Assembly: GCF_000381825.1 (NCBI RefSeq)
Contig: NZ_KB907130.1
Coordinates: 1 to 64,000, forward strand
Source of the DNA: Thioalkalivibrio sp. ALJT
GTDB taxonomy: Bacteria; Pseudomonadota; Gammaproteobacteria; Ectothiorhodospirales; Ectothiorhodospiraceae
Direction: 5' to 3'
DNA: 64,000 nucleotides
A program made the translations under genes and the position numbers. A model generated the notes under the pieces. That model made no database searches, was not told the DNA's origin, and saw only the letters and a list, made by a program, of their open reading frames with translations. Position 1 is the first letter of the stretch. Each line of letters starts with the position of its first letter. Below are positions 1-64,000 of this stretch, piece after piece.

Positions 1-1
1 G

Positions 2-340
2 GATCTCGACGTTCATCTCATCATGGACAACTACGGCACCCACAAAACCGAAAAAGTGCGTGCGTGGTTCGCTGCGCGGCCGCGTTACCATGTGCACTTC
101 ACGCCCACCTCGGCGTCATGGATCAACTTGGTTGAACGCTTCTTCGCGCTCATCTCGGAACGCTGGATCAAACGCGGTTCGCATCGCAGCACTCGGGAAC
201 TCGAGGATTCCATCCGCGAATACCTGGAGACATACAACGATGAACCCCGACCGTTCATCTGGCGCAAAACCGCCGACCATATCATCGCCTCCATCGCCCG
301 TGTAAGCGAGCGCCTCAATAATACTTCGAACTATTGTTAA
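2..340 (+). CDS. IS630-family transposase, C-terminal part
   Basis: The reading frame is already open at the window edge, so the gene begins upstream. The visible part is the C-terminal half of a DDE transposase of the IS630/Tc1-mariner group. DNYGTHK carries the second catalytic Asp, and SWINLVERFF carries the Glu about 35 residues later. The frame ends with TAA. A first catalytic Asp and an N-terminal helix-turn-helix would lie outside the window, so I cannot tell whether the copy is intact. It lies beside the scar of an old integrative element and a tRNA gene, a usual place for mobile DNA. Family assignment is firm; activity is unknown. Confidence 0.85.
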   Translation, partial: DLDVHLIMDNYGTHKTEKVRAWFAARPRYHVHFTPTSASWINLVERFFALISERWIKRGSHRSTRELEDSIREYLETYNDEPRPFIWRKTADHIIASIARVSERLNNTSNYC

Positions 341-403
341 GGGGCACTAGGGCGCTGGGACTGGTGTAAAGGCCCCCCTGCGAGTGGCGCGTTGTGGTGC
401 AGG

Positions 404-427
404 TTGGTCACAGAATTGGTCACAGGA
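404..427. repeat. Tandem 12-bp repeat, probable remnant integrase arm sites
   Basis: Two direct copies of TTGGTCACAG start at 404 and 416, exactly 12 bp apart. Phage-type integrases often bind paired arm sites of this kind near an attachment site. The repeat lies just outside the duplicated tRNA-Arg 3' end at 484-510. The 12-bp spacing equals that of the arm-like repeats in the intact element at 24308, 29299 and 35381. No integrase gene remains nearby. Confidence 0.5.
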
Positions 428-447
428 CTTCCGAAGCCGCAAACGAA

Positions 448-483
448 AAAGGGACCAGCGACTGTAAGTCACTGATCCCTTTC
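448..483 (-). terminator. Hairpin, old terminator copy beside duplicated tRNA end
   Basis: AAAGGGA pairs with TCCCTTT, followed by CAG/CTG and GAC/GTC steps separated by single mismatches. The T-rich flank on the minus strand is typical of an intrinsic terminator. It stands in the same position relative to the duplicated tRNA end (484-510) as the perfect terminator at 634-665 does to tRNA-Arg. Confidence 0.5.
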
Positions 484-510
484 TCTGGAATATGGCGCGC
501 CCGGAAGGAT
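484..510. repeat. Direct repeat of the tRNA-Arg 3' end (attachment-site scar)
   Basis: These 27 bases are identical to 665-691, where bases 674-691 are the 3' end of tRNA-Arg. A duplicated tRNA 3' end is the classic trace of site-specific integration. The two copies are only 181 bp apart, so most of the former element has been lost. No other feature explains the repeat. Confidence 0.6.
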
Positions 511-600
511 GGCGGCGACGCTGCGCGTCTTGCCTTTCCGGGTGTCGGCCCTGGGCCGACACGTTCCTCGCTGCGCTCGGGATCGAACCGGATTGTTTAC

Positions 601-614
601 GGAGGTTCGAATCC
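601..614 (+). other. T-arm-like tRNA fragment
   Basis: GGAGGTTCGAATCC on the plus strand resembles a T arm, but no acceptor, D or anticodon arm is found upstream. It lies directly before the tRNA-Arg terminator. Confidence 0.35.
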
Positions 615-633
615 TTTGGGGTTTGGATCAACG

Positions 634-665
634 AAAAAGGGCACCCGAACGTGGGTGCCCTTTTT
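634..665 (-). terminator. Intrinsic terminator of tRNA-Arg
   Basis: A perfect 13-bp stem (634-646 with 653-665) encloses a 6-base loop and ends in a T run on the minus strand. It sits 8 bases beyond the tRNA-Arg CCA end. The symmetric A and T flanks mean it could also stop plus-strand transcription. Confidence 0.85.
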
Positions 666-673
666 CTGGAATA

Positions 674-750
674 TGGCGCGCCCGGAAGGATTCGAACCTC
701 CGACCACCTGGTTCGTAGCCAGGTACTCTATCCAGCTGAGCTACGGGCGC
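674..750 (-). tRNA. tRNA-Arg (anticodon ACG)
   Basis: Read on the minus strand, 77 bases fold as a complete tRNA with CCA encoded. The acceptor GCGCCCG pairs with CGGGCGC, the anticodon stem CCTGG/CCAGG holds loop CTACGAA (anticodon ACG), and the T loop is TTCGAAT. It decodes CGU/CGC/CGA after A-to-I editing. Its 3' end is duplicated at 493-510, showing past use as an integration site. Confidence 0.95.
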
Positions 751-831
751 TTCGTCTGAAGGCGCGCATTATCGCGATTGCCTTCGAGGGATGCAAGCCG
801 TAGGAACGGATTCTTTGTCTTTCGCTGGTTT

Positions 832-1539
832 TCAGGGCCGTGGAATGGGGTGGTAGGGCGTGTTGCGAACCTGGTCATGCTCGACCATGCGGTAGTGGAT
901 GAAATCGTCCTTGTCGTGGAAGTGGAGGAACGGATTGCCGGCATCTTGTTCTTCCAGGGTGGATTCGGCCTTGTCGGCGTAGTTGTGGCCCGGGTGGATG
1001 CAGGTATGCGCCGGCAGGCCTTCGCGCAGTCCGTTCAGGGTGTGGAACATCTGTTCCGGGTCACCGCCCTCGAGGTCGCAGCGACCGCAGCCGAAGACGA
1101 ACAGGGTGTCACCGGTGATGAGGTCGTCGCCCGCGGGCATGTGGAAGCAGGCGGAGCCCGGTGTGTGGCCGGGTGTGTGCAGGAAGCGGATCTCGGTATC
1201 GCCCAGGCGCATCGAATCGCCGCCGTGGTGCAGTTCCGGGCGTTCCAGTCGCTTGCCCCAGAATTCTGCCTCCGGTTTCAGCAGATGGAGGCGCGCGTTC
1301 GGGTAGTGTTCGAGGATGGCCTCGACTCCGTTGATGTGATCGTGATGACTATGGGTTAGCAGGATGTCGGAGATGGCGACGTCGTTTTCGCGCGCCTGGC
1401 GGAGGATCGCCTCGGGTTCCCAGGCCGGATCGACCACGGCGCCGCGCCGACTGGCGCGATCTTCGATCAGGTATACGAAGTTCTCCATGGGGCCAAGTTC
1501 CTGGCGGTGGATGCGATAGGGCAGGGCATTGCGGTCCAT
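832..1539 (-). CDS. MBL-fold hydrolase, glyoxalase II-like
   Basis: This is a 235-residue metallo-beta-lactamase-fold protein. The metal-binding motif THSHHDH is near residue 63; further ligands are seen in LHTPGHTPGS, GDTLF and HPGHNY. The string GCGRCDLEGGDPEQMFHTL resembles hydroxyacylglutathione hydrolases, which cleave S-lactoylglutathione to lactate in methylglyoxal detoxification. Related persulfide dioxygenases share the fold, so thiol-ester hydrolysis is the likely but not the only activity. I chose the ATG at 1539 because GGAG stands just upstream; the frame stays open further upstream. It is transcribed alone, toward tRNA-Arg. Confidence 0.8.
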   Translation of the reverse strand: MDRNALPYRIHRQELGPMENFVYLIEDRASRRGAVVDPAWEPEAILRQARENDVAISDILLTHSHHDHINGVEAILEHYPNARLHLLKPEAEFWGKRLERPELHHGGDSMRLGDTEIRFLHTPGHTPGSACFHMPAGDDLITGDTLFVFGCGRCDLEGGDPEQMFHTLNGLREGLPAHTCIHPGHNYADKAESTLEEQDAGNPFLHFHDKDDFIHYRMVEHDQVRNTPYHPIPRP

Positions 1540-1919
1540 CGGCGGATCTCCGTGAAGCATGTGGTGTTGGGCAGGGTCCTGACGGACCATCCTGTGCCGA
1601 GACGGTGCCCGATGCCAAATTTCGGGTGGTTCGGCAATGCCTCCGCTCGCGTCGTATCGGCCATGCGGGACAGGTCGCGCCCGAACGCCTCGATCCGGGT
1701 TCACCGTATACCCCGGACCGATCCGTTCAGGAGCCGGTAGCGCAGGTTTTCCGCTTGATCTTCCGGTAGCGTCGGTTGTGGGCTGATTCGGACACGGGTC
1801 TCCCTAATGGTTTTGCGGTGGATGCTGTGAAGTGCATGCGTGTGAACTAGAGTTGGGTAGGGGAAATGCCCCGGGCATGGGGTCCGGGGCGCCCCGTCCA
1901 CCTGAATCGGGAGTGTGTA
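1540..1919. other. Intergenic region between divergent genes
   Basis: This region must hold the promoters of the hydrolase gene (minus) and the DUF302 gene (plus). I see no clear -35/-10 pair, repeat or RNA gene. The minus-strand frame that remains open here is upstream of the preferred hydrolase start and has no family resemblance. Confidence 0.4.
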
Positions 1920-2438
1920 ATGAAAGTAATGATTGTGGCCGGACTGTTGGCGTTGTTGTCGTTTCCTGTGGCGGCATCGGATGCGGGAGAGTTTGAGGGG
2001 CTTGACCGTGAGACGCTGCAGCAGATGGTGCGGCACAGTGCGGAGCTTGTGCGGATCGAAGACGGTGTGTCGATCGATGAGGCGATCGAGTCCATGAAGC
2101 TGCGGGCGAATCTGCGCAACTTCCAGGAAGTGGCCGATCTGCCGCTGTCGGATCAGGTGCAGGCCATGGGGGGTGAGGGCAATTACATGCGTATCCTTGC
2201 CTTCTGCGATGCGCTGATCGCCAATCAGATGGTGCAGCACGACATCATCTTTGCCAGCTTCCTGCCGTGCCGTATTGCGGTCGTGGAGGATGACGAAGGT
2301 CAGGGCTGGATCGTCACCACCAACATGGACATGATGATGCACGCGACGGATCTCCCCGAGGATCTCGAGGCGACCGCGCGCGAGGTGCGCGATACGATTT
2401 ACAGCATCGTCGAGGCGGGCCGTACGGGCGACTTCTGA
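1920..2438 (+). CDS. Secreted DUF302-family protein
   Basis: This is a 172-residue protein with a clear signal peptide (MKVMIVAGLLALLSFPVAAS), so it acts in the periplasm. The body matches the pattern of DUF302 proteins, with ILAFCDALIANQMVQHD followed by FLPCRIAVVED. Members are small alpha/beta proteins of unknown function, often found in sulfur- and metal-oxidising bacteria. I prefer the ATG at 1920 over an upstream start at 1866 because it begins the signal peptide. A strong terminator follows 14 bases after the stop, so the gene is a single transcription unit. Biochemical role unknown. Confidence 0.75.
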   Translation: MKVMIVAGLLALLSFPVAASDAGEFEGLDRETLQQMVRHSAELVRIEDGVSIDEAIESMKLRANLRNFQEVADLPLSDQVQAMGGEGNYMRILAFCDALIANQMVQHDIIFASFLPCRIAVVEDDEGQGWIVTTNMDMMMHATDLPEDLEATAREVRDTIYSIVEAGRTGDF

Positions 2439-2452
2439 GGCCCTGATACAGG

Positions 2453-2490
2453 AACGCCCGCGGCCCTTTGGGGCGCGGGCGTTGTTTTTT
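2453..2490 (+). terminator. Intrinsic terminator of the DUF302 gene
   Basis: ACGCCCGCG pairs with CGCGGGCGT around a short loop and is followed by TTGTTTTTT. It lies between convergent genes. Confidence 0.85.
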
Positions 2491-2554
2491 GGTCTGTTGT
2501 TCTCGGGCCGGATCGGCTGCGCCTTCTTCCTGCGCGTGCAACGATCGCCCCGAT

Positions 2555-4507
2555 CTAGCCGTTTGCAGCCTTGCGCTTGATCATCAGCGTGCCGTCCGCA
2601 CGTGATGCGGCCGTCTTGCGGGAACCCGGGGTCTTCCCGGCGGGGCGTTTTCCTGCCGCGGCATAGGCGGGGCGCTTGTGACTGGCGGGCGCCGGTCCGC
2701 GTTTTGCGCCTGCGGGTTTACGGAAGGCCTTCGGCTTGCCCTGTGGTGCGGGCTTTTCGCTGCGTGTGCCGGTGGTCTTGCGCGGCGCCGGTTTGCGCGT
2801 GTCGGCCTGGCTGACGGTCTGGCCCGGACGGGGCGCCTGGCGGGTCAGCTCCAGCTTGCGATTGGCTACGTGGATGTTGCCCAGGCGGCGGATCGACGCA
2901 TCGTCCAGCGAGGCGGGAAGGTCCACGTGGCTGTGGTCGTCGCGCAGACCGATCCGGCCGATATCGCGACCGTTCAGGCCCCCTTCGTTCGCCAGCGCAC
3001 CGACGATGGCACCCGGTGCCACGCCGTTATTGCGCCCCACGGGCATGTAGTAGCGCACCATGTCGGCTTCCGGTTCGCGATCCTTGCCGCGTGACGGACG
3101 CTCACCCCGGGGGCGGTTTTCGCGGCGGCTGTTGCCGCGCTCGGAATAGGGCGCACGGGCAGCGGCCAGCACAGGATCGGCCCCATTCCGGGCGTTGGCG
3201 TCCAGCGGGCTGCCGGCGGTTGCAAGGGCGATCAGGGCGGTGGCGAGTTCCCGTTCGGTGGCCCCGGTAGCGGCCAGCAGGCGCTCCACCAGCGCGGCGT
3301 GGGTGGTGGCGGACTCGGTACCCAGCAGGGCCTGTACGCGTTCGGCAAAGCGCGCCTCGCGGCGGGCCTGCACGGCCTGGCGATCAGGAACAGACTGTTC
3401 GCGCACTGGCTTTCCGGTCAGGCGTTCGATGTCGCGCAGCATACGGCGTTTGCGCGGTTCCAGGAACAGGATGGCGCGGCCCTTGCGGCCGGCGCGGCCG
3501 GTGCGGCCGATGCGATGGACGTAGACCTCGGCATCGCCCGGCGCGTCGAAGTTGAAGACGTGACTGATGCGCGGGACATCAATACCGCGGGCGGCCACGT
3601 CGGTCGCGACGATCACGTCCAGACGGCCATCGCGCAGATCGCTGACCACGCGTTCGCGCTCGCCCTGTTCCATGTCGCCATTCAGGGCCGAGGCGGCAAT
3701 GCCGGCCTGCCCGAGGGCGTCCGCGATCTCGACCGTGGAGGCCTTGGTGCGGGCGAAGACGACGGCGCCATCCAGGGCGTCCTCGGTCTCCATCAGGCGG
3801 GTCAGGGCCTCCAGCTTGTGGCGGGCGTCCACCAGGCAGTAGCTCTGGTCGATGTCGGTGCCTGCCTCGTTGCCGGCGCCAATCTTGATCTCTTCCGGTT
3901 CGCGCATGTGGCGGTGCGCAATGCGGCGGATCGGGGCCGGCATGGTGGCCGAGAAGAGTGTGGTCTGACGGGTGTCGGGCGTCTGTTCGAGGATCCATTC
4001 GATCTCCTCGACGAAGCCCATGCGCAGCATCTCGTCGGCCTCGTCCAGCACGACGACCCGCAGGGTATCGAGACTCAACGTGCCGCGTTTGATGTGATCC
4101 ACCACCCGGCCGGGCGTACCCACCACGATCTGCGGGCCCCGGCGCAGGGCGCGCAGTTGTTCGCCCATGGGCTGGCCACCGTAGACGGGCAGGACATCGA
4201 TGCCGTCGAAACCGGCGGCGAATTCGGTCAGTGCGCCGGCGACCTGATTGGCCAGTTCGCGGGTCGGGGCCAGCACCAGTGCCTGGGGAACGCGCTGGGC
4301 GGCGTCGATCAGGTCGATCAGCGGCAGGCCGAAGGCGCCGGTCTTGCCGGTGCCGGTCTGGGCCTCGCCCAGGACATCACGACCCTCCAGCAGGGCCGGA
4401 ATGCACGCGGCCTGTACCGGGGTCGGGTTGGAGAAGCCCATATTCGACAGGGCACGGACCAGCGACTCGGAAAGCCCGAGCTGGGAGAAGGAGGGGGAAT
4501 CGGACAT
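2555..4507 (-). CDS. deaD: DEAD-box ATP-dependent RNA helicase
   Basis: The protein has 650 residues with all core helicase motifs: Q motif FSNPTPVQ, Walker A AQTGTGKT, PTRELA, DEAD in LDEADEML, SAT, ARGIDVP and HRIGRTGRAG. After the two RecA domains comes a DbpA-type RNA-binding domain (about residues 475-550), starting MVRYYMPVGRNNG, as in CsdA/DeaD. A Lys/Arg/Pro-rich tail of about 90 residues follows. Members unwind structured RNA in ribosome assembly, mRNA decay and cold adaptation. Length and domain order match DeaD. It is transcribed alone from the AT-rich promoter at 4574-4601. Confidence 0.93.
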   Translation of the reverse strand: MSDSPSFSQLGLSESLVRALSNMGFSNPTPVQAACIPALLEGRDVLGEAQTGTGKTGAFGLPLIDLIDAAQRVPQALVLAPTRELANQVAGALTEFAAGFDGIDVLPVYGGQPMGEQLRALRRGPQIVVGTPGRVVDHIKRGTLSLDTLRVVVLDEADEMLRMGFVEEIEWILEQTPDTRQTTLFSATMPAPIRRIAHRHMREPEEIKIGAGNEAGTDIDQSYCLVDARHKLEALTRLMETEDALDGAVVFARTKASTVEIADALGQAGIAASALNGDMEQGERERVVSDLRDGRLDVIVATDVAARGIDVPRISHVFNFDAPGDAEVYVHRIGRTGRAGRKGRAILFLEPRKRRMLRDIERLTGKPVREQSVPDRQAVQARREARFAERVQALLGTESATTHAALVERLLAATGATERELATALIALATAGSPLDANARNGADPVLAAARAPYSERGNSRRENRPRGERPSRGKDREPEADMVRYYMPVGRNNGVAPGAIVGALANEGGLNGRDIGRIGLRDDHSHVDLPASLDDASIRRLGNIHVANRKLELTRQAPRPGQTVSQADTRKPAPRKTTGTRSEKPAPQGKPKAFRKPAGAKRGPAPASHKRPAYAAAGKRPAGKTPGSRKTAASRADGTLMIKRKAANG

Positions 4508-4573
4508 CGGGGGTACTCACACAGGCCGGAAACAGAGGCCCGGCGAAAATCGGATGGCAAATGCCAAGCAAAT

Positions 4574-4601
4574 ATTGTACACGAATCAGGCGCGTAACAA
4601 A
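4574..4601 (-). promoter_or_regulatory. Probable sigma-70 promoter of deaD
   Basis: On the minus strand a -10 TACAAT (4579-4574) is preceded by TTTGTT (4601-4596) at a 16-bp spacing, in an unusually AT-rich patch. The transcript would have a leader of roughly 60 bases before the deaD ATG. Confidence 0.5.
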
Positions 4602-4909
4602 CGAGAATTTCAACATTTTTCGTGCAAGCCGCCAGAAGCAATGGATTCGCGGGGCCTGACCGCCAGTGAGAAGGCGGCGGGTCGGCGGTCACGGAGATCG
4701 CGGCGAGCATCCGCTGGCGGTCGCTTTCGGCCGAGTCGTGTGGGAAGCGCCTGCTCTCTGGTTACGCCCCTAATGACCGCGGCGACAGACTGTCGATCAC
4801 ATCCGGATTCGGGCGTATGTCGCGCGCCCTGGCGCGGATGTTCCGGTGGTGTCGGTCGAGGCGGTTTCTGGCCAGAGCCTTAGCGGCGAGCCGCATGCGG
4901 CAGGAAACA

Positions 4910-4949
4910 GTACCCGGGCAGGCCCCTTGATCAGGCCCTGCCCGGGTAC
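4910..4949. other. Perfect 13-bp hairpin
   Basis: GTACCCGGGCAGG (4910-4922) is exactly complementary to 4937-4949 around a 14-base loop. It has no T run, so it is not a standard intrinsic terminator. It lies downstream of the lipoate ligase gene and inside the gene-free stretch 4602-5042. Confidence 0.55.
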
Positions 4950-5001
4950 GAGCGGTGTGGAACGGTCTGTCATCGCAGACACAACGGCCGGGGTTGCCCC
5001 A

Positions 5002-5024
5002 GGGCGATGACCCGCCCGTTTTTT
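5002..5024 (+). terminator. Terminator-like stem with T run
   Basis: A 5-bp GC stem with a 6-base loop is followed by GTTTTTT on the plus strand. The neighbouring genes on both sides are on the minus strand, so its transcript is unknown. Confidence 0.4.
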
Positions 5025-5042
5025 ACCGGCGCGCCGGGCCGC

Positions 5043-6122
5043 TCAGTGAGGTTCGCGGTGGACACAGGCCAGGATCGCGGTGGCAATGTCGGCCGGTTCG
5101 ATACCCGGCGCGTCCAGGCCGATCTCCTGGACGCAGGCGGCTGCGGTGGCTTGCAGTGCCTCCATCTCCAGCGGTTGACCGTGCAGGGCCTCGGCAATGC
5201 GATCCATGCCGTCTTCCGGGAAGACCGTGAAATCGCCGGACAGCAGGAGATCGGCGATGTGGTCGTCCTTTTCCATCAGCTGAGCACGGATCAGGCCGCC
5301 GGGCGCCTTGTGGGCCCCCTCGGTCAGGTGGGTGCCGGCGGCGATCTTTACGCCCATCTCCACGAATTTACGGCCCTTGCGGTAGGTCCATTCGGGGTCG
5401 GTGAGCTCGGCCATCTGTGCCTCGATGGCGGCGGTCTCCTCGGCGCCGGGCTCGCTGATCTCGACCTCGACGTCGAGATCGCTGGCCACCCGTTTCAGGA
5501 AGGCCTCGCGCACGGTCTCGCGGGCCGGCATCTCGCCGAGTTCGCGGGACAGCGTGGTGATGTAGTCCTCCATGCCGGCGCGCAGCTTGTCGCGGAATTT
5601 CTCCGACGGCACCTTGAGGCAGCGCGCCATGGTGGCGGTGTCGAAGTCGAACATGAAGCTGCCGACCATCACCGTTGCGTTGCCGATACTCGCCGCACCC
5701 GTGCCGCCGATCTTGCGGCCGTTCACGTGGATGTCGTTGACCGGACGGAAGGTCGCGTTCACGCCCAGGTCCTGATAGGTGTTGATCACCGGGTCGATGA
5801 ACTTCCTGTAGATATCCGAGACGATCCGCGGTGCCTTTGCCGACGGATAGATGAAGTGAAAGAACATCTGGTTGTGGTCCAGATAGACCGCACCGCCGCC
5901 GACGTGACGGCGGATGATGGGCAGGTTCTGCTCTTTGCAGAAGTCCTCGTCCGCCTCCAGGGCGATCTCCTGGTGCAGGCCCACGCAGACGTAGGGATCG
6001 TCCGGGTTGACCAGGGTGAGCACCGGGTCGTCGTCCTTGCCCATGGCCTCGGCGATGCCGTGGTAGACGGCCTGGGAGCGCACGGCCGGTTGCTGGCCGA
6101 AGTCGATTACGCGTAAACGCAT
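5043..6122 (-). CDS. lplA: Lipoate-protein ligase
   Basis: This 359-residue protein has the hallmarks of the biotin/lipoate ligase fold: RRHVGGGAVYLDHNQMFFHF (lipoate-binding RRxxGGGxVxHD-type motif), then NDIHVNGRKIGGTGA with the adenylate-binding Lys, and VMVGSFMFDF. It would activate lipoate with ATP and attach it to lysines of 2-oxoacid dehydrogenase E2, GcvH or lipoate-binding proteins. The C-terminal ~100 residues match the accessory domain of LplA-length enzymes. The start at 6122 follows AAGGAAA and lies 34 bp after the TonB receptor stop, suggesting one operon. Whether it serves the sulfur-oxidation lipoate-binding proteins cannot be decided here. Confidence 0.85.
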   Translation of the reverse strand: MRLRVIDFGQQPAVRSQAVYHGIAEAMGKDDDPVLTLVNPDDPYVCVGLHQEIALEADEDFCKEQNLPIIRRHVGGGAVYLDHNQMFFHFIYPSAKAPRIVSDIYRKFIDPVINTYQDLGVNATFRPVNDIHVNGRKIGGTGAASIGNATVMVGSFMFDFDTATMARCLKVPSEKFRDKLRAGMEDYITTLSRELGEMPARETVREAFLKRVASDLDVEVEISEPGAEETAAIEAQMAELTDPEWTYRKGRKFVEMGVKIAAGTHLTEGAHKAPGGLIRAQLMEKDDHIADLLLSGDFTVFPEDGMDRIAEALHGQPLEMEALQATAAACVQEIGLDAPGIEPADIATAILACVHREPH

Positions 6123-6156
6123 AGCGGTTTCCTTGTCCTGTTCGTGAGGCAGTCGT

Positions 6157-8256
6157 TCAGAATTCTGCATTCCAGGTGAGCCCGAAGCTGCGGCCCGGCG
6201 CCTGGATGTCCTGGACCCCGTTGGCCGGGTCCAGACGTGCCTTGGTCATTTCGTTGACATGCTCGCGGTAGGTCTTGTTCGCGATGTTGGTCACGCTGAA
6301 GGTGATCTCGTTGGAACGAAAGCCTGCGCTCGGCCCGAAGCGGTAGCCCACCGCGAGGTCTGCCGTGGCGAAACCGGAGGTTTCGCGCTCGCTGTCTTGC
6401 GTAAACCTGTCCGCCGTGCGGTTCTGGCTGGCGACGGCGCGCAGACGGGCGTCCCACTGCCAGCCCTGGGCCATGGACTGGCTCAGACCGATGCTGGCCT
6501 CGGGGGGTGGTATCTGGGTGAGCGGTTCGTTGAAGCGGCTGTCGCGGTTCTGTCCTCGGATCCAGGTCGCGCTCGCGTAGCCGCTGATTGCATCGGTGAA
6601 GGCGTGCTCTACCAGGGCCTCGAGTCCATGGATGCGGGCCTCGTCGAGGTTGATGGTCTCCTTGGTGGGCTGCGCCGCATCTTCCACCACTCGTCCGCCA
6701 ATGTAGTCACGGATGCGGCTCTCGTAGGCCGCGACGGTATATGAGGTCGCGCCGATGTGGCCACGGGCGCCGACCTCGAAGGTGCGGTTGCGTTCCGGGT
6801 CGAGCTGCGGGTTGCTGAGCCAGGTGAAGCCGTCGCTGTAGGGGTAGGTAAGGTAGCGTTCCAGCAGGCTGGCGGAGCGGTAGCCCTCAGACAGACTGAA
6901 GTAGGGGTTGAAGGCCTCGTCGAGGTGCCAGGTGAGCCCGGCCGACCAGCTGAAGTTGCGGTCGGTCTTGTCCAGCGGCTCGGAAACCCCCATGGCGGCA
7001 TCGGCACTGCCTCGCACCTCGTCGTAACGTGCACCAAGGTTTACAGTGGCTTGTTCGAGGTAGGTCTCATGCTGGATGAACATGCCGGCCGACTCGATTT
7101 TGCCGTTTTCGACCAGCGGCATTCGCACGGCCGGGTCGTAGTCGGGCGGAACCCCGATGAAGGACACAGGGCTCGCTCGCAAGCGCCAGGCCTCGGCCCC
7201 GATCAGCAGGATCTGGTCATCGGTCGGGAAAAGCTCGGTCTGGACGCGCAGACCATCCGTGGTGAAATCGGTATCGGAAGTCCGGTAATCCTGCTGCAGC
7301 CGGTCGCTCCAGTCGTAATTGCCACGGGAGAGCTCCTGGCGATAGATCGAGGCTTCGAGGCGAGGTGCCCAGGCCCCGGGCAAGTCGCCTTCATAGCGCA
7401 CTTCCAGCAGGTCACGGGTTTGTCGTGGGGTGTAGTGCGTGTTTACACCCTGGGGGCGCTGGCCATCGCTGGGCGTCAAGGTACGCGAGGCGAGGTACCA
7501 GACATCCTTGCGTTCGTCGCGCTGGGCGCGGAACTGGACCTCGTGGCCCGGCGCCAGCTTGCCGCGATAGCGCAGGTGGTAGGCGTTCTGTTCGGTGCCG
7601 GAGTCGCGCAGGCGGTCGCCGTCGCCCGTCTCGTAATCGTCGGTGTTCAGGTAGGCGACGGACAGGTCCAGCACGTTGCGGTCGTTGGACAGGGTTACGC
7701 CGATAGCGCCGCGGATGCCGTCATCCACCGAGGTGACCCCCAGACGCGAGAAACCACGGGTTTCGGGCTCCTCGGTGAAATCGCCGCCGCGAGTGATGAT
7801 GTTGATCACGCCGCCCATGGCGCCGGCGCCGTAGAGCACGGAGCCCGGGCCGCGCACGATCTCGATGCGTTCGATCAAGTCCACGTTCACGTACGACGCC
7901 AGCGAGCCGCGCGCCGGGGGCTGCATGGCGTTGATGCGTACGCCATCCACCAGCACCAGGATCTGGTCGCGCTTGAGTCCGCGGATGATCGGATCGGAGC
8001 CCACCGATCCGTCGACAGCGGTGGCGATGCCTGGCTGGCCCCGCAGCAGATCGCCCAGGGTTCGGGCCTCGCGGTTGCGGATCTCGCCGGACTCGATCAC
8101 GGTAACGGATGCCGGTGTATCGGCCACGAGCGTTTCGTAACCGGTGGCAGTGACCGAAACCGTGCCCAGTGTCTGGACGTTTTCCTGTGCGGTGGCGAGG
8201 GCAGGCGTGGCCAGCAAGCTGGCAAGCGTCAGCCGACCGAGAGTACGGCGTTTCAT
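6157..8256 (-). CDS. TonB-dependent outer-membrane receptor
   Basis: This 699-residue precursor has a signal peptide (cleavage likely after ATAQ). A TonB box-like segment near VSVTAT and a plug domain follow (about residues 35-160, with IIRGLKRDQILVLVDGVR and RIEIVRGPGSVLYGAGAMGG). A 22-strand barrel ends in a terminal aromatic residue (WNAEF). The barrel carries SLSEGYRSASLLERY and NPQLDPERNRTFEVG, seen in haem, siderophore and vitamin receptors. The substrate cannot be read from sequence. Its operon partner is a lipoate ligase, so uptake of lipoate or a lipoyl compound is possible, though unusual. GGGGATC precedes the ATG at 8256. Confidence 0.88.
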   Translation of the reverse strand: MKRRTLGRLTLASLLATPALATAQENVQTLGTVSVTATGYETLVADTPASVTVIESGEIRNREARTLGDLLRGQPGIATAVDGSVGSDPIIRGLKRDQILVLVDGVRINAMQPPARGSLASYVNVDLIERIEIVRGPGSVLYGAGAMGGVINIITRGGDFTEEPETRGFSRLGVTSVDDGIRGAIGVTLSNDRNVLDLSVAYLNTDDYETGDGDRLRDSGTEQNAYHLRYRGKLAPGHEVQFRAQRDERKDVWYLASRTLTPSDGQRPQGVNTHYTPRQTRDLLEVRYEGDLPGAWAPRLEASIYRQELSRGNYDWSDRLQQDYRTSDTDFTTDGLRVQTELFPTDDQILLIGAEAWRLRASPVSFIGVPPDYDPAVRMPLVENGKIESAGMFIQHETYLEQATVNLGARYDEVRGSADAAMGVSEPLDKTDRNFSWSAGLTWHLDEAFNPYFSLSEGYRSASLLERYLTYPYSDGFTWLSNPQLDPERNRTFEVGARGHIGATSYTVAAYESRIRDYIGGRVVEDAAQPTKETINLDEARIHGLEALVEHAFTDAISGYASATWIRGQNRDSRFNEPLTQIPPPEASIGLSQSMAQGWQWDARLRAVASQNRTADRFTQDSERETSGFATADLAVGYRFGPSAGFRSNEITFSVTNIANKTYREHVNEMTKARLDPANGVQDIQAPGRSFGLTWNAEF

Positions 8257-8396
8257 TAGCGAAAGATCCCCAATCGATATTTCAGGACACGCTAAAGTAC
8301 GGTCGCCGTTCGCGCGAGGCAATTTAACCTGCGGAAAGACCGGACCCTTTCAAATGGGTGGCGATCGCCACATCACAGCAGCAGGGAGGCATCAGG

Positions 8397-9029
8397 ATGA
8401 TCGAGCTGGGGATTGTGGCCCTGATGACCTTCTTCGTGACCATTGGTCCGGTGGATGTGGCCGTGGTCTTCGCGATCCTCAGTCGGGACGTGGATTCGGT
8501 GCAGCGTCGTGCGATGGCGATCCGCGGTGCGCTGGCCGCGACCGTGATTCTGTTGCTGTTTGCTCTGGTGGGCGAGGCCGTACTGTCGCTCCTGGGGATC
8601 TCGCTGGCCGCGCTCTACACCGCCGGTGGCATTTTGTTGCTGCTGATCGGGATCGACATGGTATTCGCGCGCAGTTCGGGGGGTGTCTCGGCGACGGAGG
8701 CGGAGACCCGGGAGGCCCGCATGCGCAAGGACCTTTCGATCTTTCCTCTGGCCACGCCGCTGCTGGCCGGGCCCGGTGCCATGGGTGCGGCGATCCTGAT
8801 GATGAGTCGTGCCGAGGGCGAGTGGGGCGCGCAGCTGGTGGTGATTGGCGCGTTGCTTGCCGTGATGCTGCTGGCTCTGGTGTGTCTGCTGGTCGCCGCG
8901 CATCTGCAGCGATGGTTGGGTGTCACTGGTGGCCATGTCCTCACTCGTGTCCTCGGAGTGCTCCTGAGTGCGCTGGCGGTACAGTTCATCTTTGACGGCC
9001 TGCAGCGAAGCGGCCTGCTGTCGGGTTGA
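8397..9029 (+). CDS. MarC-family integral membrane protein
   Basis: This 210-residue protein has six hydrophobic helices in two three-helix repeats. The first starts IVALMTFFVTIGPVDVAVVF and the second carries FPLATPLLAGPGAMGAAIL. These paired motifs (GPxxxxxxF and PLAxPLLAGPG) define the MarC/YhgN family. Members sit in the inner membrane; their transported substrate is not established, and the early link to antibiotic resistance has been withdrawn for E. coli MarC. The ATG at 8397 has a strong GGGAGG eight bases upstream. It is transcribed divergently from the TonB receptor and appears to be alone. Confidence 0.88.
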   Translation: MIELGIVALMTFFVTIGPVDVAVVFAILSRDVDSVQRRAMAIRGALAATVILLLFALVGEAVLSLLGISLAALYTAGGILLLLIGIDMVFARSSGGVSATEAETREARMRKDLSIFPLATPLLAGPGAMGAAILMMSRAEGEWGAQLVVIGALLAVMLLALVCLLVAAHLQRWLGVTGGHVLTRVLGVLLSALAVQFIFDGLQRSGLLSG

Positions 9030-9154
9030 TGCAGTGGGTATACCGGCTCTGGTGTCCGGCCGTGGCCACTCGGGTTCCGGGCGCCTGCTGCGACAAGAAG
9101 GGGGCTTCGAGAACGGGGCTGAATCCGGTGACCACGCTGCGGGGTCTGAATGGT

Positions 9155-9186
9155 TTGTTTTTATAGAGTATTCCGTAGTTTATAAT
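9155..9186 (+). promoter_or_regulatory. AT-rich promoter-like sequence
   Basis: A consensus -10 TATAAT (9181-9186) lies in an AT-rich island in otherwise GC-rich DNA. The best -35 candidates are TTGTTT (20-bp spacing) or TTTATA (16 bp), neither ideal. It points toward the 3' end of the gene at 9227-9988, which is on the other strand, so its transcript would be antisense. Confidence 0.3.
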
Positions 9187-9226
9187 GCGAAATTAACAAT
9201 ATACATCAAGTAATGGCCCGGGCCCT

Positions 9227-9988
9227 TCAGGCCGCGCCGCTGCTCCTGGTTTGCGCGCTGCGGGCGACATCGCGCACGGCATGCCGGAAGGCCGTGCGCA
9301 GCGGGGCGTTCAGGTACGGGCGCGCACGCCGCGGCGGGATGCCCTTGCGCTGGCAGAACAACGCCAGGGCATAGGCCAAGTCATCGCGCGATAACGCGGC
9401 CTCGCGCTCCGCCGAAGGGCCCTTGCAGGCACCGCAGCCATTCACGCGTGCATGGAAGGCGGTATTTGCGAGCATGATGCCGAAGCCCAGTTGCACGGCC
9501 AGCAATTCCGCGATGTGCGGCGTGTTGTGCTCGGCGGCGGGTGCCGAGTGCTCGGCGGTCGGAAGAAGACGCAACGCGATCTCGCGGGAGAAATGGGCGA
9601 TCAGGGCCTCGGAATGCGGCACCAGATGCGGGTCGTAGGGGATACGTACGAGCCCGGCGGTCGGCGCGGTCTCTGCCACCGGCGTCGCCAGTGTGTCCCA
9701 CGCGATCGGGTTGTCCATCAGGCCCCCCGCGTGCGCGAGCCGGAAGGGGCTGTCGGTCAGACCGGCGTGCTCCAGCACCCGGTCGAACACGATCTGAGCC
9801 ATTTGCGGCGCGTTATCCGCACGGCCGGGGAAGTGCTCTGCGGTCGGGCACACCAGATGGACTTGATCCAGCATGCGTCGCCACCCGGACTGAGCCGCGG
9901 ACCAGTCGAAGACGGCCTCGATCCAGGCACGGCTTTCCGGATCAAGCGCGGGTGCGCGCTGGAACAGTCGGGGTAACAGAGTCAGCAC
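9227..9988 (-). CDS. Conserved hypothetical protein
   Basis: This 253-residue protein is not one I can assign. It is soluble, without signal peptide or membrane helix. A distinctive segment, LGFGIMLANTAFHAR (about residue 168), is followed by a CGAC pair and LAYALALF. I recall this arrangement from uncharacterised proteins that carry an HExxH metal site upstream; here the corresponding stretch reads HFSREIALRLLP and lacks the second His. That comparison is from memory and needs a profile search. The C-terminus is basic. The gene has its own upstream region and no close partner on the same strand. Confidence 0.6.
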   Translation of the reverse strand: MLTLLPRLFQRAPALDPESRAWIEAVFDWSAAQSGWRRMLDQVHLVCPTAEHFPGRADNAPQMAQIVFDRVLEHAGLTDSPFRLAHAGGLMDNPIAWDTLATPVAETAPTAGLVRIPYDPHLVPHSEALIAHFSREIALRLLPTAEHSAPAAEHNTPHIAELLAVQLGFGIMLANTAFHARVNGCGACKGPSAEREAALSRDDLAYALALFCQRKGIPPRRARPYLNAPLRTAFRHAVRDVARSAQTRSSGAA

Positions 9989-10206
9989 GCGCGATCGTCC
10001 TCCGGGGCGAGTGTGACGCCATTGTAGGCCAGGAGCCTGTCGGATTGGACAGGGACTGCTGCGTGCACGGGAGAGTGAAGACGGGACAGCGGCCCCTTTT
10101 GACGCTCTCGCTCGTTACCTGGCCCCACGGTGTGCCTCGAGAGAGCGAAAAAAGGACCTCACTTTCGCTACGACGCTCGCGACGACCGCCCGAACTCGAC
10201 AGATCT

Positions 10207-10550
10207 AGGGAGACGCTGATTGAATCGCACGTCCGCGTGGGTGCCCGCCAGTTTCTCGAGACAAGCGTTCCGAGACAAGACGCGTCGTGCCGCGGGTAGT
10301 GGTTCTGCCCGCCCGTTTCTGATGGATTCGGGGCGCAACGCAGGATCGGGCCATATTCATTCAGAATCGGGGGGGGCACCAGCCCCGCAAGCCATTGAAA
10401 GCAGGGGCTCGGCCGCCCGTTGTTGATCAAAAACGGGCGCGGGAACGGCGTTGCGGCTCACCTGTAGCAGAATGACTGCGCGGCCGCCGCGCTTCAAACG
10501 CACGCAAAAGCGACTCGAGCGCGGACGCGCGATTCAATCAGCGTCTCCCT
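10207..10550. repeat. MITE-like repeat, copy A (344 bp)
   Basis: The ends are near-perfect inverted repeats of 22 bp starting AGGGAGACGCTGATTGAATC; the right copy occupies 10529-10550. The interior, read on the minus strand, aligns with the repeats at 48084-48383 and 53078-53255. It includes a core hairpin CCCGTTGTTGATCAAAAACGGG-like at 10418-10439. There is no open frame with family resemblance and no transposase. No target duplication is evident. The features fit a non-autonomous miniature transposable element. Confidence 0.75.
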
Positions 10551-10618
10551 TGCAGGGGCGCCGGGTATCGCGATCTGGATGATGTGGCGAGGCAACTTGC
10601 AGGTGTAATGTGCGGGCA

Positions 10619-10652
10619 CAAAAAAGGCCCGGGCCTGTGGCTGCCGGGCCTC
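10619..10652 (-). terminator. Intrinsic terminator of the DUF2892 gene
   Basis: On the minus strand AGGCCCG pairs with CGGGCCT around a 12-base loop and is followed by TTTTTT. It lies 19 bases beyond the DUF2892 stop. Confidence 0.8.
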
Positions 10653-10670
10653 GCTCGCAGTCGCGAGAAC

Positions 10671-10874
10671 TTAGTTGAAGGCCTCGCCCGGCTTAACGCC
10701 CAAGGCCTTGAGGATCATGGCCAGCGGGCAGAAGCCGGTGAAGGCGGATTGCAGCAGGTTGAAACCGACAAACAGGGTCAGGATCAACCACATTGGGCTG
10801 AAGGCCCACGCGAGGATGGCGCTGAGGATTACGACGACGCCGGCGAAGGCGAGAACTACGCGGTCAATGCTCAT
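10671..10874 (-). CDS. DUF2892 (YgaP-type) small membrane protein
   Basis: This 67-residue protein has two hydrophobic helices (about residues 5-28 and 27-50). It shows the family signature: an N-terminal MSIDRVVLAFAG followed by FTGFCPLAMILKALGVKPG. DUF2892 is the membrane module found alone or fused to a rhodanese domain in YgaP, which transfers sulfane sulfur. Alone, as here, its function is unsettled; a role in sulfide or thiol handling is plausible. GGAGATC stands upstream of the ATG. A promoter at 10910-10937 and a terminator make it a one-gene unit. Confidence 0.82.
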   Translation of the reverse strand: MSIDRVVLAFAGVVVILSAILAWAFSPMWLILTLFVGFNLLQSAFTGFCPLAMILKALGVKPGEAFN

Positions 10875-10909
10875 GGGACTGATCTCCTGAAATTGTATAA
10901 GTATTCTCT

Positions 10910-10937
10910 AATATACGGGTCTGGCGGGTAAATGCAA
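10910..10937 (-). promoter_or_regulatory. Probable promoter of the DUF2892 gene
   Basis: On the minus strand TTGCAT (10937-10932) and TATATT (10915-10910) are separated by 16 bp. A small inverted repeat GTATA/TATAC (10895-10899 and 10912-10916) overlaps the -10 and could be an operator. Confidence 0.45.
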
Positions 10938-11120
10938 GTGGCCGGCCCTTGTTCCGGCGATGCATGCCAACTGATTTGATGCTGTTGAATCGCGGTGGTT
11001 CAGGGTATGGACGCAATCGGGTGGAGGTATCGTCCTTTATTCCGCTCTCGCCCGTTATATAGACCCATTATGCGCCTCCCTGCCCAGCGCTCGTGACGAT
11101 CTCCCAAGCCCGAGAGGCTC

Positions 11121-12425
11121 CTAACGTTCTTCGATCGTGACGTATTCGCGGGCGGGGTGGCCGGTGTAGAGCTGACGCGGGCGGCCAATACGCGATTCCG
11201 GGTCCTGCATCATCTCGTTCCAGTGCGAGATCCAGCCGACGGTGCGGGCGAGGGCGAAGATCACGGTGAACATGTTCAGCGGGATGCCCATCGCGCGCAG
11301 GATGATGCCGGAGTAGAAGTCGACGTTCGGGTAGAGCTTGCGCTCGATGAAGTAGTCGTCCTCCATCGCGATGCGTTCGAGCTCCATGGCCACGTCGAAC
11401 AGCGGCTGGTTGTCGGCACCCATGTCGCCCATCTCTTCAAGCAGTTCGTGGCATATCTTGCGGATGATCTTGGCGCGCGGGTCGTAGTTCTTGTAGACCC
11501 GGTGACCGAAGCCCATCAGGCGGAAGGGGTCGTTCTTGTCCTTGGCCCGGGCGACGAAGTCCTCGACGCTCTTGTCGCTGTGGACGATCTCCTCGAGCAT
11601 GCGGATGACCTTCTCGTTCGCGCCGCCGTGGAGCGGGCCCCACAGCGAGGCGATGCCGGCGGAGATGGCCGCGAACGGGTTGGCCTCCGAGGAGCCGGAC
11701 AGGCGCACGGTGGAGGTCGAGGCATTCTGTTCGTGGTCGGCGTGCAGGATCAGGATCAGGTCCAGCGCGCGCACGAACAGCGGGTTCGGCTGGTAGGGCT
11801 CGCTGGGCACCCCGAACATCATCGACAGGAAGTTGGCGGTGTAGGAGAGCTTGTTGTCCGGATACATGAACGGCTGGCCGTGGGCGTACTTGTACGACCA
11901 GGCGGCGATGGTCGGCATCTTGGAGATCAGCCGGTGCGCGGCGATGCGGCGGTGTTCCGGGTTATGCACGTCGACGTTGTCGTGATAGAAGGCGGACAGG
12001 GCGCCGACTACACCGACCATGATGGCCATCGGGTGCGCATCGTGGCGGAAGCCGTCGAAGAAGCGGCGCACCGCCTCGTGCAGCATCGAATGTTCCTTGA
12101 TGATCCGCGAGAAGTCGTGCAGGTCGTCGGAGGAGGGCAGTTCGCCGTTCAGCAGCAGGTAACAGACTTCGAGGTAGGTGCTCTCGGAGGCGAGTTGTTC
12201 GATGGGGTAGCCGCGATAGAGCAGGGTGCCTTCGTCGCCGTCGATGAAGGTGACGTCCGAACGACAGCTGGCCGTGGACATGAACCCCGGATCGTAGGTG
12301 AAGTAGCCGAACTCCTTGTAGAGGGCGCGGATATCCAGGCAGTTGGGGCCATGCGAGCCCTCGTGGATCGGCAGCTCGATGCTCTTGCCGGTGGTGTTGT
12401 CGGTCAACGTGACGGTTTTGCTCAT
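11121..12425 (-). CDS. gltA: Citrate synthase
   Basis: This 434-residue protein is a hexameric-type (type II) citrate synthase, condensing acetyl-CoA with oxaloacetate at the entry of the TCA cycle. Catalytic residues are visible: the first His in GPLHGGANE, the second in [14 protein letters not shown], and the Asp in YPNVDFYSG; the signature [11 protein letters not shown] is intact. Length equals that of E. coli GltA. The N-terminal beta domain typical of NADH-sensitive forms is present ([17 protein letters not shown]). It is cytoplasmic and transcribed alone between the solitary glycolate-oxidase-type gene and the DUF2892 gene. Confidence 0.97.
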
Positions 12426-12571
12426 GGAACGGCCTCGTGGGATAGGGGTCGCCAGAATGCGGATTCCTCAATGGTAAACCAAAGGCAGGTGGCGGGCAGC
12501 GAGCGCCAGGCGGGGCCGGGTGTCAAACGGAGGGTTGCGGCGGCCTTGTCGGTCCGGCCGCGGCCGGCCGC

Positions 12572-14068
12572 TTACAGACGGGGAAGATCCGGATGTGGCA
12601 ATTGCCCGCCGTGCACATGCTGGCGGCTGAACTCGGCACAGCGTGCCAGAGTGGGGACTGCCTTGCCGGGATTGAGCAGGCCCTGCGGGTCGAAGGCGCG
12701 CCGCAGCTGGTGAAACTGTGCCAGCTCCGGGGGGGCGAACTGTACGCACATGCCGTCGAGTTTTTCCACGCCCACGCCGTGTTCCCCGGTGACGGTGCCC
12801 CCCACCTCCACGCAGAGTTCGAGGATCTGCTGGCCAAAGGCCTCTGCGGTCTCCAGTTGTCCGGGCTGGTTGGCGTCGTACAGGATCAGCGGGTGCAGGT
12901 TGCCGTCGCCGGCATGAAAGACGTTGCAAACGCCCAGGCCGTGTTCGTGCGACAGGAGGTTGATGCGTTCCAGTACGGTGCCGAGCTGATGGCGCGGGAT
13001 TGTGCCGTCCATGCAGTAGTAGTCGGGCGAGATGCGTCCGGCGGCCGGGAAGGCCGCCTTGCGGCCTGCCCAGAAACGCGCGCGTTCGGCAGCGTCCGCT
13101 GCAGTGCGTACCTCGGCAGCGCCCAGGGCCAGCAGTTTCTGACGCACCACCATGATGTCTTCGGAGACCTCTGCGTTGGTCCCGTCGAGTTCGCACAGCA
13201 GGATGGCGGCCGCATCGACCGGATAGCCGGCGTGCACGAAGGCCTCCGCTGCGCGGATGGCCGCGTTGTCCATCATCTCGAGACCCGCAGGGATCAGGCC
13301 GGCGGCGATGATGCCCGCCACGGCGCGACCGGCGGATTCGACGTCGTCAAAACTGGCCAGAAGGACCTGGGTTCGCTCGGGACGCGGCAGCAGGCGCACG
13401 GTGACTTCGGTCACGATGCCCAGCATGCCCTCGGAGCCGATCATGAATGCGAGCAGATCGAGGCCGGCGCTGTCCAGGGTCTTGCCGCCGAGCCGGATGA
13501 TCTCGCCCTCCAGGGTGACCATCTCCAGTCCGATCACGTTGTGCACGGTCAGGCCGTATTTCAGGCAATGCACGCCGCCGGCGTTCTCGGCGACATTGCC
13601 GCCGATGGAGCAGGCGATCTGCGACGAGGGGTCGGGGGCGTAATACAGCCCCTGGGGCGCGGCGGCCTCGGAGATCGCGAGGTTGCGCACGCCGGGCTGG
13701 ACCACCGCGCAGCGGTTGTCCGGGTCGATCTCCAGGATGCGGTTAAAGCGCGCCAGGGACAGCAGCAAACCCGTTTCGCTGGGCAGCGCGCCGCCGGACA
13801 GGCCCGTGCCTGCGCCGCGCGGGATGACCGGCACGCCATGTGTCCGACAGGCGCGCAGGCAGGCAAGCAGTTCATCGCGGTTGCGCGGCAGGGCCACGGC
13901 CCCGGGCATCCGGCGATAGGCGGACAGGCCGTCGCACTCGTAGGCCCGGCGTTCAGTTGCTTCGACCACTAGGGCATCCGCGGGCAGTTCGGCCGTCAGG
14001 GTCGCGATGACGGTGGCGAGGGCCCGTGTGGCGGCTGGGTCGGGGGCGTGGGCTGACAATGTGTTCAT
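12572..14068 (-). CDS. glcD: FAD-linked oxidase, GlcD type
   Basis: This 498-residue flavoprotein belongs to the FAD-binding PCMH / lactate-glycolate oxidase family. FAD contacts are seen in PRGAGTGLSGGALP (near residue 87) and SIGGNVAENAGG, and the C-terminal substrate half has NVFHAGDGNLHPL and GGTVTGEHGVGVEKL. It would oxidise glycolate or D-lactate and pass electrons to partner subunits. In glycolate oxidase those are GlcE and GlcF, yet neither is next to this gene, so D-lactate or another 2-hydroxyacid is equally possible. I took the ATG at 14068 because upstream codons lack family resemblance. Confidence 0.85.
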   Translation of the reverse strand: MNTLSAHAPDPAATRALATVIATLTAELPADALVVEATERRAYECDGLSAYRRMPGAVALPRNRDELLACLRACRTHGVPVIPRGAGTGLSGGALPSETGLLLSLARFNRILEIDPDNRCAVVQPGVRNLAISEAAAPQGLYYAPDPSSQIACSIGGNVAENAGGVHCLKYGLTVHNVIGLEMVTLEGEIIRLGGKTLDSAGLDLLAFMIGSEGMLGIVTEVTVRLLPRPERTQVLLASFDDVESAGRAVAGIIAAGLIPAGLEMMDNAAIRAAEAFVHAGYPVDAAAILLCELDGTNAEVSEDIMVVRQKLLALGAAEVRTAADAAERARFWAGRKAAFPAAGRISPDYYCMDGTIPRHQLGTVLERINLLSHEHGLGVCNVFHAGDGNLHPLILYDANQPGQLETAEAFGQQILELCVEVGGTVTGEHGVGVEKLDGMCVQFAPPELAQFHQLRRAFDPQGLLNPGKAVPTLARCAEFSRQHVHGGQLPHPDLPRL

Positions 14069-14250
14069 GGGGTCGATGGTAGGGGCCTGCCGGGGGTACG
14101 CGAGGTGGTCGCATAAACTGTAGGCTTTTTGGGATGCAGGGCGGATGACGAGCGGCGCAATGGAGGCCTGCGCGGGCCGGGGCACCGGGATGCCGTGGAC
14201 GTTACACGGCCGCAACCGTAGACTTCCCGCTTATTTGACCAACCCCTTAA

Positions 14251-15549
<1,299 letters not shown>

Positions 15550-15573
15550 CAGGCCCAAGCGGAAGTCTCCCTC

Positions 15574-16644
15574 GTGAATCATCTGACACGTGTTATCCGT
15601 CGTCCTCATCTGTTCGCGAGCCTTTTGCTCGTGTGTCTGGCATGGGCGCTTGTGGTGCCCCCCGGGCTGGCGGATGCGGGGGCCGGGCCTGATGAAGGGC
15701 TGGTCTTCGACGACACGCCGCGGGCGATCGGCCTGCATACGCCGGACTGGTTCGAGCTGAGCTTTCTGGATCTTCGCGATGACCTGGAAGATGCCGTGGA
15801 GCAGGGCAAGATGGGTCTGGCGGTCTACTTCGGTATGGATGACTGCCCCTATTGCGAGGCGTTGTTTGATCAGAATTTTGCCCACGATGACATTCGAGAG
15901 TATCTGGCGGCGCATTTCAACGTCGTCGCGATCGATGCCCTGGGGACGCGCGAGGTCACCGACCTTGACGGCGAGACCTGGCTCGAACGGCGTTACGCGG
16001 CCGAACAGCGGCTCAACTTCACGCCTTCCATTGCCTTCTATGACGAGACGGGCGAGCGCATTCACCAGATGCGGGGCTACTACCCGCCATATCGTTTCCG
16101 CGCGCTGCTGGAGTACGTGATTGATCGACACGACCGGGAGGGCAGTTTCCGCGAGTATCTGGAACGGGCCGATCCGCCACCAAAATTCGATCTCGACGAT
16201 ATCAACGAACGCGATTTCTTCGTGCCGCAGCCATATGCGCTGGATCGCAGTCGGATCCCCGCAGATCGCCCGCTGGTGGTGTTCTTCGAACGTGAGGCCT
16301 GCCATGCCTGCGACATCCTGCATTCCGAGCCCCTGCAGCAGGACGAGGTGCTGGAGCGGATCGCGCTGATGGACGCCGTGCAACTGGACGCCGACGACGC
16401 CGACACGCCGGTGCTGACCCCGGATGGCAGGCGCACGAATCCGAAAGAGTGGGCAGCGATGCTGGATGTGCACTGGGCGCCGTCCCTGATCTTCTTCGAC
16501 GAGCGGGGGGAGGAGATCATCCGCATCGACTCTGTCGTGCACCTGAATCGACTGCGCAACGTGATGGACTATGTGCTGACCCGAGGCTACGAGGAGTATC
16601 CGACCTTCGAGCGCTGGCGGGCGCAGCAACCGCCACGTCCCTGA
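15574..16644 (+). CDS. Secreted protein with two thioredoxin-like domains
   Basis: The 356-residue precursor has an N-terminal signal sequence or anchor (about residues 10-34). Domain 1 (about 65-195) carries the redox pair CPYC in FGMDDCPYCEALF, followed by the cis-Pro region LNFTPSIAFYDETG. Domain 2 (about 220-345) carries CHAC in EREACHACDILH and WAPSLIFFDERG. Both resemble SoxW/DsbC-like periplasmic thioredoxins, which reduce or shuffle disulfides. Two such domains in tandem with different CxxC pairs are uncommon. The partner protein is unknown. It lies 24 bp after serS, and a small membrane-protein gene follows. Confidence 0.8.
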   Translation: MNHLTRVIRRPHLFASLLLVCLAWALVVPPGLADAGAGPDEGLVFDDTPRAIGLHTPDWFELSFLDLRDDLEDAVEQGKMGLAVYFGMDDCPYCEALFDQNFAHDDIREYLAAHFNVVAIDALGTREVTDLDGETWLERRYAAEQRLNFTPSIAFYDETGERIHQMRGYYPPYRFRALLEYVIDRHDREGSFREYLERADPPPKFDLDDINERDFFVPQPYALDRSRIPADRPLVVFFEREACHACDILHSEPLQQDEVLERIALMDAVQLDADDADTPVLTPDGRRTNPKEWAAMLDVHWAPSLIFFDERGEEIIRIDSVVHLNRLRNVMDYVLTRGYEEYPTFERWRAQQPPRP

Positions 16645-16700
16645 ACCCTGTACGAACTTGAACCGGCCCCGACCCAATCCATTCTCAAGGATCGATTCCC

Positions 16701-17141
16701 TTGCATTTCGAACGCGACTTCGTAATCCGTAACCGCGAGGTGCTGGAAGGCATCGTCGCCCGATCCCACCGCGTGGCGCTGGCGATCTTCGTGCTCACCT
16801 TCACGGGCTACGGCGCCGCCGTGTGGCTCTGGTTCCAGGACAACCTGTGGGGCGCCTTGGTAGTGGCCACCGTGAGCTATCTGGTGTTCCGCCAGTTCCG
16901 CATGCTGGCGCTGGGCGTGGCGCGCATGCCGTTACGTGGAGATCCGGTCGCGGTCGAGGCCCTGCGGGCGATTGATATTGCCCTGGAACAGGACAAACCG
17001 CACCCGGTGCTGGCCGAGGTCGAGGCGCACCTGCGGGCCCTGGAAGAAGAACCGCCCGGTGCCGAGGAGCGAAAGAGGGCTGACGAGGAAGGAGCGGGCA
17101 AGGCCCCGGGAGAAGAGGAGCGGGGCGACCCGCGGCCCTGA
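16701..17141 (+). CDS. Hypothetical membrane protein
   Basis: This 146-residue protein is not recognised. Two close hydrophobic segments (about residues 23-45 and 48-66) form a hairpin in the membrane, followed by an acidic, Glu/Arg-rich cytoplasmic tail that is probably disordered. The start appears to be TTG at 16701, with AAGGA upstream; no in-frame ATG precedes the hydrophobic part. It lies 56 bp after the thioredoxin-like gene and converges on cyaY. Confidence 0.55.
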   Translation: MHFERDFVIRNREVLEGIVARSHRVALAIFVLTFTGYGAAVWLWFQDNLWGALVVATVSYLVFRQFRMLALGVARMPLRGDPVAVEALRAIDIALEQDKPHPVLAEVEAHLRALEEEPPGAEERKRADEEGAGKAPGEEERGDPRP

Positions 17142-17156
17142 GCGCGGGGTGGCGCG

Positions 17157-17480
17157 TCAGAGCTCGACCGGCACGCCCAGCTTCTGTTCGATCACGCGGA
17201 CCAGCGTTGCATGCAGGTCGTCACCGTTGCGGTCATCGATCCAGGCTTCTTCCTCTTCGGAGTAGCCGAAGTGGGCCGGCCCCTCGGGCGACGAGAGCCA
17301 GATTTGCTGGGCGGCTTCCTGTCGATTGAGGATCATCTGGGCGCCATCTTCGAATTCGATGGTCATGACGCCGTCGATCAGGTCGATATCCAGATCGTCC
17401 AGGGCGCTCTGGTCGCTCAGGCGGGTCTGGATGTCATCCAGGGTTTGTTCGGCGAATACGGCGAAGGATGGCTGACTCAT
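17157..17480 (-). CDS. cyaY: Frataxin-like iron donor CyaY
   Basis: This 107-residue protein matches CyaY in length and pattern. It has an acidic first helix (FAEQTLDDIQTRL...DDLDIDLIDG), then VMTIEFEDG, the invariant NRQEAAQQIWL and GPAHFGY. CyaY binds iron and IscS and tunes iron-sulfur cluster assembly in the cytoplasm. It is followed on the same strand by no other gene; upstream lies the DUF423 membrane gene in divergent-from-convergent arrangement, 39 bp away on the same strand. Confidence 0.95.
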   Translation of the reverse strand: MSQPSFAVFAEQTLDDIQTRLSDQSALDDLDIDLIDGVMTIEFEDGAQMILNRQEAAQQIWLSSPEGPAHFGYSEEEEAWIDDRNGDDLHATLVRVIEQKLGVPVEL

Positions 17481-17519
17481 GAGTCTCTCGCTGGGAAAGG
17501 TTCAGGGCGAAATTGTAAA

Positions 17520-17906
17520 TCAGGCGCGCCAGGCGGCGATGGCCAGCCCTACCCAGCCCAGGATGAAGGCGGTCCCGCCGAGAGGGGCGATGGCACCGAG
17601 GACGCGCGGGGCGCCCAGACCGAGGGCGTACAGACTGCCGCTGAACAGCACGATGCCGATGACGAAGGCGACCGCGCTGGCAGCCGCCCAGTCCGCTGCC
17701 AGGTGGCTCCACAATGCGGCCATCAGCAGCAGCGCGAGGGCGTGGATAAAGTGGTATTGCACGCCGGTATGCCAGGTGGCCAGGGCGGATGCGGACAGGC
17801 GCTCCTGCAGGGCATGGGCGCCGAATGCGCCGAGGATTACAGCCACCCCCGCCAGCAGGGCGCCGATGACGATCAACGGGCGGATCAGGGGCTCGCTGGT
17901 GCCCAT
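17520..17906 (-). CDS. DUF423 (YgdD-type) membrane protein
   Basis: This 128-residue protein has four predicted transmembrane helices. The DUF423 signature is present: GAFGAHAL near residue 26, TGVQYHFIHALALL, LFSGSLYAL and APLGGTAFILGW. The family is widespread in the inner membrane and has no established function. Its ATG overlaps the stop of the upstream hypothetical gene (TGATG), so the two are co-translated; cyaY follows 39 bp downstream on the same strand. Confidence 0.88.
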   Translation of the reverse strand: MGTSEPLIRPLIVIGALLAGVAVILGAFGAHALQERLSASALATWHTGVQYHFIHALALLLMAALWSHLAADWAAASAVAFVIGIVLFSGSLYALGLGAPRVLGAIAPLGGTAFILGWVGLAIAAWRA

Positions 17907-18241
17907 CAGGCGTCGTCGCCCATCTCGCTGTCGATATCCTGCCCGGCCACCCAGCCGTGCTCGCGCGCACGTGCGATCGCCTCGGCGTGGATGCGCTCGT
18001 GGCGTTCACGCAGGTCCGGCGGCAGGTTGCTGATGCGCAGGTCGTATTTGTCCCATTCGGCGTTGACCTGGTCGTGGAGTTGCTGGATGCGGGCGACCTC
18101 CCAGCCCTCGCAGGTTTCGGTCTCGGGCAGGATGCCGAAAACCCAGGCATCGCGGATGAAATTGCCGATGGGGGTCATGCCGCCGTACATGTCGTTGTAG
18201 ATGCCGACATAGATGCGGTTGGAGCGATTGGGTGCGTTCAT
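17906..18241 (-). CDS. Conserved hypothetical protein
   Basis: This 111-residue soluble protein starts MNAPNRSNRIYVGIYNDMYG. It is rich in charged and aromatic residues, with an amphipathic C-terminal helix ending in an acidic tail. I do not recognise a family. The ATG at 18241 was chosen because the longer frame runs back through the divergent Rieske-like gene. It overlaps the DUF423 start by one base, so it likely heads a short operon of itself, DUF423 and perhaps cyaY. Confidence 0.65.
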   Translation of the reverse strand: MNAPNRSNRIYVGIYNDMYGGMTPIGNFIRDAWVFGILPETETCEGWEVARIQQLHDQVNAEWDKYDLRISNLPPDLRERHERIHAEAIARAREHGWVAGQDIDSEMGDDA

Positions 18242-18307
18242 GACGCATAGTGTAGGCTCGCGTCCTTGCCAGGCAAAGCGATTTCTGACACTAGGAAGAC
18301 AGGTCAC

Positions 18308-18868
18308 TTGAACGCAATCCATGATTCGGCCGCGCGGGTGCGCATTCGCGGCCTGCTGAAACTGATGGTTCTGTTTGCTGGCGTCGTGCTGCTGGTGGTG
18401 GTGCTGAGCTACGCGCTGTCGCGTCCCGGCGATGTGCGGGGCGAGACCCTGCGGGTGGATCTGAGCGACATCGAACCGGGGACGGCCAAGCGCCTGAACT
18501 GGCGTAACCGACAAATCCTTGTGGTGCATCGCGATGCGGCATGGCAGCAGGCCCTGGCGGCGGATGCCGAGCTGGTCGATCCCGGTGCGCGCAGAGGGCA
18601 GCAGCCGGATGACCTGGATCTCCCCCTGCGCAGTTACCGTCCCGAGTGGCTGGTGGTTATCGGCGAAAGCACGGACCTGGGCTGCGAGCTGGAGCTGGTG
18701 CATCCGGATGCAGCCGAGGACTGGAGTGGTGGCTTCTTGGACCGCTGTCGTGGCGGGCGCTACGACGGTGCCGGGCGGGTGTATGCAGGCCAGGATGCCC
18801 GCCGTAACCTGCCGATACCGCAATATCGCCTTACCGATCCCGACACATTGATCCTGGGCGGGGACTGA
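18308..18868 (+). CDS. Membrane-anchored Rieske-like protein lacking cluster ligands
   Basis: This 186-residue protein has one N-terminal membrane helix (about 15-38), as in the Rieske subunit of bc1 complexes. The C-terminal half follows the Rieske pattern but with key changes. Box 1 reads STDLGC (121-126) where CTHLGC is expected, and box 2 reads DRCRGGRYD (145-153) where CPCHGSxYD is expected. The four Fe-S ligands (Cys, His, Cys, His) are thus Ser, Asp, Asp and Arg. The two disulfide cysteines (126, 147) remain, as does the downstream GRVYAGQDARRNLPIPQYRL. It probably keeps the fold without a 2Fe-2S cluster. Start: TTG with AGGAAG upstream. No cytochrome b or c1 gene is nearby. Confidence 0.7.
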   Translation: MNAIHDSAARVRIRGLLKLMVLFAGVVLLVVVLSYALSRPGDVRGETLRVDLSDIEPGTAKRLNWRNRQILVVHRDAAWQQALAADAELVDPGARRGQQPDDLDLPLRSYRPEWLVVIGESTDLGCELELVHPDAAEDWSGGFLDRCRGGRYDGAGRVYAGQDARRNLPIPQYRLTDPDTLILGGD

Positions 18869-18889
18869 CGGCGGGGGTGCGGCTGCGGT

Positions 18890-19654
18890 TTACGGCGGCG
18901 TCGCCGCGGCGCACCCCGGGTAGATATCGAACCGGACGCTCTTGCCCTGCACCGCGGCCTGCGGGGCCTCCGGCCCAAGCGCCGGGGCATGTGCCGGGCG
19001 TTTGACGATCACCCGTCGCGCCACGTTGGCCCGCAGCGTGCTCAGTGTCTGCTCGGCGTCCGGGTCGGCACTGTCGTGCATCAAGGCCTGGATCAGTTGC
19101 ATATCCTTCTTGACAGCCGCGCGTTTGTTGCGTGGCGGGAACATGGGATCGAACACCGCCGCGGCCGCGCGCGGGTGCAGCTGCGTTGGATTGGCAGGCC
19201 CCGCGAGCAGGTGGATCCGGCCCACGATGATGGCCAGTTCGCCGCTGTTCGCGGCGCGTTCCAGGGCGTCGGCCAGTAGTGCATGGATGACCGGGTGGCG
19301 CTCCCATGCGGTGACCCGGAATCCGTGGGCGGCCAGCAGGAGGGTATCGCGGCCGAGCCCTGCCGAGGCATCGATCACGTGGCTGTCGCGCGGGAGCTTG
19401 CCGCAGGCCCGGATCAGCCCCTCGCGCTGGTGGCCGGCGTGGGCCAGCCGATAGCCCTGGCGTCCCCCGACAAAATCCAGTTGGAGGCGCAGAGAGGGGT
19501 GGAGGTCCTCACGCACCAGGGCAAGCGCGTCGGCAGCGACCTCGAGCACGAGCTGTGCAGGGCCGGCATGATGGTAGTTGCGCGCATCCAGGCCCGCCTG
19601 CAGGCGGGTGGCCCGCGCCTCGCCCCCGGTCATCGCGCGGATCGTCAGCGCCAT
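18890..19654 (-). CDS. rsmJ: 16S rRNA (guanine-1516-N2)-methyltransferase
   Basis: This 254-residue protein matches RsmJ (YhiQ). The SAM-binding motif is VIDASAGLGRDTLLLAAHG, and the catalytic DPMFP sits in AAVFDPMFPPRNKRAAVKK. RsmJ methylates G1516 of 16S rRNA. Length and motif order are typical. The stop of slyX (minus strand) lies just 3 bp upstream of its ATG, so hydroxyacid dehydrogenase, slyX and rsmJ form one tight transcription unit. Confidence 0.92.
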   Translation of the reverse strand: MALTIRAMTGGEARATRLQAGLDARNYHHAGPAQLVLEVAADALALVREDLHPSLRLQLDFVGGRQGYRLAHAGHQREGLIRACGKLPRDSHVIDASAGLGRDTLLLAAHGFRVTAWERHPVIHALLADALERAANSGELAIIVGRIHLLAGPANPTQLHPRAAAAVFDPMFPPRNKRAAVKKDMQLIQALMHDSADPDAEQTLSTLRANVARRVIVKRPAHAPALGPEAPQAAVQGKSVRFDIYPGCAAATPP

Positions 19655-19657
19655 GGC

Positions 19658-19885
19658 TCAGTAGTGGGGCGGGGGTGGTTCGTCGCCCTCGGGGCCGGCG
19701 CTATGGGCCTCGAGTTCGCGCAGGCGATCGCGCAGCCACTGGACCTGGCGGCGCAGTTCGGCATTGGCCTGTTGCAGTTCGAGCTGCACGCGGGCCTGCT
19801 CTTCCTGGGTGTATTCCTGGTGCGCCAGACGCACTTCGAGCTCTTCAAGACGGCGTTGCAGGTGATCAGGTTCCATGCGGTTCAT
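19658..19885 (-). CDS. slyX: SlyX family protein
   Basis: This 75-residue protein is nearly all coiled coil (residues 5-58) and ends in the SlyX-type tail PPPPHY. Function is not established; it was first seen beside slyD in E. coli. It overlaps the end of the dehydrogenase gene by four bases and precedes rsmJ by 3 bp. Confidence 0.9.
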   Translation of the reverse strand: MNRMEPDHLQRRLEELEVRLAHQEYTQEEQARVQLELQQANAELRRQVQWLRDRLRELEAHSAGPEGDEPPPPHY

Positions 19886-20868
19886 TCCACCACGTTGCGC
19901 GGCGCGCCGGCCACGAAGGCCCGGATGTTGGCGACAATCTGGTCGATGACCCGCTGCCGGGCCGAATGCGCGGCCCAGGCGGTATGCGGAGTCAGGATCA
20001 GGTTCGGGATATCCGGCGCCAGGAGCGGGTGATCGGGCGGGGGCGGCTCAGGCTCCATGACGTCGATGCCGGCGCCACCCAGGTGCCCGGTGCGCAGGGT
20101 TTGCGCCAGCGCTTCGGGGTCCACCAGCGCGCCGCGGGCGGTATTCAACAGCAGGCTGCCCGGCTGCATCCGTTGCAGCGCGGCGGCATCGATCAGGTGC
20201 CGCGTCTGCGGGGTCAGCGGACAATGCAGGCTGACGACATCGGCCTGTGTCAGCAGGGTGTCCAGCGGGAGCCGCTCGCCGGCGTAATCCATGGACGTGG
20301 TCGGGTGCGCCGGGTTGTGGCTGGCGGCTACTAGCACCTCCATCCCGAAGGCCCGGGCCAGGCGTGCGGTGGCCTGGCCGAGCACGCCCCAGCCGATGAT
20401 CCCCAGACGCATGCCGGCGAGGGTGCGAATGCGGTGATCGAGGAGGCAGAACTGGTCCGCCGCGCTCCAGCGCCCGGCACGGATATCGGCCCGATAGTCG
20501 TCGAGGCGTGTGACCAGGGTCAGCAGCAGGGTAAAGACGTGCTGGACGACGGAATCGGTGGCGTAGTCGCGCGCGTTACAGACCACAATACCGCGGCGGC
20601 GCGCGGTCTCGACATCGATGTTGTTGGTCCCGGTCGCGGCGGCGCAGATCAGCTTGAGATCGCGCGCGATCTCAAGCGCTTCGGCGTCGATCACCACCTT
20701 GTTGGTGACGATCACCTCGGCGCGGGCGATGCGCCCGTCGCGTTGCTGCGGGCTGCTGCGGGGGTGGAATCCCCATTCGGGCAGGCTGGCTCGCAGTGCG
20801 GACAGATCCAGGTCGTCGCGATCGACCGTGGCTAGGTCCAGAAACACACCGCGCTGAAGTGGATTCAT
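19882..20868 (-). CDS. D-2-hydroxyacid dehydrogenase (hydroxypyruvate reductase-like)
   Basis: This 328-residue NAD-dependent enzyme has the Rossmann motif GIIGWGVLGQATARLARAFG and all three catalytic residues: Arg in NTARGALVD, Glu in GGAGIDVMEPEPP and His in LTPHTAWAA. The CAATGTNNID segment precedes the cofactor domain. It resembles glycerate dehydrogenase / hydroxypyruvate reductase (HprA), but 2-hydroxyacid dehydrogenases share these features, so the exact substrate is uncertain. The ATG at 20868 gives the usual N-terminus MNPLQRGVFLDLATVD. It heads the dehydrogenase-slyX-rsmJ unit. Confidence 0.85.
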   Translation of the reverse strand: MNPLQRGVFLDLATVDRDDLDLSALRASLPEWGFHPRSSPQQRDGRIARAEVIVTNKVVIDAEALEIARDLKLICAAATGTNNIDVETARRRGIVVCNARDYATDSVVQHVFTLLLTLVTRLDDYRADIRAGRWSAADQFCLLDHRIRTLAGMRLGIIGWGVLGQATARLARAFGMEVLVAASHNPAHPTTSMDYAGERLPLDTLLTQADVVSLHCPLTPQTRHLIDAAALQRMQPGSLLLNTARGALVDPEALAQTLRTGHLGGAGIDVMEPEPPPPDHPLLAPDIPNLILTPHTAWAAHSARQRVIDQIVANIRAFVAGAPRNVVE

Positions 20869-20896
20869 GTTGTCGTACCGTGCGGGGCGGGCCCAA

Positions 20897-20924
20897 TGAA
20901 AAGGGCCCCGCACAGCGGGGCCCC
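20897..20924 (-). terminator. Intrinsic terminator of yccA
   Basis: GGGGCCCCGC pairs with GCGGGGCCC around TGTG and is followed by TTTTC on the minus strand. It separates yccA from the downstream dehydrogenase unit. Confidence 0.85.
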
Positions 20925-20954
20925 TGTCATCAGTCCTGCCAGTAGCAGAGGCGC

Positions 20955-21644
20955 CTAGTTATCACCCATGAAGGCGTGGAACAGGCTCAGCAGGTGCAGG
21001 AACATCACGTAGAGGTTCGCGTAGAGCGAGACCGTCATCACGATGTAGTTTGCCTCCGGGTCGTGGATCATGCGGCTGGTGTCGAACAGGATCGCCGCCG
21101 ACAGCAGCAGCACCACGGCGGCGGAGATCGCCAGCGACAGCGCCGGGATGGCCAGGAACAGGTTCGCGACGATCGCCAGCAGGGCGACGATCAGGCCGAC
21201 GACCAGGAAGCCGCCCAGGAAGCTGAAGTCCTTCTTGGTCGCCAGCGCGTAGCCGGACAGCGTGACGAATGCGACCGCGGTGGCGGTAAAGGCATTGCCG
21301 ACGATTTGCGGGCCGTTGGGCAGACCCAGGTACATGCTCAGGATCGGCCCGAGGAAGAAGCCCAGGGTTCCGGTAAAGGCGAACGTCAGGACCAGACCCA
21401 GCGGCGAATTACGCGTGAAGTGGATCGCGAACGGGCCGCCGATCAGCACGGCCAGCAGGATCAGCCAGTGCACGGCCGGGGCGCCCACGGCCATTGCCAC
21501 GAACGCCATGATCGCGCTGAACGCGAGCGTCAGCGACAGCAGCATGTAGGTCTGACGGATGACCTTGTTGGTGGAGATGGTTTCGCTGATGGAGCCGGTA
21601 GCGGACGGATTGCGACTCGAGCGGACGATCTGGTCTCGGGACAC
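20955..21644 (-). CDS. yccA: Bax inhibitor-1 family protein YccA
   Basis: This 229-residue inner-membrane protein has seven hydrophobic helices starting near residue 30. The N-terminal cytoplasmic tail carries the family's typical NKVIRQTYMLLSLTL; the C-terminal half has SLYANLYVMFLHLLSLF. YccA modulates the FtsH protease complex. Length matches E. coli YccA (219). It is a single-gene unit with its own terminator. Confidence 0.93.
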   Translation of the reverse strand: MSRDQIVRSSRNPSATGSISETISTNKVIRQTYMLLSLTLAFSAIMAFVAMAVGAPAVHWLILLAVLIGGPFAIHFTRNSPLGLVLTFAFTGTLGFFLGPILSMYLGLPNGPQIVGNAFTATAVAFVTLSGYALATKKDFSFLGGFLVVGLIVALLAIVANLFLAIPALSLAISAAVVLLLSAAILFDTSRMIHDPEANYIVMTVSLYANLYVMFLHLLSLFHAFMGDN

Positions 21645-21764
21645 GGGTCAACTCCTCAAGTAGATTCGGGACGGCGTCTAGTGTAGCGACTCCGAAAGCG
21701 GGATGCAGCGAATCTCCGATCCGCGCGGGGGGATATGCCCGGCCGTGCGGCCGGGCCCCGCGTG

Positions 21765-23837
21765 TCAGCGGATGGGTTCGCCCACCTTTTCGGAGACGGT
21801 CTTCACGGCGTGATCAGTGGACTTGAAGATGTTGTCCTGGCCGATCACGTCGTCCAGACCGGTGCGTTGCAGTACCTCCATGACCTGGGCCTTCACCCCG
21901 GCAAAGACCAGCGTGATGCCACGCGCCTTCAGGCGGTGGACCAGTTGGTGGATCACCTCTTCGCCGGAGGCATCGATCTCGTTGATGCCCTTGCCGACGA
22001 TAATCAGGTACTTGGCCTGCGGGTGTCGGGACACCAGATCCAGCACGGCATCCTCGAAGTAGGGCACGTTGGCAAAGTAGAGCGAGCCGTCAAAGCGCAT
22101 CATGCCGACCTTTTCGTTGGTCTCGAGGCCGTAGCGCTGCGCCTCGCGCAGGGTGCCGTCCTCGTAGCGGGCCAGCTCGGAGACCCGCGGCTGCATGGTG
22201 CGGTACAGGTACAGCACGATGGCCAGGCCGGCACCAATGAGGATGCCGTAATCCAGATTCGGGGCCATGGCCAGGGTGGCGATGAAGGTGACGATGGCGG
22301 CAGCACCGTCGTGTTTGTTGGCCACCCAGGCATGCTTGATGGCCTTGAAGTTCACCAGCCCGGCCACGGCCATCATGATGATGGCGGCGAGCACCGCCTG
22401 GGGCAGGTGATAGATCAACGGTGTCAGGAACAGCAGTGCCAGGCCGATGATCACCGCCGTAAAGACCGATGCCAGTCCGGACTTGGCGCCGGAGTTGAGG
22501 TTGACGGCCGAACGCGAGAAGGAACCGCTGACCGGGTAGCCCTGCGTCATGCCCCCGGCGATGTTGGCCAGGCCCTGCCCCATCAGCTCCTTGTTGGGGT
22601 CCAGACGCTGGCCGGTACGCGCGGCCATGGCCTTGGCGATTGCAATGGCCTCGGTGAAACCGACCAGCGCGATGACGAACGCCGCTGTCAGCAGCGTTGT
22701 GATCGTGCTGAAGCCGATGTCGGGCAGCGAGAAGCTGGGCAGGCCTTGCGGCACGTTGCCGACAACGGCGCCGCCCCCATTCAGGTGGATGCGGTCCTCT
22801 TCGATGCGTTCAACCCGCCAGGATCCCCGGTCGGCACGATCGCGCTCGCCATCGGTCAGATGCTGTTCGGCGATAAAGCGGACCGGTGCGTTGTCTGCGC
22901 CAGGAACGCGGCGCAGGCTGATATCGCGGATCTGGGCACGCAGCTCGGCGAGTTCCGGGTGCAGATCTTCGCGCTCCAGGCGCAGCTGGTCCACCTCGTG
23001 GCGCAGGCGCACCGCCTCCGCGCCTTCCTCCTCGCGGAGTTCGGCTTCGATGTTGCGGATGCGCTCATCCAGTTCTGCAAGGCGCGTGTTCTCGCGCTCG
23101 ATGCTCTGGGCCAGCGTGACCACCTCGGCCGGGGCAATGCGGTCCAGAGAGGTTTCGGCCTTGCGCTCGTAGCCCAGCGCCCAGCTCAGCAGGATGGCGA
23201 CGACGACGGCCACCAGCACCCCGGGCACTTTGGGGATGAAACGCTTCATCAGCACCATCAGCGCGATCGCGCCAATGCCGAATGCGAGTGTCGGCCAGTG
23301 GATGCTGCCCAGCTCCAGGAGCATGCCCCAAAGCCCCAGCAGGAAGTGACCACTGGTGTCGATCGGGACGCCCAGCAGCTTGTTGAGCTGGGACAACGCA
23401 ATGATGATTGCCGCGGCATTGGTGAAGCCGACGATGACCGGGTGCGAGATGAAGCTCACCAGCGCACCGAGCTTGAACAGCCCCAGCATCAGCTGGATGA
23501 CACCGACGATGAAGGCCAGCGCGATTGCGAGGACCACGAACTCCGCGGAACCCTCGGCCGCCAGCGGGATCAATGCGGATGCGGTCAGCAACGAGACCAC
23601 GGCCACGGGGCCGGTGGCCAGCTGATTGGAAGAGCCCCACAGCGCCGCCACCATGACCGGCAGCAGCGAGGCATACAGCCCGTACACCGGTGGCAGGCCC
23701 GCAAGCTGGGCATAGGCCATCGATTGCGGGATCAGGACCAGCGCAACCGAGATACCCGCGATGAGGTCCGCATTCAGCGTTTGCTTCGTGGGACGCCAGC
23801 TCAGAAAGGGGAATGCTCGCAGCAGGATCGAATTCAT
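21765..23837 (-). CDS. SulP-family anion transporter with coiled-coil insert
   Basis: This 690-residue protein has the SulP core (LIPQSMAYAQLAGLPPVYGLY; ANIAGGMTQGYPVSGSFSRS) and a C-terminal STAS domain (about 560-680) with the site IDASGEE. SulP proteins move sulfate, bicarbonate or other anions across the inner membrane; the substrate here is not evident. An insert of about 130 residues (225-357) interrupts the membrane domain. It is highly charged, heptad-like (238-312) and absent from typical 560-600-residue members. It lies between the helix ending ILLSWALGY and the conserved PQGLPSFSLP. The gene stands alone. Confidence 0.9.
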   Translation of the reverse strand: MNSILLRAFPFLSWRPTKQTLNADLIAGISVALVLIPQSMAYAQLAGLPPVYGLYASLLPVMVAALWGSSNQLATGPVAVVSLLTASALIPLAAEGSAEFVVLAIALAFIVGVIQLMLGLFKLGALVSFISHPVIVGFTNAAAIIIALSQLNKLLGVPIDTSGHFLLGLWGMLLELGSIHWPTLAFGIGAIALMVLMKRFIPKVPGVLVAVVVAILLSWALGYERKAETSLDRIAPAEVVTLAQSIERENTRLAELDERIRNIEAELREEEGAEAVRLRHEVDQLRLEREDLHPELAELRAQIRDISLRRVPGADNAPVRFIAEQHLTDGERDRADRGSWRVERIEEDRIHLNGGGAVVGNVPQGLPSFSLPDIGFSTITTLLTAAFVIALVGFTEAIAIAKAMAARTGQRLDPNKELMGQGLANIAGGMTQGYPVSGSFSRSAVNLNSGAKSGLASVFTAVIIGLALLFLTPLIYHLPQAVLAAIIMMAVAGLVNFKAIKHAWVANKHDGAAAIVTFIATLAMAPNLDYGILIGAGLAIVLYLYRTMQPRVSELARYEDGTLREAQRYGLETNEKVGMMRFDGSLYFANVPYFEDAVLDLVSRHPQAKYLIIVGKGINEIDASGEEVIHQLVHRLKARGITLVFAGVKAQVMEVLQRTGLDDVIGQDNIFKSTDHAVKTVSEKVGEPIR

Positions 23838-24175
23838 CGGGTCGCTCGCTTGGCCAGTTCGTGAAGATCGACAACGGCCGAACCGATGCTGCGGCCCCGG
23901 AAAGCCCGGGGGCGGTCGGCTGCCAGGGCCGTCGTCAATGTAATGGCAGCCAGGTCTGGGCCCGGCAGGAGACGGGCGCAGGCGAAAAGGAAAGCCGGAT
24001 TATAGAGCGCCAGTACATTTTCTTCTATCTAAGTTGTTCTATGTGACGCATGTTTCATCGGCTATGGATGAGGTTTGCGTGCGCGAGCAGGCCCATGATC
24101 GCCCGGGGATGGGCGGGGTGACTTGTTCGCTGTGACAGGTCGGGACAGGGATGCCCGGTCGGCGCGGAGCGAGGG
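23838..24175. other. Intergenic region upstream of the SulP gene
   Basis: This region probably carries the SulP promoter in the AT-rich patch around 24000-24050. No gene or RNA is recognised. It ends at attL of the integrated element. Confidence 0.4.
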
Positions 24176-24189
24176 TGGCGGAGAGGGAG
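24176..24189. repeat. attL of the integrated element
   Basis: TGGCGGAGAGGGAG matches the first 14 bases (minus-strand 3' end with CCA) of tRNA-Ser at 35447-35460. The flanking bases differ on both sides, as expected for an attachment-site core. Confidence 0.8.
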
Positions 24190-24291
24190 TCCGCCGTGTT
24201 AGCGTCTTATACCATCGCGCGAAACCGCGCTAACCCGCGTAAAATCAGCATCTTGGTGGTTTTATACGTCTAGCGTCGTCTTACGGAATCG

Positions 24292-24312
24292 TCTAAGATA
24301 GTAAAATCTTAG
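24292..24312. promoter_or_regulatory. Inverted repeat before the integrase gene
   Basis: CTAAGAT (24292-24298) and ATCTTAG (24306-24312) form a perfect 7-bp inverted repeat with a 7-base spacer. It overlaps the left arm-site pair and lies about 25-45 bp before the integrase ATG, a good position for an operator. Confidence 0.45.
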
Positions 24313-24331
24313 GCGGGTAAGAAGGCGGGTA
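24308..24331 (+). repeat. Left pair of 12-bp integrase arm-like sites
   Basis: GGCGGGTA occurs at 24312 and 24324, a 12-bp period. The same pair is found at 35381-35404 (same orientation) and 29299-29322 (inverted). Here the second repeat overlaps the probable ribosome-binding site of the integrase, so integrase binding could limit its own synthesis. Confidence 0.6.
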
Positions 24332-24335
24332 GATC

Positions 24336-25613
24336 ATGCCACGAGTAGCGAAAGAACTCACAGACCTTGCGGTGAAGCGACTGGGACCGAAGCCCGGCCA
24401 GCGCCTCCCCGTGAGCTATCCGGTCGGGGGCGTCTCCGGCCTCAGTCTCCAAGTCACCCCGGCGGGCGGTAAGTCTTGGCTGTTGCGGTACACGGTCCCG
24501 GGACCGCCCGGAAGCAAGCAGAAGCGCCGCGAAGTCGGCTTGGGCGGCTACCCTACCGTGACGCTCAAGCAGGCCCGAGAGAAGGCCCGGGAGCTGCGCG
24601 AGCAACTGGCCCGAGGGACCGACCCCGTTGAGCAGCGCAAAGCCCAGCGGAGCGCGCTTGCCGCTGAGCAGGCCCGGGCGATTACCTTTGAGCAGGCGGC
24701 CTCGCAGTACATCGAAGCGAAGGGAGGCGAGTGGAAGAACGCGAAGCACCGCCAGCAGTGGGAAAATACGCTCAAGACATACGCCTTCCCGGAGCTGGGG
24801 ACCCTTCGCATCAGCGACATCGACACGCCCCACATTTTGGCCGTCCTCGAACCGATCTGGACCACCAAGACCGAAACCGCGACCCGAGTACGTCAGCGGA
24901 TGGAGGTCATTCTTGATTGGGCGACCGCAAGGAAGTACCGCGAGGGGGAGAACCCGGCCCGCTGGAAAGGCCACCTCGATACGATGTTGGCGAAGCCGAC
25001 CAAGATCAAACCGACGAAGAACCACCCCGCGCTTCCGTACCCGATGGCCGCCGACTTCATGGCCGACCTTCGGGACCGGGAAGCCCTAGCCGCCCGGGCG
25101 CTGGAGTTCGGTATCTTGACCGCTGCCCGCTCCGGGGAGGTTCGCGAGGCGTCCTGGGCGGAGTTCGACCTTGAGGGCAAAGTCTGGACGGTGCCCGCTG
25201 AGCGGATGAAGGCCGGTAAGGAACACCGGGTGCCGCTGAGCGAGGCCGCTGTTCAACTGCTCCGGGACCTCCCCCGGCTCAAGGACAATGATCTGGTGTT
25301 CCCGGCTCCGCGCGGCGGGGTCATGTCGGACCAAGCCATGAAGGCCGTTATCAAGCGGATGCACGACGCCAAAGTGAAGGCCCGGGGCAAAGGGTATCTC
25401 GACCCGAAGCAGGACAAGATCATCACCCCGCATGGCTTCCGCTCGACCTTCCGCGACTGGGCCGCAGAGGCGACCGACTACGCCAACGAAGTCGTGGAAA
25501 TGGCGCTGGCTCATACGATCAAGAACAAGGCTGAAGCCGCCTACCGCCGGGGCGATCTGTTCGAGAAGCGTCAGGGACTTATGGCCGATTGGGCGGCCTA
25601 TTGCGAGGGCTGA
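24336..25613 (+). CDS. Tyrosine recombinase, P4-type integrase
   Basis: This 425-residue integrase has an N-terminal DUF4102 arm-binding domain (LTDLAVKRLGPKPGQRLP), a SAM-like core-binding domain (about 100-200) and a catalytic domain. Catalytic residues are visible: Arg in ARSGEVREASW, HGFR in TPHGFRSTFRDW, a later His in ALAHTIKNKAEAAYRR and the Tyr in that segment. P4-type integrases insert islands at tRNA 3' ends, agreeing with the tRNA-Ser attachment sites. It lies at the left end, reading inward, 11 kb from the intact tRNA. Start is ATG at 24336. Confidence 0.95.
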   Translation: MPRVAKELTDLAVKRLGPKPGQRLPVSYPVGGVSGLSLQVTPAGGKSWLLRYTVPGPPGSKQKRREVGLGGYPTVTLKQAREKARELREQLARGTDPVEQRKAQRSALAAEQARAITFEQAASQYIEAKGGEWKNAKHRQQWENTLKTYAFPELGTLRISDIDTPHILAVLEPIWTTKTETATRVRQRMEVILDWATARKYREGENPARWKGHLDTMLAKPTKIKPTKNHPALPYPMAADFMADLRDREALAARALEFGILTAARSGEVREASWAEFDLEGKVWTVPAERMKAGKEHRVPLSEAAVQLLRDLPRLKDNDLVFPAPRGGVMSDQAMKAVIKRMHDAKVKARGKGYLDPKQDKIITPHGFRSTFRDWAAEATDYANEVVEMALAHTIKNKAEAAYRRGDLFEKRQGLMADWAAYCEG

Positions 25614-25703
25614 CCGACTATACTTTTTAGGGTAAGCGTCTGATATACAAGAAAAAAGACTTTACGGAGACGTTGCGAGCCGATACGATACTAAGCAATA
25701 CCA

Positions 25704-25845
25704 GCCCCGGGTTCCTCCGGGGCGAGGTAGCAACACAGAAATGGAGAAGAAAAGGAGCGAGCCACTGGCTCGAACTTCCCATTTCTGTGGTGAGTCATCC
25801 GGAGGGGAAGCGTTCGAGCTGTTCGATTAGGCCCGCGCTTCCCCT
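25704..25845 (+). ncRNA. Three consecutive hairpins, structured leader or small RNA
   Basis: Three stem-loops follow one another. The first is GCCCCGG/CCGGGGC (25704-25723). The second pairs CACAGAAATGG with its exact complement (25734-25744 with 25779-25789) and encloses an inner CGAGCCA/TGGCTCG stem. The third pairs AGGGGAAGCG with CGCTTCCCCT (25803-25812 with 25836-25845). None ends in a T run. They fill the gap between integrase and the AlpA-like gene and precede the replication genes. This suggests a structured control RNA, as phage P4 uses for immunity; that parallel is inference. Confidence 0.5.
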
Positions 25846-25886
25846 TCGTCGTTATGGGGCAGCGCGGACGAACAGGAACCGCTGCC

Positions 25887-26099
25887 ATGACACAAGCAAC
25901 TACACACCAACAAGAACGCCGCCAAGCCCGGCCCCGCCAAGTCGCTGAATATCTGGGCGTGAGCATCGCCACGGTATGGCGCTGGGCGTCCGAACGTCAC
26001 GACTTCCCCCGCAGCCGCAAGATCGGGCCGCGCGTGACCGTCTGGGACCTCAACGAGATTGACGCATGGGTTGACGCCCAGCAGTCGAACCAGCGTTGA
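25887..26099 (+). CDS. AlpA-family regulator / excisionase-like protein
   Basis: This 70-residue protein has the winged-helix pattern QVAEYLGVSIATVWRWASER followed by FPRSRKIGPRVTVWDLNEID. It is typical of AlpA/MerR-type DNA-binding proteins in P4-like islands. They activate or repress the integrase gene and may act in excision. The ATG at 25887 removes an upstream extension without family resemblance. It is followed 12 bp later by a small hypothetical gene. Confidence 0.88.
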   Translation: MTQATTHQQERRQARPRQVAEYLGVSIATVWRWASERHDFPRSRKIGPRVTVWDLNEIDAWVDAQQSNQR

Positions 26100-26111
26100 G
26101 GAGGCGTCCCC

Positions 26112-26480
26112 ATGAAAAGGAACAAGCAAGCACGGAAAGCCGTGCCAGAGTTCGAGCGGGCGCGCTATGTCGCTCTGATTCTTCAACTCGACCCCTCCAA
26201 GGTCTACCCGATAGGTCCCGACGCGACCGAGGAAGGCAATCAGCATCTTGTTGATTTCGTCCTCGACTACCTTGGGCGTCTGGTCGATAACGCCGCTCAG
26301 ATCAAGGCGAGGCCCGGCACCAAGCCGCCCCGCTTCTATCAGCACATGCGGACACTTCACCACTGCTGCGACGTGATGGACGGGACCGCCGAACCTCCCG
26401 CCCCGAACGAACACGGCGAGTATGAGAACACCGACGGCTACCGCTGCCCCCTGTTCCTACTGGAAGGGGGTGACGTATGA
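26112..26480 (+). CDS. Hypothetical protein of the element
   Basis: This 122-residue soluble protein is not recognised. It contains a helical middle (LVDFVLDYLGRLVDNAAQIK) and two Cys/His-containing segments, RTLHHCCDVMDG and GYRCPLFLLEG. GGAGG stands upstream of the ATG. Its stop overlaps the start of the primase-helicase by four bases (ATGA), so it is translated with the replication protein and may assist it. Confidence 0.65.
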   Translation: MKRNKQARKAVPEFERARYVALILQLDPSKVYPIGPDATEEGNQHLVDFVLDYLGRLVDNAAQIKARPGTKPPRFYQHMRTLHHCCDVMDGTAEPPAPNEHGEYENTDGYRCPLFLLEGGDV

Positions 26481-28771
26481 CCGCGATTCAACACGACACC
26501 GCCGCCGCGCTCGACTTCCTGCGCCGCTGGTCGCCTGATGCTGACTGGTGCCTGACGGCGATTATCCCCGACGGCAAGACCGAAACGGCCACCTTCAAGC
26601 CCACCGAGGAGGAGAAGGCCCGCGCGTGGATCGACGACCGGCAAGGACACAAGAACCTGTACTTTCACGTCAACGCGACTCGGGGCCGCCGCTCCTCGAA
26701 ACCCAAGAAGCCGGACATGGCCGCCTTTCGCGCGTTCCATGTGGACATCGACCCGGCGGCTGGCGAGGACTTCGAGGAGGAGCGCCAGCGGATCGCCGCG
26801 ATGCTGAGCGACAACCTGCCCGAGGGTATCCCGGCCCCGTCGGTGGTGATCGACAGCGGCGGCGGCTTCCAAGCGTTCTGGCTGCTGGCCCACCCGTTGC
26901 CCATCGACAAGCCCAGCGAGGCCGCGCCCGAACCGTGGGCCGATGGCGAAGCCTACAACCGGAGCCTTGAGCTGGCTTTCCGCGCTGACTCTTGCCACAA
27001 CTGCGACCGGCTGATGCGGCTACCGGGGACCGTGAACCTGCCCAACAAGAAGAAGGCGAGCAAGGGCCGCGTCCCGACGCTCGCCCGCCTCCTGAGCTGG
27101 GAAGGGACGCGCTATCCACTGGACCACTTCGACCGGCTGAAGGTCACGGCGAAGCCTGCCCCGTCTGCCCCCTCTGCCACACCTACGGCCAGCGGTAAGG
27201 CCGCCGCCGTACTAGACCTGGGCGACGGTATGCCGATGGGCACGGAGGAGCTACGGGAGTGGGCGGAGACGAATGGCAAAACGCTGAAGGACGCAACCTT
27301 GGCGCGGATCGCCACCGGCACCGACCCGCTCGACCCGACCAAATACCCGTCCCGGTCCGAAGCCCTGTGGGCGGTGGTCTGTGATCTGGTCCGGGCCGAT
27401 GTGGATGATGGCGTCATCTTCCGGGTCATCACCGGCCCAAACGAGATCGCCGCCAGCGTCCGCGACAAGTCCGACCCGAAGCGGTACGCGCTCGACCAGA
27501 TCGCAAAGGCCCGGGCGCTGATCGAATCGCAGCCGACATGGGACCGGGTGAACAAGGAAGGCGAGCCGCAGCCCAGCTACTGGAATACGCGGACCGCGCT
27601 ACAGCTCATGGGTGTCGAATGCCGCTATGACAAGTTCCGCGACCGGCACCTGATCGGCTCCCACGAACTACAGGAATTCAACGGGGAGTTCTCCGACCAC
27701 GCCGAACGCATCCTGCGTGATGAGATCATCCGCCGGTTCGGCTTCGACCCGGGCGATGTGAACGTGAACAAGGCGGTTCTTTCGCTGTGTACGGAAAACC
27801 GCTTTGACTCGCTGATCGACCATATCCAAGCCCTGCCGCCGTGGGATGGAACGCCGCGCCTCGATACTTGGCTGACCCGGTATCTGGGTACGGAGGAAAA
27901 CGCCTACACCCGGGAAGCCGGGGCGGCTTGGCTCATGGCCGCCATCGTGCGCGCCTTCGAGCCGGGGGCGAAGTTCGACCAGATGCTGGTGCTCATGGGG
28001 GCGCAAGGCGTCGGAAAATCGACCGCGCTGAGGATACTGGCCGGTGATGAGTTCTTCTCTGATGCTCCGTTCCTGCACGCCCGAGACGCCCGCGAAGTGC
28101 TGGAGGTGACGGCGGGGGTCTGGATTCTGGAATGCGCGGAGCTGGACGGGATCGGGAAGCGGGACGTGAACACGCTCCGCGCCACGATCACGCGCCAAGT
28201 CGATGCCGGACGCCCCGCCTATGCGCGCAGCCCCGTGACGATGCCCCGGAGGTTCGTTCTGGGCGGCACGACCAATGAGGACCGCTTCCTGCTCGACCCG
28301 GCGGGCAACCGCCGCTTCTGGCCGGTGGAAGTGACCCGGGTAGACCTCGAAGGGCTGGCCGCTGCGAGGAACCAACTGTTTGCCGAAGCGCTGGCGCGGT
28401 ATCGGGCCGGGAAGCATAGCCTGCTGCTCGGGCCGGAGGCGTCGGCCTTGGCGAAGGACGCGCAAGACCGGCGGCGGGTAGTTGATGAAGGATTCATCGA
28501 AAGCCTCGAAGGACTCCGCGAAGGTATCCAGACATGGAAGGGACAGTGGATCATCAAAACGTCGGCTATCTATGACCGGCTGGGGATGCCGACGAAGGAC
28601 CGCAACGGGGCGATGCCTCGCAAGGTCAAGGAGGCGATGACCGCGCTTGGCTGGAAGCCGGGCGGCCCTGCCCGGATCGACGGCGAGTTGTGCCGCTTCT
28701 ACGTCTGGGAAGGCGAAGGGAACCCCGGAAGTCTGACTGGTGCGGACGGCGGGAGCGGATGCCCGTTTTGA
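26477..28771 (+). CDS. Primase-helicase (RepB-like primase plus VapE domain)
   Basis: This 764-residue protein has two modules. The N-terminal part resembles RepB/archaeo-eukaryotic-type primases: FHVDIDPAAGED and VVIDSGGGFQAFWLL supply the Asp pair and the following His/Gly region. The C-terminal part (about 430-720) is a VapE/superfamily-3-like ATPase with Walker A GAQGVGKS (near 510), Walker B-like VWILECAELDG and an arginine-finger region GNRRFWPVEV. Such proteins replicate P4-like and PICI satellites. It reads straight into the iteron-rich region at 28841-29137, and a terminator follows. Confidence 0.88.
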   Translation: MTAIQHDTAAALDFLRRWSPDADWCLTAIIPDGKTETATFKPTEEEKARAWIDDRQGHKNLYFHVNATRGRRSSKPKKPDMAAFRAFHVDIDPAAGEDFEEERQRIAAMLSDNLPEGIPAPSVVIDSGGGFQAFWLLAHPLPIDKPSEAAPEPWADGEAYNRSLELAFRADSCHNCDRLMRLPGTVNLPNKKKASKGRVPTLARLLSWEGTRYPLDHFDRLKVTAKPAPSAPSATPTASGKAAAVLDLGDGMPMGTEELREWAETNGKTLKDATLARIATGTDPLDPTKYPSRSEALWAVVCDLVRADVDDGVIFRVITGPNEIAASVRDKSDPKRYALDQIAKARALIESQPTWDRVNKEGEPQPSYWNTRTALQLMGVECRYDKFRDRHLIGSHELQEFNGEFSDHAERILRDEIIRRFGFDPGDVNVNKAVLSLCTENRFDSLIDHIQALPPWDGTPRLDTWLTRYLGTEENAYTREAGAAWLMAAIVRAFEPGAKFDQMLVLMGAQGVGKSTALRILAGDEFFSDAPFLHARDAREVLEVTAGVWILECAELDGIGKRDVNTLRATITRQVDAGRPAYARSPVTMPRRFVLGGTTNEDRFLLDPAGNRRFWPVEVTRVDLEGLAAARNQLFAEALARYRAGKHSLLLGPEASALAKDAQDRRRVVDEGFIESLEGLREGIQTWKGQWIIKTSAIYDRLGMPTKDRNGAMPRKVKEAMTALGWKPGGPARIDGELCRFYVWEGEGNPGSLTGADGGSGCPF

Positions 28772-28798
28772 GCCGGATCGGGGGCGTTGGGCTGGAAT

Positions 28799-28830
28799 CG
28801 ACGGCGGGGGCAACCTCGCCGTTGCTTTTT
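28799..28830 (+). terminator. Intrinsic terminator after the primase-helicase
   Basis: ACGGCG pairs with CGCCGT across GGGGCAACCT and is followed by TGCTTTTTCT. It closes the integrase-side operon. Confidence 0.7.
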
Positions 28831-28840
28831 CTGGCCCCCC

Positions 28841-29137
28841 GTTACGCCGCCAGCGTAACGGCAGAAGTCCAAGCGGGCCGTGGGTTTCGGCTGGATTCTC
28901 AGGGGGAGCGTTACCCGTTACGCGGGTTACGGAGTTACCCCGCGCGCTTATAGGACCCCGGGAATATCGCCCAGGACGCGGGAGCGGGTACTGTTACGGC
29001 TCCTCCCGCTTCCCTAGTCTTTTACTTACTTTTCCCGTAACGGAGTAACGGAGTAATAGGGAAGCCAATAGGGACGCGGGTTCCGGTCAGTTACGCGGAC
29101 GGCCAAAACGGCGTAACCCTGCGTAACGGAGTAACGC
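28841..29137. repeat. Iteron-rich region, probable replication origin
   Basis: About a dozen copies of GTTACG / CGTAAC-type heptamers occur in both orientations. They include a perfect inverted repeat GTTACGC-5-GCGTAAC (28841-28859), a dense cluster at 28908-28938, tandem CGGAGTAA repeats at 29040-29055 and another cluster at 29111-29137. The stretch is gene-free and directly follows the replication gene, where satellite origins usually lie. Outside this gap the motif is rare in the element. Confidence 0.6.
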
Positions 29138-29298
29138 CCGACGGCTGCCGCTCCCTTTGGGCTGAAGGCCGCCCGTGCCGCCGCCCGGCTGGGCAAACCA
29201 CCAAGACCGGACCGGTTGTACAAGCCGCACCAGTTCGGCGGAGTACCCGTCCGTCCCTCCGCCACACTCCTTTGGTTTTATAGCTGGTTACGCAATAT

Positions 29299-29322
29299 TA
29301 CCCGCCTAAATACCCGCCTAAA
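29299..29322 (-). repeat. Internal inverted pair of 12-bp arm-like sites
   Basis: On the minus strand this reads TTTAGGCGGGTA twice in tandem. It matches the right-end pair at 35381-35404 almost base for base, but inverted. It lies about 70 bp before the serine recombinase. Confidence 0.6.
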
Positions 29323-29361
29323 AGGCTTCTAGGGTTGAGTTCCGGCCGCTAGAATAGATTG

Positions 29362-29379
29362 GCATATCAACCGATATGC
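29362..29379. promoter_or_regulatory. Inverted repeat before the serine recombinase
   Basis: GCATATC-AACC-GATATGC is a perfect 7-bp inverted repeat ending 11 bp before the recombinase ATG. It could be an operator or part of a resolution site. The ribosome-binding site GCGGAG follows it directly. Confidence 0.5.
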
Positions 29380-29390
29380 GGAGCGCCGAC

Positions 29391-30008
29391 ATGGCCAATC
29401 TATCCCTTTACGCCCGGGTCAGTACCGATACCGACCCGCCCCTGAGCGACCAGCTCGACCGCCTACGGGCTTGGGCCGCCTCCGAAGGCCACACCGTCGT
29501 GGGCGAGTTCACCGACGACAACCCCCGGAGCCTACAGGCGGACGCCGCGCGCCCGGCGCTGGACCGCCTCTGCCAACTCGCCTTCGACGGCAAGACGGAC
29601 ATGGTGGCCGCCGTATCCCTCGACCGCCTTGGGCGTTCGCTGAAGCACCTTTTCGGCCTCCTCCGGGAGTTCGAGACGCTGGGCGTCACCGTCTACATCG
29701 ACAACCTCGCCCTCGATACCTCGAACCCGGCAGGCCAGCAGGCGGTTTCCCTGCTCGGGGCGCTCAACGACTTCGACAAAGCAATCATGAGCGAGCGCGC
29801 CCGGCGCGGATACCGCAAGGCCCGGGCCAAGGGCAAGCGGATCGGCGCGCCCCGGCTATCGCCCAGCAAAGAGAACCGCGTTGCCGCCCTGCTACAGGCC
29901 GGAGTCTGCCCCCATCGGGTACGGACCCTGACCAACGTCGGGAAGGCCGCCATTTACCGGATTAAGAGGGACTTGGAATGCAAACCAAGCGACGTAGAAC
30001 AGCACTGA
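29391..30008 (+). CDS. Serine recombinase (resolvase/invertase family)
   Basis: This 205-residue protein begins MANLSLYARVSTDT, placing the catalytic Ser in the standard YARVST motif. It continues with VAAVSLDRLGRSLKHL and the long E helix GALNDFDKAIMSERARRG. A C-terminal helix-turn-helix (LLQAGVCPHRVRTLTNVGKAAIYRI) binds DNA. Such enzymes resolve dimers or invert DNA. The element thus has two unrelated recombinases. Its 3' end overlaps the small terminase gene by 31 bp in another frame, implying translational coupling. Confidence 0.92.
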   Translation: MANLSLYARVSTDTDPPLSDQLDRLRAWAASEGHTVVGEFTDDNPRSLQADAARPALDRLCQLAFDGKTDMVAAVSLDRLGRSLKHLFGLLREFETLGVTVYIDNLALDTSNPAGQQAVSLLGALNDFDKAIMSERARRGYRKARAKGKRIGAPRLSPSKENRVAALLQAGVCPHRVRTLTNVGKAAIYRIKRDLECKPSDVEQH

Positions 30009-30418
30009 CCAAGAAGGAGCAGGCCGCGCTTCCGGCACTCCCGTCCGAAGCCCTCGACATCGCCCGCGAACTCGCCACCGAGGGCGTGCGAGAACACACG
30101 ATCCGCCGGACCCTTGGGCTATCCCCCGCCCAGTGGAACAAGCTCAAGGAGGATGGTGAGGAAGGCGAGCTATCACCGCTGGCGCTGGCGCTCGAAGAAG
30201 GCCGCGCAGAGGGGGCCGGTGAAATCGTGGCTTTCATGAAGAACAAGATGCTGGCCGAAGGCTCCGAACGCGCCGCTGAATGGCTGGCGGATCGCGTCTT
30301 CAAGATCAACAAAGGCGACGGCAACGGCGACGACGCCCCCCGCGTCCTCATCCAGATCAACGCCGCGCTATCGCCGGAGGATTACGGGAGGGTGATCAAT
30401 GTCCAGCACGACCAATGA
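29978..30418 (+). CDS. Small terminase subunit-like protein
   Basis: This 146-residue protein has a basic N-terminus, a helix-turn-helix-like segment (VREHTIRRTLGLSPAQWNKLK) and a C-terminal part ending APRVLIQINAALSPEDYGRV. These features and its position directly before the large subunit, with a 20-bp overlap, fit a small terminase subunit that recognises packaging sites. Sequence alone does not prove it. It would decide which DNA is packaged. Confidence 0.7.
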   Translation: MQTKRRRTALTKKEQAALPALPSEALDIARELATEGVREHTIRRTLGLSPAQWNKLKEDGEEGELSPLALALEEGRAEGAGEIVAFMKNKMLAEGSERAAEWLADRVFKINKGDGNGDDAPRVLIQINAALSPEDYGRVINVQHDQ

Positions 30419-31808
30419 GGCGGTTATCCGCCCGACGCCTTTTCAGGCCGCCGTCCTGTCGGTGCCAGAGGACCACTTTCTGTTCCTGGGCGGAGGCCGG
30501 GGCGGCGGCAAGTCCTTCGCGCTCCAGCTCCTCATCCTCCGGCACTGCAACCAGTATCGCCACCGCGCCCGGGTATTGGTGACGCGCCGCCGGTTGAAGT
30601 CGCTGCTCCAGTTCGCGGAGGAGTTGCGCGGGTTACTCCGGTCGGCCTACGGCTCCGGGGTGAGCTACAACCTGAATGACAACATCTTCCGGGTCCCGAA
30701 CGGCGCAACCGTCCAGCTCACGCACTGCGAGTCGAGCGCCGCCCTACAAGACACGGTTCAGGGCATGTCCTTCTCGCTGATCGTGGTCGATGAGGCAGGC
30801 GAAGGGCCGGAGTTGCCGGTGATCGACTCGCTGGCGCTGACGCTCCGTTCCCCGGGCGTACCTCTGCGGATGGTACTGGCGGGGAACCCGGGCGGGGCGA
30901 ACCACTCCGCGCTGGCTGAGCGGTACGTCACGGGCCGGGAGCCGTTCGCGCCTTTCGAGTTCGCGGACCAGAAATGGGTCTATGCTCCTTCGACGGTGGA
31001 CGATAACCCGCACCTGCCGGACCCGTACCGGAAGAACTTTGAGGTGCTGCGCCATACCGACCCGGCTTTGTACAAGGCGCACCGCCACGGCGATTGGGCG
31101 GCCATCGTGGGCGATTACTTCGGGGGCGTGTGGTTCCCGGATCGCGCCGTGTTCGACCATCACGAGGTCCCGCCGGATATGTTCGCGACCTTGAAGCTGT
31201 CGGTTGACTGGGGGAGCGCCGCGCCTTGCGCGTCTATCTTGGGCGGACGCCTCGCCTATGACGTGCGCTTGAGCGATGACCGGGTGATGCCGCGCGGGGC
31301 TTGGGTGATCTATGACGAGCACTTCGAGTGCGACCCGAAGAACATCAGCCGGGGGACGGGCCGGACTCCCGGGCAGATCGCCCCCGCGCTCCACGCAATG
31401 GCCGCCCGTAGCCGGTGCCGCGCCCGGGGCTTGATCGACTCCGCTGCCGAGGCCCGCACGGCTGGCCGCGCCGAAGCCTCGATTGCCGACCTGTTCCGGG
31501 CCGCTGGGGTCCGGGTATCGCCCGCCCGGAAGGGGGCGCGGGTGCCCCGCTTTGAGCATCTCAAGTCGCTGATGGCCAATGGGGAGTTCTTCGTGGCCTC
31601 GCGCTGCCGGTACTGGCTGGCGACCGTCCCGGCGTTGCCCCGGGACGCGAGGAACCCGGAGGACGTGGACAGCTCCGCGAACGATCACATGCTTGACGCG
31701 ACTTCGTACCTGATCGCCGGGGCGTCGCAGGGGGCGGTACACATCAGTGATTTTGCGGGGCCGCCGCCGCGCCTTCCCGACACCGGGAACCGGGTGATTT
31801 TCATCTAA
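30399..31808 (+). CDS. Phage large terminase subunit
   Basis: This 469-residue protein has an ATPase domain with Walker A FLGGGRGGGKS (near residue 33) and Walker B LIVVDEAGE, followed by the coupling region LAGNPGG. The C-terminal nuclease domain has acidic residues in LSVDWGS, GLIDSAAEA and SANDHMLDATSYL. This is the DNA-packaging motor of tailed phages. In this element it has no capsid, portal or protease partners, so it must work on procapsids from a helper phage, or has another use. Length is normal and no frameshift is seen. Confidence 0.9.
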   Translation: MSSTTNEAVIRPTPFQAAVLSVPEDHFLFLGGGRGGGKSFALQLLILRHCNQYRHRARVLVTRRRLKSLLQFAEELRGLLRSAYGSGVSYNLNDNIFRVPNGATVQLTHCESSAALQDTVQGMSFSLIVVDEAGEGPELPVIDSLALTLRSPGVPLRMVLAGNPGGANHSALAERYVTGREPFAPFEFADQKWVYAPSTVDDNPHLPDPYRKNFEVLRHTDPALYKAHRHGDWAAIVGDYFGGVWFPDRAVFDHHEVPPDMFATLKLSVDWGSAAPCASILGGRLAYDVRLSDDRVMPRGAWVIYDEHFECDPKNISRGTGRTPGQIAPALHAMAARSRCRARGLIDSAAEARTAGRAEASIADLFRAAGVRVSPARKGARVPRFEHLKSLMANGEFFVASRCRYWLATVPALPRDARNPEDVDSSANDHMLDATSYLIAGASQGAVHISDFAGPPPRLPDTGNRVIFI

Positions 31809-31823
31809 CAGGAGGGATAGACC

Positions 31824-32087
31824 ATGCGCCGGATACTCGCCTTGGTGGTTCTGCCACTTCTCGCCACCGTAGCAGCGGCGGAACAGCCGCCCCGGTACTC
31901 CGCGTTGGATACGATCAAGCGCGCTGAAATAGGGACGTTCTCGCCAGCCCTACGGCAGGCCGCCGAAAAGCCCGCCCGGGAGCCGGTGCGGGCGGATCGC
32001 CGCCGGGCCTTCGAGCCGCGTTGGGGCGTGGTGTGTCGTCCCAATCCGGCGGAGCCAGGAGCGCTGGTCTGTGACCCTAAAAAGTAA
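31824..32087 (+). CDS. Small secreted protein of the element
   Basis: This 87-residue protein has a clear signal peptide (MRRILALVVLPLLATVAAAE). The mature part of about 67 residues is basic and Arg/Pro-rich, with two cysteines near the end (VVCRPNPAEPGALVC) that could form a disulfide. AGGAGGGA precedes the ATG, 15 bp after the terminase stop. Function is unknown; it is an accessory cargo candidate. Confidence 0.65.
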   Translation: MRRILALVVLPLLATVAAAEQPPRYSALDTIKRAEIGTFSPALRQAAEKPAREPVRADRRRAFEPRWGVVCRPNPAEPGALVCDPKK

Positions 32088-32096
32088 AGTAACCTA

Positions 32097-32124
32097 TTGA
32101 TTCAACAAGTTTTTCCAGTAGACT
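32097..32124 (+). promoter_or_regulatory. Probable promoter for the gene at 32266
   Basis: TTGATT (32097-32102) and TAGACT (32119-32124) are spaced 16 bp apart in an AT-rich patch. The transcript would have a leader of about 135 bases. Confidence 0.45.
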
Positions 32125-32265
32125 GCGCCACACCCCGCCAGCTATTCTCCCCGGTAACGTGACGCGATACCGCGCGCCACTGAAGGCCGGGAACAGCCCC
32201 CGCTACTGAGTATCAAGGGCAAGACCTCCCGGAATCGTGATGAAACTGGTTTGAGGAACAGCCCC

Positions 32266-33039
32266 ATGCCCAATACGCCGAACACCGCCAAGAAGCGCAT
32301 CGACTTCGACAACGTCCCGACCGGGGTGAGCCTGAGCGAGGACAACGTACAACGTCTGAGTGACCGCGCGACCGAAACCGCGACCGCTTTCCACCGGAAG
32401 TTGGACAAGCTCCAAGCGACCTTTGCCGAGGCCCGGGACCGCTATTCCCGCGACGCCGAAGCGATGATTGCCGACGCCAGCCCCGAGGACCGGAGCGCCG
32501 CCCGCGCCTTCGCCAAGAAGAACGCCGCCAACAAAATTGCTGAACTTCGCCGCTCCCTGATCTCCAATTCCGAAGGCGAGCGCGCCGAACTCCTACGCGC
32601 CCTGAAAACCTATTCCGATGAAGCCGAAGCCGTTGCCGCCGTCTGCGTGACGCCCGCGATGATGCTGGGGCGCGTTGCCTTGGGCGAGCCGAAGCGGACC
32701 CAATACCAGCAGCAGCTCGAAGGAGCCGGGCCGGTCGAACTCGAAACCGCCGCCCGTCAGGCCGTCATGTCCGGGGATGTGGTGTTGGCCGCCGCCGTTG
32801 CGACGGTGATCGACCGCCGTACCCGGGACCGCCGCCCGTTCCCGGTAGCGGACCTGGCCGAACGCGTGATGGGCGAGGTACACGACCGCGTGAATGCGAA
32901 AATCGAAGGCGTCCGGCTGGCCTACAAGACCGCCGTTGCCGCTGATCGGGAGTTCGTGCGCGGCAAGGCCGATCCGCTGATGAACCTTTCCCTTGCCCTG
33001 AGCCGTCAGGCCGCCGCCGAAGCGGAGGGCGAGGAGTAA
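32266..33039 (+). CDS. Hypothetical helical protein of the element
   Basis: This 257-residue soluble protein is almost entirely alpha-helical by composition (Ala, Glu, Arg, Lys), with probable coiled coil at 25-110. No catalytic motif or family is recognised. The ATG at 32266 fits the start of the charged sequence. It has its own probable promoter at 32097-32124 and a terminator at 33153-33175. A helical protein after terminase genes could be a scaffold-like or capsid-remodelling factor; that is speculation. Confidence 0.6.
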   Translation: MPNTPNTAKKRIDFDNVPTGVSLSEDNVQRLSDRATETATAFHRKLDKLQATFAEARDRYSRDAEAMIADASPEDRSAARAFAKKNAANKIAELRRSLISNSEGERAELLRALKTYSDEAEAVAAVCVTPAMMLGRVALGEPKRTQYQQQLEGAGPVELETAARQAVMSGDVVLAAAVATVIDRRTRDRRPFPVADLAERVMGEVHDRVNAKIEGVRLAYKTAVAADREFVRGKADPLMNLSLALSRQAAAEAEGEE

Positions 33040-33152
33040 CCGAACACTTGTGGTGGGTGTGCCCAGAGGTCGCGCGCCGTGATGGCGCGCCTTAGCCCTC
33101 GCGAAGTCGAAAGCCCGGGAGCGTCGTCACGCCGCTATCCTCACCCGGGCCG

Positions 33153-33175
33153 GAGGCTTCCGGGGGCTTCTTTTT
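33153..33175 (+). terminator. Terminator after the helical-protein gene
   Basis: GAGGC pairs with GCTTC across eight bases and is followed by TTTTT. A separate GCGCGCC/GGCGCGC hairpin lies at 33072-33090. Confidence 0.5.
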
Positions 33176-33280
33176 GCTCATAAGGCAGACGAAGGTAGAA
33201 CCGAGGCTTGATCCCAAGGATAATAGCGGTCAAACATCCATACAAGAAATGGCGAAAATTCATATACATGGGCGAAAACT

Positions 33281-34354
33281 GTGGACGATATTGTTAAATC
33301 ACCAACGAAGAAAGCCCGCACCAGTACAGTCGGGCGCAGTAAGGCCATCACAAGATCAGAAGCCCTTGAGCAAGACTCCTGGCAAGATGAATTGGTTAAC
33401 CTCGCCCACGGCGACAGCCTCAACCATTACGCAAAATGGGAAACCCCGACCTGCATTGTCAGTGACGGAGGTTACGGAGTCTTGGGCTTCGAAGGAGATA
33501 CTTCTGACCATCTTGGGCTTCCTGAGTGGTATGAGCCTCACATCATCGAATGGTCCAAGAAGGCTACCGCTCAAACCACACTATGGTTCTGGAACAGCGA
33601 GATTGGTTGGGCGGCGGTTCATCCTATCCTCGAAAAGCACGGCTGGCGATACGTCAACGCTAATATCTGGAATAAGGGCAAGGGACATATCGCAGGCAAC
33701 GTAAATACAGCAAAAATCCGTCGCTTTCCCGTCACCACGGAAATTTGCGTTCAATACGTTTTCGAGGGAAGGGTAAACGGGACACCGCTCCGTGAATGGC
33801 TCATAGGAGAATGGGAGCGGACCGGACTTCCCCGGCGCGCTGCAAATACCGCTTGTGGAGTGAAAGACGCAGCCACCCGGAAATATCTCGACAAGGGCCA
33901 CCTTTGGTACTTCCCCCCGCCCGAAATGTTCGAGAAGCTACAAACCTACGCGAACGAACACGGCAAGCCGGAGGGCCGCCCTTACTTCTCATTTGACGGA
34001 AAAACTCCGGCAAAAGGCGAAGAATGGGCGAAAATGCGGGCAAAGTTCCGATGCCCCTACGGAGTTACCAATGTATGGGAGCGCCCCGCGCTCCGTGGCA
34101 AGGAACGCTTTTCAGTTCCGGGCGGGAAGGCTGTTCACCTGAACCAGAAGCCCTTAGACCTTCTGACTCAGATCATTGAAGCGACTACGGACCCAGGGGA
34201 CGTTGTTTGGGAGCCGTTCGGCGGTCTGTTTTCCGCGTCGGTCGCGGCCCGAAGGCTGAAGCGTCGGGCCTTCTCCGCTGAGATCGACCCGACCTATTTC
34301 TACTATGGGCTACAGAGATTCACTGAAGAAGTTCATCAGCATCCTCTTCTGTAA
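33281..34354 (+). CDS. DNA methyltransferase (N4/N6, beta class)
   Basis: This 357-residue enzyme has the catalytic region first (LAHGDSLNHY, then SDGGYG at 61-66). The SAM-binding region is near the C-terminus (HLNQKPLDLLTQIIE, then VVWEPFGGLFSASVAARR), the beta-class order. Motif IV is unusual: the usual D/S-P-P-Y is SDGGY. It would methylate A-N6 or C-N4 at a specific site to protect from the convergent nuclease. The start is GTG at 33281; nearby ATGs are out of frame. The gene and its neighbours are richer in A/T than the rest of the element. Confidence 0.85.
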   Translation: MDDIVKSPTKKARTSTVGRSKAITRSEALEQDSWQDELVNLAHGDSLNHYAKWETPTCIVSDGGYGVLGFEGDTSDHLGLPEWYEPHIIEWSKKATAQTTLWFWNSEIGWAAVHPILEKHGWRYVNANIWNKGKGHIAGNVNTAKIRRFPVTTEICVQYVFEGRVNGTPLREWLIGEWERTGLPRRAANTACGVKDAATRKYLDKGHLWYFPPPEMFEKLQTYANEHGKPEGRPYFSFDGKTPAKGEEWAKMRAKFRCPYGVTNVWERPALRGKERFSVPGGKAVHLNQKPLDLLTQIIEATTDPGDVVWEPFGGLFSASVAARRLKRRAFSAEIDPTYFYYGLQRFTEEVHQHPLL

Positions 34355-35234
34355 TATCGAGCCGTTCCTCAAGGGCGCGGCGGATCGCCGCGTCACTACC
34401 CTTGCTCAACAGCTTATTCCACTCCTGAACCGTCATGCCGTGCATCTGCGTTCGATAGACCCTCGCCTTGAATTCTTCAATTTCATCGTGGACGATTCTG
34501 TCCATCTTGGCGAAATTAGTGTCTAGTCGATAGCGGAAGGACCGAATCAATTCACGGAGCTTGTCCTGATACTCCGGGGTCGGTTTATAATCTGAGCCAC
34601 CCGGCCCCCAAGACTGAACGAACCTCTGAGCTTCCCGAAACTCTTCTGGCGTGCCTTGGAATTTATAGCCGTTTGTGTTTGTTTGTTGAAGGTTGCCGGT
34701 TCGGCTTGTCGTATCCTCCGGCTCCAACACCAAATAATCAGGCGGGTTGTGGTAGTGGTTATCGCGCGCCTTTGCGACGGAAAGCCCGGACACAATACAC
34801 ACGTCAATAATTCGGGGTTTCCCGTAGATCAAATGCTCGGGCAACCATGCCAGCATTGCCACATAGGTTTCGTCGTTCGGGAAATGATTCTGAGAGTCCT
34901 TGAAACGCGCGGTGATCTCTGTCGCAAGCGGGAACCACGCTTTGATCTCAAAGCCCGGCGTCGGCGTTACGCCCTGAAAAATCGTATCAGGAAACCCCGG
35001 GTCTTGACGCAGCCACTCACCGTGCCCGTGGAACTCCTCTTGGTCGTTGAGGAACTCAACACTGTTGAACTCAATCATGTTCCCTACCAGGGGGGACAGC
35101 TTCGAGATAACCTTGGAAAGATTGACCGCCGCTTCGGGGGTTATCGGCTTGGTGACGTCAAGAACGTCGAACACATGCCCGGAGGTACTCTTGAGATGCT
35201 TGGCGCCGATCTCAAGCACTTGTTTTGTTTCCAT
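34320..35234 (-). CDS. Putative type II restriction endonuclease, PD-(D/E)xK
   Basis: This 304-residue protein shows FPDTIFQG at 81-88 and FEIKAWFP at 95-102. The spacing (PD-x12-EIK) and strand-like context fit a PD-(D/E)xK nuclease core, with catalytic Asp83, Glu96 and Lys98. No family is recognised. It converges on the methyltransferase, their 3' ends overlapping by 35 bp, so the pair reads as a restriction-modification system that defends or stabilises the element. The ATG at 35234 has GGGTGG upstream. Recognition sequence unknown. Confidence 0.72.
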   Translation of the reverse strand: METKQVLEIGAKHLKSTSGHVFDVLDVTKPITPEAAVNLSKVISKLSPLVGNMIEFNSVEFLNDQEEFHGHGEWLRQDPGFPDTIFQGVTPTPGFEIKAWFPLATEITARFKDSQNHFPNDETYVAMLAWLPEHLIYGKPRIIDVCIVSGLSVAKARDNHYHNPPDYLVLEPEDTTSRTGNLQQTNTNGYKFQGTPEEFREAQRFVQSWGPGGSDYKPTPEYQDKLRELIRSFRYRLDTNFAKMDRIVHDEIEEFKARVYRTQMHGMTVQEWNKLLSKGSDAAIRRALEERLDITEEDADELLQ

Positions 35235-35308
35235 ATCCACCCTGCGTGATGATAAATCACCAATGTACAAGGTGGGCCGGAGCGTGTCGAGCAGAAGGGG
35301 GCGCAAAC

Positions 35309-35341
35309 GAAAAAGCCGCCCGGGTTAGGGGCGGCTTTTCG
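35309..35341. terminator. Bidirectional terminator at the right end of the element
   Basis: AAAAGCCGCCC pairs with GGGGCGGCTTTT around a short loop. It insulates the endonuclease gene from tRNA-side transcription. Confidence 0.75.
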
Positions 35342-35380
35342 ACTTTCGATGCCTGCGGGCTGGAGTTTCCAGCGTTTTCC

Positions 35381-35404
35381 GCTAGGCGGGTATTTAGGCG
35401 GGTA
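35381..35404 (+). repeat. Right pair of 12-bp arm-like sites
   Basis: GGCGGGTA at 35385 and 35397, in the same orientation and spacing as the left-end pair. It lies 43 bp inside attR. Confidence 0.6.
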
Positions 35405-35446
35405 AGGCATGAAACCATGCCGGAAGCCCACTAAATACTGGGAATA

Positions 35447-35460
35447 TGGCGGAGAGGGAG
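35447..35460. repeat. attR of the integrated element
   Basis: These are the last 14 bases of tRNA-Ser(UGA) including CCA, identical to attL at 24176-24189. The tRNA stays complete on this side. Confidence 0.8.
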
Positions 35461-35536
35461 GGATTCGAACCCTCGAGGGGCTTTCACCCCTGCCGGTTTT
35501 CAAGACCGGTGCAATCAACCGCTCTGCCACCTCTCC
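35447..35536 (-). tRNA. tRNA-Ser (anticodon UGA)
   Basis: On the minus strand 90 bases form a class II tRNA with a long variable arm and encoded CCA. The acceptor GGAGAGG pairs with CCTCTCC, the anticodon loop is CTTGAAA (TGA) and the T loop TTCGAAT. Its first 14 plus-strand bases (35447-35460) serve as attR of the integrated element and remain functional. Confidence 0.95.
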
Positions 35537-35657
35537 GAGGCCGGGCATTGTCTGGCAAGGGGGCTGCGGAGGCAACCGCATGTGTGCGGCGTGGCCTGGC
35601 GGCCACGAGAGGGAGGGGTGGATTCGGCCGGAGGCCTCACTCTTCGGGCGTTGCCTT

Positions 35658-35730
35658 GTCGAACCCTCGGGAGCTTTTCACCCCTGCCGGTTTTCAAGAC
35701 CGGTGCAATCAACCGCTCTGCCACCTCTCC
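35658..35730 (-). pseudogene. Truncated tRNA-Ser (UGA) copy
   Basis: The 5' acceptor strand, D arm, anticodon arm and variable arm match the intact tRNA-Ser 200 bp away. The T stem and 3' acceptor strand are replaced by unrelated sequence, so it cannot fold. The upstream flank (GAGGCCGGGCA) is also repeated, pointing to a tandem duplication followed by loss of the 3' end. Confidence 0.8.
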
Positions 35731-35808
35731 GAGGCCGGGCAGTGTCTGGTAATCGGGCGCAAGAGGCTTGACGGGCGAGGCCGGTGGCCCTAACCTTTGC
35801 GACGCTCT

Positions 35809-35883
35809 GGGCGGTTAGCTCAGCGGTAGAGCACTGCCTTCACACGGCAGGGGTCACTAGTTCGAACCTAGTACCGCCCACCA
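35809..35883 (+). tRNA. tRNA-Val (anticodon CAC)
   Basis: These 75 bases fold as a complete tRNA with CCA: acceptor GGGCGGT/ACCGCCC, anticodon stem CTGCC/GGCAG with loop TTCACAC (CAC), and T loop TTCGAAC. It decodes GUG. Confidence 0.95.
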
Positions 35884-35895
35884 GATCTGAACGGG

Positions 35896-35931
35896 AAAAG
35901 CGGCCTTGGAGAAACCAGGCCGCTTTTTTTG
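35896..35931 (+). terminator. Intrinsic terminator of tRNA-Val
   Basis: AAAGCGGCCT pairs with AGGCCGCTTT across TGGAGAAACC and is followed by a T run. Confidence 0.85.
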
Positions 35932-36164
35932 TGTCTGCAGTGCCCCGGTGGATGCGGCATGCGAGCGCCCGGGCCACGGTTTTCGGGGCTGTGAGGGCAA
36001 GCAGGGGAGAGCGATTCGACGGGCACGTTGTGCCTCGCCCTTCTATCTAACGACAATTACTCTGGCCGTCGCCTGCGGCGACGTTCGAGTGTCGCTGCGC
36101 GTCACCCGTCGAACCATCGTTTTGATTTCTCGGGTTCGAATCCTCGTACCTTGGGGGCCAGACA
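35932..36164. other. Non-coding stretch with a T-arm-like fragment
   Basis: No gene is seen. At 36131-36146 the plus strand reads CGGGTTCGAATCCTCG, a T-arm-like fragment without the rest of a tRNA. A similar fragment precedes the terminator beside tRNA-Arg (601-614), so both may be traces of lost tRNAs or attachment sites. Confidence 0.4.
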
Positions 36165-36196
36165 CGAAAAAGGGGCCACATGGGCCCCTTTGCTTC
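36165..36196 (-). terminator. Terminator of tRNA-Ser(CGA)
   Basis: AAAGGGGCC pairs with GGCCCCTTT around a short loop; the minus-strand side ends in TTTTTCG. It begins 5 bases past the tRNA CCA end. Confidence 0.8.
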
Positions 36197-36200
36197 AATC

Positions 36201-36290
<90 letters not shown>

Positions 36291-36380
36291 TTGGGTCGCT
36301 GGGACACGAAGACGACGCCTCATGCCCACGGCGGAGCGAATCCTAGCAGATCTGGAGGCGGTAGCGGTAGCGTCGCTGTT

Positions 36381-37025
36381 TCAGGGCATCAGTCGCGTGA
36401 TCTCCCATTCATCTCCGGTGCGGCGGAACTGGAACCGGTCGTGGAGTCGGTTCGGGCGGCCCTGCCAGAATTCGAACAGCTCCGGTTGGAGGCGGTAGCC
36501 GATCCAGGCTGGATCACGCGGGATTTCGCCTGCCGGGTGTTGTTGTTCGAGGGTGCGTACGCGTTCCTCCAGGGTCTGGCGGTTTTCGATCGGGTGGCTC
36601 TGGGTTGATGCGGCGGCGGCCAGCTGGCTGCCGCGCGGGCGTTGCTGGAAGTAGTCGTCTGCCAGGTCAGCGGGCAGGGCGCTGACCGGCCCTTCCACGC
36701 GGATCTGGCGTTCGGTCTCGGGCCAGTAGAACAGGAGGGCGGCCCGCGGGTTCTCGTTGAGATCCTGACCCTTGCGGCTGCGTGAATCGGTGTACCACGC
36801 GAGGCCCTCGGCATCGACATGTTTGAGCAGGACGGTGCGTGCGGAGGGCTGGCCATCGGCATCTGCGGTGGCGAGGATCATGGCGGTCGGGTCCGGATTG
36901 CCGGCCTCGCGCGCGGCCTGCAGCCATTCGTTGAGAAGGGCGAGGGGGCTGGTGTTCAGATCGCGGCGGCGCAGCTCTGCGTGGGTGTAGTCACGACGGG
37001 TATGGCGGTGATCGGCGGTGCTCAT
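36381..37025 (-). CDS. pdxH: Pyridoxamine 5'-phosphate oxidase
   Basis: This 214-residue FMN enzyme makes pyridoxal 5'-phosphate from pyridoxine or pyridoxamine phosphate. The FMN-binding segments are visible (ARTVLLKHVDAEGLAWYTD, SRKGQDLNENPRAALLFYW), as is QIRVEGPVSALP and the C-terminal signature PELFEFWQGRPNRLHDR. Length matches E. coli PdxH. It is a single gene, divergent from the CDGSH/glutamate-synthase fusion gene. Confidence 0.96.
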   Translation of the reverse strand: MSTADHRHTRRDYTHAELRRRDLNTSPLALLNEWLQAAREAGNPDPTAMILATADADGQPSARTVLLKHVDAEGLAWYTDSRSRKGQDLNENPRAALLFYWPETERQIRVEGPVSALPADLADDYFQQRPRGSQLAAAASTQSHPIENRQTLEERVRTLEQQHPAGEIPRDPAWIGYRLQPELFEFWQGRPNRLHDRFQFRRTGDEWEITRLMP

Positions 37026-37147
37026 GGGGCTCCCGGGGCTGGGGTCTGTGGTTCATCATACGGTGGCGTGAAAGAATCGGAAATTTATTCGATGCTTGCG
37101 GTCAGAGTTCGGGACTGTTTATTCAAACGTAATGCAAGGAGCATCTG

Positions 37148-38710
37148 ATGGCCGATCCGATCATCGCCGCCGTGGAACCCAGGGGCGTGGAGTTGAAAAG
37201 GGGTGAGGAGTACGCCTTTTGTCGTTGTGGCCTGTCGCAGGATCAGCCCTTCTGCGACGGGTCGCACCAGGGGACCGGCATCGTGCCGTTGGTGTTTGCG
37301 GCCGAGGAAGATGGCGAGGTGTACCTGTGCCAGTGCAAGCAGTCCGGCAACCTTCCGTATTGTGACGGTACCCATGCACAGTTCGATGCGGATGCGGTCG
37401 GGGGACCGGCCGCGGGTTCCGGTGTTCCGGAGAAGGAAGCGGACCCGGGCACTGGCATGCCGCAGCCGAGGAACAGCGATACCGAGCCTCATGTGGAATG
37501 GATCCATGCCCTGGCGCGGGAGGGGCTGGACGGGATCGGTCATCACGGTTCGACGGTCGCGATGGGGGTGCCGCGGAGTCGCCTGCCGAGCTGGGACGAG
37601 ATCCAGCTTCTCGCCGCGCAACTGGCATCGCGTCCGCTGGATGACGATGCGGAGGTCGGCACTCGATTGGTAATCGGCCCGGAGGCGCGGCGTCCATTGG
37701 AACTGGAGATCCCGCTGCTGGTGTCGGACATGAGTTTCGGGGCGTTGTCGCGCGAGGCGAAGATTGCGCTGGCACGCGGTGCGCAGGGTGCCGGGACCGG
37801 TATTTGTTCCGGGGAAGGCGGCATGCTGGATGCGGAGCAGGCCGAGAATTCGCGCTATTTGTTCGAGCTGGGGCCGGCCGGTTTCGGGTATTCCGAGGCC
37901 ATCATGGACCGGATTCAGGCCTTCCATTTCAAGGCGGGTCAGGCGGCCAAGACCGGCGTGGGTGGGGTGCTCCCGGGTAGCAAGGTCAGTACCGAGATCG
38001 CGCAGGTAAGGGGGATCGAAGCGGGGCAGGATGCGCTCTCGCCCGCGGCCAATCCCCAACTGGAAACCGCCGCGGATTTTCGGCGATTTTCCGATGTGGT
38101 GCGCGAGAAGACGGGTGGGGTGCCGATTGGCTTCAAACTCTCGGCCAACCATATCGAAGCCGACCTGGCGTTTGCCCTGGAGGCCGGGGCGGACTACTTG
38201 ATCCTCGACGGGCGCGGTGGCGGCACAGGTGCCGCGCCGGCCCTGCTGCGTGATCACATCAGTGTCCCGACGATTCCCGCGCTGGCGCGTGCCCGCCGCT
38301 TTCTGGATGCGAATGGTGCCTCCGGCCGGGTCACCCTGCTGGTGACAGGGGGTCTGCGCACCCCTGCAGATTTCATCAAGGCCATGGCGCTGGGTGCGGA
38401 CGGGGTTGCACTGGCCAACTCCGCGATTCAGGCGGTCGGTTGCGTGGGGGCCAGGATGTGTCATACCAACCAGTGCCCCAGCGGCGTTGCGACCCAGGAC
38501 CCGAAACTGCGCAGCCGGCTGGACCCGCAGGAGGGTGCCGAACGGCTGTCGCGGTTCCTCGCGGGATCGACGGCCCTGATGCAGGTGCTGGCACGCGCCT
38601 GCGGGCATGCCAGTCTCGAGGACTTCGGGCCGAATGACCTGACGACCTTTGACCGTGACCTCGCGCGTCTGGCCGGCATTCAGTATGCGGGCGTACTGGA
38701 AGGTTCCTGA
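37148..38710 (+). CDS. CDGSH iron-sulfur / glutamate synthase FMN-domain fusion
   Basis: This 520-residue protein joins two modules. Residues 1-80 hold two CDGSH motifs, FCRCGLSQDQPFCDGSH and LCQCKQSGNLPYCDGTH, each with the three Cys and one His that bind a 2Fe-2S cluster. Residues 130-510 form the FMN-binding barrel of glutamate synthase large subunits (SDMSFGALSREAKIALA, GICSGEGGM, GVGGVLPGSKV, DGRGGGTGAAP, GARMCHTNQCPSGVATQDP). The glutaminase domain is absent, so it is a glutamate-synthase-related oxidoreductase with unknown electron acceptor. Start ATG at 37148, with AAGGAG upstream. Confidence 0.88.
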   Translation: MADPIIAAVEPRGVELKRGEEYAFCRCGLSQDQPFCDGSHQGTGIVPLVFAAEEDGEVYLCQCKQSGNLPYCDGTHAQFDADAVGGPAAGSGVPEKEADPGTGMPQPRNSDTEPHVEWIHALAREGLDGIGHHGSTVAMGVPRSRLPSWDEIQLLAAQLASRPLDDDAEVGTRLVIGPEARRPLELEIPLLVSDMSFGALSREAKIALARGAQGAGTGICSGEGGMLDAEQAENSRYLFELGPAGFGYSEAIMDRIQAFHFKAGQAAKTGVGGVLPGSKVSTEIAQVRGIEAGQDALSPAANPQLETAADFRRFSDVVREKTGGVPIGFKLSANHIEADLAFALEAGADYLILDGRGGGTGAAPALLRDHISVPTIPALARARRFLDANGASGRVTLLVTGGLRTPADFIKAMALGADGVALANSAIQAVGCVGARMCHTNQCPSGVATQDPKLRSRLDPQEGAERLSRFLAGSTALMQVLARACGHASLEDFGPNDLTTFDRDLARLAGIQYAGVLEGS

Positions 38711-38869
38711 GCGCATTCCTTCACCGCGCGGGCGCTGACAACGCCGGGTGTGCGACCACCGCAGTGAGGGGCTATTTCCCGTCTGCGGGCGGGCGCGGTT
38801 GATCTCCGGGCTGCGCACGCGTGTAATGCGCATTTACTGTTGCCGGCGCTCGCCGGAAGAAGCCTGGTC

Positions 38870-41167
38870 ATGTCCGCAGCACCCGATACCCTGTTCTCCC
38901 GCCGGCCCTACTGGGCCAGGCGCTTCGGCACGGCCCCGTTCCTGCCGACCACACGCGAGGAAATGGACACCCTTGGCTGGGACAGCTGCGATATCGTCCT
39001 GGTGACCGGTGACGCCTACGTGGATCATCCCAGTTTCGGGATGGCAATTATCGGGCGTCTGCTCGAGGCGCAGGGGTTCCGGGTCGGTATCCTGGCGCAG
39101 CCCGACTGGACCTCGGCCGAGCCGTTCCGTGCGCTCGGTCGGCCCAACCTGTTCTTCGGTGTGACCGCCGGGAACATGGATTCCATGGTCAACCACTACA
39201 CCGCCGAGCGGAAACTGCGCTCTAACGATGCCTACACCCCGGGTGACGTGCATGGCCGGCGTCCGGATCGCGCGGTGATTGTCTATGCCCAGCGTGCTCG
39301 GGAGGCCTACAAGGATGTACCGGTGGTTGCCGGGGGTATCGAGGCCAGCCTGCGGCGTATCGCGCACTACGACTACTGGCAGGACAAGGTCCGGCGTTCG
39401 GTCCTGCTGGATGCGCGGGCCGATATCCTGTTGTTCGGCAATGCCGAGCGGGCGCTGGTGGAACTGGCCCACCGAGTCGCGGCCGGCGAGCATCCGCGCG
39501 AGATCACGGATCTGCGCGGTACGGCGTTTATGCGTGACCGGGTGCCCGCGGACTACGTCGAGCTGGATTCGAGCGAGGTCGACACCCCCGGACCGGTGGA
39601 CGCGAATCCGGACCCCTACGCGATGGTCACGGCCGAGACCTGCGCCGACGCCGACGCGGCCACCGCAGACGGGGCGGGCGCAGAGGCGACGCCAGGGGCC
39701 CGGGTGGTCCGCTTTCATCGCGACATCCCGCGCGGCACCCCGCGCGAGCGCACGGTCATCCGCATCCCCGCCTTTGAACAGGTTCGCGGCGACTCGGTGC
39801 TGTACGCGCATGCCTCGCGGGTCCTCCATCTGGAGACCAACCCGGGCAACGCGCGCGCCATCGTGCAACGTCACGGCGACAAGGAGGTGTGGCTGAATCC
39901 GCCACCGATCCCGCTGTCGACCGCAGAGATGGATGCGGTGTTCGACCTGCCCTATGCGCGCGCCCCGCACCCGTCGTACGGCGATGCGCGCATCCCGGCC
40001 TGGGAGATGATCCGCTTCTCGGTGAACATCATGCGCGGCTGTTTCGGGGGCTGCACCTTCTGCTCCATCACCGAGCATGAGGGGCGCATTATCCAGAGCC
40101 GTTCCGAGGAGAGTGTGCTGCGTGAGATCGAGGAGATCCGCGACAAGGTCGACGGCTTTACGGGCGTAATCTCGGACCTGGGCGGCCCGACGGCGAACAT
40201 GTACCGCCTGGCCTGCAAGGACCCGAAGATCGAGCGCTCCTGCCGCCGCCTGTCCTGTGTCTACCCCGGGATCTGCAGCAATCTGGATACCGATCACAGC
40301 CCCCTGATACGGCTTTACCGCAAGGCGCGGGCCCTGCCCGGCATCAAGAAGATCCTGATTGCCTCCGGTCTGCGTTACGACCTGGCGGTAGAGTCGCCCG
40401 AGTACGTAAAGGAGCTGGTCACTCACCACGTCGGGGGTTACCTGAAGATTGCGCCGGAACATACGGAAAGTGGGCCACTATCGCGGATGATGAAGCCGGG
40501 CATGGGGGCCTATGACCGGTTCCGGGCGCTGTTCGAAAAGTACTCGCGGGCGGCCGGCAAGGAGCAGTACCTGATCCCGTACTTCATCGCGGCCCACCCC
40601 GGCACCACCGACCAGGACATGCTGCAGCTGGCCCTGTGGCTCAAGCGCCATGGCTTTCGTGCCGATCAGGTGCAGGCCTTTCTGCCCAGCCCGATGGCGC
40701 TGGCCACGGCCATGTGGCATTCCGGGCGTGACCCGCTGCGCGGCATTCGGCGCAAGGCGAACGAACGCGTTCCGGTTGCGCGCGGGGTGCGCGCGCGGCG
40801 GTTGCACAAGGCCTTTCTGCGTTATCACGATCCCAACAACTGGCCGTTGCTGCGTGATGCGCTACAGCGCATGGGACGGGCGGATCTGATCGGAAACGGC
40901 AAGCACCACCTGGTGCCTACCTGGCAGCCGGCAGGGACCGGGCAGGGCGGTGCGCGGCCTGCCACGGGTGGCCGTATCACTCGTGGCGGCAAGGCGCTCC
41001 GACGTCGTGGGCAAACCTTCCAGACGCAGCACAACGGTGTCGAGGCCGCCGCACGCCCGGGGGGCAAGCCGGTGGCCGCTACCGGAAAGCCCCCGGGGCC
41101 GAAGAAACCGCGCAAGGGCAACGGCGCGCGCCGGGGGCGCCCGGCGGGCCGGGGTCCGCGCGGCTGA
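38870..41167 (+). CDS. YgiQ-family radical SAM protein
   Basis: This 765-residue protein has the N-terminal YgiQ domain ([37 protein letters not shown]). A radical SAM core carries the cluster motif CFGGCTFC in [20 protein letters not shown], and further typical segments are [11 protein letters not shown] and [14 protein letters not shown]. The last ~90 residues are Lys/Arg/Gly/Pro-rich and resemble an RNA- or DNA-binding tail. The family is widespread and its reaction is not established. The ATG at 38870 is preferred to an upstream TTG. It is monocistronic and converges with the SDR gene. Confidence 0.92.
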
Positions 41168-41179
41168 CGCCGAGCGGGA

Positions 41180-41962
41180 TCAGGATGGCTCAGGCGGGAT
41201 CTGGCCCTCGAGACTGAGATTTTGCCCGGTTGTGCTGCGGTCACCGGGGTCAAGGAAGTAGAGATAGGGACCCACGACCGCGTCCGGCTCCGGCAGCAGG
41301 TCGGCGTTCTCTCCGGGGTAGTGGCCGGCACGGAAGCGGGTACGCACCGGGCCGGTGTCGACGCCGTTTACGTGGATGAAGCGCGGTTCGTTCTGGTGTT
41401 CGTGGGCGAGGATGTCGATCAGCGCATCCTGCGCGGCCTTGGCCATGCCGAAGGCGCCCCAGAAGGCCTTGCGTGCGTTCTGAGTGGACACCACCAGGCT
41501 GCCGGTCGGGCTTTGTTCCAGCAAAGGCAGTATGGCCTGCACGAGGAAGAAGGGCCCGTGCAGGTTGCTGTTGATGACCTTGAACCAGAGTTCGGGATCG
41601 TAGTTCTTCATCGGCATCAGCGCGCCCGCCCAGCCGGCGTTCAGCACTACCCCGTCCAGACGACCCAGCGAATCGCGGATGTTTTCCGCGAGGTCGCCGT
41701 AGTCCTTGACGGTGGCGCCTTCGAGGTTCAAGGGGTAGATGGCGGGTTGCGGATGCCCGGCCTGTTCGATCAGGTCGTAGACATGCTCCAGGCCCTTCAG
41801 GTCCTTGTCCAGCAGGACGACGGTCGCACCGGCAGCGGCACAGGCGCGTGCGACCGCGCGGCCAATCCCGTCGGCGGCCCCGGTCACGAGGATGACGCGC
41901 TGGTCGAAGGCACCCGGTTCCGGGCGGTAGGCGAGCAGGCGTGGGATATCAAGGTCGGTCAA
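41180..41962 (-). CDS. YciK-like short-chain dehydrogenase without catalytic Tyr
   Basis: This 260-residue Rossmann protein has the cofactor motif VTGAADGIGRAVARACAAAG and NAGWAG. The usual catalytic YxxxK reads FGMAK in AFWGAFGMAKAAQDALID: the codon is TTC, so the Tyr is Phe while the Lys remains. The conserved Ser region VVSTQNARK is present. It resembles E. coli YciK in length and in the WGA(Y/F) context. Without Tyr it may have lost oxidoreductase activity. TTG at 41962 is the start: GGAGG lies 8 bases upstream, and it overlaps the hpnE stop (TTGA), so the two are translationally coupled. Confidence 0.82.
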   Translation of the reverse strand: MTDLDIPRLLAYRPEPGAFDQRVILVTGAADGIGRAVARACAAAGATVVLLDKDLKGLEHVYDLIEQAGHPQPAIYPLNLEGATVKDYGDLAENIRDSLGRLDGVVLNAGWAGALMPMKNYDPELWFKVINSNLHGPFFLVQAILPLLEQSPTGSLVVSTQNARKAFWGAFGMAKAAQDALIDILAHEHQNEPRFIHVNGVDTGPVRTRFRAGHYPGENADLLPEPDAVVGPYLYFLDPGDRSTTGQNLSLEGQIPPEPS

Positions 41963-43302
41963 GGATGGTCCTCCAGGAACAGGTGGGCCGATTCTAGTCC
42001 AGATTGTACGGCCGCTTCGAGCGTCGACGGCAGGGCATGGGTCAGGTAATCGCCTGCCAGAATGCAGCCCCGCCAGGGTGTGCGCGGGGATGGTCGCTGG
42101 CCGTCCAGACCCGTTCGCGCATCCACGGTGGCCCGGCGTTCGCACACCGTGTGCCCCGCCTCCGGCGTGCCCAGTTGTGGAAATGTCTCGGCGAGGGAGT
42201 GGGCGACGGTGCGCCACCGGACCGGCGCCGTCAATGCCTGCAGATCGTCGGCGGCCGAGATCACGACGGCGAGCCAGTGGGGTGCACCCGTCAGGTGACG
42301 TGGGATCAGCCATTGGCCGTGCTGGTCCAGCAGTCCCTGCAGTGGTGCGACCTCGTGCAGCGGGTGCGGATAGCGCAGGTAGACCGTGCAGATGCTGCGC
42401 GCGCCCATCGCCTGCAGCCCCCGCTGCGTCGGCCGCCAGGGCCTTGATGCGGGCAGAAGCCGGGCGGCGGCTGCGGGCGTGGTGGCCAGGATCAGGCCGC
42501 GGGCCGGGAGCGGATCGCCGGCACGGCCATGGAGTCGAAACGACGCCGTCGGGTCATCGGCCCGCGATTCCAGCGCGGTGACCCGGTGGCCGAGGTCGAT
42601 GCGGGCCCCCCGCGCGCGCAGCTCCTGCAACGCCGGCTCCGGAAACAGCGTCCCCAGTGGGCGTGCCGGAAGCAGCAGGCGTGCCGCCTGCGGGCCGTGA
42701 TTGAGGGCCAGGCGCAAGACGTGCTGGAAAATGCGGGCCGAGGCGTGGCGGGGCGGCGTATTCATCACCGCAAGACAGAGCGGATCCCACAGTGCATGGA
42801 TCAGAGCGGGCGGCTGGTGGTTCGCGTGGAGCCAGTCGCGTACCGGGAGGTCGTCGCGCAGCGGCCGGTGCAGCATCGCGGCGGCTCCCCTCAGCGCCCG
42901 CAAGCGTTCTCGGAAACGGCTTTGTGGCAGGGCGCGGTACAGGGCGGCCGCCAGCGCCGGCAGGCGTGGCGAGCGCGGTTCCAGGCGGAACGCAGGCGGG
43001 GATTCCGCCTGGCCCGGCGTGAACATGCGCAGGCCGAAGGGCAGGGTGTGAAAGCCGGTTTCGGTGTTCACGCCGAGGGCGTTCATCTGCGCAAGGGTGG
43101 CCCGGCATGCACCGACCAGTACATGCTGGCCGTTGTCCAGTTCGGTGGCGTCCAGGTTCAGGCTGCGGGCGCGGCCGCCGGCGGTCCGGGCAGCCTCGAT
43201 CAGGTGTACGGGGCGACCGGCGCGGGCGAGGGTGAGTGCGGCGGTTAGGCCGGCCCAGCCGGCCCCCAGCACCACCACCGGCGGCGAGTGACCGGAGGAC
43301 AC
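41959..43302 (-). CDS. hpnE: Hydroxysqualene dehydroxylase
   Basis: This 447-residue flavoprotein has an N-terminal FAD-binding motif VVVLGAGWAGLTAALTLA and the amine-oxidase/phytoene-desaturase-like pattern GGRARS...DNGQHVLVGA. Together with HpnC and HpnD it converts farnesyl diphosphate to squalene, the final step being reduction of hydroxysqualene. The start lies 4 bp after the hpnD stop. The order hpnD-hpnE-SDR on the minus strand forms one operon. No squalene-hopene cyclase gene is in the window. Confidence 0.9.
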   Translation of the reverse strand: MSSGHSPPVVVLGAGWAGLTAALTLARAGRPVHLIEAARTAGGRARSLNLDATELDNGQHVLVGACRATLAQMNALGVNTETGFHTLPFGLRMFTPGQAESPPAFRLEPRSPRLPALAAALYRALPQSRFRERLRALRGAAAMLHRPLRDDLPVRDWLHANHQPPALIHALWDPLCLAVMNTPPRHASARIFQHVLRLALNHGPQAARLLLPARPLGTLFPEPALQELRARGARIDLGHRVTALESRADDPTASFRLHGRAGDPLPARGLILATTPAAAARLLPASRPWRPTQRGLQAMGARSICTVYLRYPHPLHEVAPLQGLLDQHGQWLIPRHLTGAPHWLAVVISAADDLQALTAPVRWRTVAHSLAETFPQLGTPEAGHTVCERRATVDARTGLDGQRPSPRTPWRGCILAGDYLTHALPSTLEAAVQSGLESAHLFLEDHP

Positions 43303-43306
43303 GATG

Positions 43307-44167
43307 TCAGGCCGTGCGACGGCGATGTTCGCGCTTCAGGCGGCGCGCGGTGCGCCATGCGATCCAGAGCTTGCGGATCGGCGTCAGCCGCACCCGGTGT
43401 TCCAGCACGCGATAGCCGTCGCGCGCGATCTCGTCCAGCAGGGTGCGGTAGATAGCCGCCATGATCAGGCCCGGACGTTGCGGGTAGCGGTCGGCGTCCG
43501 GCAGGTGTTCCTCGGCGCGCTGATAATAGCGCAGGGCGCGTTCGGCCTGTTCCGCGAACAGGGCCTGATGGCGATCGTCAGTAACGTTGATCTGGAATTC
43601 CTCGGGTTTCACGCCATGCTTGTTCAGTTCGTCCAGCGGGATATAGACGCGGCCGCGCATCGCATCCTCGTGGACATCGCGCAGGATGTTGGTCAGCTGC
43701 AGGGCCATGCCCAGGTCATGTGCGTATTTCAGCGTGCGGCGGTCGGAGTACCCGAAGATCTGCGCGGAGAGTACGCCCACCACACTCGCTGCGCGATAGC
43801 AGTACAGCGACAGCGTGGTGAAGTCCGGGTAGCTGTCATAGTCGAGATCCATCTGCATGCCGTCGATGATCTCGTCGAAGTATTCGCGGCCGAGATCGAA
43901 GGTGGCGATATGCGGCTGCAGGGCCTTGCTGATCGGATGGCGCGGCTCGCCCGCGAACAGGCGTTCAATCTCTTCGCGCCACCATTGCAGTTTGGTGCGG
44001 GCCACGCTCTCTTCCGATACCTCGTCGACGATGTCATCCACCTCGCGGCAGAAGGCATACAGCGCGGTAATCGCTCGGCGCCGGTCGGGCTCCAGGAAGC
44101 GAAAGGCGTAGTAGAAGCTGGAACCGCTTTGTGCGGCCCTCTCCTCGCAGTATTCGTCAGGGGACAT
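43307..44167 (-). CDS. hpnD: Presqualene diphosphate synthase
   Basis: This 286-residue squalene/phytoene synthase-family enzyme has both Asp-rich motifs: CREVDDIVDE (first) and LTNILRDVHEDA (second), with the flanking YCYRAASVVG. It condenses two farnesyl diphosphates to presqualene diphosphate. The ATG at 44167 gives MSPDEYCEERAAQSGSSFYY, the standard N-terminus; the upstream extension has no family resemblance. It heads the hpnD-hpnE-SDR operon and is divergent from hemN. Confidence 0.92.
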   Translation of the reverse strand: MSPDEYCEERAAQSGSSFYYAFRFLEPDRRRAITALYAFCREVDDIVDEVSEESVARTKLQWWREEIERLFAGEPRHPISKALQPHIATFDLGREYFDEIIDGMQMDLDYDSYPDFTTLSLYCYRAASVVGVLSAQIFGYSDRRTLKYAHDLGMALQLTNILRDVHEDAMRGRVYIPLDELNKHGVKPEEFQINVTDDRHQALFAEQAERALRYYQRAEEHLPDADRYPQRPGLIMAAIYRTLLDEIARDGYRVLEHRVRLTPIRKLWIAWRTARRLKREHRRRTA

Positions 44168-44238
44168 GCGCTCTCGGGATCGCGTTCCGGCCAGGGAGGG
44201 CAAGGCTAGCACAGCCGCCGTGGTTTGCGGGCAAGCGG

Positions 44239-44252
44239 TTGACCTGCATCAA
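44239..44252 (+). promoter_or_regulatory. FNR/Anr-type box upstream of hemN
   Basis: TTGACCTGCATCAA matches the FNR consensus TTGAT-N4-ATCAA at nine of ten fixed positions. Its centre (44245.5) lies 41.5 bp from a predicted start near 44287, and a -10-like TAGTCT stands at 44275-44280. This is the geometry of a class II FNR-activated promoter. It could also influence the divergent hpnD operon. Confidence 0.65.
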
Positions 44253-44330
44253 GCGGGTGCGGCTCCGGGTCCGGTAGTCTGGTTCGCGAACGGGTGGCCA
44301 TCGGCGCTATCCGCCGCACCGGAGGCTCGT

Positions 44331-45719
44331 ATGGAACAACGTCTGGTATTCGACCCGGAGCTGCTGCGCCGCTATGACGTCAGCGGTCCGCGCTACACCT
44401 CGTATCCCACCGCTCCGCAGTTCCACGAGGGGTTCGATGCCCGGACCTATGCCCGCGTGGCGCAGGAAAACAGCGCGGCAGACCCGCATGCACCACTGTC
44501 GCTGTACGTGCATGTGCCGTTCTGTGACACCGTGTGCTTCTACTGTGCGTGCAACAAGGTCATAACCGGGAATTACCGCCGGGCGGAGGCCTACCTGGAG
44601 GCCCTGGAACGGGAGATCGCACTACAGGCCGAGCTGTTTGGCACTGCGCGCCCGGTACGCCAGTTACATTTTGGCGGGGGGACGCCCACCTATCTGTCGG
44701 ACGCCGACCTCGCACGGGTCATGCAGACCCTGGCGCGGTATTTCTGGCTGGATACCGGACCCGAGCGCGAATTTTCGATCGAGATCGACCCGCGGGCGGT
44801 GGGGCCGGATACGCTCGCCCATCTGGCCAGGCTGGGCTTCAACCGGATCTCGCTCGGGGTGCAGGATGTGAACCCGGATGTACAGAGGGCGGTGAACCGC
44901 ATCCAGCCGTTCGCAGTGACCGAGCAGGCGGTGCGCGAGGCCCGCGCCAACGGGTTCGTGTCCACCAATGTGGACCTGATCTATGGCCTGCCGCTGCAGA
45001 CAGTGGCGACCTACACCGAGACCCTGGAGCGGGTGCTGGAGCTGCGCCCGGAGCGCCTGGCGATCTACAACTACGCGCATCTGCCGGAGATGTTCAAGAC
45101 GCAGCGGCAGATCCGCGAGGCGGACCTGCCGGCACCTGCGGAGAAGCTGGCGATTCTCGAGGCGACCATCGAGCGGCTCACGGCGGCCGGCTATGTCTAC
45201 ATCGGTATGGATCACTTCGCGCTGCCGGACGACGAGCTGGCCGTGGCCCAGCGCGCGGGCACGCTGCAGCGCAACTTTCAGGGTTATTCGACCCGGGCGG
45301 AGTACGACCTGGTGGCGCTGGGGCCGACGGCCATCGGCCGGGTCGGGAACAGCTACAGCCAGAACCTGCGCGAGGTCGAGGCCTGGCAGGCGCGCCTGGA
45401 GGCGGGCCGTCTGCCCGTGTTCCGCGGCCTGGAGCTGACAGCCGATGACCAGTTGCGACGGGATGTGATCCGCGAATTGATGTGCCATTCCCGGATCGAC
45501 TTCGCCGCGATCGAGGCGCGCCACGGGATCGACTTTCACGCAACCTTCGAGGATGCCCTCGAGCGCCTGGGGCAGATGCAGGCGGACGGTCTCCTGGACA
45601 TCGATGCCCAGGCCCTGCAGGTGCAGCCACGCGGGCGCCTGTTACTGCGCAACATCGCGATGGCCTTCGATGCCTATCTGCCGCGCGAGGAGCGGCCGCG
45701 GTACTCGCGTGTGGTCTGA
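44331..45719 (+). CDS. hemN: Oxygen-independent coproporphyrinogen III dehydrogenase
   Basis: This 462-residue radical SAM enzyme converts coproporphyrinogen III to protoporphyrinogen IX without oxygen in haem synthesis. The cluster motif is CDTVCFYCAC (CxxxCxxC plus the extra Cys of HemN), following YVHVPF. Also seen are HFGGGTPTYL and FNRISLGVQDVN. N-terminal DPELLRRYDVSGPRYTSYP is typical of true HemN rather than HemW. The ATG at 44331 is preceded by GGAGG. An FNR-type box lies about 80-92 bp upstream, matching its use under low oxygen. It sits on the opposite strand between hpnD and hpnC. Confidence 0.95.
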   Translation: MEQRLVFDPELLRRYDVSGPRYTSYPTAPQFHEGFDARTYARVAQENSAADPHAPLSLYVHVPFCDTVCFYCACNKVITGNYRRAEAYLEALEREIALQAELFGTARPVRQLHFGGGTPTYLSDADLARVMQTLARYFWLDTGPEREFSIEIDPRAVGPDTLAHLARLGFNRISLGVQDVNPDVQRAVNRIQPFAVTEQAVREARANGFVSTNVDLIYGLPLQTVATYTETLERVLELRPERLAIYNYAHLPEMFKTQRQIREADLPAPAEKLAILEATIERLTAAGYVYIGMDHFALPDDELAVAQRAGTLQRNFQGYSTRAEYDLVALGPTAIGRVGNSYSQNLREVEAWQARLEAGRLPVFRGLELTADDQLRRDVIRELMCHSRIDFAAIEARHGIDFHATFEDALERLGQMQADGLLDIDAQALQVQPRGRLLLRNIAMAFDAYLPREERPRYSRVV

Positions 45720-45731
45720 ATACCGGGCCGA

Positions 45732-46589
45732 TTAGCGCCGCCGCGGGCGCAGGCTGTGGGCGAAGATGACCCAGAAATCACGGACGCGCAGTCGTGGGCG
45801 GGCGAAGACGTCGTCCTGCTGACGCAGGCGCCAGAGGACGCGGGCACCACCGTTGATGATGGCGCGAATCTCCAGCCCCATGCGCCCGCGCAGCAGGCCG
45901 CCCAGGGGTGCGCCCGCCCGCAGCAGGCGGTCGGCGCGGGCGTACTGGAACTGCATCAGGTTGCGTAGCTGGAAGCGGGTCTGGCCGGCGGCGAGCATGG
46001 CCTCGGTCACCCCGTACTGGTCCATCTCGTCCTGCGGCAGGTAGATGCGATTGTTTTCGCGCAGGTCCTGCTGCAGGTCCTGGTAGAAATTGATCAGCTG
46101 CAGCGCCGTGCAGATCGCGTCCGAGTAGCCGAGCATCGGCTCGGTGGGCTCGCCCTCGAGGTGAAGCATCAGGCGTCCGACCGGGTTCGCCGAGCGCCGG
46201 CAATAGTCCATGACCTCGCCAAAACTGGCGTACCGGGTCTGCTCCAGATCCTGGAGAAAGGCGTCAATCAGGTCGCGGAAGGGTGCGGCGGGGAGGTCGA
46301 AGCGGGCGCGCGCATCGGCCAGCGCAATCCACTCCGGGTCGTGTTCGGCGGCCGGGTCCTCGAGGATCTCCACACGCTCCTGCATTGCGAGCAGATCTGC
46401 GCGGCGCGCGGCGACCGGGCGCGGGTCTTCGTCTGCCAGGTCATCGGCGTCGCGGGCAAAGCAGTAGATCGCGGCGACCGGGCCCCGCAGGTGGCGGGGC
46501 AGCAGCCACGAGGCCACCGGAAAGTTCTCGTAATGGGCCGCGGCGCGCCTACGGCAATGGCGGTAGGCGGCCTTGACGCGGGTCGGCAT
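45732..46589 (-). CDS. hpnC: Hydroxysqualene synthase
   Basis: This 285-residue squalene/phytoene synthase-family enzyme starts with AAAHYENFPVASWLLPRHLR, the usual HpnC opening. It has ARDADDLADED (first Asp motif) and QLINFYQDLQQDLREN (second). HpnC turns presqualene diphosphate into hydroxysqualene. The start is uncertain: ATG at 46589 is chosen, and GTG at 46610 is an alternative. It lies 28 bp after the phosphatase stop, at the end of the ubiG-phosphatase transcript, and converges with hemN. Confidence 0.9.
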   Translation of the reverse strand: MPTRVKAAYRHCRRRAAAHYENFPVASWLLPRHLRGPVAAIYCFARDADDLADEDPRPVAARRADLLAMQERVEILEDPAAEHDPEWIALADARARFDLPAAPFRDLIDAFLQDLEQTRYASFGEVMDYCRRSANPVGRLMLHLEGEPTEPMLGYSDAICTALQLINFYQDLQQDLRENNRIYLPQDEMDQYGVTEAMLAAGQTRFQLRNLMQFQYARADRLLRAGAPLGGLLRGRMGLEIRAIINGGARVLWRLRQQDDVFARPRLRVRDFWVIFAHSLRPRRR

Positions 46590-46617
46590 GGGCGCATTGC
46601 GGCCGCTCACACTACTG

Positions 46618-47307
46618 TTAGCTCGCAATTCCGGTCTCCGGAGTGCAGGTGTCGGTATACCAGGGCCAGAATGCATCAGGGTGCTCCAGGCGGGCATCGG
46701 CACCCCATTGCTCCGGTGTCTGATCGGCATCGATGTAGCCCCAGCCGGCGATGAGTGTAGCCATGCCGGCGGCGCGGCCAGCGGCGATGTCGCGCTCGGC
46801 ATCCCCCCAGTAGCAGTGATGTGCGGGTGGCAGCCCGGTCTGGCGGGCGGCCAGCCACATGGGCTCCGGTGACGGTTTGCGCCGGGGCAGGGTGTCGCCG
46901 CTGATGACCGTCGCCATGCGTGTATGCAGGCCCAGGGCGTCCAGCAGCGGATCGGTGAGCCAGCCGGGCTTGTTGGTCACAACCCCCAGGGACCAGCCGC
47001 GATCCTCGCAGGCCTCCAGCAGGTCAGACAGACCGGGGAACAGACGGGTGGCCTGGCACAGGTCGCGGGCATAGATCTCGAGGTAGCGCTTTTTCAGGTG
47101 TTCGGCGAAGTCCGGCTCGGCATCCGGAAACCCGAGCGCGACCAGTGCCTGCGATCCATGCGAAACATGGTTGCGCACGTGCTCGAAGGGCAGCGGGGCG
47201 CGGTCGTGCTCGGCCATCAGCCGGACCAGCGCCGCGTGCATGTCGGGTGCGGTGTCGAGCAGGGTGCCATCCAGGTCGAACAGCACCGATCCGAGCCGGC
47301 GTCTCAT
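46618..47307 (-). CDS. HAD phosphatase, MupP/Gph type
   Basis: This 229-residue HAD hydrolase has motif I FDLDGTLLDTAPD, motif II TNKPG and the motif III/IV region KPSPEPM and YWGDAERDI. Sequence suggests phosphoglycolate phosphatase (Gph). The neighbours suggest another role: in Pseudomonas mtaD-ubiG-mupP are adjacent, and MupP is a MurNAc-6-phosphate phosphatase in peptidoglycan recycling. The same order appears here, so MupP is likely. Its start overlaps the ubiG stop by four bases. Confidence 0.85.
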   Translation of the reverse strand: MRRRLGSVLFDLDGTLLDTAPDMHAALVRLMAEHDRAPLPFEHVRNHVSHGSQALVALGFPDAEPDFAEHLKKRYLEIYARDLCQATRLFPGLSDLLEACEDRGWSLGVVTNKPGWLTDPLLDALGLHTRMATVISGDTLPRRKPSPEPMWLAARQTGLPPAHHCYWGDAERDIAAGRAAGMATLIAGWGYIDADQTPEQWGADARLEHPDAFWPWYTDTCTPETGIAS

Positions 47308-48050
47308 GCGGGGCCTGCGGCTTCTTCGCGGCGTGCGGCCATCAGGTAGTTTACGTCGGTGCGCGGGACCAGGCGGTACTGACCGCTCAGGGGCGAGTAG
47401 GTGAGGCCGGTCATGGCGGTTACGCGGAAGCCGTGGCGGCGCAGGGCTGCGCCTAGCTCCGAGGGGCGGATGAAGCGTGCATATTCGTGCGTGCCCGCCG
47501 GCAGCATGTTGAGGACGTATTCGGCCCCGACGATGGCCTCGGCGAACGCTCGCGGGGTGCGGTTGATGGTGGACAGGAACAGCCAGCCGCCGGGGCGCAC
47601 CAGGCGCACCAGGGCGTCGATCACGGCCTCGGGGTCGGGTACGTGTTCCAGCATTTCCAGGCAGGTGACGATGTCGTAGCCGCCGGCATGATGTTCCGCG
47701 TGGGCCTCGGCGGTGGTGTGCAGGTAATGGATCTTCAGCCCGGCCTCGTGGGCGTGTTCACGCGCGACTTCCAGGTGTTCGGCGCCGGCATCCAGGCCGG
47801 TCACCTGCGCGCCGCGCACGGCCATGGACTCGGACAGGATGCCGGCGCCACAGCCGACGTCCACAACCGTCCTGTCCTCCAGTCCGGCGTGCCGATCGAT
47901 CCATTCCAGGCGCAGGGGGTTGATCGCATGCAGGGTGGCGAAGGCCCCGTTCGGGTCCCACCACTCCCGCGCGCGATGCGCAAACTTGTAGATCTCGGCG
48001 TGATCGACGTTGTCGTGACGATGGGATTCGGGCTCGGGGCTCATGGGCAT
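47304..48050 (-). CDS. ubiG: Ubiquinone biosynthesis O-methyltransferase
   Basis: This 248-residue SAM enzyme performs both O-methylations of ubiquinone synthesis. It has the N-terminal FAHRAREWWDPNGAFATLHA (UbiG signature WWD), motif I VVDVGCGAGILSE and motif II VTCLEMLEHV. The ATG at 48050 lies just inside the left edge of MITE copy B, which begins 34 bases upstream, so its promoter must be in or beyond the repeat. It overlaps the phosphatase gene. Confidence 0.95.
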   Translation of the reverse strand: MPMSPEPESHRHDNVDHAEIYKFAHRAREWWDPNGAFATLHAINPLRLEWIDRHAGLEDRTVVDVGCGAGILSESMAVRGAQVTGLDAGAEHLEVAREHAHEAGLKIHYLHTTAEAHAEHHAGGYDIVTCLEMLEHVPDPEAVIDALVRLVRPGGWLFLSTINRTPRAFAEAIVGAEYVLNMLPAGTHEYARFIRPSELGAALRRHGFRVTAMTGLTYSPLSGQYRLVPRTDVNYLMAARREEAAGPA

Positions 48051-48083
48051 CTCGATCAGGCAGTGGGGGGCCGTGGTGTCTCA

Positions 48084-48383
48084 AGGGAAACACGGATGAA
48101 TGTACACGCTCGCTGCCGCGTCGTTTTTGCGTTCGAACAGGGCGCGATGACTGGTGTGCGGTCATTCTGCACAAGGGCGCCGCTACGTCGTTCCCGCGCC
48201 CGTTTTTGATAACAACGGGTGGCCGAGCCCCCGCGTTGATGACGTTGCGAGGTTGACAGCCCGGGTTCCCCGGTCCTGCTTTGCGCCGCTGGCGCGGTAG
48301 AACCACTACCCGCTGCAGGACGCGCCTGGTCTCGGCAAACCCGGGGTGCCAGCGCGTGTGTGTACATTAATCCGTGTTTCCCT
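48084..48383. repeat. MITE-like repeat, copy B (300 bp)
   Basis: Terminal inverted repeats start AGGGAAACACGGAT; left end 48084-48108, right end 48359-48383. The interior aligns with copy A (10207-10550, inverted) over a core that includes GTCATTCTGCAC and GCGCCCGTTTTTGATAACAA. It separates ubiG from mtaD, genes adjacent in other gammaproteobacteria. The right repeat supplies the last codons and stop of mtaD. No transposase. Confidence 0.8.
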
Positions 48384-49692
48384 GGACCCGTGTGCGCCAG
48401 TATTCGGCTTCGGCATGGAGCGCGTGCAGGTCCAGCGTAAGCAGTTGGCGGTCGCGGAGCAACGGCCGGCCGGCGACATAGACGCTGCGCACCGCGTCGC
48501 GGGTCGCGGCGTACACGATCTGGGCGCAGGGGTCATGCGCGGGCTGCAGTTCCGGCGCCTGCAGGTCTACGGCCACGATATCGGCCTGCTTGCCCGCCTC
48601 CAGCGATCCGATGCGATCGTCCAGCCCGAGGGCGCGGGCGCTGCCCAGCGTGGCCATCTCCAGGGCGGCGCTGGCGGGCAACGCGGAGGCATCGCTGCTG
48701 ACGCCCTTGGCCAGGAGTGCAGCGGTGCGCATCTCCCCGATCATGTCGAGATCGTTGTTGGAGGCGGTGCCGTCGGTCCCCAGGGCGACATTGATACCCG
48801 CGGCCTGCAGACGGGCGACGGGGCAGAAGCCCGAAGCCAGTTTGAGATTGGATTCCGGGCAATGCGCGATGGATACCGGACGTCCCTGCAGGAGATCGAG
48901 GTCACTGTCAGCTATCTGGGTCATGTGGACCGCGATGAACGGTTGATCCAGCATGCCAAGGCGCGCCAGACGCGTCAGGGGGCGTTCACCCTGGTCGCGC
49001 AGGCTGTCGTCGACCTCGCTGGCGGTCTCGTGGACATGCATGTGGATGGGTACGCGCAGCTCGTGTGCGCGGGCCGCCACGCGCTCCAGGCTGGCATCGC
49101 CCACGGTGTACGGTGCGTGCGGCGCCACGTTGAAATGGATGCGGGGGTGGTCTCCCCAGGCATGCACGACGTCCGCCCCGCGCTGGAAGTATTCATCGGC
49201 GGTGCGGGCCCAGGGGGTCGGAAAATCGAACACGGTCAGCCCCAGCGAGGCGCGAATGCCGGTTTCGTCCACGACCCGCGCGGCATCTTCGACAAAGAGA
49301 TACATGTCGCCGAAACAGGTGGTGCCGCCGCGCAGCATCTCGGCGACTGCCAGTCGGGTTCCGGAACGCACGAACTCGGGCGAAAGCAGTTTGCTCTCGG
49401 CCGGCCAGATGTAGCCCTTGAGCCATTCCATCAGCGGGCGGTCGCTGCCCACGCCGCGCAGCAGGCTCATGCCGGAATGGGTATGCGCATTCACCAGGCC
49501 GGGAATCAGCGCCTGACCGGGGTGATCCTGGAAAGCGGCTTCCGGATATTGCGCCCTGGCCTCGTTCTGCGGCAGCACGGCGGTGATTACGCCGTCGCGT
49601 ACGACCAGTGCATGGTCTTCGAGTACCGTGTTTCGGGGAACGACCGGGAGAATCCGGGGCGCGGTCAGAATCAGGATCGGGGTATCGGGCAT
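48367..49692 (-). CDS. mtaD: MTA/S-adenosylhomocysteine deaminase
   Basis: This 441-residue amidohydrolase has the metal motif NAHTHSGM, then HVHETASEV, HMTQI, AHCPESNLKLASG and LGTDGTASNND. These match 5-methylthioadenosine / S-adenosylhomocysteine deaminase, recycling by-products of SAM enzymes such as UbiG. The last codons (QGNTD and stop) lie inside the terminal repeat of MITE copy B, so the original C-terminus has been replaced. The ATG at 49692 is preferred to an upstream GTG. Confidence 0.92.
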   Translation of the reverse strand: MPDTPILILTAPRILPVVPRNTVLEDHALVVRDGVITAVLPQNEARAQYPEAAFQDHPGQALIPGLVNAHTHSGMSLLRGVGSDRPLMEWLKGYIWPAESKLLSPEFVRSGTRLAVAEMLRGGTTCFGDMYLFVEDAARVVDETGIRASLGLTVFDFPTPWARTADEYFQRGADVVHAWGDHPRIHFNVAPHAPYTVGDASLERVAARAHELRVPIHMHVHETASEVDDSLRDQGERPLTRLARLGMLDQPFIAVHMTQIADSDLDLLQGRPVSIAHCPESNLKLASGFCPVARLQAAGINVALGTDGTASNNDLDMIGEMRTAALLAKGVSSDASALPASAALEMATLGSARALGLDDRIGSLEAGKQADIVAVDLQAPELQPAHDPCAQIVYAATRDAVRSVYVAGRPLLRDRQLLTLDLHALHAEAEYWRTRVQGNTD

Positions 49693-49776
49693 ACAAGGCT
49701 CGTGCACGCGGTCCAGGGGAGCGCATGGTACCCGAAAGGGGCGGCGTTGCGCCGCCCCGGGTGGTGAACGGGCCGG

Positions 49777-50169
49777 TTACAAGCGGTTGATGGACAGACG
49801 GCCCGGGCCGGTCAGGACCAGGGCAATGGCGGCGAACAGGAACATCCCCTGCAGTTCCAGGGCCCAACCCCCGGTCGCGGTCAGGAGGAAGAGCTCGTCG
49901 GCGTGCGCCAGGCCAATCGCAAAGACCATGGTGATTGCGATCAGCAACGCACCGATCCGGGCATACAGTCCGAGGATCACCAGGATGGGCGCCAGGACTT
50001 CCCCGACGTAGACGCCGTAGGCGAGGATGGCAGGCAGGCCTGCAGTGACCAGCATGCCCTCGATGCCGCTGATGTCGCCCGTCACCTTGGCAATGCCGTG
50101 CATGAGAATCAGGATGCCGAGGGCGAGACGCAGGATGAGTTTCCCGCTGTCGTCGAATGTGTTGTCCAT
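49777..50169 (-). CDS. DoxX-family membrane protein
   Basis: This 130-residue protein has four hydrophobic helices and the DoxX signature LILRLALGILILMHGIAKV near the start, with LAYGVYVGEVLAPILVILGL. DoxX proteins are inner-membrane; some function in sulfur or thiol redox metabolism, but this one is not assigned. AGGAGA lies upstream of the ATG. It stands between mtaD and wrbA on the same strand. Confidence 0.88.
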   Translation of the reverse strand: MDNTFDDSGKLILRLALGILILMHGIAKVTGDISGIEGMLVTAGLPAILAYGVYVGEVLAPILVILGLYARIGALLIAITMVFAIGLAHADELFLLTATGGWALELQGMFLFAAIALVLTGPGRLSINRL

Positions 50170-50288
50170 CGCAATGCTCTCCTTGTGGATTCAGTATGTC
50201 CCTGTCGGTGTTTCCCTATGCACATCACCCCGTTGTGACATCTGCGGGTGTCCGTAAGGGCCTGCCCGGTGCTGGGGTCATGCGGCTC

Positions 50289-50909
50289 TCAGCTGGCTGC
50301 ACGCCCCAGGCGCTGGGCACGCGCCACGTCGGCCACGTGACGGCCCTGTGATGCTGCCATGGCGAGTTCGTTCTCGCTGGGCTGGCGCGAGCCGTCGCCG
50401 TCGGCCAGGGTGGTGGCGCCGTATGGCGTACCACCGCTGACCGCGGACATGTCGAGCAGGCGCTTCTCGGTGTAGGGCAGGCCGACGATCGTCATTCCAT
50501 AGTGCATCAGGTTGACAATAGTCGAAATCAGCGTGGTTTCCTGTCCGCCATGCTGCGAGGCGGTGGAACCAAACACGCTGCCGATCTTGCCGACCAGCTT
50601 GTCGCCGAACCACAGGGCTCCGGTCTGGTCCAGGAAGTTCGCCATCTGAGCGGACATGCGACCGAAGCGGGTGGGGGTGCCAATGATGATGGCATCGTAA
50701 TCGGCCAGCTCTTCCGGTGTCGCGATCGGCGCCGCCTGGTCGAGTTTGGCTCCCGCATTGCGGGCGGTGTCTTCGGGCATCAGTTCCGGCACACGCTTGA
50801 TGGTGACCTCGGTCCCGGACACTTCGCTTGCGCCTCGTGCGACGGCCTCGGCCATCTGTTCGATATGCCCCCAGGTGGAATAGTACAGGACCAGAATCCT
50901 GGTGCTCAT
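50289..50909 (-). CDS. wrbA: NAD(P)H:quinone oxidoreductase WrbA
   Basis: This 206-residue flavodoxin-like protein opens with [20 protein letters not shown] (FMN phosphate-binding) and has [20 protein letters not shown] plus [18 protein letters not shown], all typical of type IV WrbA. It reduces quinones by two electrons, avoiding semiquinone radicals. The ATG at 50909 follows AAGGAG. A promoter lies at 50949-50977. DoxX follows downstream on the same strand, 119 bp away. Confidence 0.95.
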
Positions 50910-50948
50910 GTGGTGATCTCCTTTGTTTGGATGTCCGCTGTAAACACC

Positions 50949-50977
50949 ACAATAGATCCGATTGAGCCGTATGAAAA
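50949..50977 (-). promoter_or_regulatory. Probable promoter of wrbA
   Basis: On the minus strand TTTTCA (50977-50972) and TATTGT (50954-50949) are separated by 17 bp, 40-68 bp before the wrbA ATG. Confidence 0.5.
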
Positions 50978-51297
50978 TGGCGAAAATGGCCGTAAATATT
51001 TCGAATAAATCGAATGGTTTGCGCGGCCTGCCGGGCGCGCCGGGACCCGGGCCTTTTTCGGAGCCCGAGAACCAGTCCGCATCGCACCGCAGGCAGGGCG
51101 TCAAGAGTTCGACGTCTGCAGCGATGCGGGACCGTTTGTTCGTGTTCTTGTCGTCGGACTTTTGTTGTTTTGCGTTTACAAGTCCGCGTGCGTGCGATGT
51201 TGTTCAAGGTGGCGTTTTTCTTGCTTCGGATCCCGTCGAATACAGATGAGTGACCCGCGGGCGCCTGACAGGGAGGTCCGGGGTGCGGAGGATCTGA

Positions 51298-52368
51298 ATG
51301 ACCGGGATGCTGGACCGAATTGCCGAAGCCCTGCTGGCGACGCTGCAGGGCATGAGTCCGATGACCGTAATCGGGTTTTTTACGTTGCTGTTGTTCGGGC
51401 TGTTTCTGCTGGCGTTGCTGGCGACTGCGCTGCGGCGGGCGCGCGCCCTGCAGGGGGCGGCGCCGGCGTTGCTGACGACGCTGGGGATTCTCGGGACCTT
51501 CCTGGGGGTCGCCATCGGACTGCTGGACTTTGACTCCGGCCGCGTGGAGGCGAGCATCCCGGCGCTGCTGGAGGGCCTCAAGCTCGCATTTGTCACCAGT
51601 ATCGTGGGCATCCTGCTGTCGGCGTTGCTGCGCCTGGTGCAGGTGCTGGCGCCGGGGCCGGATGCGCAGGCGGGGTCGGCGGCGGTGGACACGACTCAGC
51701 GCGCCCCTCACGCGGGCACTGTGGACCGGACCGAGTGGCTGCACTGGATGGCGCAGCAGCGTGATGCGGCGCTGGCAACGGCGGATGCGGTGAGGCAGCT
51801 CGACCAGCGGCTGGAGGCACGGCTTGATGGGCAGCATCAGGCGTTGCTCGAGGCGCTGGATGCGATGGCCGAGCGCCTGACGGAGTTGAGCAGTACTCAT
51901 CTGGTCGCGGCCCTGGAACGGGTCATCCACGACTTCAACAGCCGCCTGGGCGAGCAGTTCGGGGAAAATTTCCGGCGTCTGGATGCATCAGTGGAGCGCC
52001 TGGTCGAATGGCAGGAGCGCTACCGCGAGCAGATGAACAGTCTGCAGCGGGCCTTCGAGCAGGCACACAGCGGGGTCGAACAGACGGAGCGCACCCTTGA
52101 GCGCATGACCGGGCAGGCCCTGCAGATCACCCGTCACGTCGAGGATCAGGAGGCGACGCTGGCCAGCCTGCGGCGCGAGACCGTCGAGCTGGAGGCCTTG
52201 CTGGGCAGCATTGCCGCATTGCGCGACCGTGCCTCGGAGGCCTTCCCGGCCATGGATGCGCGGCTGGAGGCGATGCTCGAGAGCATCGAAAATGCGGTCC
52301 GGGCAGGGCAGGCGGTACAGAGGCGGCATCGTGCTGCGTCCGCGATCACGGCGGAAGAGACGGTTTGA
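51298..52368 (+). CDS. ZorA/MotA-like proton channel subunit
   Basis: This 356-residue protein has membrane helices at about 20-45, 58-75 and 92-112. The segment LGILGTFLGVAIGLLDFDS and the following IPALLEGLKLAFVTSIVGI match the MotA/TolQ/ExbB/ZorA channel core. Beyond residue 150 it is a long coiled coil (to about 335), as in the cytoplasmic tail of ZorA. ZorA with ZorB forms a peptidoglycan-anchored proton motor in Zorya phage defence; flagellar MotA lacks such a tail. The effector genes zorC, zorD and zorE are missing. ATG at 51298, GGAGG upstream. Confidence 0.8.
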   Translation: MTGMLDRIAEALLATLQGMSPMTVIGFFTLLLFGLFLLALLATALRRARALQGAAPALLTTLGILGTFLGVAIGLLDFDSGRVEASIPALLEGLKLAFVTSIVGILLSALLRLVQVLAPGPDAQAGSAAVDTTQRAPHAGTVDRTEWLHWMAQQRDAALATADAVRQLDQRLEARLDGQHQALLEALDAMAERLTELSSTHLVAALERVIHDFNSRLGEQFGENFRRLDASVERLVEWQERYREQMNSLQRAFEQAHSGVEQTERTLERMTGQALQITRHVEDQEATLASLRRETVELEALLGSIAALRDRASEAFPAMDARLEAMLESIENAVRAGQAVQRRHRAASAITAEETV

Positions 52369-53090
52369 TGATGCCCCGGGTGCTGACAATACGGGGGGGG
52401 CAGCGGGGCGATCCGGGGGGTCCCGAAGCGGATCAGGGTTCGCACTGGCTCGCGGTCGCGGACTTGATGGCGGCACTGATGATGATCTTCCTGTTCCTGG
52501 CGCTGTTGCATATGGTTCAGGTGGAACGCGAGAGTGCCGCGCATACCGAGGTGCGGGACGAGGCTGCGGCGTTGCGCGAGGCGATCTATTCGGTTCTGGA
52601 GGCGGAATTCCGCGAGGACCTTCCGCGCTGGAATGCGGAGCTGGATCGCGCCAGCCTGACGCTGCGTTTTCGTGAACCCGAGGTCCTGTTCGAACGCAGC
52701 TCGGCGCGTATTCAGCCGCGCTTCGAGGCCATCCTGGCGGACTTTATCCCGCGATACGCGGATCAGTTGCGACCGTTTGCGGAGGTGATCCGTGAGGTGC
52801 GGATCGAGGGGCATACCTCCAGTGAGTGGGCCGGTAGCGAGGACGAGCTGGAGTCCTATTTCGGCAATATGGACTTGAGTCAGAGGCGTACGCGGGCGGT
52901 GCTGGAGTATGCCTACCAGCTGGAGCCGCTGCGGGAGGATGAGTGGTTCCGGTCCCGAGTGGCGGCGGTGGGGCTGTCGTCCTCGCGGCGTATCCTGGAC
53001 GCCCGGGGCGAGGAGGATCGAGCAGCCTCGAGGCGTGTCGAGTTCAGCATTCTCACGGATTTCGAGACACGTCTGCTGGGGAAGCAGTGA
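52368..53090 (+). CDS. ZorB/MotB-like OmpA-domain protein
   Basis: This 240-residue protein has one membrane helix (about 30-52) with the proton-carrying Asp in VADLMAALMMIFLFLALLHM, the ZorB/MotB pattern. The C-terminal OmpA-like domain (about 135-235) has VRIEGHTSSEW and MDLSQRRTRAVLEY and would bind peptidoglycan. The start overlaps the ZorA-like stop (TGATG). The last codons (GKQ and stop) lie in the terminal repeat of MITE copy C, so the C-terminus may be shortened or altered. No effector gene follows. Confidence 0.8.
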   Translation: MMPRVLTIRGGQRGDPGGPEADQGSHWLAVADLMAALMMIFLFLALLHMVQVERESAAHTEVRDEAAALREAIYSVLEAEFREDLPRWNAELDRASLTLRFREPEVLFERSSARIQPRFEAILADFIPRYADQLRPFAEVIREVRIEGHTSSEWAGSEDELESYFGNMDLSQRRTRAVLEYAYQLEPLREDEWFRSRVAAVGLSSSRRILDARGEEDRAASRRVEFSILTDFETRLLGKQ

Positions 53091-53255
53091 TTCGGGTGCA
53101 TGCTCGCCGCTGCGTCGCTTTTGGGTAAGAACAGGGTGCGGTGACCACCGGGCAGTCATGCTGCACATGGGAGCGGTAACGCCGTTCCTGCGCCACCACA
53201 GGCGGCCGAGCCCTTTCGGGGGTGGCACTCCAGGTTCCGCGATCCGTTATTTCCT
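53078..53255. repeat. MITE-like repeat, copy C (178 bp, degenerate)
   Basis: The left end GGGAAGCAGTGAT resembles the terminal repeat of copy B and is followed by the shared block CATGCTCGCCGCTGCGTCG. The right end ATCCGTTATTTCCT (53242-53255) is the inverted partner. The core GTCATGCTGCACAT...GGCGGCCGAGCCC is shared, but about 120 bp of the interior is missing. It lies between the ZorB-like gene and glnD. Confidence 0.7.
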
Positions 53256-53272
53256 GGGACAGGCGGTATGGG

Positions 53273-55948
53273 TCAAAGCGCGGCCAGCAGGGCCTCGCGC
53301 AGTGTTTTCTGCTCTGCGCGGGTTAGTGGCTGTCGGCCTGGCCGACTGAGCAGAAAGCTGTCCTCGACCTGTTCCCCGGCGGTGGCGATGCGGGCGGTGC
53401 TGACGTCGATATCCAGGTCCGCCAGGATGTGACCGATGGTGGAAAGCAGGCCGGGCCGGTCCAGTGCACGCAGCCGCATGCGGGTCGCCTGGCCGCTGGG
53501 GGCGGGCTCGAATTCGATGCGGGTGTCGATATCGAAATGCTTCAGCCGGCGCGGTAACTGTCGTGTGACTGGCGTACTGGGACGGTGGGGCTGGCGCAGT
53601 TCCTGATCCAGGGTGGTGCGGATCTCTTCGCAGCGGTAGCCGGCATCGACCGTTTGCCCGCCGCCGCCTTCGAGCACCAGGAAGGTATCCAGGGTGCGAC
53701 CGCCCGCGGTGGTGATGATGCGGGCATCCACGATATCGAGGCCCAGTTGGGTCAGGGTGCTGGTGATGCGGGCGAAGATCTGTGGGTGGTCGTCGGCGTA
53801 GACGAAGATCTCGGTGCTCCCGCGCGAGGTCTTGGGTCGCACCAGGATCAGCGGAAGTTCGGAGGCGGCGGGTGAGAGCAGGGCCTGGCCGTGCCAGGCG
53901 ATCTCGTCGGCGGAATGGCGCAGGAAATATTCGTCGTCCAGTTCGTCCCACAACGCGCGTGCGCGTGCGGTGTCGAACCCCTGACGCTGAAGCTGCTCCA
54001 GGGCCTCGGCACGGGTCTGACTGATCTGTTCTTCCAGGTCGGGCGCGGTGTCCAGACCGCGTTCCAGCACTGTGCGGGCTGCGTGGTACAGGGTCTGCAG
54101 CAGGGAATCCTTCCAGCTGTTCCAGAGCTCCGGGTTGGTCCCGCGGATGTCGGCGATGGTGAGGAGATACAGGAGGTCCAGACGCTCGCGCGTGCGTACC
54201 TCGCGCGCGAAATCGCGCACCACCTCGGGGTCGGAGAGGTCCTTGCGCTGCGCCGTCAGCGACATCAGCAGGTGCGAGCGCACCAGCCATGCGACCGTGG
54301 TGGCATCTGCATCCGACAACCCGTGTTGCTGGCAGAAGTGCAGGGCGTCGTGGGCGCCGAGCTCGGAATGGTCGCCGCCGCGACCCTTGGCAATGTCGTG
54401 AAACAGGGCTGCGAGGACCAGGCGGTCCGGTCGTTCCAGGTCGGCATGGATGCGGCTGGCCAGCGGCTGCTCGTGGGCAAATTCCGGCAATGCCAGGCGC
54501 CGCGCATTGCGCACCACGTTCAGCGTGTGTTCGTCGACGGTGTAGGCGTGAAACAGGTCGTACTGCATGCGGCCGATAATTCGGCCGAAGGCGGGCAGGT
54601 AGTTGCCCAGTACGCCGTAGCGATTCATGCGCCGGAGCTGGCTGGTGATTCCGCGGGGTGCGCGCAGGATGTCCATGAACAGGCCGCGGCACACCGGGTT
54701 GCGCCGGAAGTGGCCGTCGATCAGGTGGCGGTGGGCGCGGATCAGGCGGATGGTGGAGGCGCGTATGCCCTGGATCTCGGGGTGTTCCTGGAGCAGCCGG
54801 AAGACCTCCAGCAGTGCCGGGGGATAGATCATGAAGACCTGGTCGTGGGCGGCCTCCAGGTAGCCGCCACGGGTCTGAAAGCGCTGGTGAATGCGTACCG
54901 GCTCCTGCAGTGACTGCGGGTCGTCGAGGATGGCCTCGTTGAAGTGCTGCAGGAGCAGCTCGTTCAGGCGTTCCAGGTCGTTGATGGTGCGGAAGTAGCG
55001 CTGCATGAACTGTTCGACGGCGCGGTTGTGGTTCTGGTCCACGAAGCCGAAGGTGTTGGCCAGCTGGCGTTGCAGGTCGAACAGCAGCCGATCCTCGCGG
55101 CGGTCGGTCAGCATGTGCAGCGCGAAGCGCACGCGCCAGAGGAAGTTCTGCCCCTCCATCATCTCGCGGAACTCGCCCTCGCGCAGGAAGCCGAGGGAGA
55201 CCAGTTCCTCGATCCGCTCGGCTGCATAGTGGCGCTTGGTGACCCAGCCGATCATCTGAATGTCGCGCAGGCCGCCGGGGCCTTCCTTCACGTTCGGCTC
55301 GAGGCGGTAGGCGGTCTCGCCGAAGCGCCGGTGGCGGGCCTGCTGCTCCGCCAGCTTGGCGGCGTAGAAGCTGCGGGAATCCCAGATCCGGTCCGGTTCG
55401 ATGGCGTTGCGAAAGTCGTTGAACAGGCCCAGATGGCCCGCGAGGTATCGGGCTTCGATAAGGTTGGTGGCGACCGTGATGTCGTCGCGTGCCTCGCGGC
55501 TACAGTCCTCGATGCTGCGAACGCTGTGTCCGACCTCGATGCCGATATCCCAGAGGAAGGTGACAAATTCGCTGATGCGCTCAAAGTAGGCGCGATCGCT
55601 GACACCTTCCATGATGATCTGGATATCGATATCGGAGGCGGGGTGAAGCTCGCCGCGCCCGTAGCCACCAACCGCGACCAGGCAGAGATGGTCGTCGTCC
55701 GCGAGGCCCTTCTGAGCCCAGATCAGTTTGAGCAGTTCGTCGATGCGCCGCGCGTGGCCATGGATCAGGTCGGCGATGGGCATGCCGTCGCGGAAGCCCT
55801 GGTATTGCTGTTCCAGGATGGCCTTGCGGCGGTCTCGGAAAAGGGCAATGTTACCCGGGTTGCGACTGAGGCGCTGGTAGTCGTCGCCCCAGTCCGGGGT
55901 GAAGGCCGGGGTTTCCAGTTCGCCGGAGGTGCTGCCTGCGGGATTCAT
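53273..55948 (-). CDS. glnD: [Protein-PII] uridylyltransferase
   Basis: This 891-residue sensor of glutamine uridylylates and deuridylylates PII proteins. The nucleotidyltransferase motif VGGYGRGELHPASDIDIQII (near 95) holds the catalytic Asp pair. The HD domain is in LAALFHDIAKGRGGDHSELG (near 510). Two C-terminal ACT domains follow (about 705-785 and 815-891; the last starts RMRLRALDRPGLLSTIGHIL). Domain order and length are standard. It follows map by 45 bp on the same strand; map-glnD adjacency is common. Confidence 0.96.
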   Translation of the reverse strand: MNPAGSTSGELETPAFTPDWGDDYQRLSRNPGNIALFRDRRKAILEQQYQGFRDGMPIADLIHGHARRIDELLKLIWAQKGLADDDHLCLVAVGGYGRGELHPASDIDIQIIMEGVSDRAYFERISEFVTFLWDIGIEVGHSVRSIEDCSREARDDITVATNLIEARYLAGHLGLFNDFRNAIEPDRIWDSRSFYAAKLAEQQARHRRFGETAYRLEPNVKEGPGGLRDIQMIGWVTKRHYAAERIEELVSLGFLREGEFREMMEGQNFLWRVRFALHMLTDRREDRLLFDLQRQLANTFGFVDQNHNRAVEQFMQRYFRTINDLERLNELLLQHFNEAILDDPQSLQEPVRIHQRFQTRGGYLEAAHDQVFMIYPPALLEVFRLLQEHPEIQGIRASTIRLIRAHRHLIDGHFRRNPVCRGLFMDILRAPRGITSQLRRMNRYGVLGNYLPAFGRIIGRMQYDLFHAYTVDEHTLNVVRNARRLALPEFAHEQPLASRIHADLERPDRLVLAALFHDIAKGRGGDHSELGAHDALHFCQQHGLSDADATTVAWLVRSHLLMSLTAQRKDLSDPEVVRDFAREVRTRERLDLLYLLTIADIRGTNPELWNSWKDSLLQTLYHAARTVLERGLDTAPDLEEQISQTRAEALEQLQRQGFDTARARALWDELDDEYFLRHSADEIAWHGQALLSPAASELPLILVRPKTSRGSTEIFVYADDHPQIFARITSTLTQLGLDIVDARIITTAGGRTLDTFLVLEGGGGQTVDAGYRCEEIRTTLDQELRQPHRPSTPVTRQLPRRLKHFDIDTRIEFEPAPSGQATRMRLRALDRPGLLSTIGHILADLDIDVSTARIATAGEQVEDSFLLSRPGRQPLTRAEQKTLREALLAAL

Positions 55949-55993
55949 GGGATCTCCTTTAATAGGCAGACGGGTGGACGAACCGGGCAGCGA

Positions 55994-56779
55994 TCAGGCT
56001 GCGATCTCCTGGGGCGGGGTCTCGTCCTTGCGCAGGGTCAGGATCTCGTAGCCGTCGGCGGTGACCAGGATGGTGTGTTCCCACTGGGCGGAGGGGCTGT
56101 GGTCCTTGGTCACGGCGGTCCAGCCATCCGCGAGGATGCGGGTATGCCGGCGACCGGCGTTGATCATCGGTTCGATGGTGAAACACATGCCTTCTTCCAG
56201 CGCCATGCCGGTGCCGGGCTTGCCGTAGTGCAGGACCTGCGGGTCTTCGTGAAAGCCACGGCCGATCCCGTGGCCGCAGAACTCGCGCACCACGGAGCAG
56301 CGCCGGGCTTCGGCGTACTGCTGGATGGCGTGGCCAATGTCCCCCAGCGTGGCGCCCGGGCGCACCTGCTGAATGCCCAGGTACATGCTGGTGCGGGCGA
56401 CGTCGATGACTCGCTGGGCCTGAATGCCGGCCTTGCCGATCACGAACATGCGGCTGGTGTCGCCGTGAAAGCCGTTCTTGATCACGGTGATGTCGATATT
56501 GAGGATATCGCCGTTCTTGAGCTTGCGGTCACCCGGGATACCGTGACAGACCTGATGGTTGACCGAGGTGCAGATCGACTTCGGAAAGCCACGGTAATTG
56601 AGCGGTGCGGGGATGGCGCCCTGGGTGTTCACGATGTAGTCGTGGCAGATCCGGTCCAGTTCCCCGGTCGTTATGCCGGCCTGGACATGGGGCTCGATCA
56701 TCTCGAGCACTTCGGCGGCCAGGCGTCCGGCGACGCGCATGTGGTCGATCTCTTCGGGGGTCTTGATGGAAACGGACAT
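55994..56779 (-). CDS. map: Methionine aminopeptidase
   Basis: This 261-residue type I enzyme removes the initiator Met from nascent proteins. Metal ligands are visible: Asp pair in LNIDITVIKNGFHGDTSRMF, His in EFCGHGIGRGFHEDPQ and Glu in FTIEPM. Substrate-binding His is in SVNHQVCHG. Length matches E. coli Map. It is divergent from rpsB, a classic arrangement, and followed by glnD. Confidence 0.97.
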   Translation of the reverse strand: MSVSIKTPEEIDHMRVAGRLAAEVLEMIEPHVQAGITTGELDRICHDYIVNTQGAIPAPLNYRGFPKSICTSVNHQVCHGIPGDRKLKNGDILNIDITVIKNGFHGDTSRMFVIGKAGIQAQRVIDVARTSMYLGIQQVRPGATLGDIGHAIQQYAEARRCSVVREFCGHGIGRGFHEDPQVLHYGKPGTGMALEEGMCFTIEPMINAGRRHTRILADGWTAVTKDHSPSAQWEHTILVTADGYEILTLRKDETPPQEIAA

Positions 56780-56816
56780 GAGGGCTCCCGCCGCGGCGCC
56801 CTGAGGGCCTCGGCGT

Positions 56817-56846
56817 TTGGTTCGAATCAGGGTCCTATGCTATAAA
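56817..56846 (+). promoter_or_regulatory. Probable promoter of rpsB-tsf
   Basis: TTGGTT (56817-56822) and TATAAA (56841-56846) are 18 bp apart. About 170 bases of leader follow before the rpsB ATG, long enough for the S2-responsive autoregulation known for rpsB; I cannot confirm the RNA fold by eye. Confidence 0.55.
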
Positions 56847-57024
56847 GCGCGCGCCTCGCTGGCAATTCGGCGGGGCCGGAAGCGGCCTTCAAGCGGGGCA
56901 GTTTCCGAAAACCTAAACCACACATGCATCGACACGGTCTGTCGGGTGCCCGTCTGCGAAGGTTTTTCGCTGCGGGTTTCAGGTCGGGATGCGTGGAGGC
57001 TCAACCCGTTACAGGAGAAATTTC

Positions 57025-57798
57025 ATGTCCCTCGTGACTATGCGACAGATGCTGGAGGCCGGTGTGCACTTCGGCCACCAGACGCGCTACTGGCATCCCA
57101 AGATGGCCCCGTACATCTTTGGCGAGCGCAACAAGATTCATATCATCAACCTCGAGAAGTCCCTGCCGATGTTCAACGATGCGTTGAACTTTCTGGGCAA
57201 GGTGGCTGCCGACGGCGGCCAGATCCTGTTCGTCGGGACCAAGCGTTCGGCCCGCGATGTGGTGGCCGAAGAGGCGCAGCGCTGCGGCATGCCGCACGTG
57301 AGCCACCGCTGGTTGGGCGGCATGCTGACCAACTTCAACACGGTCAAGCAGTCGATCAAACGCCTGAAGGACCTCGAGACGATGGATGCTGACGGCAGCT
57401 TCCAGGTGCTCAACAAGCGCGAGGCCCTGAGCCGTCGCCGCGAAAAGGAAAAGCTGGATCGCAGCCTGGGTGGTATCAAGGACATGAACCGCATGCCCGA
57501 CGCGATGTTTGTGATCGACGTTGGTTACGAGAAGATCGCCGTGGCGGAGGCGAAGAAGCGCGGCATCCCGGTGGTTGCGGTGGTGGATTCGAACCATTCG
57601 CCGGAAGGCGTGGATTACGTGATCCCCGGCAACGACGATGCGATGCGCGCGATCCAGCTCTATGTGGCTGCGATCTCCGACACCATCAATGAGGCCAAGG
57701 GTGCGGTGACGACCGGTGGCATGGGCGAGGATTCGTTCGCCGAGCCGGCCGCCGCCAGCGGCGCAGCCGAGACGGCAGCGCCCGCCAACCCCGCTTGA
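57025..57798 (+). CDS. rpsB: 30S ribosomal protein S2
   Basis: This 257-residue protein has standard S2 motifs: [45 protein letters not shown] and [17 protein letters not shown]. The C-terminal ~25 residues are Ala/Glu-rich. The ATG at 57025 has AGGAGA upstream; longer frames are rejected because S2 begins here. tsf follows after a hairpin. Confidence 0.98.
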
Positions 57799-57804
57799 TA
57801 ACCG

Positions 57805-57834
57805 GGGCCGGCTGCCCGTTGGGGCGGCCGGCCC
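57805..57834 (+). terminator. rpsB-tsf intergenic hairpin
   Basis: GGGCCGGC-T-GCCC pairs with GGGC-G-GCCGGCCC around GTTG. There is no T run, so it is more likely an attenuator or processing hairpin lowering tsf relative to rpsB than a full terminator. Confidence 0.5.
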
Positions 57835-57861
57835 GAGCACGAATTTCAGGAGCAAGCAACG

Positions 57862-58731
57862 ATGCAGATTACTGCTGCACAAGTTAAAGAACTGCGCGAG
57901 CGTACTGGCGCCGGCATGATGGAGTGCAAGAAGGCGTTGACCGAGACCGGCGGCGACCTGGAGGCGGCCATCGAGGCGATGCGCAAGTCCGGCATGGCGA
58001 AGGCCGACAAAAAGGCCGATCGCGTTGCGGCCGAGGGCCGGGTCGAGATCGCGAGCGACGGCTCGCGTGCGGTGATCGTCGAGATCAACTGCGAAACCGA
58101 CTTTGTCGGCAATGATGACAACTTCCGGGCGTTCGCAACGAATTGCGCGCAGGCAGCGCTGTCCTCCGCGGCCGAGTCGGTCGAGGATCTGATGGCCGAG
58201 ACGGTCGATGGTCAGACCCTGGAAGAACAGCGTACCCAGCTGGTCGCGAAGGTTGGTGAGAATGTCCAGGTGCGTCGTTTCCAGCGCATGAGCGTTGAGG
58301 GCGCCTTCGGTGCCTATCAGCATGGCGCGCGCATTGGCGTACTCGTGGGCCTGAATGGCGGCGACGAGGCTCTGGCCAAGGACGTGGCCATGCACATTGC
58401 GGCCAGCCAGCCGGTCTGCGTGGATGAAAGCGAGGTCCCGAGCGAGATGCTCGACAAGGAACGCGCGATTTTCAAGGCACAGGCCGAAGAATCCGGTAAG
58501 CCGGAGAACATCATCGAGAAGATGATCGAAGGCCGCATTCGCAAGTACCTCGCCGAGATCACCCTGGTCGGCCAGCCCTTCGTGAAGGACCCGGATCAGA
58601 CGGTCGGCAAGCTGCTGGAGTCCAGCGGTGCATCCGTGGCCGGTTTCATCCGCTATGAAGTGGGCGAAGGGATCGAGAAGAAGACCGAGAACTTCGCGGA
58701 AGAGGTCATGGCGCAGGCACGCGGCGCCTGA
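57862..58731 (+). CDS. tsf: Elongation factor Ts
   Basis: This 289-residue nucleotide exchange factor reloads EF-Tu with GTP. The N-terminal UBA-like region reads [19 protein letters not shown], and the core has [10 protein letters not shown] and the subdomain [10 protein letters not shown]. Length is typical (E. coli 283). AGGAGCAAGCAACG precedes the ATG. Confidence 0.98.
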
Positions 58732-58751
58732 CCCGAAGCACGACCCCGGGG

Positions 58752-58773
58752 CGGCCGCTGGATGCGGCCGTTT
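58752..58773 (+). terminator. Weak hairpin after tsf
   Basis: CGGCCGC pairs with GCGGCCG around TGGAT and is followed by TTT only. It could partially end the rpsB-tsf transcript before pyrH. Confidence 0.4.
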
Positions 58774-58837
58774 CCGGATGTACGGGCCAGAATTGACTGG
58801 CAAGCGAGAATAACCGAGCCCGAGATCAAGGAACCCC

Positions 58838-59575
58838 ATGAATCAGGACAGCCAGCCCGCATTTCGGCGCATCCTTTTGAAGTTGAGCGGGGAGGCCCTG
58901 ATGGGCCAGGAATCCTACGGGGTCGACCCGGGCGTTCTGGCGCAGGTTGCCGAAGAGGTCTCGGAGCTCTCCCGCATGGGGGTTGAGGTCGGCATCGTGA
59001 TCGGTGGCGGCAACATCTTCCGTGGTGCAGGGCTGGCGCAGGGCGGCATGGACCGCGTCACCGGCGACCATATGGGTATGCTGGCGACGGTCATCAATGC
59101 CCTGGCACTGCAGGACGCGATCGAACGGGCCGGCCGTTTCTCTCGGGTCATGTCCGCGATCCGCATCAATCAGGTCTGCGAGGACTACATCCGTCGCCGG
59201 GCGGTACGCCATCTGGAAAAGGGGCGTATCGTGGTCTTTGCAGCCGGGACCGGCAACCCGTTTTTCACCACCGATTCGGCGGCCAGTCTGCGCGCGATCG
59301 AGATCAATGCCGATATCATGATCAAGGCCACCAAGGTCGATGGCGTGTACGACGCGGATCCGATGAAAAGCGAGGCTGCCCGTCGCTATGAGCGGTTGAC
59401 GTTCGACGAAGCCCTGACCCGGCGTCTCGGCGTAATGGACACCACCGCCCTGGTGATGTGCCGTGATAACGGTCTGCCGATCCGGGTAATGAACATGTTT
59501 TCCAGGGGTGACCTGAGGCGGCTCGTGATGGGCGAGCCGGTCGGAACCCTGGTTGAGGGATCCAGTAATGAGTGA
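58838..59575 (+). CDS. pyrH: UMP kinase
   Basis: This 245-residue kinase phosphorylates UMP to UDP. It has [22 protein letters not shown], the effector region [16 protein letters not shown] and the ATP site [15 protein letters not shown]. Length matches E. coli PyrH (241). It overlaps frr by eight bases, so pyrH-frr are coupled. Confidence 0.97.
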
Positions 59576-60125
59576 CGCCACCATCAAGGATGCGCGCGAG
59601 CGCATGGACAAGAGCCTGGAAGCGCTGCGCAACGAGCTTGCGAAGATCCGGACCGGACGCGCCCACCCGGCGCTGCTCGAACATGTGCATGTCGAGTACT
59701 ACGGTTCGGACGTGCCGATCAATCAGGTCGCGAACATCAACGCGGAGGATGCGCGCACCCTGACCGTCGTGCCCTACGAGAAAGATATGGTGGGCAAGGT
59801 CGAGAAGGCGATCATGACCTCCGATCTGGGCCTGAATCCGGCCAGTATGGGCACGGTCATTCGGGTTCCGCTCCCGGCGTTGACCGAGGAGCGCCGGCGT
59901 GACCTGGTCAAGGTGGTAAAGGCCGAAGCCGAGAATGCCCGTGTCGCGGTCCGGAACATCCGTCGTGACGCGAACACGGCATTCAAGCAGCTCGTCAAGG
60001 ACAAGGAGATCTCCGAGGACGACGAGCGCAAGGCGCAGGATCAGGTCCAGAAGCTGACCGACGATCACGTTGCCCGGATCGACGCCATGCTGGCGGAAAA
60101 GGAAGCCGAGCTGATGGAAGTCTGA
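59568..60125 (+). CDS. frr: Ribosome recycling factor
   Basis: This 185-residue factor splits ribosomes after termination together with EF-G. Typical motifs are [46 protein letters not shown] and NIRRDAN. Length equals E. coli Frr. The ATG at 59568 overlaps the pyrH stop. Confidence 0.97.
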
Positions 60126-60137
60126 CCGGCTCCCCCT

Positions 60138-60875
60138 ATGCCGGTTATCCGCATAACCCCGCAGACGCTCCCCGCGCACGTGGCCATCATCATGGATGGC
60201 AACGGTCGTTGGGCCGAGGCCCGTGGTCAGCAGCGCGCAGCGGGTCATCGTGCGGGGCTGGAGGCCACGCGTCTGGCGGTACGCTTCTTTGCCGAGCAGG
60301 GCGTGGATGCCCTGACCCTGTTTGCCTTCAGCAGCGAGAACTGGGGGCGTCCGCAGGAAGAGGTGGAAGCACTCTTCGAACTCTTTGTCTCCGCGATCGA
60401 GGCGGAACTGCCGGAGCTGGTGGAAGGCGGCATCGTCCTGCGTTTTATCGGCGATCGCGCGAGTTTCCCGTCGGATCTTCAATCCCGCATGCGCGAGGCC
60501 GAGCAGGCCTCGGCCGCCAATGATGGCATGTGCCTGGTGGTGGCCCTGGGTTATGGCGGGCGCTGGGATGTGATGCAGGCCGCGCGGCGCTGGGTGGCGG
60601 ACGGAGCGGCCGAGAGTGAAGATCCGGAAGGTACCTTCGAGGACTACCTGAGTACCGCCGGGCTGCCGGACGTCGATCTCCTGATCCGTACGGGAGGGGA
60701 ACACCGGATCAGCAATTTCCTTCTGTGGCAGGCGGCATACGCCGAGCTGCTGTTCATCGATACCTTCTGGCCGGATGTGACGGCGGAGGAACTGAAACAG
60801 GGTTTGGCCTGGTATGCCAGCCGCCAACGCCGGTTCGGGCGGGTCATGCCGCGTGAGGGAGGCGGCCATGCTTAG
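60138..60875 (+). CDS. uppS: Undecaprenyl diphosphate synthase
   Basis: This 245-residue cis-prenyltransferase makes C55 undecaprenyl diphosphate for cell-wall synthesis. It has IIMDGNGRWAEARG (catalytic Asp and Arg), FAFSSENWGRP and the C-terminal DLLIRTGGEHRISNF. It starts 12 bp after frr and overlaps cdsA by eight bases. Confidence 0.96.
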   Translation: MPVIRITPQTLPAHVAIIMDGNGRWAEARGQQRAAGHRAGLEATRLAVRFFAEQGVDALTLFAFSSENWGRPQEEVEALFELFVSAIEAELPELVEGGIVLRFIGDRASFPSDLQSRMREAEQASAANDGMCLVVALGYGGRWDVMQAARRWVADGAAESEDPEGTFEDYLSTAGLPDVDLLIRTGGEHRISNFLLWQAAYAELLFIDTFWPDVTAEELKQGLAWYASRQRRFGRVMPREGGGHA

Positions 60876-61704
60876 GCAGCGCATCCTGACCGCCCTGGCG
60901 CTGGGCCTGCCGGCGCTGGCACTGGTGGCATGGGGGCCAAACCTCCTGGTCCTGGGCCTGGTCGTGTTGATCCTGGCGCTGGCGAGCTGGGAATGGGCGG
61001 GTCTGGCCGGCGCGCCGAGCGTGCCAGCAAGACTTCTGATCGGGGCGGCGGTCGTAATCCCGATCGCCATTCTGGGAGGGGTGCCGGTGGCGGGGCTCCA
61101 TTACCTGTTACTGGCGCTGGCTTTGCTCTGGTGGCTGGTCGTGTTGCTGATTCTGCCGTTCTATCGCGAAGACGAGGCGCGTGCTCGCGGGCGTTTCAAT
61201 GCGCTGTTCGCGGTCGCCGGGATCGTGACCCTGGTGCCCGCGGGCATGGCGCTGGTGTGGCTGCATGCCCTGGCACCATGGCTGGTGGTGTATCTGGTGG
61301 TACTGGTCGGTCTGGCAGATACCGGAGCCTACTTTGCCGGGAGGTCCTTCGGGCGCAATCCGCTGGCGCCGCATATCAGTCCGGGCAAGACCCGGGAGGG
61401 TCTGTTCGGCGGGCTGGTCACGGTGCTGGCGTTTGCGATTGTGGTGGCGGCTGTCTGGGGCCTGGATCCGATGGATTCGCTGGTGTTTGTGCTGCTTTCG
61501 GTGCTGATCGGCCTGGTATCGGTGGTCGGGGATCTGTTCGAAAGCATTCTGAAACGTGAGGCCGGTGCGAAGGACAGCGGTTCCTTGCTGCCGGGTCACG
61601 GGGGTATTCTGGATCGGTTTGACAGCATGGTCGCGGCGGCGCCGGTATTTCTTGCCGGATTGCTCTGGCTGGCGCTGGTTCCGTTTCCGGTGACAGGCCC
61701 CTAG
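60868..61704 (+). CDS. cdsA: Phosphatidate cytidylyltransferase
   Basis: This 278-residue inner-membrane enzyme makes CDP-diacylglycerol. It has about seven hydrophobic helices and the signature SLVGDLFESILKREAGAKDS-like string with GHGGILDRFDS near the C-terminus, plus SPGKTREGL. The ATG at 60868 overlaps the uppS stop. Confidence 0.95.
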   Translation: MLRQRILTALALGLPALALVAWGPNLLVLGLVVLILALASWEWAGLAGAPSVPARLLIGAAVVIPIAILGGVPVAGLHYLLLALALLWWLVVLLILPFYREDEARARGRFNALFAVAGIVTLVPAGMALVWLHALAPWLVVYLVVLVGLADTGAYFAGRSFGRNPLAPHISPGKTREGLFGGLVTVLAFAIVVAAVWGLDPMDSLVFVLLSVLIGLVSVVGDLFESILKREAGAKDSGSLLPGHGGILDRFDSMVAAAPVFLAGLLWLALVPFPVTGP

Positions 61705-61866
61705 GAACCGTGTTGCTCGCGCGCCTGCCGAGTCGGATTCCGACAGGTGACTCCGGTTTTTGCCGAGCACGGGTGCAGGCACAGGCTGCGAGACTCCCGC
61801 TGCGGTGGGTAAGGACGGGCGTGCGAAGAAAAATCGGTGTTCCCCGGGGGAACGGGTAGGGTATTG

Positions 61867-63069
61867 ATGAAGACGACGCAGCTGACCATCCTGGGCTCTA
61901 CCGGCAGTATCGGGCTGAGCACGCTCGATGTGGTCGCGCGTCAACCGCAGCGTTTCGGGGTGTATGCGTTGACCGCGCACCGCAACGTGGAACGTATGCG
62001 GGAGCAATGTCTGACGCATATGCCCGAGGTGGCGGTGATGGCGGACCGCGAGGCGGCCGATGCGCTGCGGGCGGCGCTCGCAGCGACCGGTTCGCATACC
62101 GAGGTTCGCTGGGGGCCGGAGGCGCTGGCCGAGGTCGCGCGGGCGCCGCAGGTGGACGCGGTGATGGCCGCGATCGTCGGGGCGGCCGGGTTGCTGCCGA
62201 CGCTTGCGGCGGCGCAAGCCGGCAAGCGGGTATTGCTGGCCAACAAGGAGGCGCTGGTGATGTCCGGCGCGCTGCTGATGGATGCCGTACAGCGCTCGGG
62301 CGCCTCCCTGTTGCCGATTGACTCCGAGCACAACGCCATTTTCCAGTGTCTGCCCACGGGTTACGTTTGCGGGGAGCCGGTGTCACCGCAAGGGGCCCGC
62401 CGGATCTGGCTGACGGCGTCGGGCGGTCCGTTTCGCGATCGGCCGCTGGATCGTTTTGCCGGGATCACGCCGGAGGAGGCCTGTGCCCACCCGAACTGGG
62501 ATATGGGGCGGAAGATCTCGGTTGATTCGGCAACCATGATGAACAAGGGGCTGGAGGTGATCGAGGCCTGCTGGCTGTTCGCGGTCCAGCCCTCGGCGAT
62601 CCAGGTCGTGCTGCATCCACAGAGCATCGTGCATTCGATGGTAGCCTACGATGATGGCTCGGTCCTCGCGCAGCTGGGCAACCCGGATATGCGGACACCG
62701 ATTGCCCATGCCCTGGCGTGGCCGGAGCGCATGGCTTCGGGCGTGCAGCCGCTTGATCTGCTGACCATGGGTACGCTGGAATTTTCGGAGCCGGAGGCGG
62801 CCCGGTTCCCGGCGCTGAGGCTTGCGTACCGGGCGCTGGAGCGGGGTGGGACCGCCACCGCGGTGCTGAACGCCGCGAATGAGGTCGCGGTCGAGGCGTT
62901 TCTGGACGAACGCCTGGCCTTCAGTGAGATCCCGACGGTGATCGCGGCGACTCTGGACACGGTGGAGCCCGAGGCGGCCGATTCGCTGGAGCGCGTTCTG
63001 GCCGCTGACCGCAGGGCGCGAGAGGTGGCCGGCGGCCTTGTTACCAACCCCGAGCAGGCGGCGTCATGA
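61867..63069 (+). CDS. dxr: 1-deoxy-D-xylulose 5-phosphate reductoisomerase
   Basis: This 400-residue NADPH enzyme is the first committed step of the MEP isoprenoid pathway, which supplies uppS and hpnC/D. It has the NADPH motif [26 protein letters not shown], the metal-binding [13 protein letters not shown] and the loop TASGGPFRD. The ATG at 61867 is preceded by a 160-bp gap after cdsA, so it may have its own promoter. It overlaps rseP by four bases (ATGA). Confidence 0.97.
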
Positions 63070-64000
63070 CCTTCCTGACCAGCGTTCTGGCCTTCATTGT
63101 GGCCATCGGGGTGCTGGTCACCGTACATGAGTACGGGCATTACCTCGCCGCGCGTTTGATGGGGGTGAAGGTTCTGCGCTTTTCGGTCGGTTTTGGCCGT
63201 CCGTTGTTCAGGCGCGATTTCGGGCACGACCGGACGGAATTCGTGATTGCCGCGCTGCCACTGGGTGGCTACGTCAAGATGCTGGATGAGCGCGAAGGGG
63301 ATGTCGCGCCCGCGGAGCGTGAACGCGCGTTCAACCAGAAGAGTCTGCGTGCACGTGCCTTCGTGGTCTCGGCAGGACCGGCGGCGAACTTCCTGCTGGC
63401 GATCGTGGTGTATGCCGTGATGTTCATGGTCGGGGTGGGCGGGGTCAAGCCGGTGCTCGGCGAGATCGTGGCAGACACACCCGCGGCGGAGGCCGGTCTG
63501 GAGCGTGGTCAGCAGATCCTGCGTGTGGGCGAGCGGGCGGTGGTCGACTGGGAACAGGCCAATCTGCGGTTGCTGGATCACGCGGTCCGCGGCGAGCGCG
63601 TGACGCTGCTTCTGCGCGACGCCGATGGCAGTGAGGTCGAACGGGTTGTGGACCTGCGGGATCGGCAGGCCCTGCTCGGCGAAGGGCAGTTCCTGGAAAA
63701 GCTGGGGCTGCGCCCATACCGGCCAGCGCTGGAGCCACGGATCGGAGCGGTCGAGTCCGGCAGTCCGGCGGCCGCCGCCGGGCTGGTGCCGGGGGACCGT
63801 GTGCGAGGGGTGAACGGGGACGCAGTGGATGACTGGAACCACTGGGTGGAGGTCGTGCGAGCGCGTCCGGAGGAAGAGCTGCGGGTGCGGGTGGAGCGTG
63901 ATGGCCACCATGTGGAGCTGCGTATGATCCCCGAACCGGTGCAGGATGGTGACACCACGATCGGGCGTATTGGCGCGGGGGTGGATACGGATCAGGCGGC
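63066..64000 (+). CDS. rseP: Site-2 protease RseP (partial)
   Basis: This inner-membrane zinc protease runs off the window edge after about 311 residues. HEYGH (residues 20-24) is the metal site in [14 protein letters not shown]. Two PDZ domains follow (about 120-200 and 215-290), with [16 protein letters not shown] in the second. RseP cleaves RseA to release sigma-E and clears signal peptides. The ATG at 63066 overlaps dxr. The second catalytic Asp region (NxxPxPxLDGG) would lie beyond the window. Confidence 0.95.

Follow-up and report, generated by a model that had tools for sequence, protein, structure and literature searches.

The gene at positions 18308–18868 of the window, i.e., of the whole 64,000-nucleotide stretch of Thioalkalivibrio sp. 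ALJT DNA that was analysed (NZ_KB907130.1, positions 1 to 64,000), very probably encodes a membrane-anchored Rieske fold devoid of an iron-sulfur cluster. Rieske proteins are textbook electron carriers; this paralogue is probably an ancient, redox-dead relative of the Rieske protein of cytochrome bc1. On balance, we prefer to regard it as a periplasmic binding module that is anchored in the membrane and holds no cluster; the leading candidate partner is bc1 or its assembly.

Gene Features and Homology

The gene, its parts and its neighbour are located in the window as follows:

18308–18868, forward strand: gene of 186 codons plus stop for the cluster-free Rieske paralogue, from a TTG start codon to a TGA stop codon; orthologues are found in the same synteny
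18293–18298, forward strand: likely ribosome-binding site AGGAAG, 9 nt 5′ of the TTG, read from the sequence
18314–18418, forward strand: N-terminal membrane helix, modelled as residues 3–37, rich in Leu and Val; Arg10, Arg14 and Lys18 are conserved
18443–18865, forward strand: periplasmic Rieske head, residues about 46–186, from the AlphaFold model and structural superposition
18668–18685, forward strand: Box I, S121-T-D123-L-G-C126 (canonical CTHLGC); two ligands lost, disulfide Cys126 kept
18740–18751, forward strand: Box II, D145-R-C147-R148 (canonical CxCH); two ligands lost, disulfide Cys147 kept
17909–18241, reverse strand: divergent neighbour of about 110 aa, of no known family, listed as a neighbour with no functional link implied

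The open reading frame lies at the coordinates given in the initial annotation; it has a TTG start, a TGA stop (18866–18868) and a length of 186 aa. Neither a sigma-70-like promoter nor a terminator was seen at the gene. The protein is matched by TIGR01416 as a bc1-type Rieske homologue (E-value 4e-25), and the score of 88.8 bits is below the curated TIGR01416 cut-off of 97.4 bits, which was used as the threshold for membership in the PetA equivalog. The best sequence match in the PDB is the bc1 Rieske chain 8smr_C (E-value 1.4e-28). The Pfam search returned no match, and no family other than TIGR01416 was matched in Pfam and NCBIfam together. With no Pfam match and a sub-threshold TIGR01416 score, annotation may miss the paralogue or name it a bc1 iron-sulfur subunit. 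A canonical petA gene with all ligands, followed by the genes of cytochromes b and c1, is located elsewhere in the genome, on a different contig.

Ligand Positions and Disulfide Cysteines

None of the four cluster ligands (Cys-X-His ... Cys-X-X-His) is present in the window protein. In the alignment with canonical copies, Ser121, Asp123, Asp145 and Arg148 fall exactly on the Cys, His, Cys and His ligands, and Cys126 and Cys147 fall exactly on the two disulfide cysteines, in full agreement with the initial reading of these residues. The homologues do not have normal ligands either. Across 31 diverse ligand-less relatives, Cys or His occupies 0 of 122 ligand cells (2 further cells are gaps), and the disulfide cells are Cys in 62 of 62, both cysteines being present in every member. 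The expectation that the pattern would be conserved across species was thus borne out for the loss of ligands and for the cysteine pair (31/31), whereas the exact Ser/Asp/Asp/Arg set is a genus-level state. Other lineages vary, and the sets encountered are SDDR, GDDR, GADR, ADDR, GEDR, GGEG, GTDG, DADA, AEER, EREE, DDET and SYDS, with two gapped.

Of the 31 ligand-less members, 14 have Gly at position 121, and positions 123 and 148 are also occupied by Gly, Ala, Thr, Ser or Val. Because of this variation, the alignment makes the binding of a cluster very unlikely. It also weighs against a [2Fe-2S] cluster or a single metal still bound via the Ser, Asp, Asp and Arg residues, an explanation to which we give a very low probability, even though Ser, Asp and Arg do occur as unusual ligands elsewhere among iron-sulfur proteins and residue 145 is acidic in all 31 members (26 D, 5 E). 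The same explanation may draw on the ability of canonical PetA to hold zinc in the site (PMC10492824).

The invariance of both cysteines (31/31) is also what would be expected of a thiol-disulfide redox protein, in which Cys126–Cys147 would operate as a periplasmic switch. However, the cysteines are equally invariant in the canonical copies, in which they have a structural function; no CxxC motif is present, and a thioredoxin-like gene lies nearby in two examined lineages only. Such a switch is therefore highly improbable.

The residues at the two former histidine positions, 123 and 148, are D/R in 19 of the 31 members, E/R in two and R/E in one. Their charges co-vary (Fisher p 0.0009, shared descent ignored), with a mutual information that ranks 13th among 15,400 column pairs; on the tree, the co-variation comprises three independent pairs, too few for significance. 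This co-variation is suggestive of a putative Asp123–Arg148 salt bridge, which would replace the two His–Fe bonds where the cluster was.

Conserved residues specific to the ligand-less class are Arg14, Lys18, Asp145, Arg148, Gln162 and Arg166. The paralogue keeps the proteobacterial bc1-type insertion and the core residues Asp91, Pro100 and Arg108, and has lost the hinge specific to bc1. From family to family, the ligand-less members differ in their tip loops, the part that docks on cytochrome b in bc1. The proline-loop feature, initially described as kept, is not fully so: the loop proline, present in all 28 canonical copies, is replaced by Asp163 in the window protein and occurs in only 11 of the 31 relatives. 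At alignment position 152, after box II, 22 of the 28 canonical copies from Gammaproteobacteria have Phe and 29 of the 31 ligand-less members have Tyr; Tyr is also the residue seen here in the bc1 Rieske proteins whose structures are known.

Predicted Structure and Membrane Anchor

The AlphaFold2 model of the window protein, for which the input alignment consisted of ligand-less sequences alone, has a mean pLDDT of 89.7 and features the helix 3–37 and a Rieske head. The modelled head superposes on Thermochromatium tepidum PetA 7yr9_A with a Z-score of 22.2 and an rmsd of 1.5 Å over 140 residues, at 39% identity. The protein is thus predicted to possess a Rieske head fold with an N-terminal membrane anchor, in line with the one-helix anchor and Rieske fold proposed at the outset, and the prediction did not point to any fold other than Rieske. 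The structure 7yr9 represents cluster-free, zinc-containing T. tepidum PetA (PMC10492824). Since the best structural match is itself cluster-free, a Rieske head can fold without the cluster.

The Tat-type, Gly-rich anchor of canonical proteins has given way to a very hydrophobic anchor in the paralogue. The mean hydropathy of the anchor is 2.43 in ligand-less versus 1.80 in canonical proteins, the fraction of Gly, Ala, Ser and Thr is 0.28 versus 0.56, and the RRx[hydrophobic]2 motif is present in 7 of 31 versus 26 of 28 sequences. The motif is absent from the anchor of the window protein, which does not qualify as a Tat-type signal anchor. The Tat system exports folded, cofactor-loaded proteins, and the loss of Tat features therefore agrees with the loss of the cluster. 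That these features are mostly gone is a further point against a cluster held by unusual ligands.

Distribution, Phylogeny and Selection

Almost all of the genomes from the genus, and most of those from the family, have an orthologue. The relative found in Thioalkalivibrio thiocyanoxidans ARh2 is 70% identical to the window protein. Within the order, the gene occurs in 40 of 47 genomes, and most of the remainder are incomplete assemblies. The dN/dS values for 11 pairs of ligand-less orthologues range from 0.07 to 0.34, and these comparisons indicate that the paralogue is under long purifying selection. The recurrence of the pattern throughout the order, the low dN/dS values and the reading frame free of stops leave a recent pseudogene or a sequencing error with a negligible probability. 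The contrast between ligand and disulfide cells and the dN/dS range likewise uphold the initial argument that random decay would not spare the structural cysteines alone; taken with the predicted Rieske head, the invariant cysteines and the cross-species pattern, they support a cofactor-free Rieske fold maintained by selection.

The class-wide search combined a profile search with a diagnostic DNA pattern in 369 gammaproteobacterial genomes. At no more than one mismatch, the pattern detects 52 of 53 known members and none of 30 canonical genes. The ligand-less family was found in 21 of the 369 sampled genomes, distributed over 13 families; one of these carriers (G033) was detected by the profile only. 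The pattern matches L122, L128, L138, L142 and L145 were taken as chance. In a sample of 398 genomes of the phylum, which covers few carrier lineages, the diagnostic pattern, searched with 0 mismatches allowed, was found only in the genome of origin, a result that denotes rarity, not absence. The viral scan revealed no relative of the paralogue.

In a tree from which the ligand columns were masked out, one side of a branch with a support of 98/97 is made up of the ligand-less sequences. Since they share this side, a single old duplication followed by the loss of ligands fits the tree, and a single origin is the favoured interpretation of the sequences. It falls short of proof because three ligand-less members are placed near the canonical side, on long branches.

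Gene Neighbourhood

In six families the paralogue gene adjoins rsmJ, a position consistent with vertical descent. The neighbouring genes in the 13 families (rsmJ, yajQ, DUF423, cyaY, sohB, ycgL, serB, dnaQ, mltD, mutM and gltX, several of them named by eye) are housekeeping genes with no functional theme. The neighbour at 17909–18241 encodes a conserved protein with the motif Y.GI.ND..GGMT..G....DAW.F...PET..C.GW and no Pfam match. It is present in 112 of the 369 class genomes, mostly without the Rieske paralogue; it usually adjoins the paralogue in the family to which the window belongs and is unlinked elsewhere. It was considered as a functional partner and rejected, since it does not track the paralogue across the 369 genomes.

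Other genes of the vicinity were noted as well. The gene at 15574–16644 (forward strand) of the window contains two thioredoxin-like stretches, and the same gene is found near the Rieske paralogue in another family (L107:155–1213). The gene at 24336–25613 (forward strand) reads by eye like a tyrosine-recombinase integrase, and a mobile element may begin here.

One relative has a different architecture. The protein encoded at L149:5182–6354 (forward strand), and also that of L123, has ankyrin repeats at the C-terminus in addition to a ligand-less Rieske domain and a likely signal peptide. The ankyrin-repeat fusion in this relative fits a binding role.

Relation to the bc1 Complex and Proposed Role

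The genome of origin contains one cytochrome b and an intact petABC operon. The paralogue gene lies outside this operon and is not encoded with cytochromes b and c1. The canonical CTHxGC Rieske box was found in all 21 carrier genomes; this co-occurrence is weak evidence for a link to bc1, because a Rieske match is present in any case in 290 of the 369 class genomes and the carriers share descent. Since every genome in which the gene was found also has a canonical Rieske protein, bc1 is the leading named candidate partner, although the bc1 complex or one of its assembly intermediates as the actual partner should be seen as tentative and somewhat unlikely.

A more specific form of this link is a decoy or placeholder subunit, with the paralogue replacing PetA in dimers of bc1 or in intermediates of its assembly, thereby producing inactive half-dimers or a tuned bc1 output. 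The bc1-type insertion and the residues Asp91, Pro100 and Arg108 are kept, the canonical box accompanies the paralogue in each of the carriers, and the single cytochrome b of its own genome means that no second bc1 is available to it. Nevertheless, the paralogue has lost both the canonical hinge and its Tat-type anchor, and the docking tip is variable; we consider such a substitution unlikely. The variable tip loops and the lost hinge also count against a simple docking of the head at the Qo site.

It is a credible, if still doubtful, alternative that the partner is unrelated to bc1 and that the paralogue is a free-standing periplasmic binding or scaffold protein with an inherited Rieske fold. 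The gene stands alone in several unrelated contexts, the new anchor carries the conserved Arg10, Arg14 and Lys18, the head has acquired Arg148 and Arg166, and one secreted version is fused to ankyrin repeats. However, the paralogue never occurs without a canonical Rieske protein in the sample.

In the preferred reading, that of a cluster-free binding module with bc1 as the leading candidate, the [2Fe-2S] cluster would be gone, and the loops that once clasped it would be held by the Cys126–Cys147 disulfide and by charged residues, namely Asp123–Arg148, perhaps joined by Asp145 and Arg166. With no cofactor to be loaded in the cytoplasm, Tat export would no longer be needed; the anchor would have become a strongly hydrophobic signal anchor of the Sec/SRP type, leaving the head in the periplasm. 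Instead of carrying electrons, the head may then serve as a rigid module for protein binding, which is a weaker step than the preceding ones. A non-redox binding role of the ligand-less head is reasonably probable, and a candidate new role in binding or signalling at the membrane, as suggested by the initial annotation, is plausible. The retention of the fold and of the disulfide cysteines after the cofactor was shed, with the cluster-bearing sister intact, in 13 families indicates that the fold has been recruited for something else. If the paralogue binds bc1, it would add a new layer of control to a central respiratory enzyme.

Comparison with Known Systems

A literature search for ligand-less Rieske paralogues, which mostly left out subscription journals, returned nothing for Gammaproteobacteria. 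A paralogous ligand-less family kept beside an intact bc1 across 13 gammaproteobacterial families appears to be new. That such a previously undescribed ancient family acts as a bc1 regulator, assembly factor or placeholder in Gammaproteobacteria is improbable at present.

NirD, for example that of Escherichia coli, is a Rieske-type protein that can lack ligand residues, which is its likeness to the paralogue. Unlike the latter, NirD is the small subunit of the NADH-dependent nitrite reductase; it is soluble and has neither a bc1-type head nor a membrane anchor. No NirD chains were found among the sequence or fold matches of the window protein. In Bacillus bataviensis NirD, two ligand residues are substituted (PMC3475470).

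A PetA that lacks ligands and keeps the disulfide is already known. The “deranged” PetA of Acidocella has three to four cluster ligands missing and both disulfide cysteines kept (Degli Esposti 2023, PMC10715153), and the non-functional bc1 of Acidocella may have been kept because it has a structural function, the stabilisation of Complex I, according to Degli Esposti and colleagues (PMC10715153). The likeness, drawn by description and not by sequence, lies in the combination of lost ligands and kept cysteines. Acidocella is, however, an alphaproteobacterium (Acetobacteraceae) in which bc1 itself is described as deranged, whereas here an extra paralogue accompanies an intact bc1 in Gammaproteobacteria.

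Canonical PetA (TIGR01416; 8smr_C, 7yr9_A) shares with the paralogue the head fold, one N-terminal helix, the disulfide cysteines and the bc1-type insertion, at 32–39% identity. In contrast to PetA, the paralogue is without the four ligands, has the hinge and the Tat-type anchor replaced, is encoded outside petABC and, in the window copy, has lost the loop proline. The “immature” Zn-containing PetA of T. tepidum (7yr9, PMC10492824), the best structural match, resembles it in having a head folded without the cluster, but keeps its ligand residues, with ZnCl2 on two ligand cysteines, where the paralogue has no ligands.
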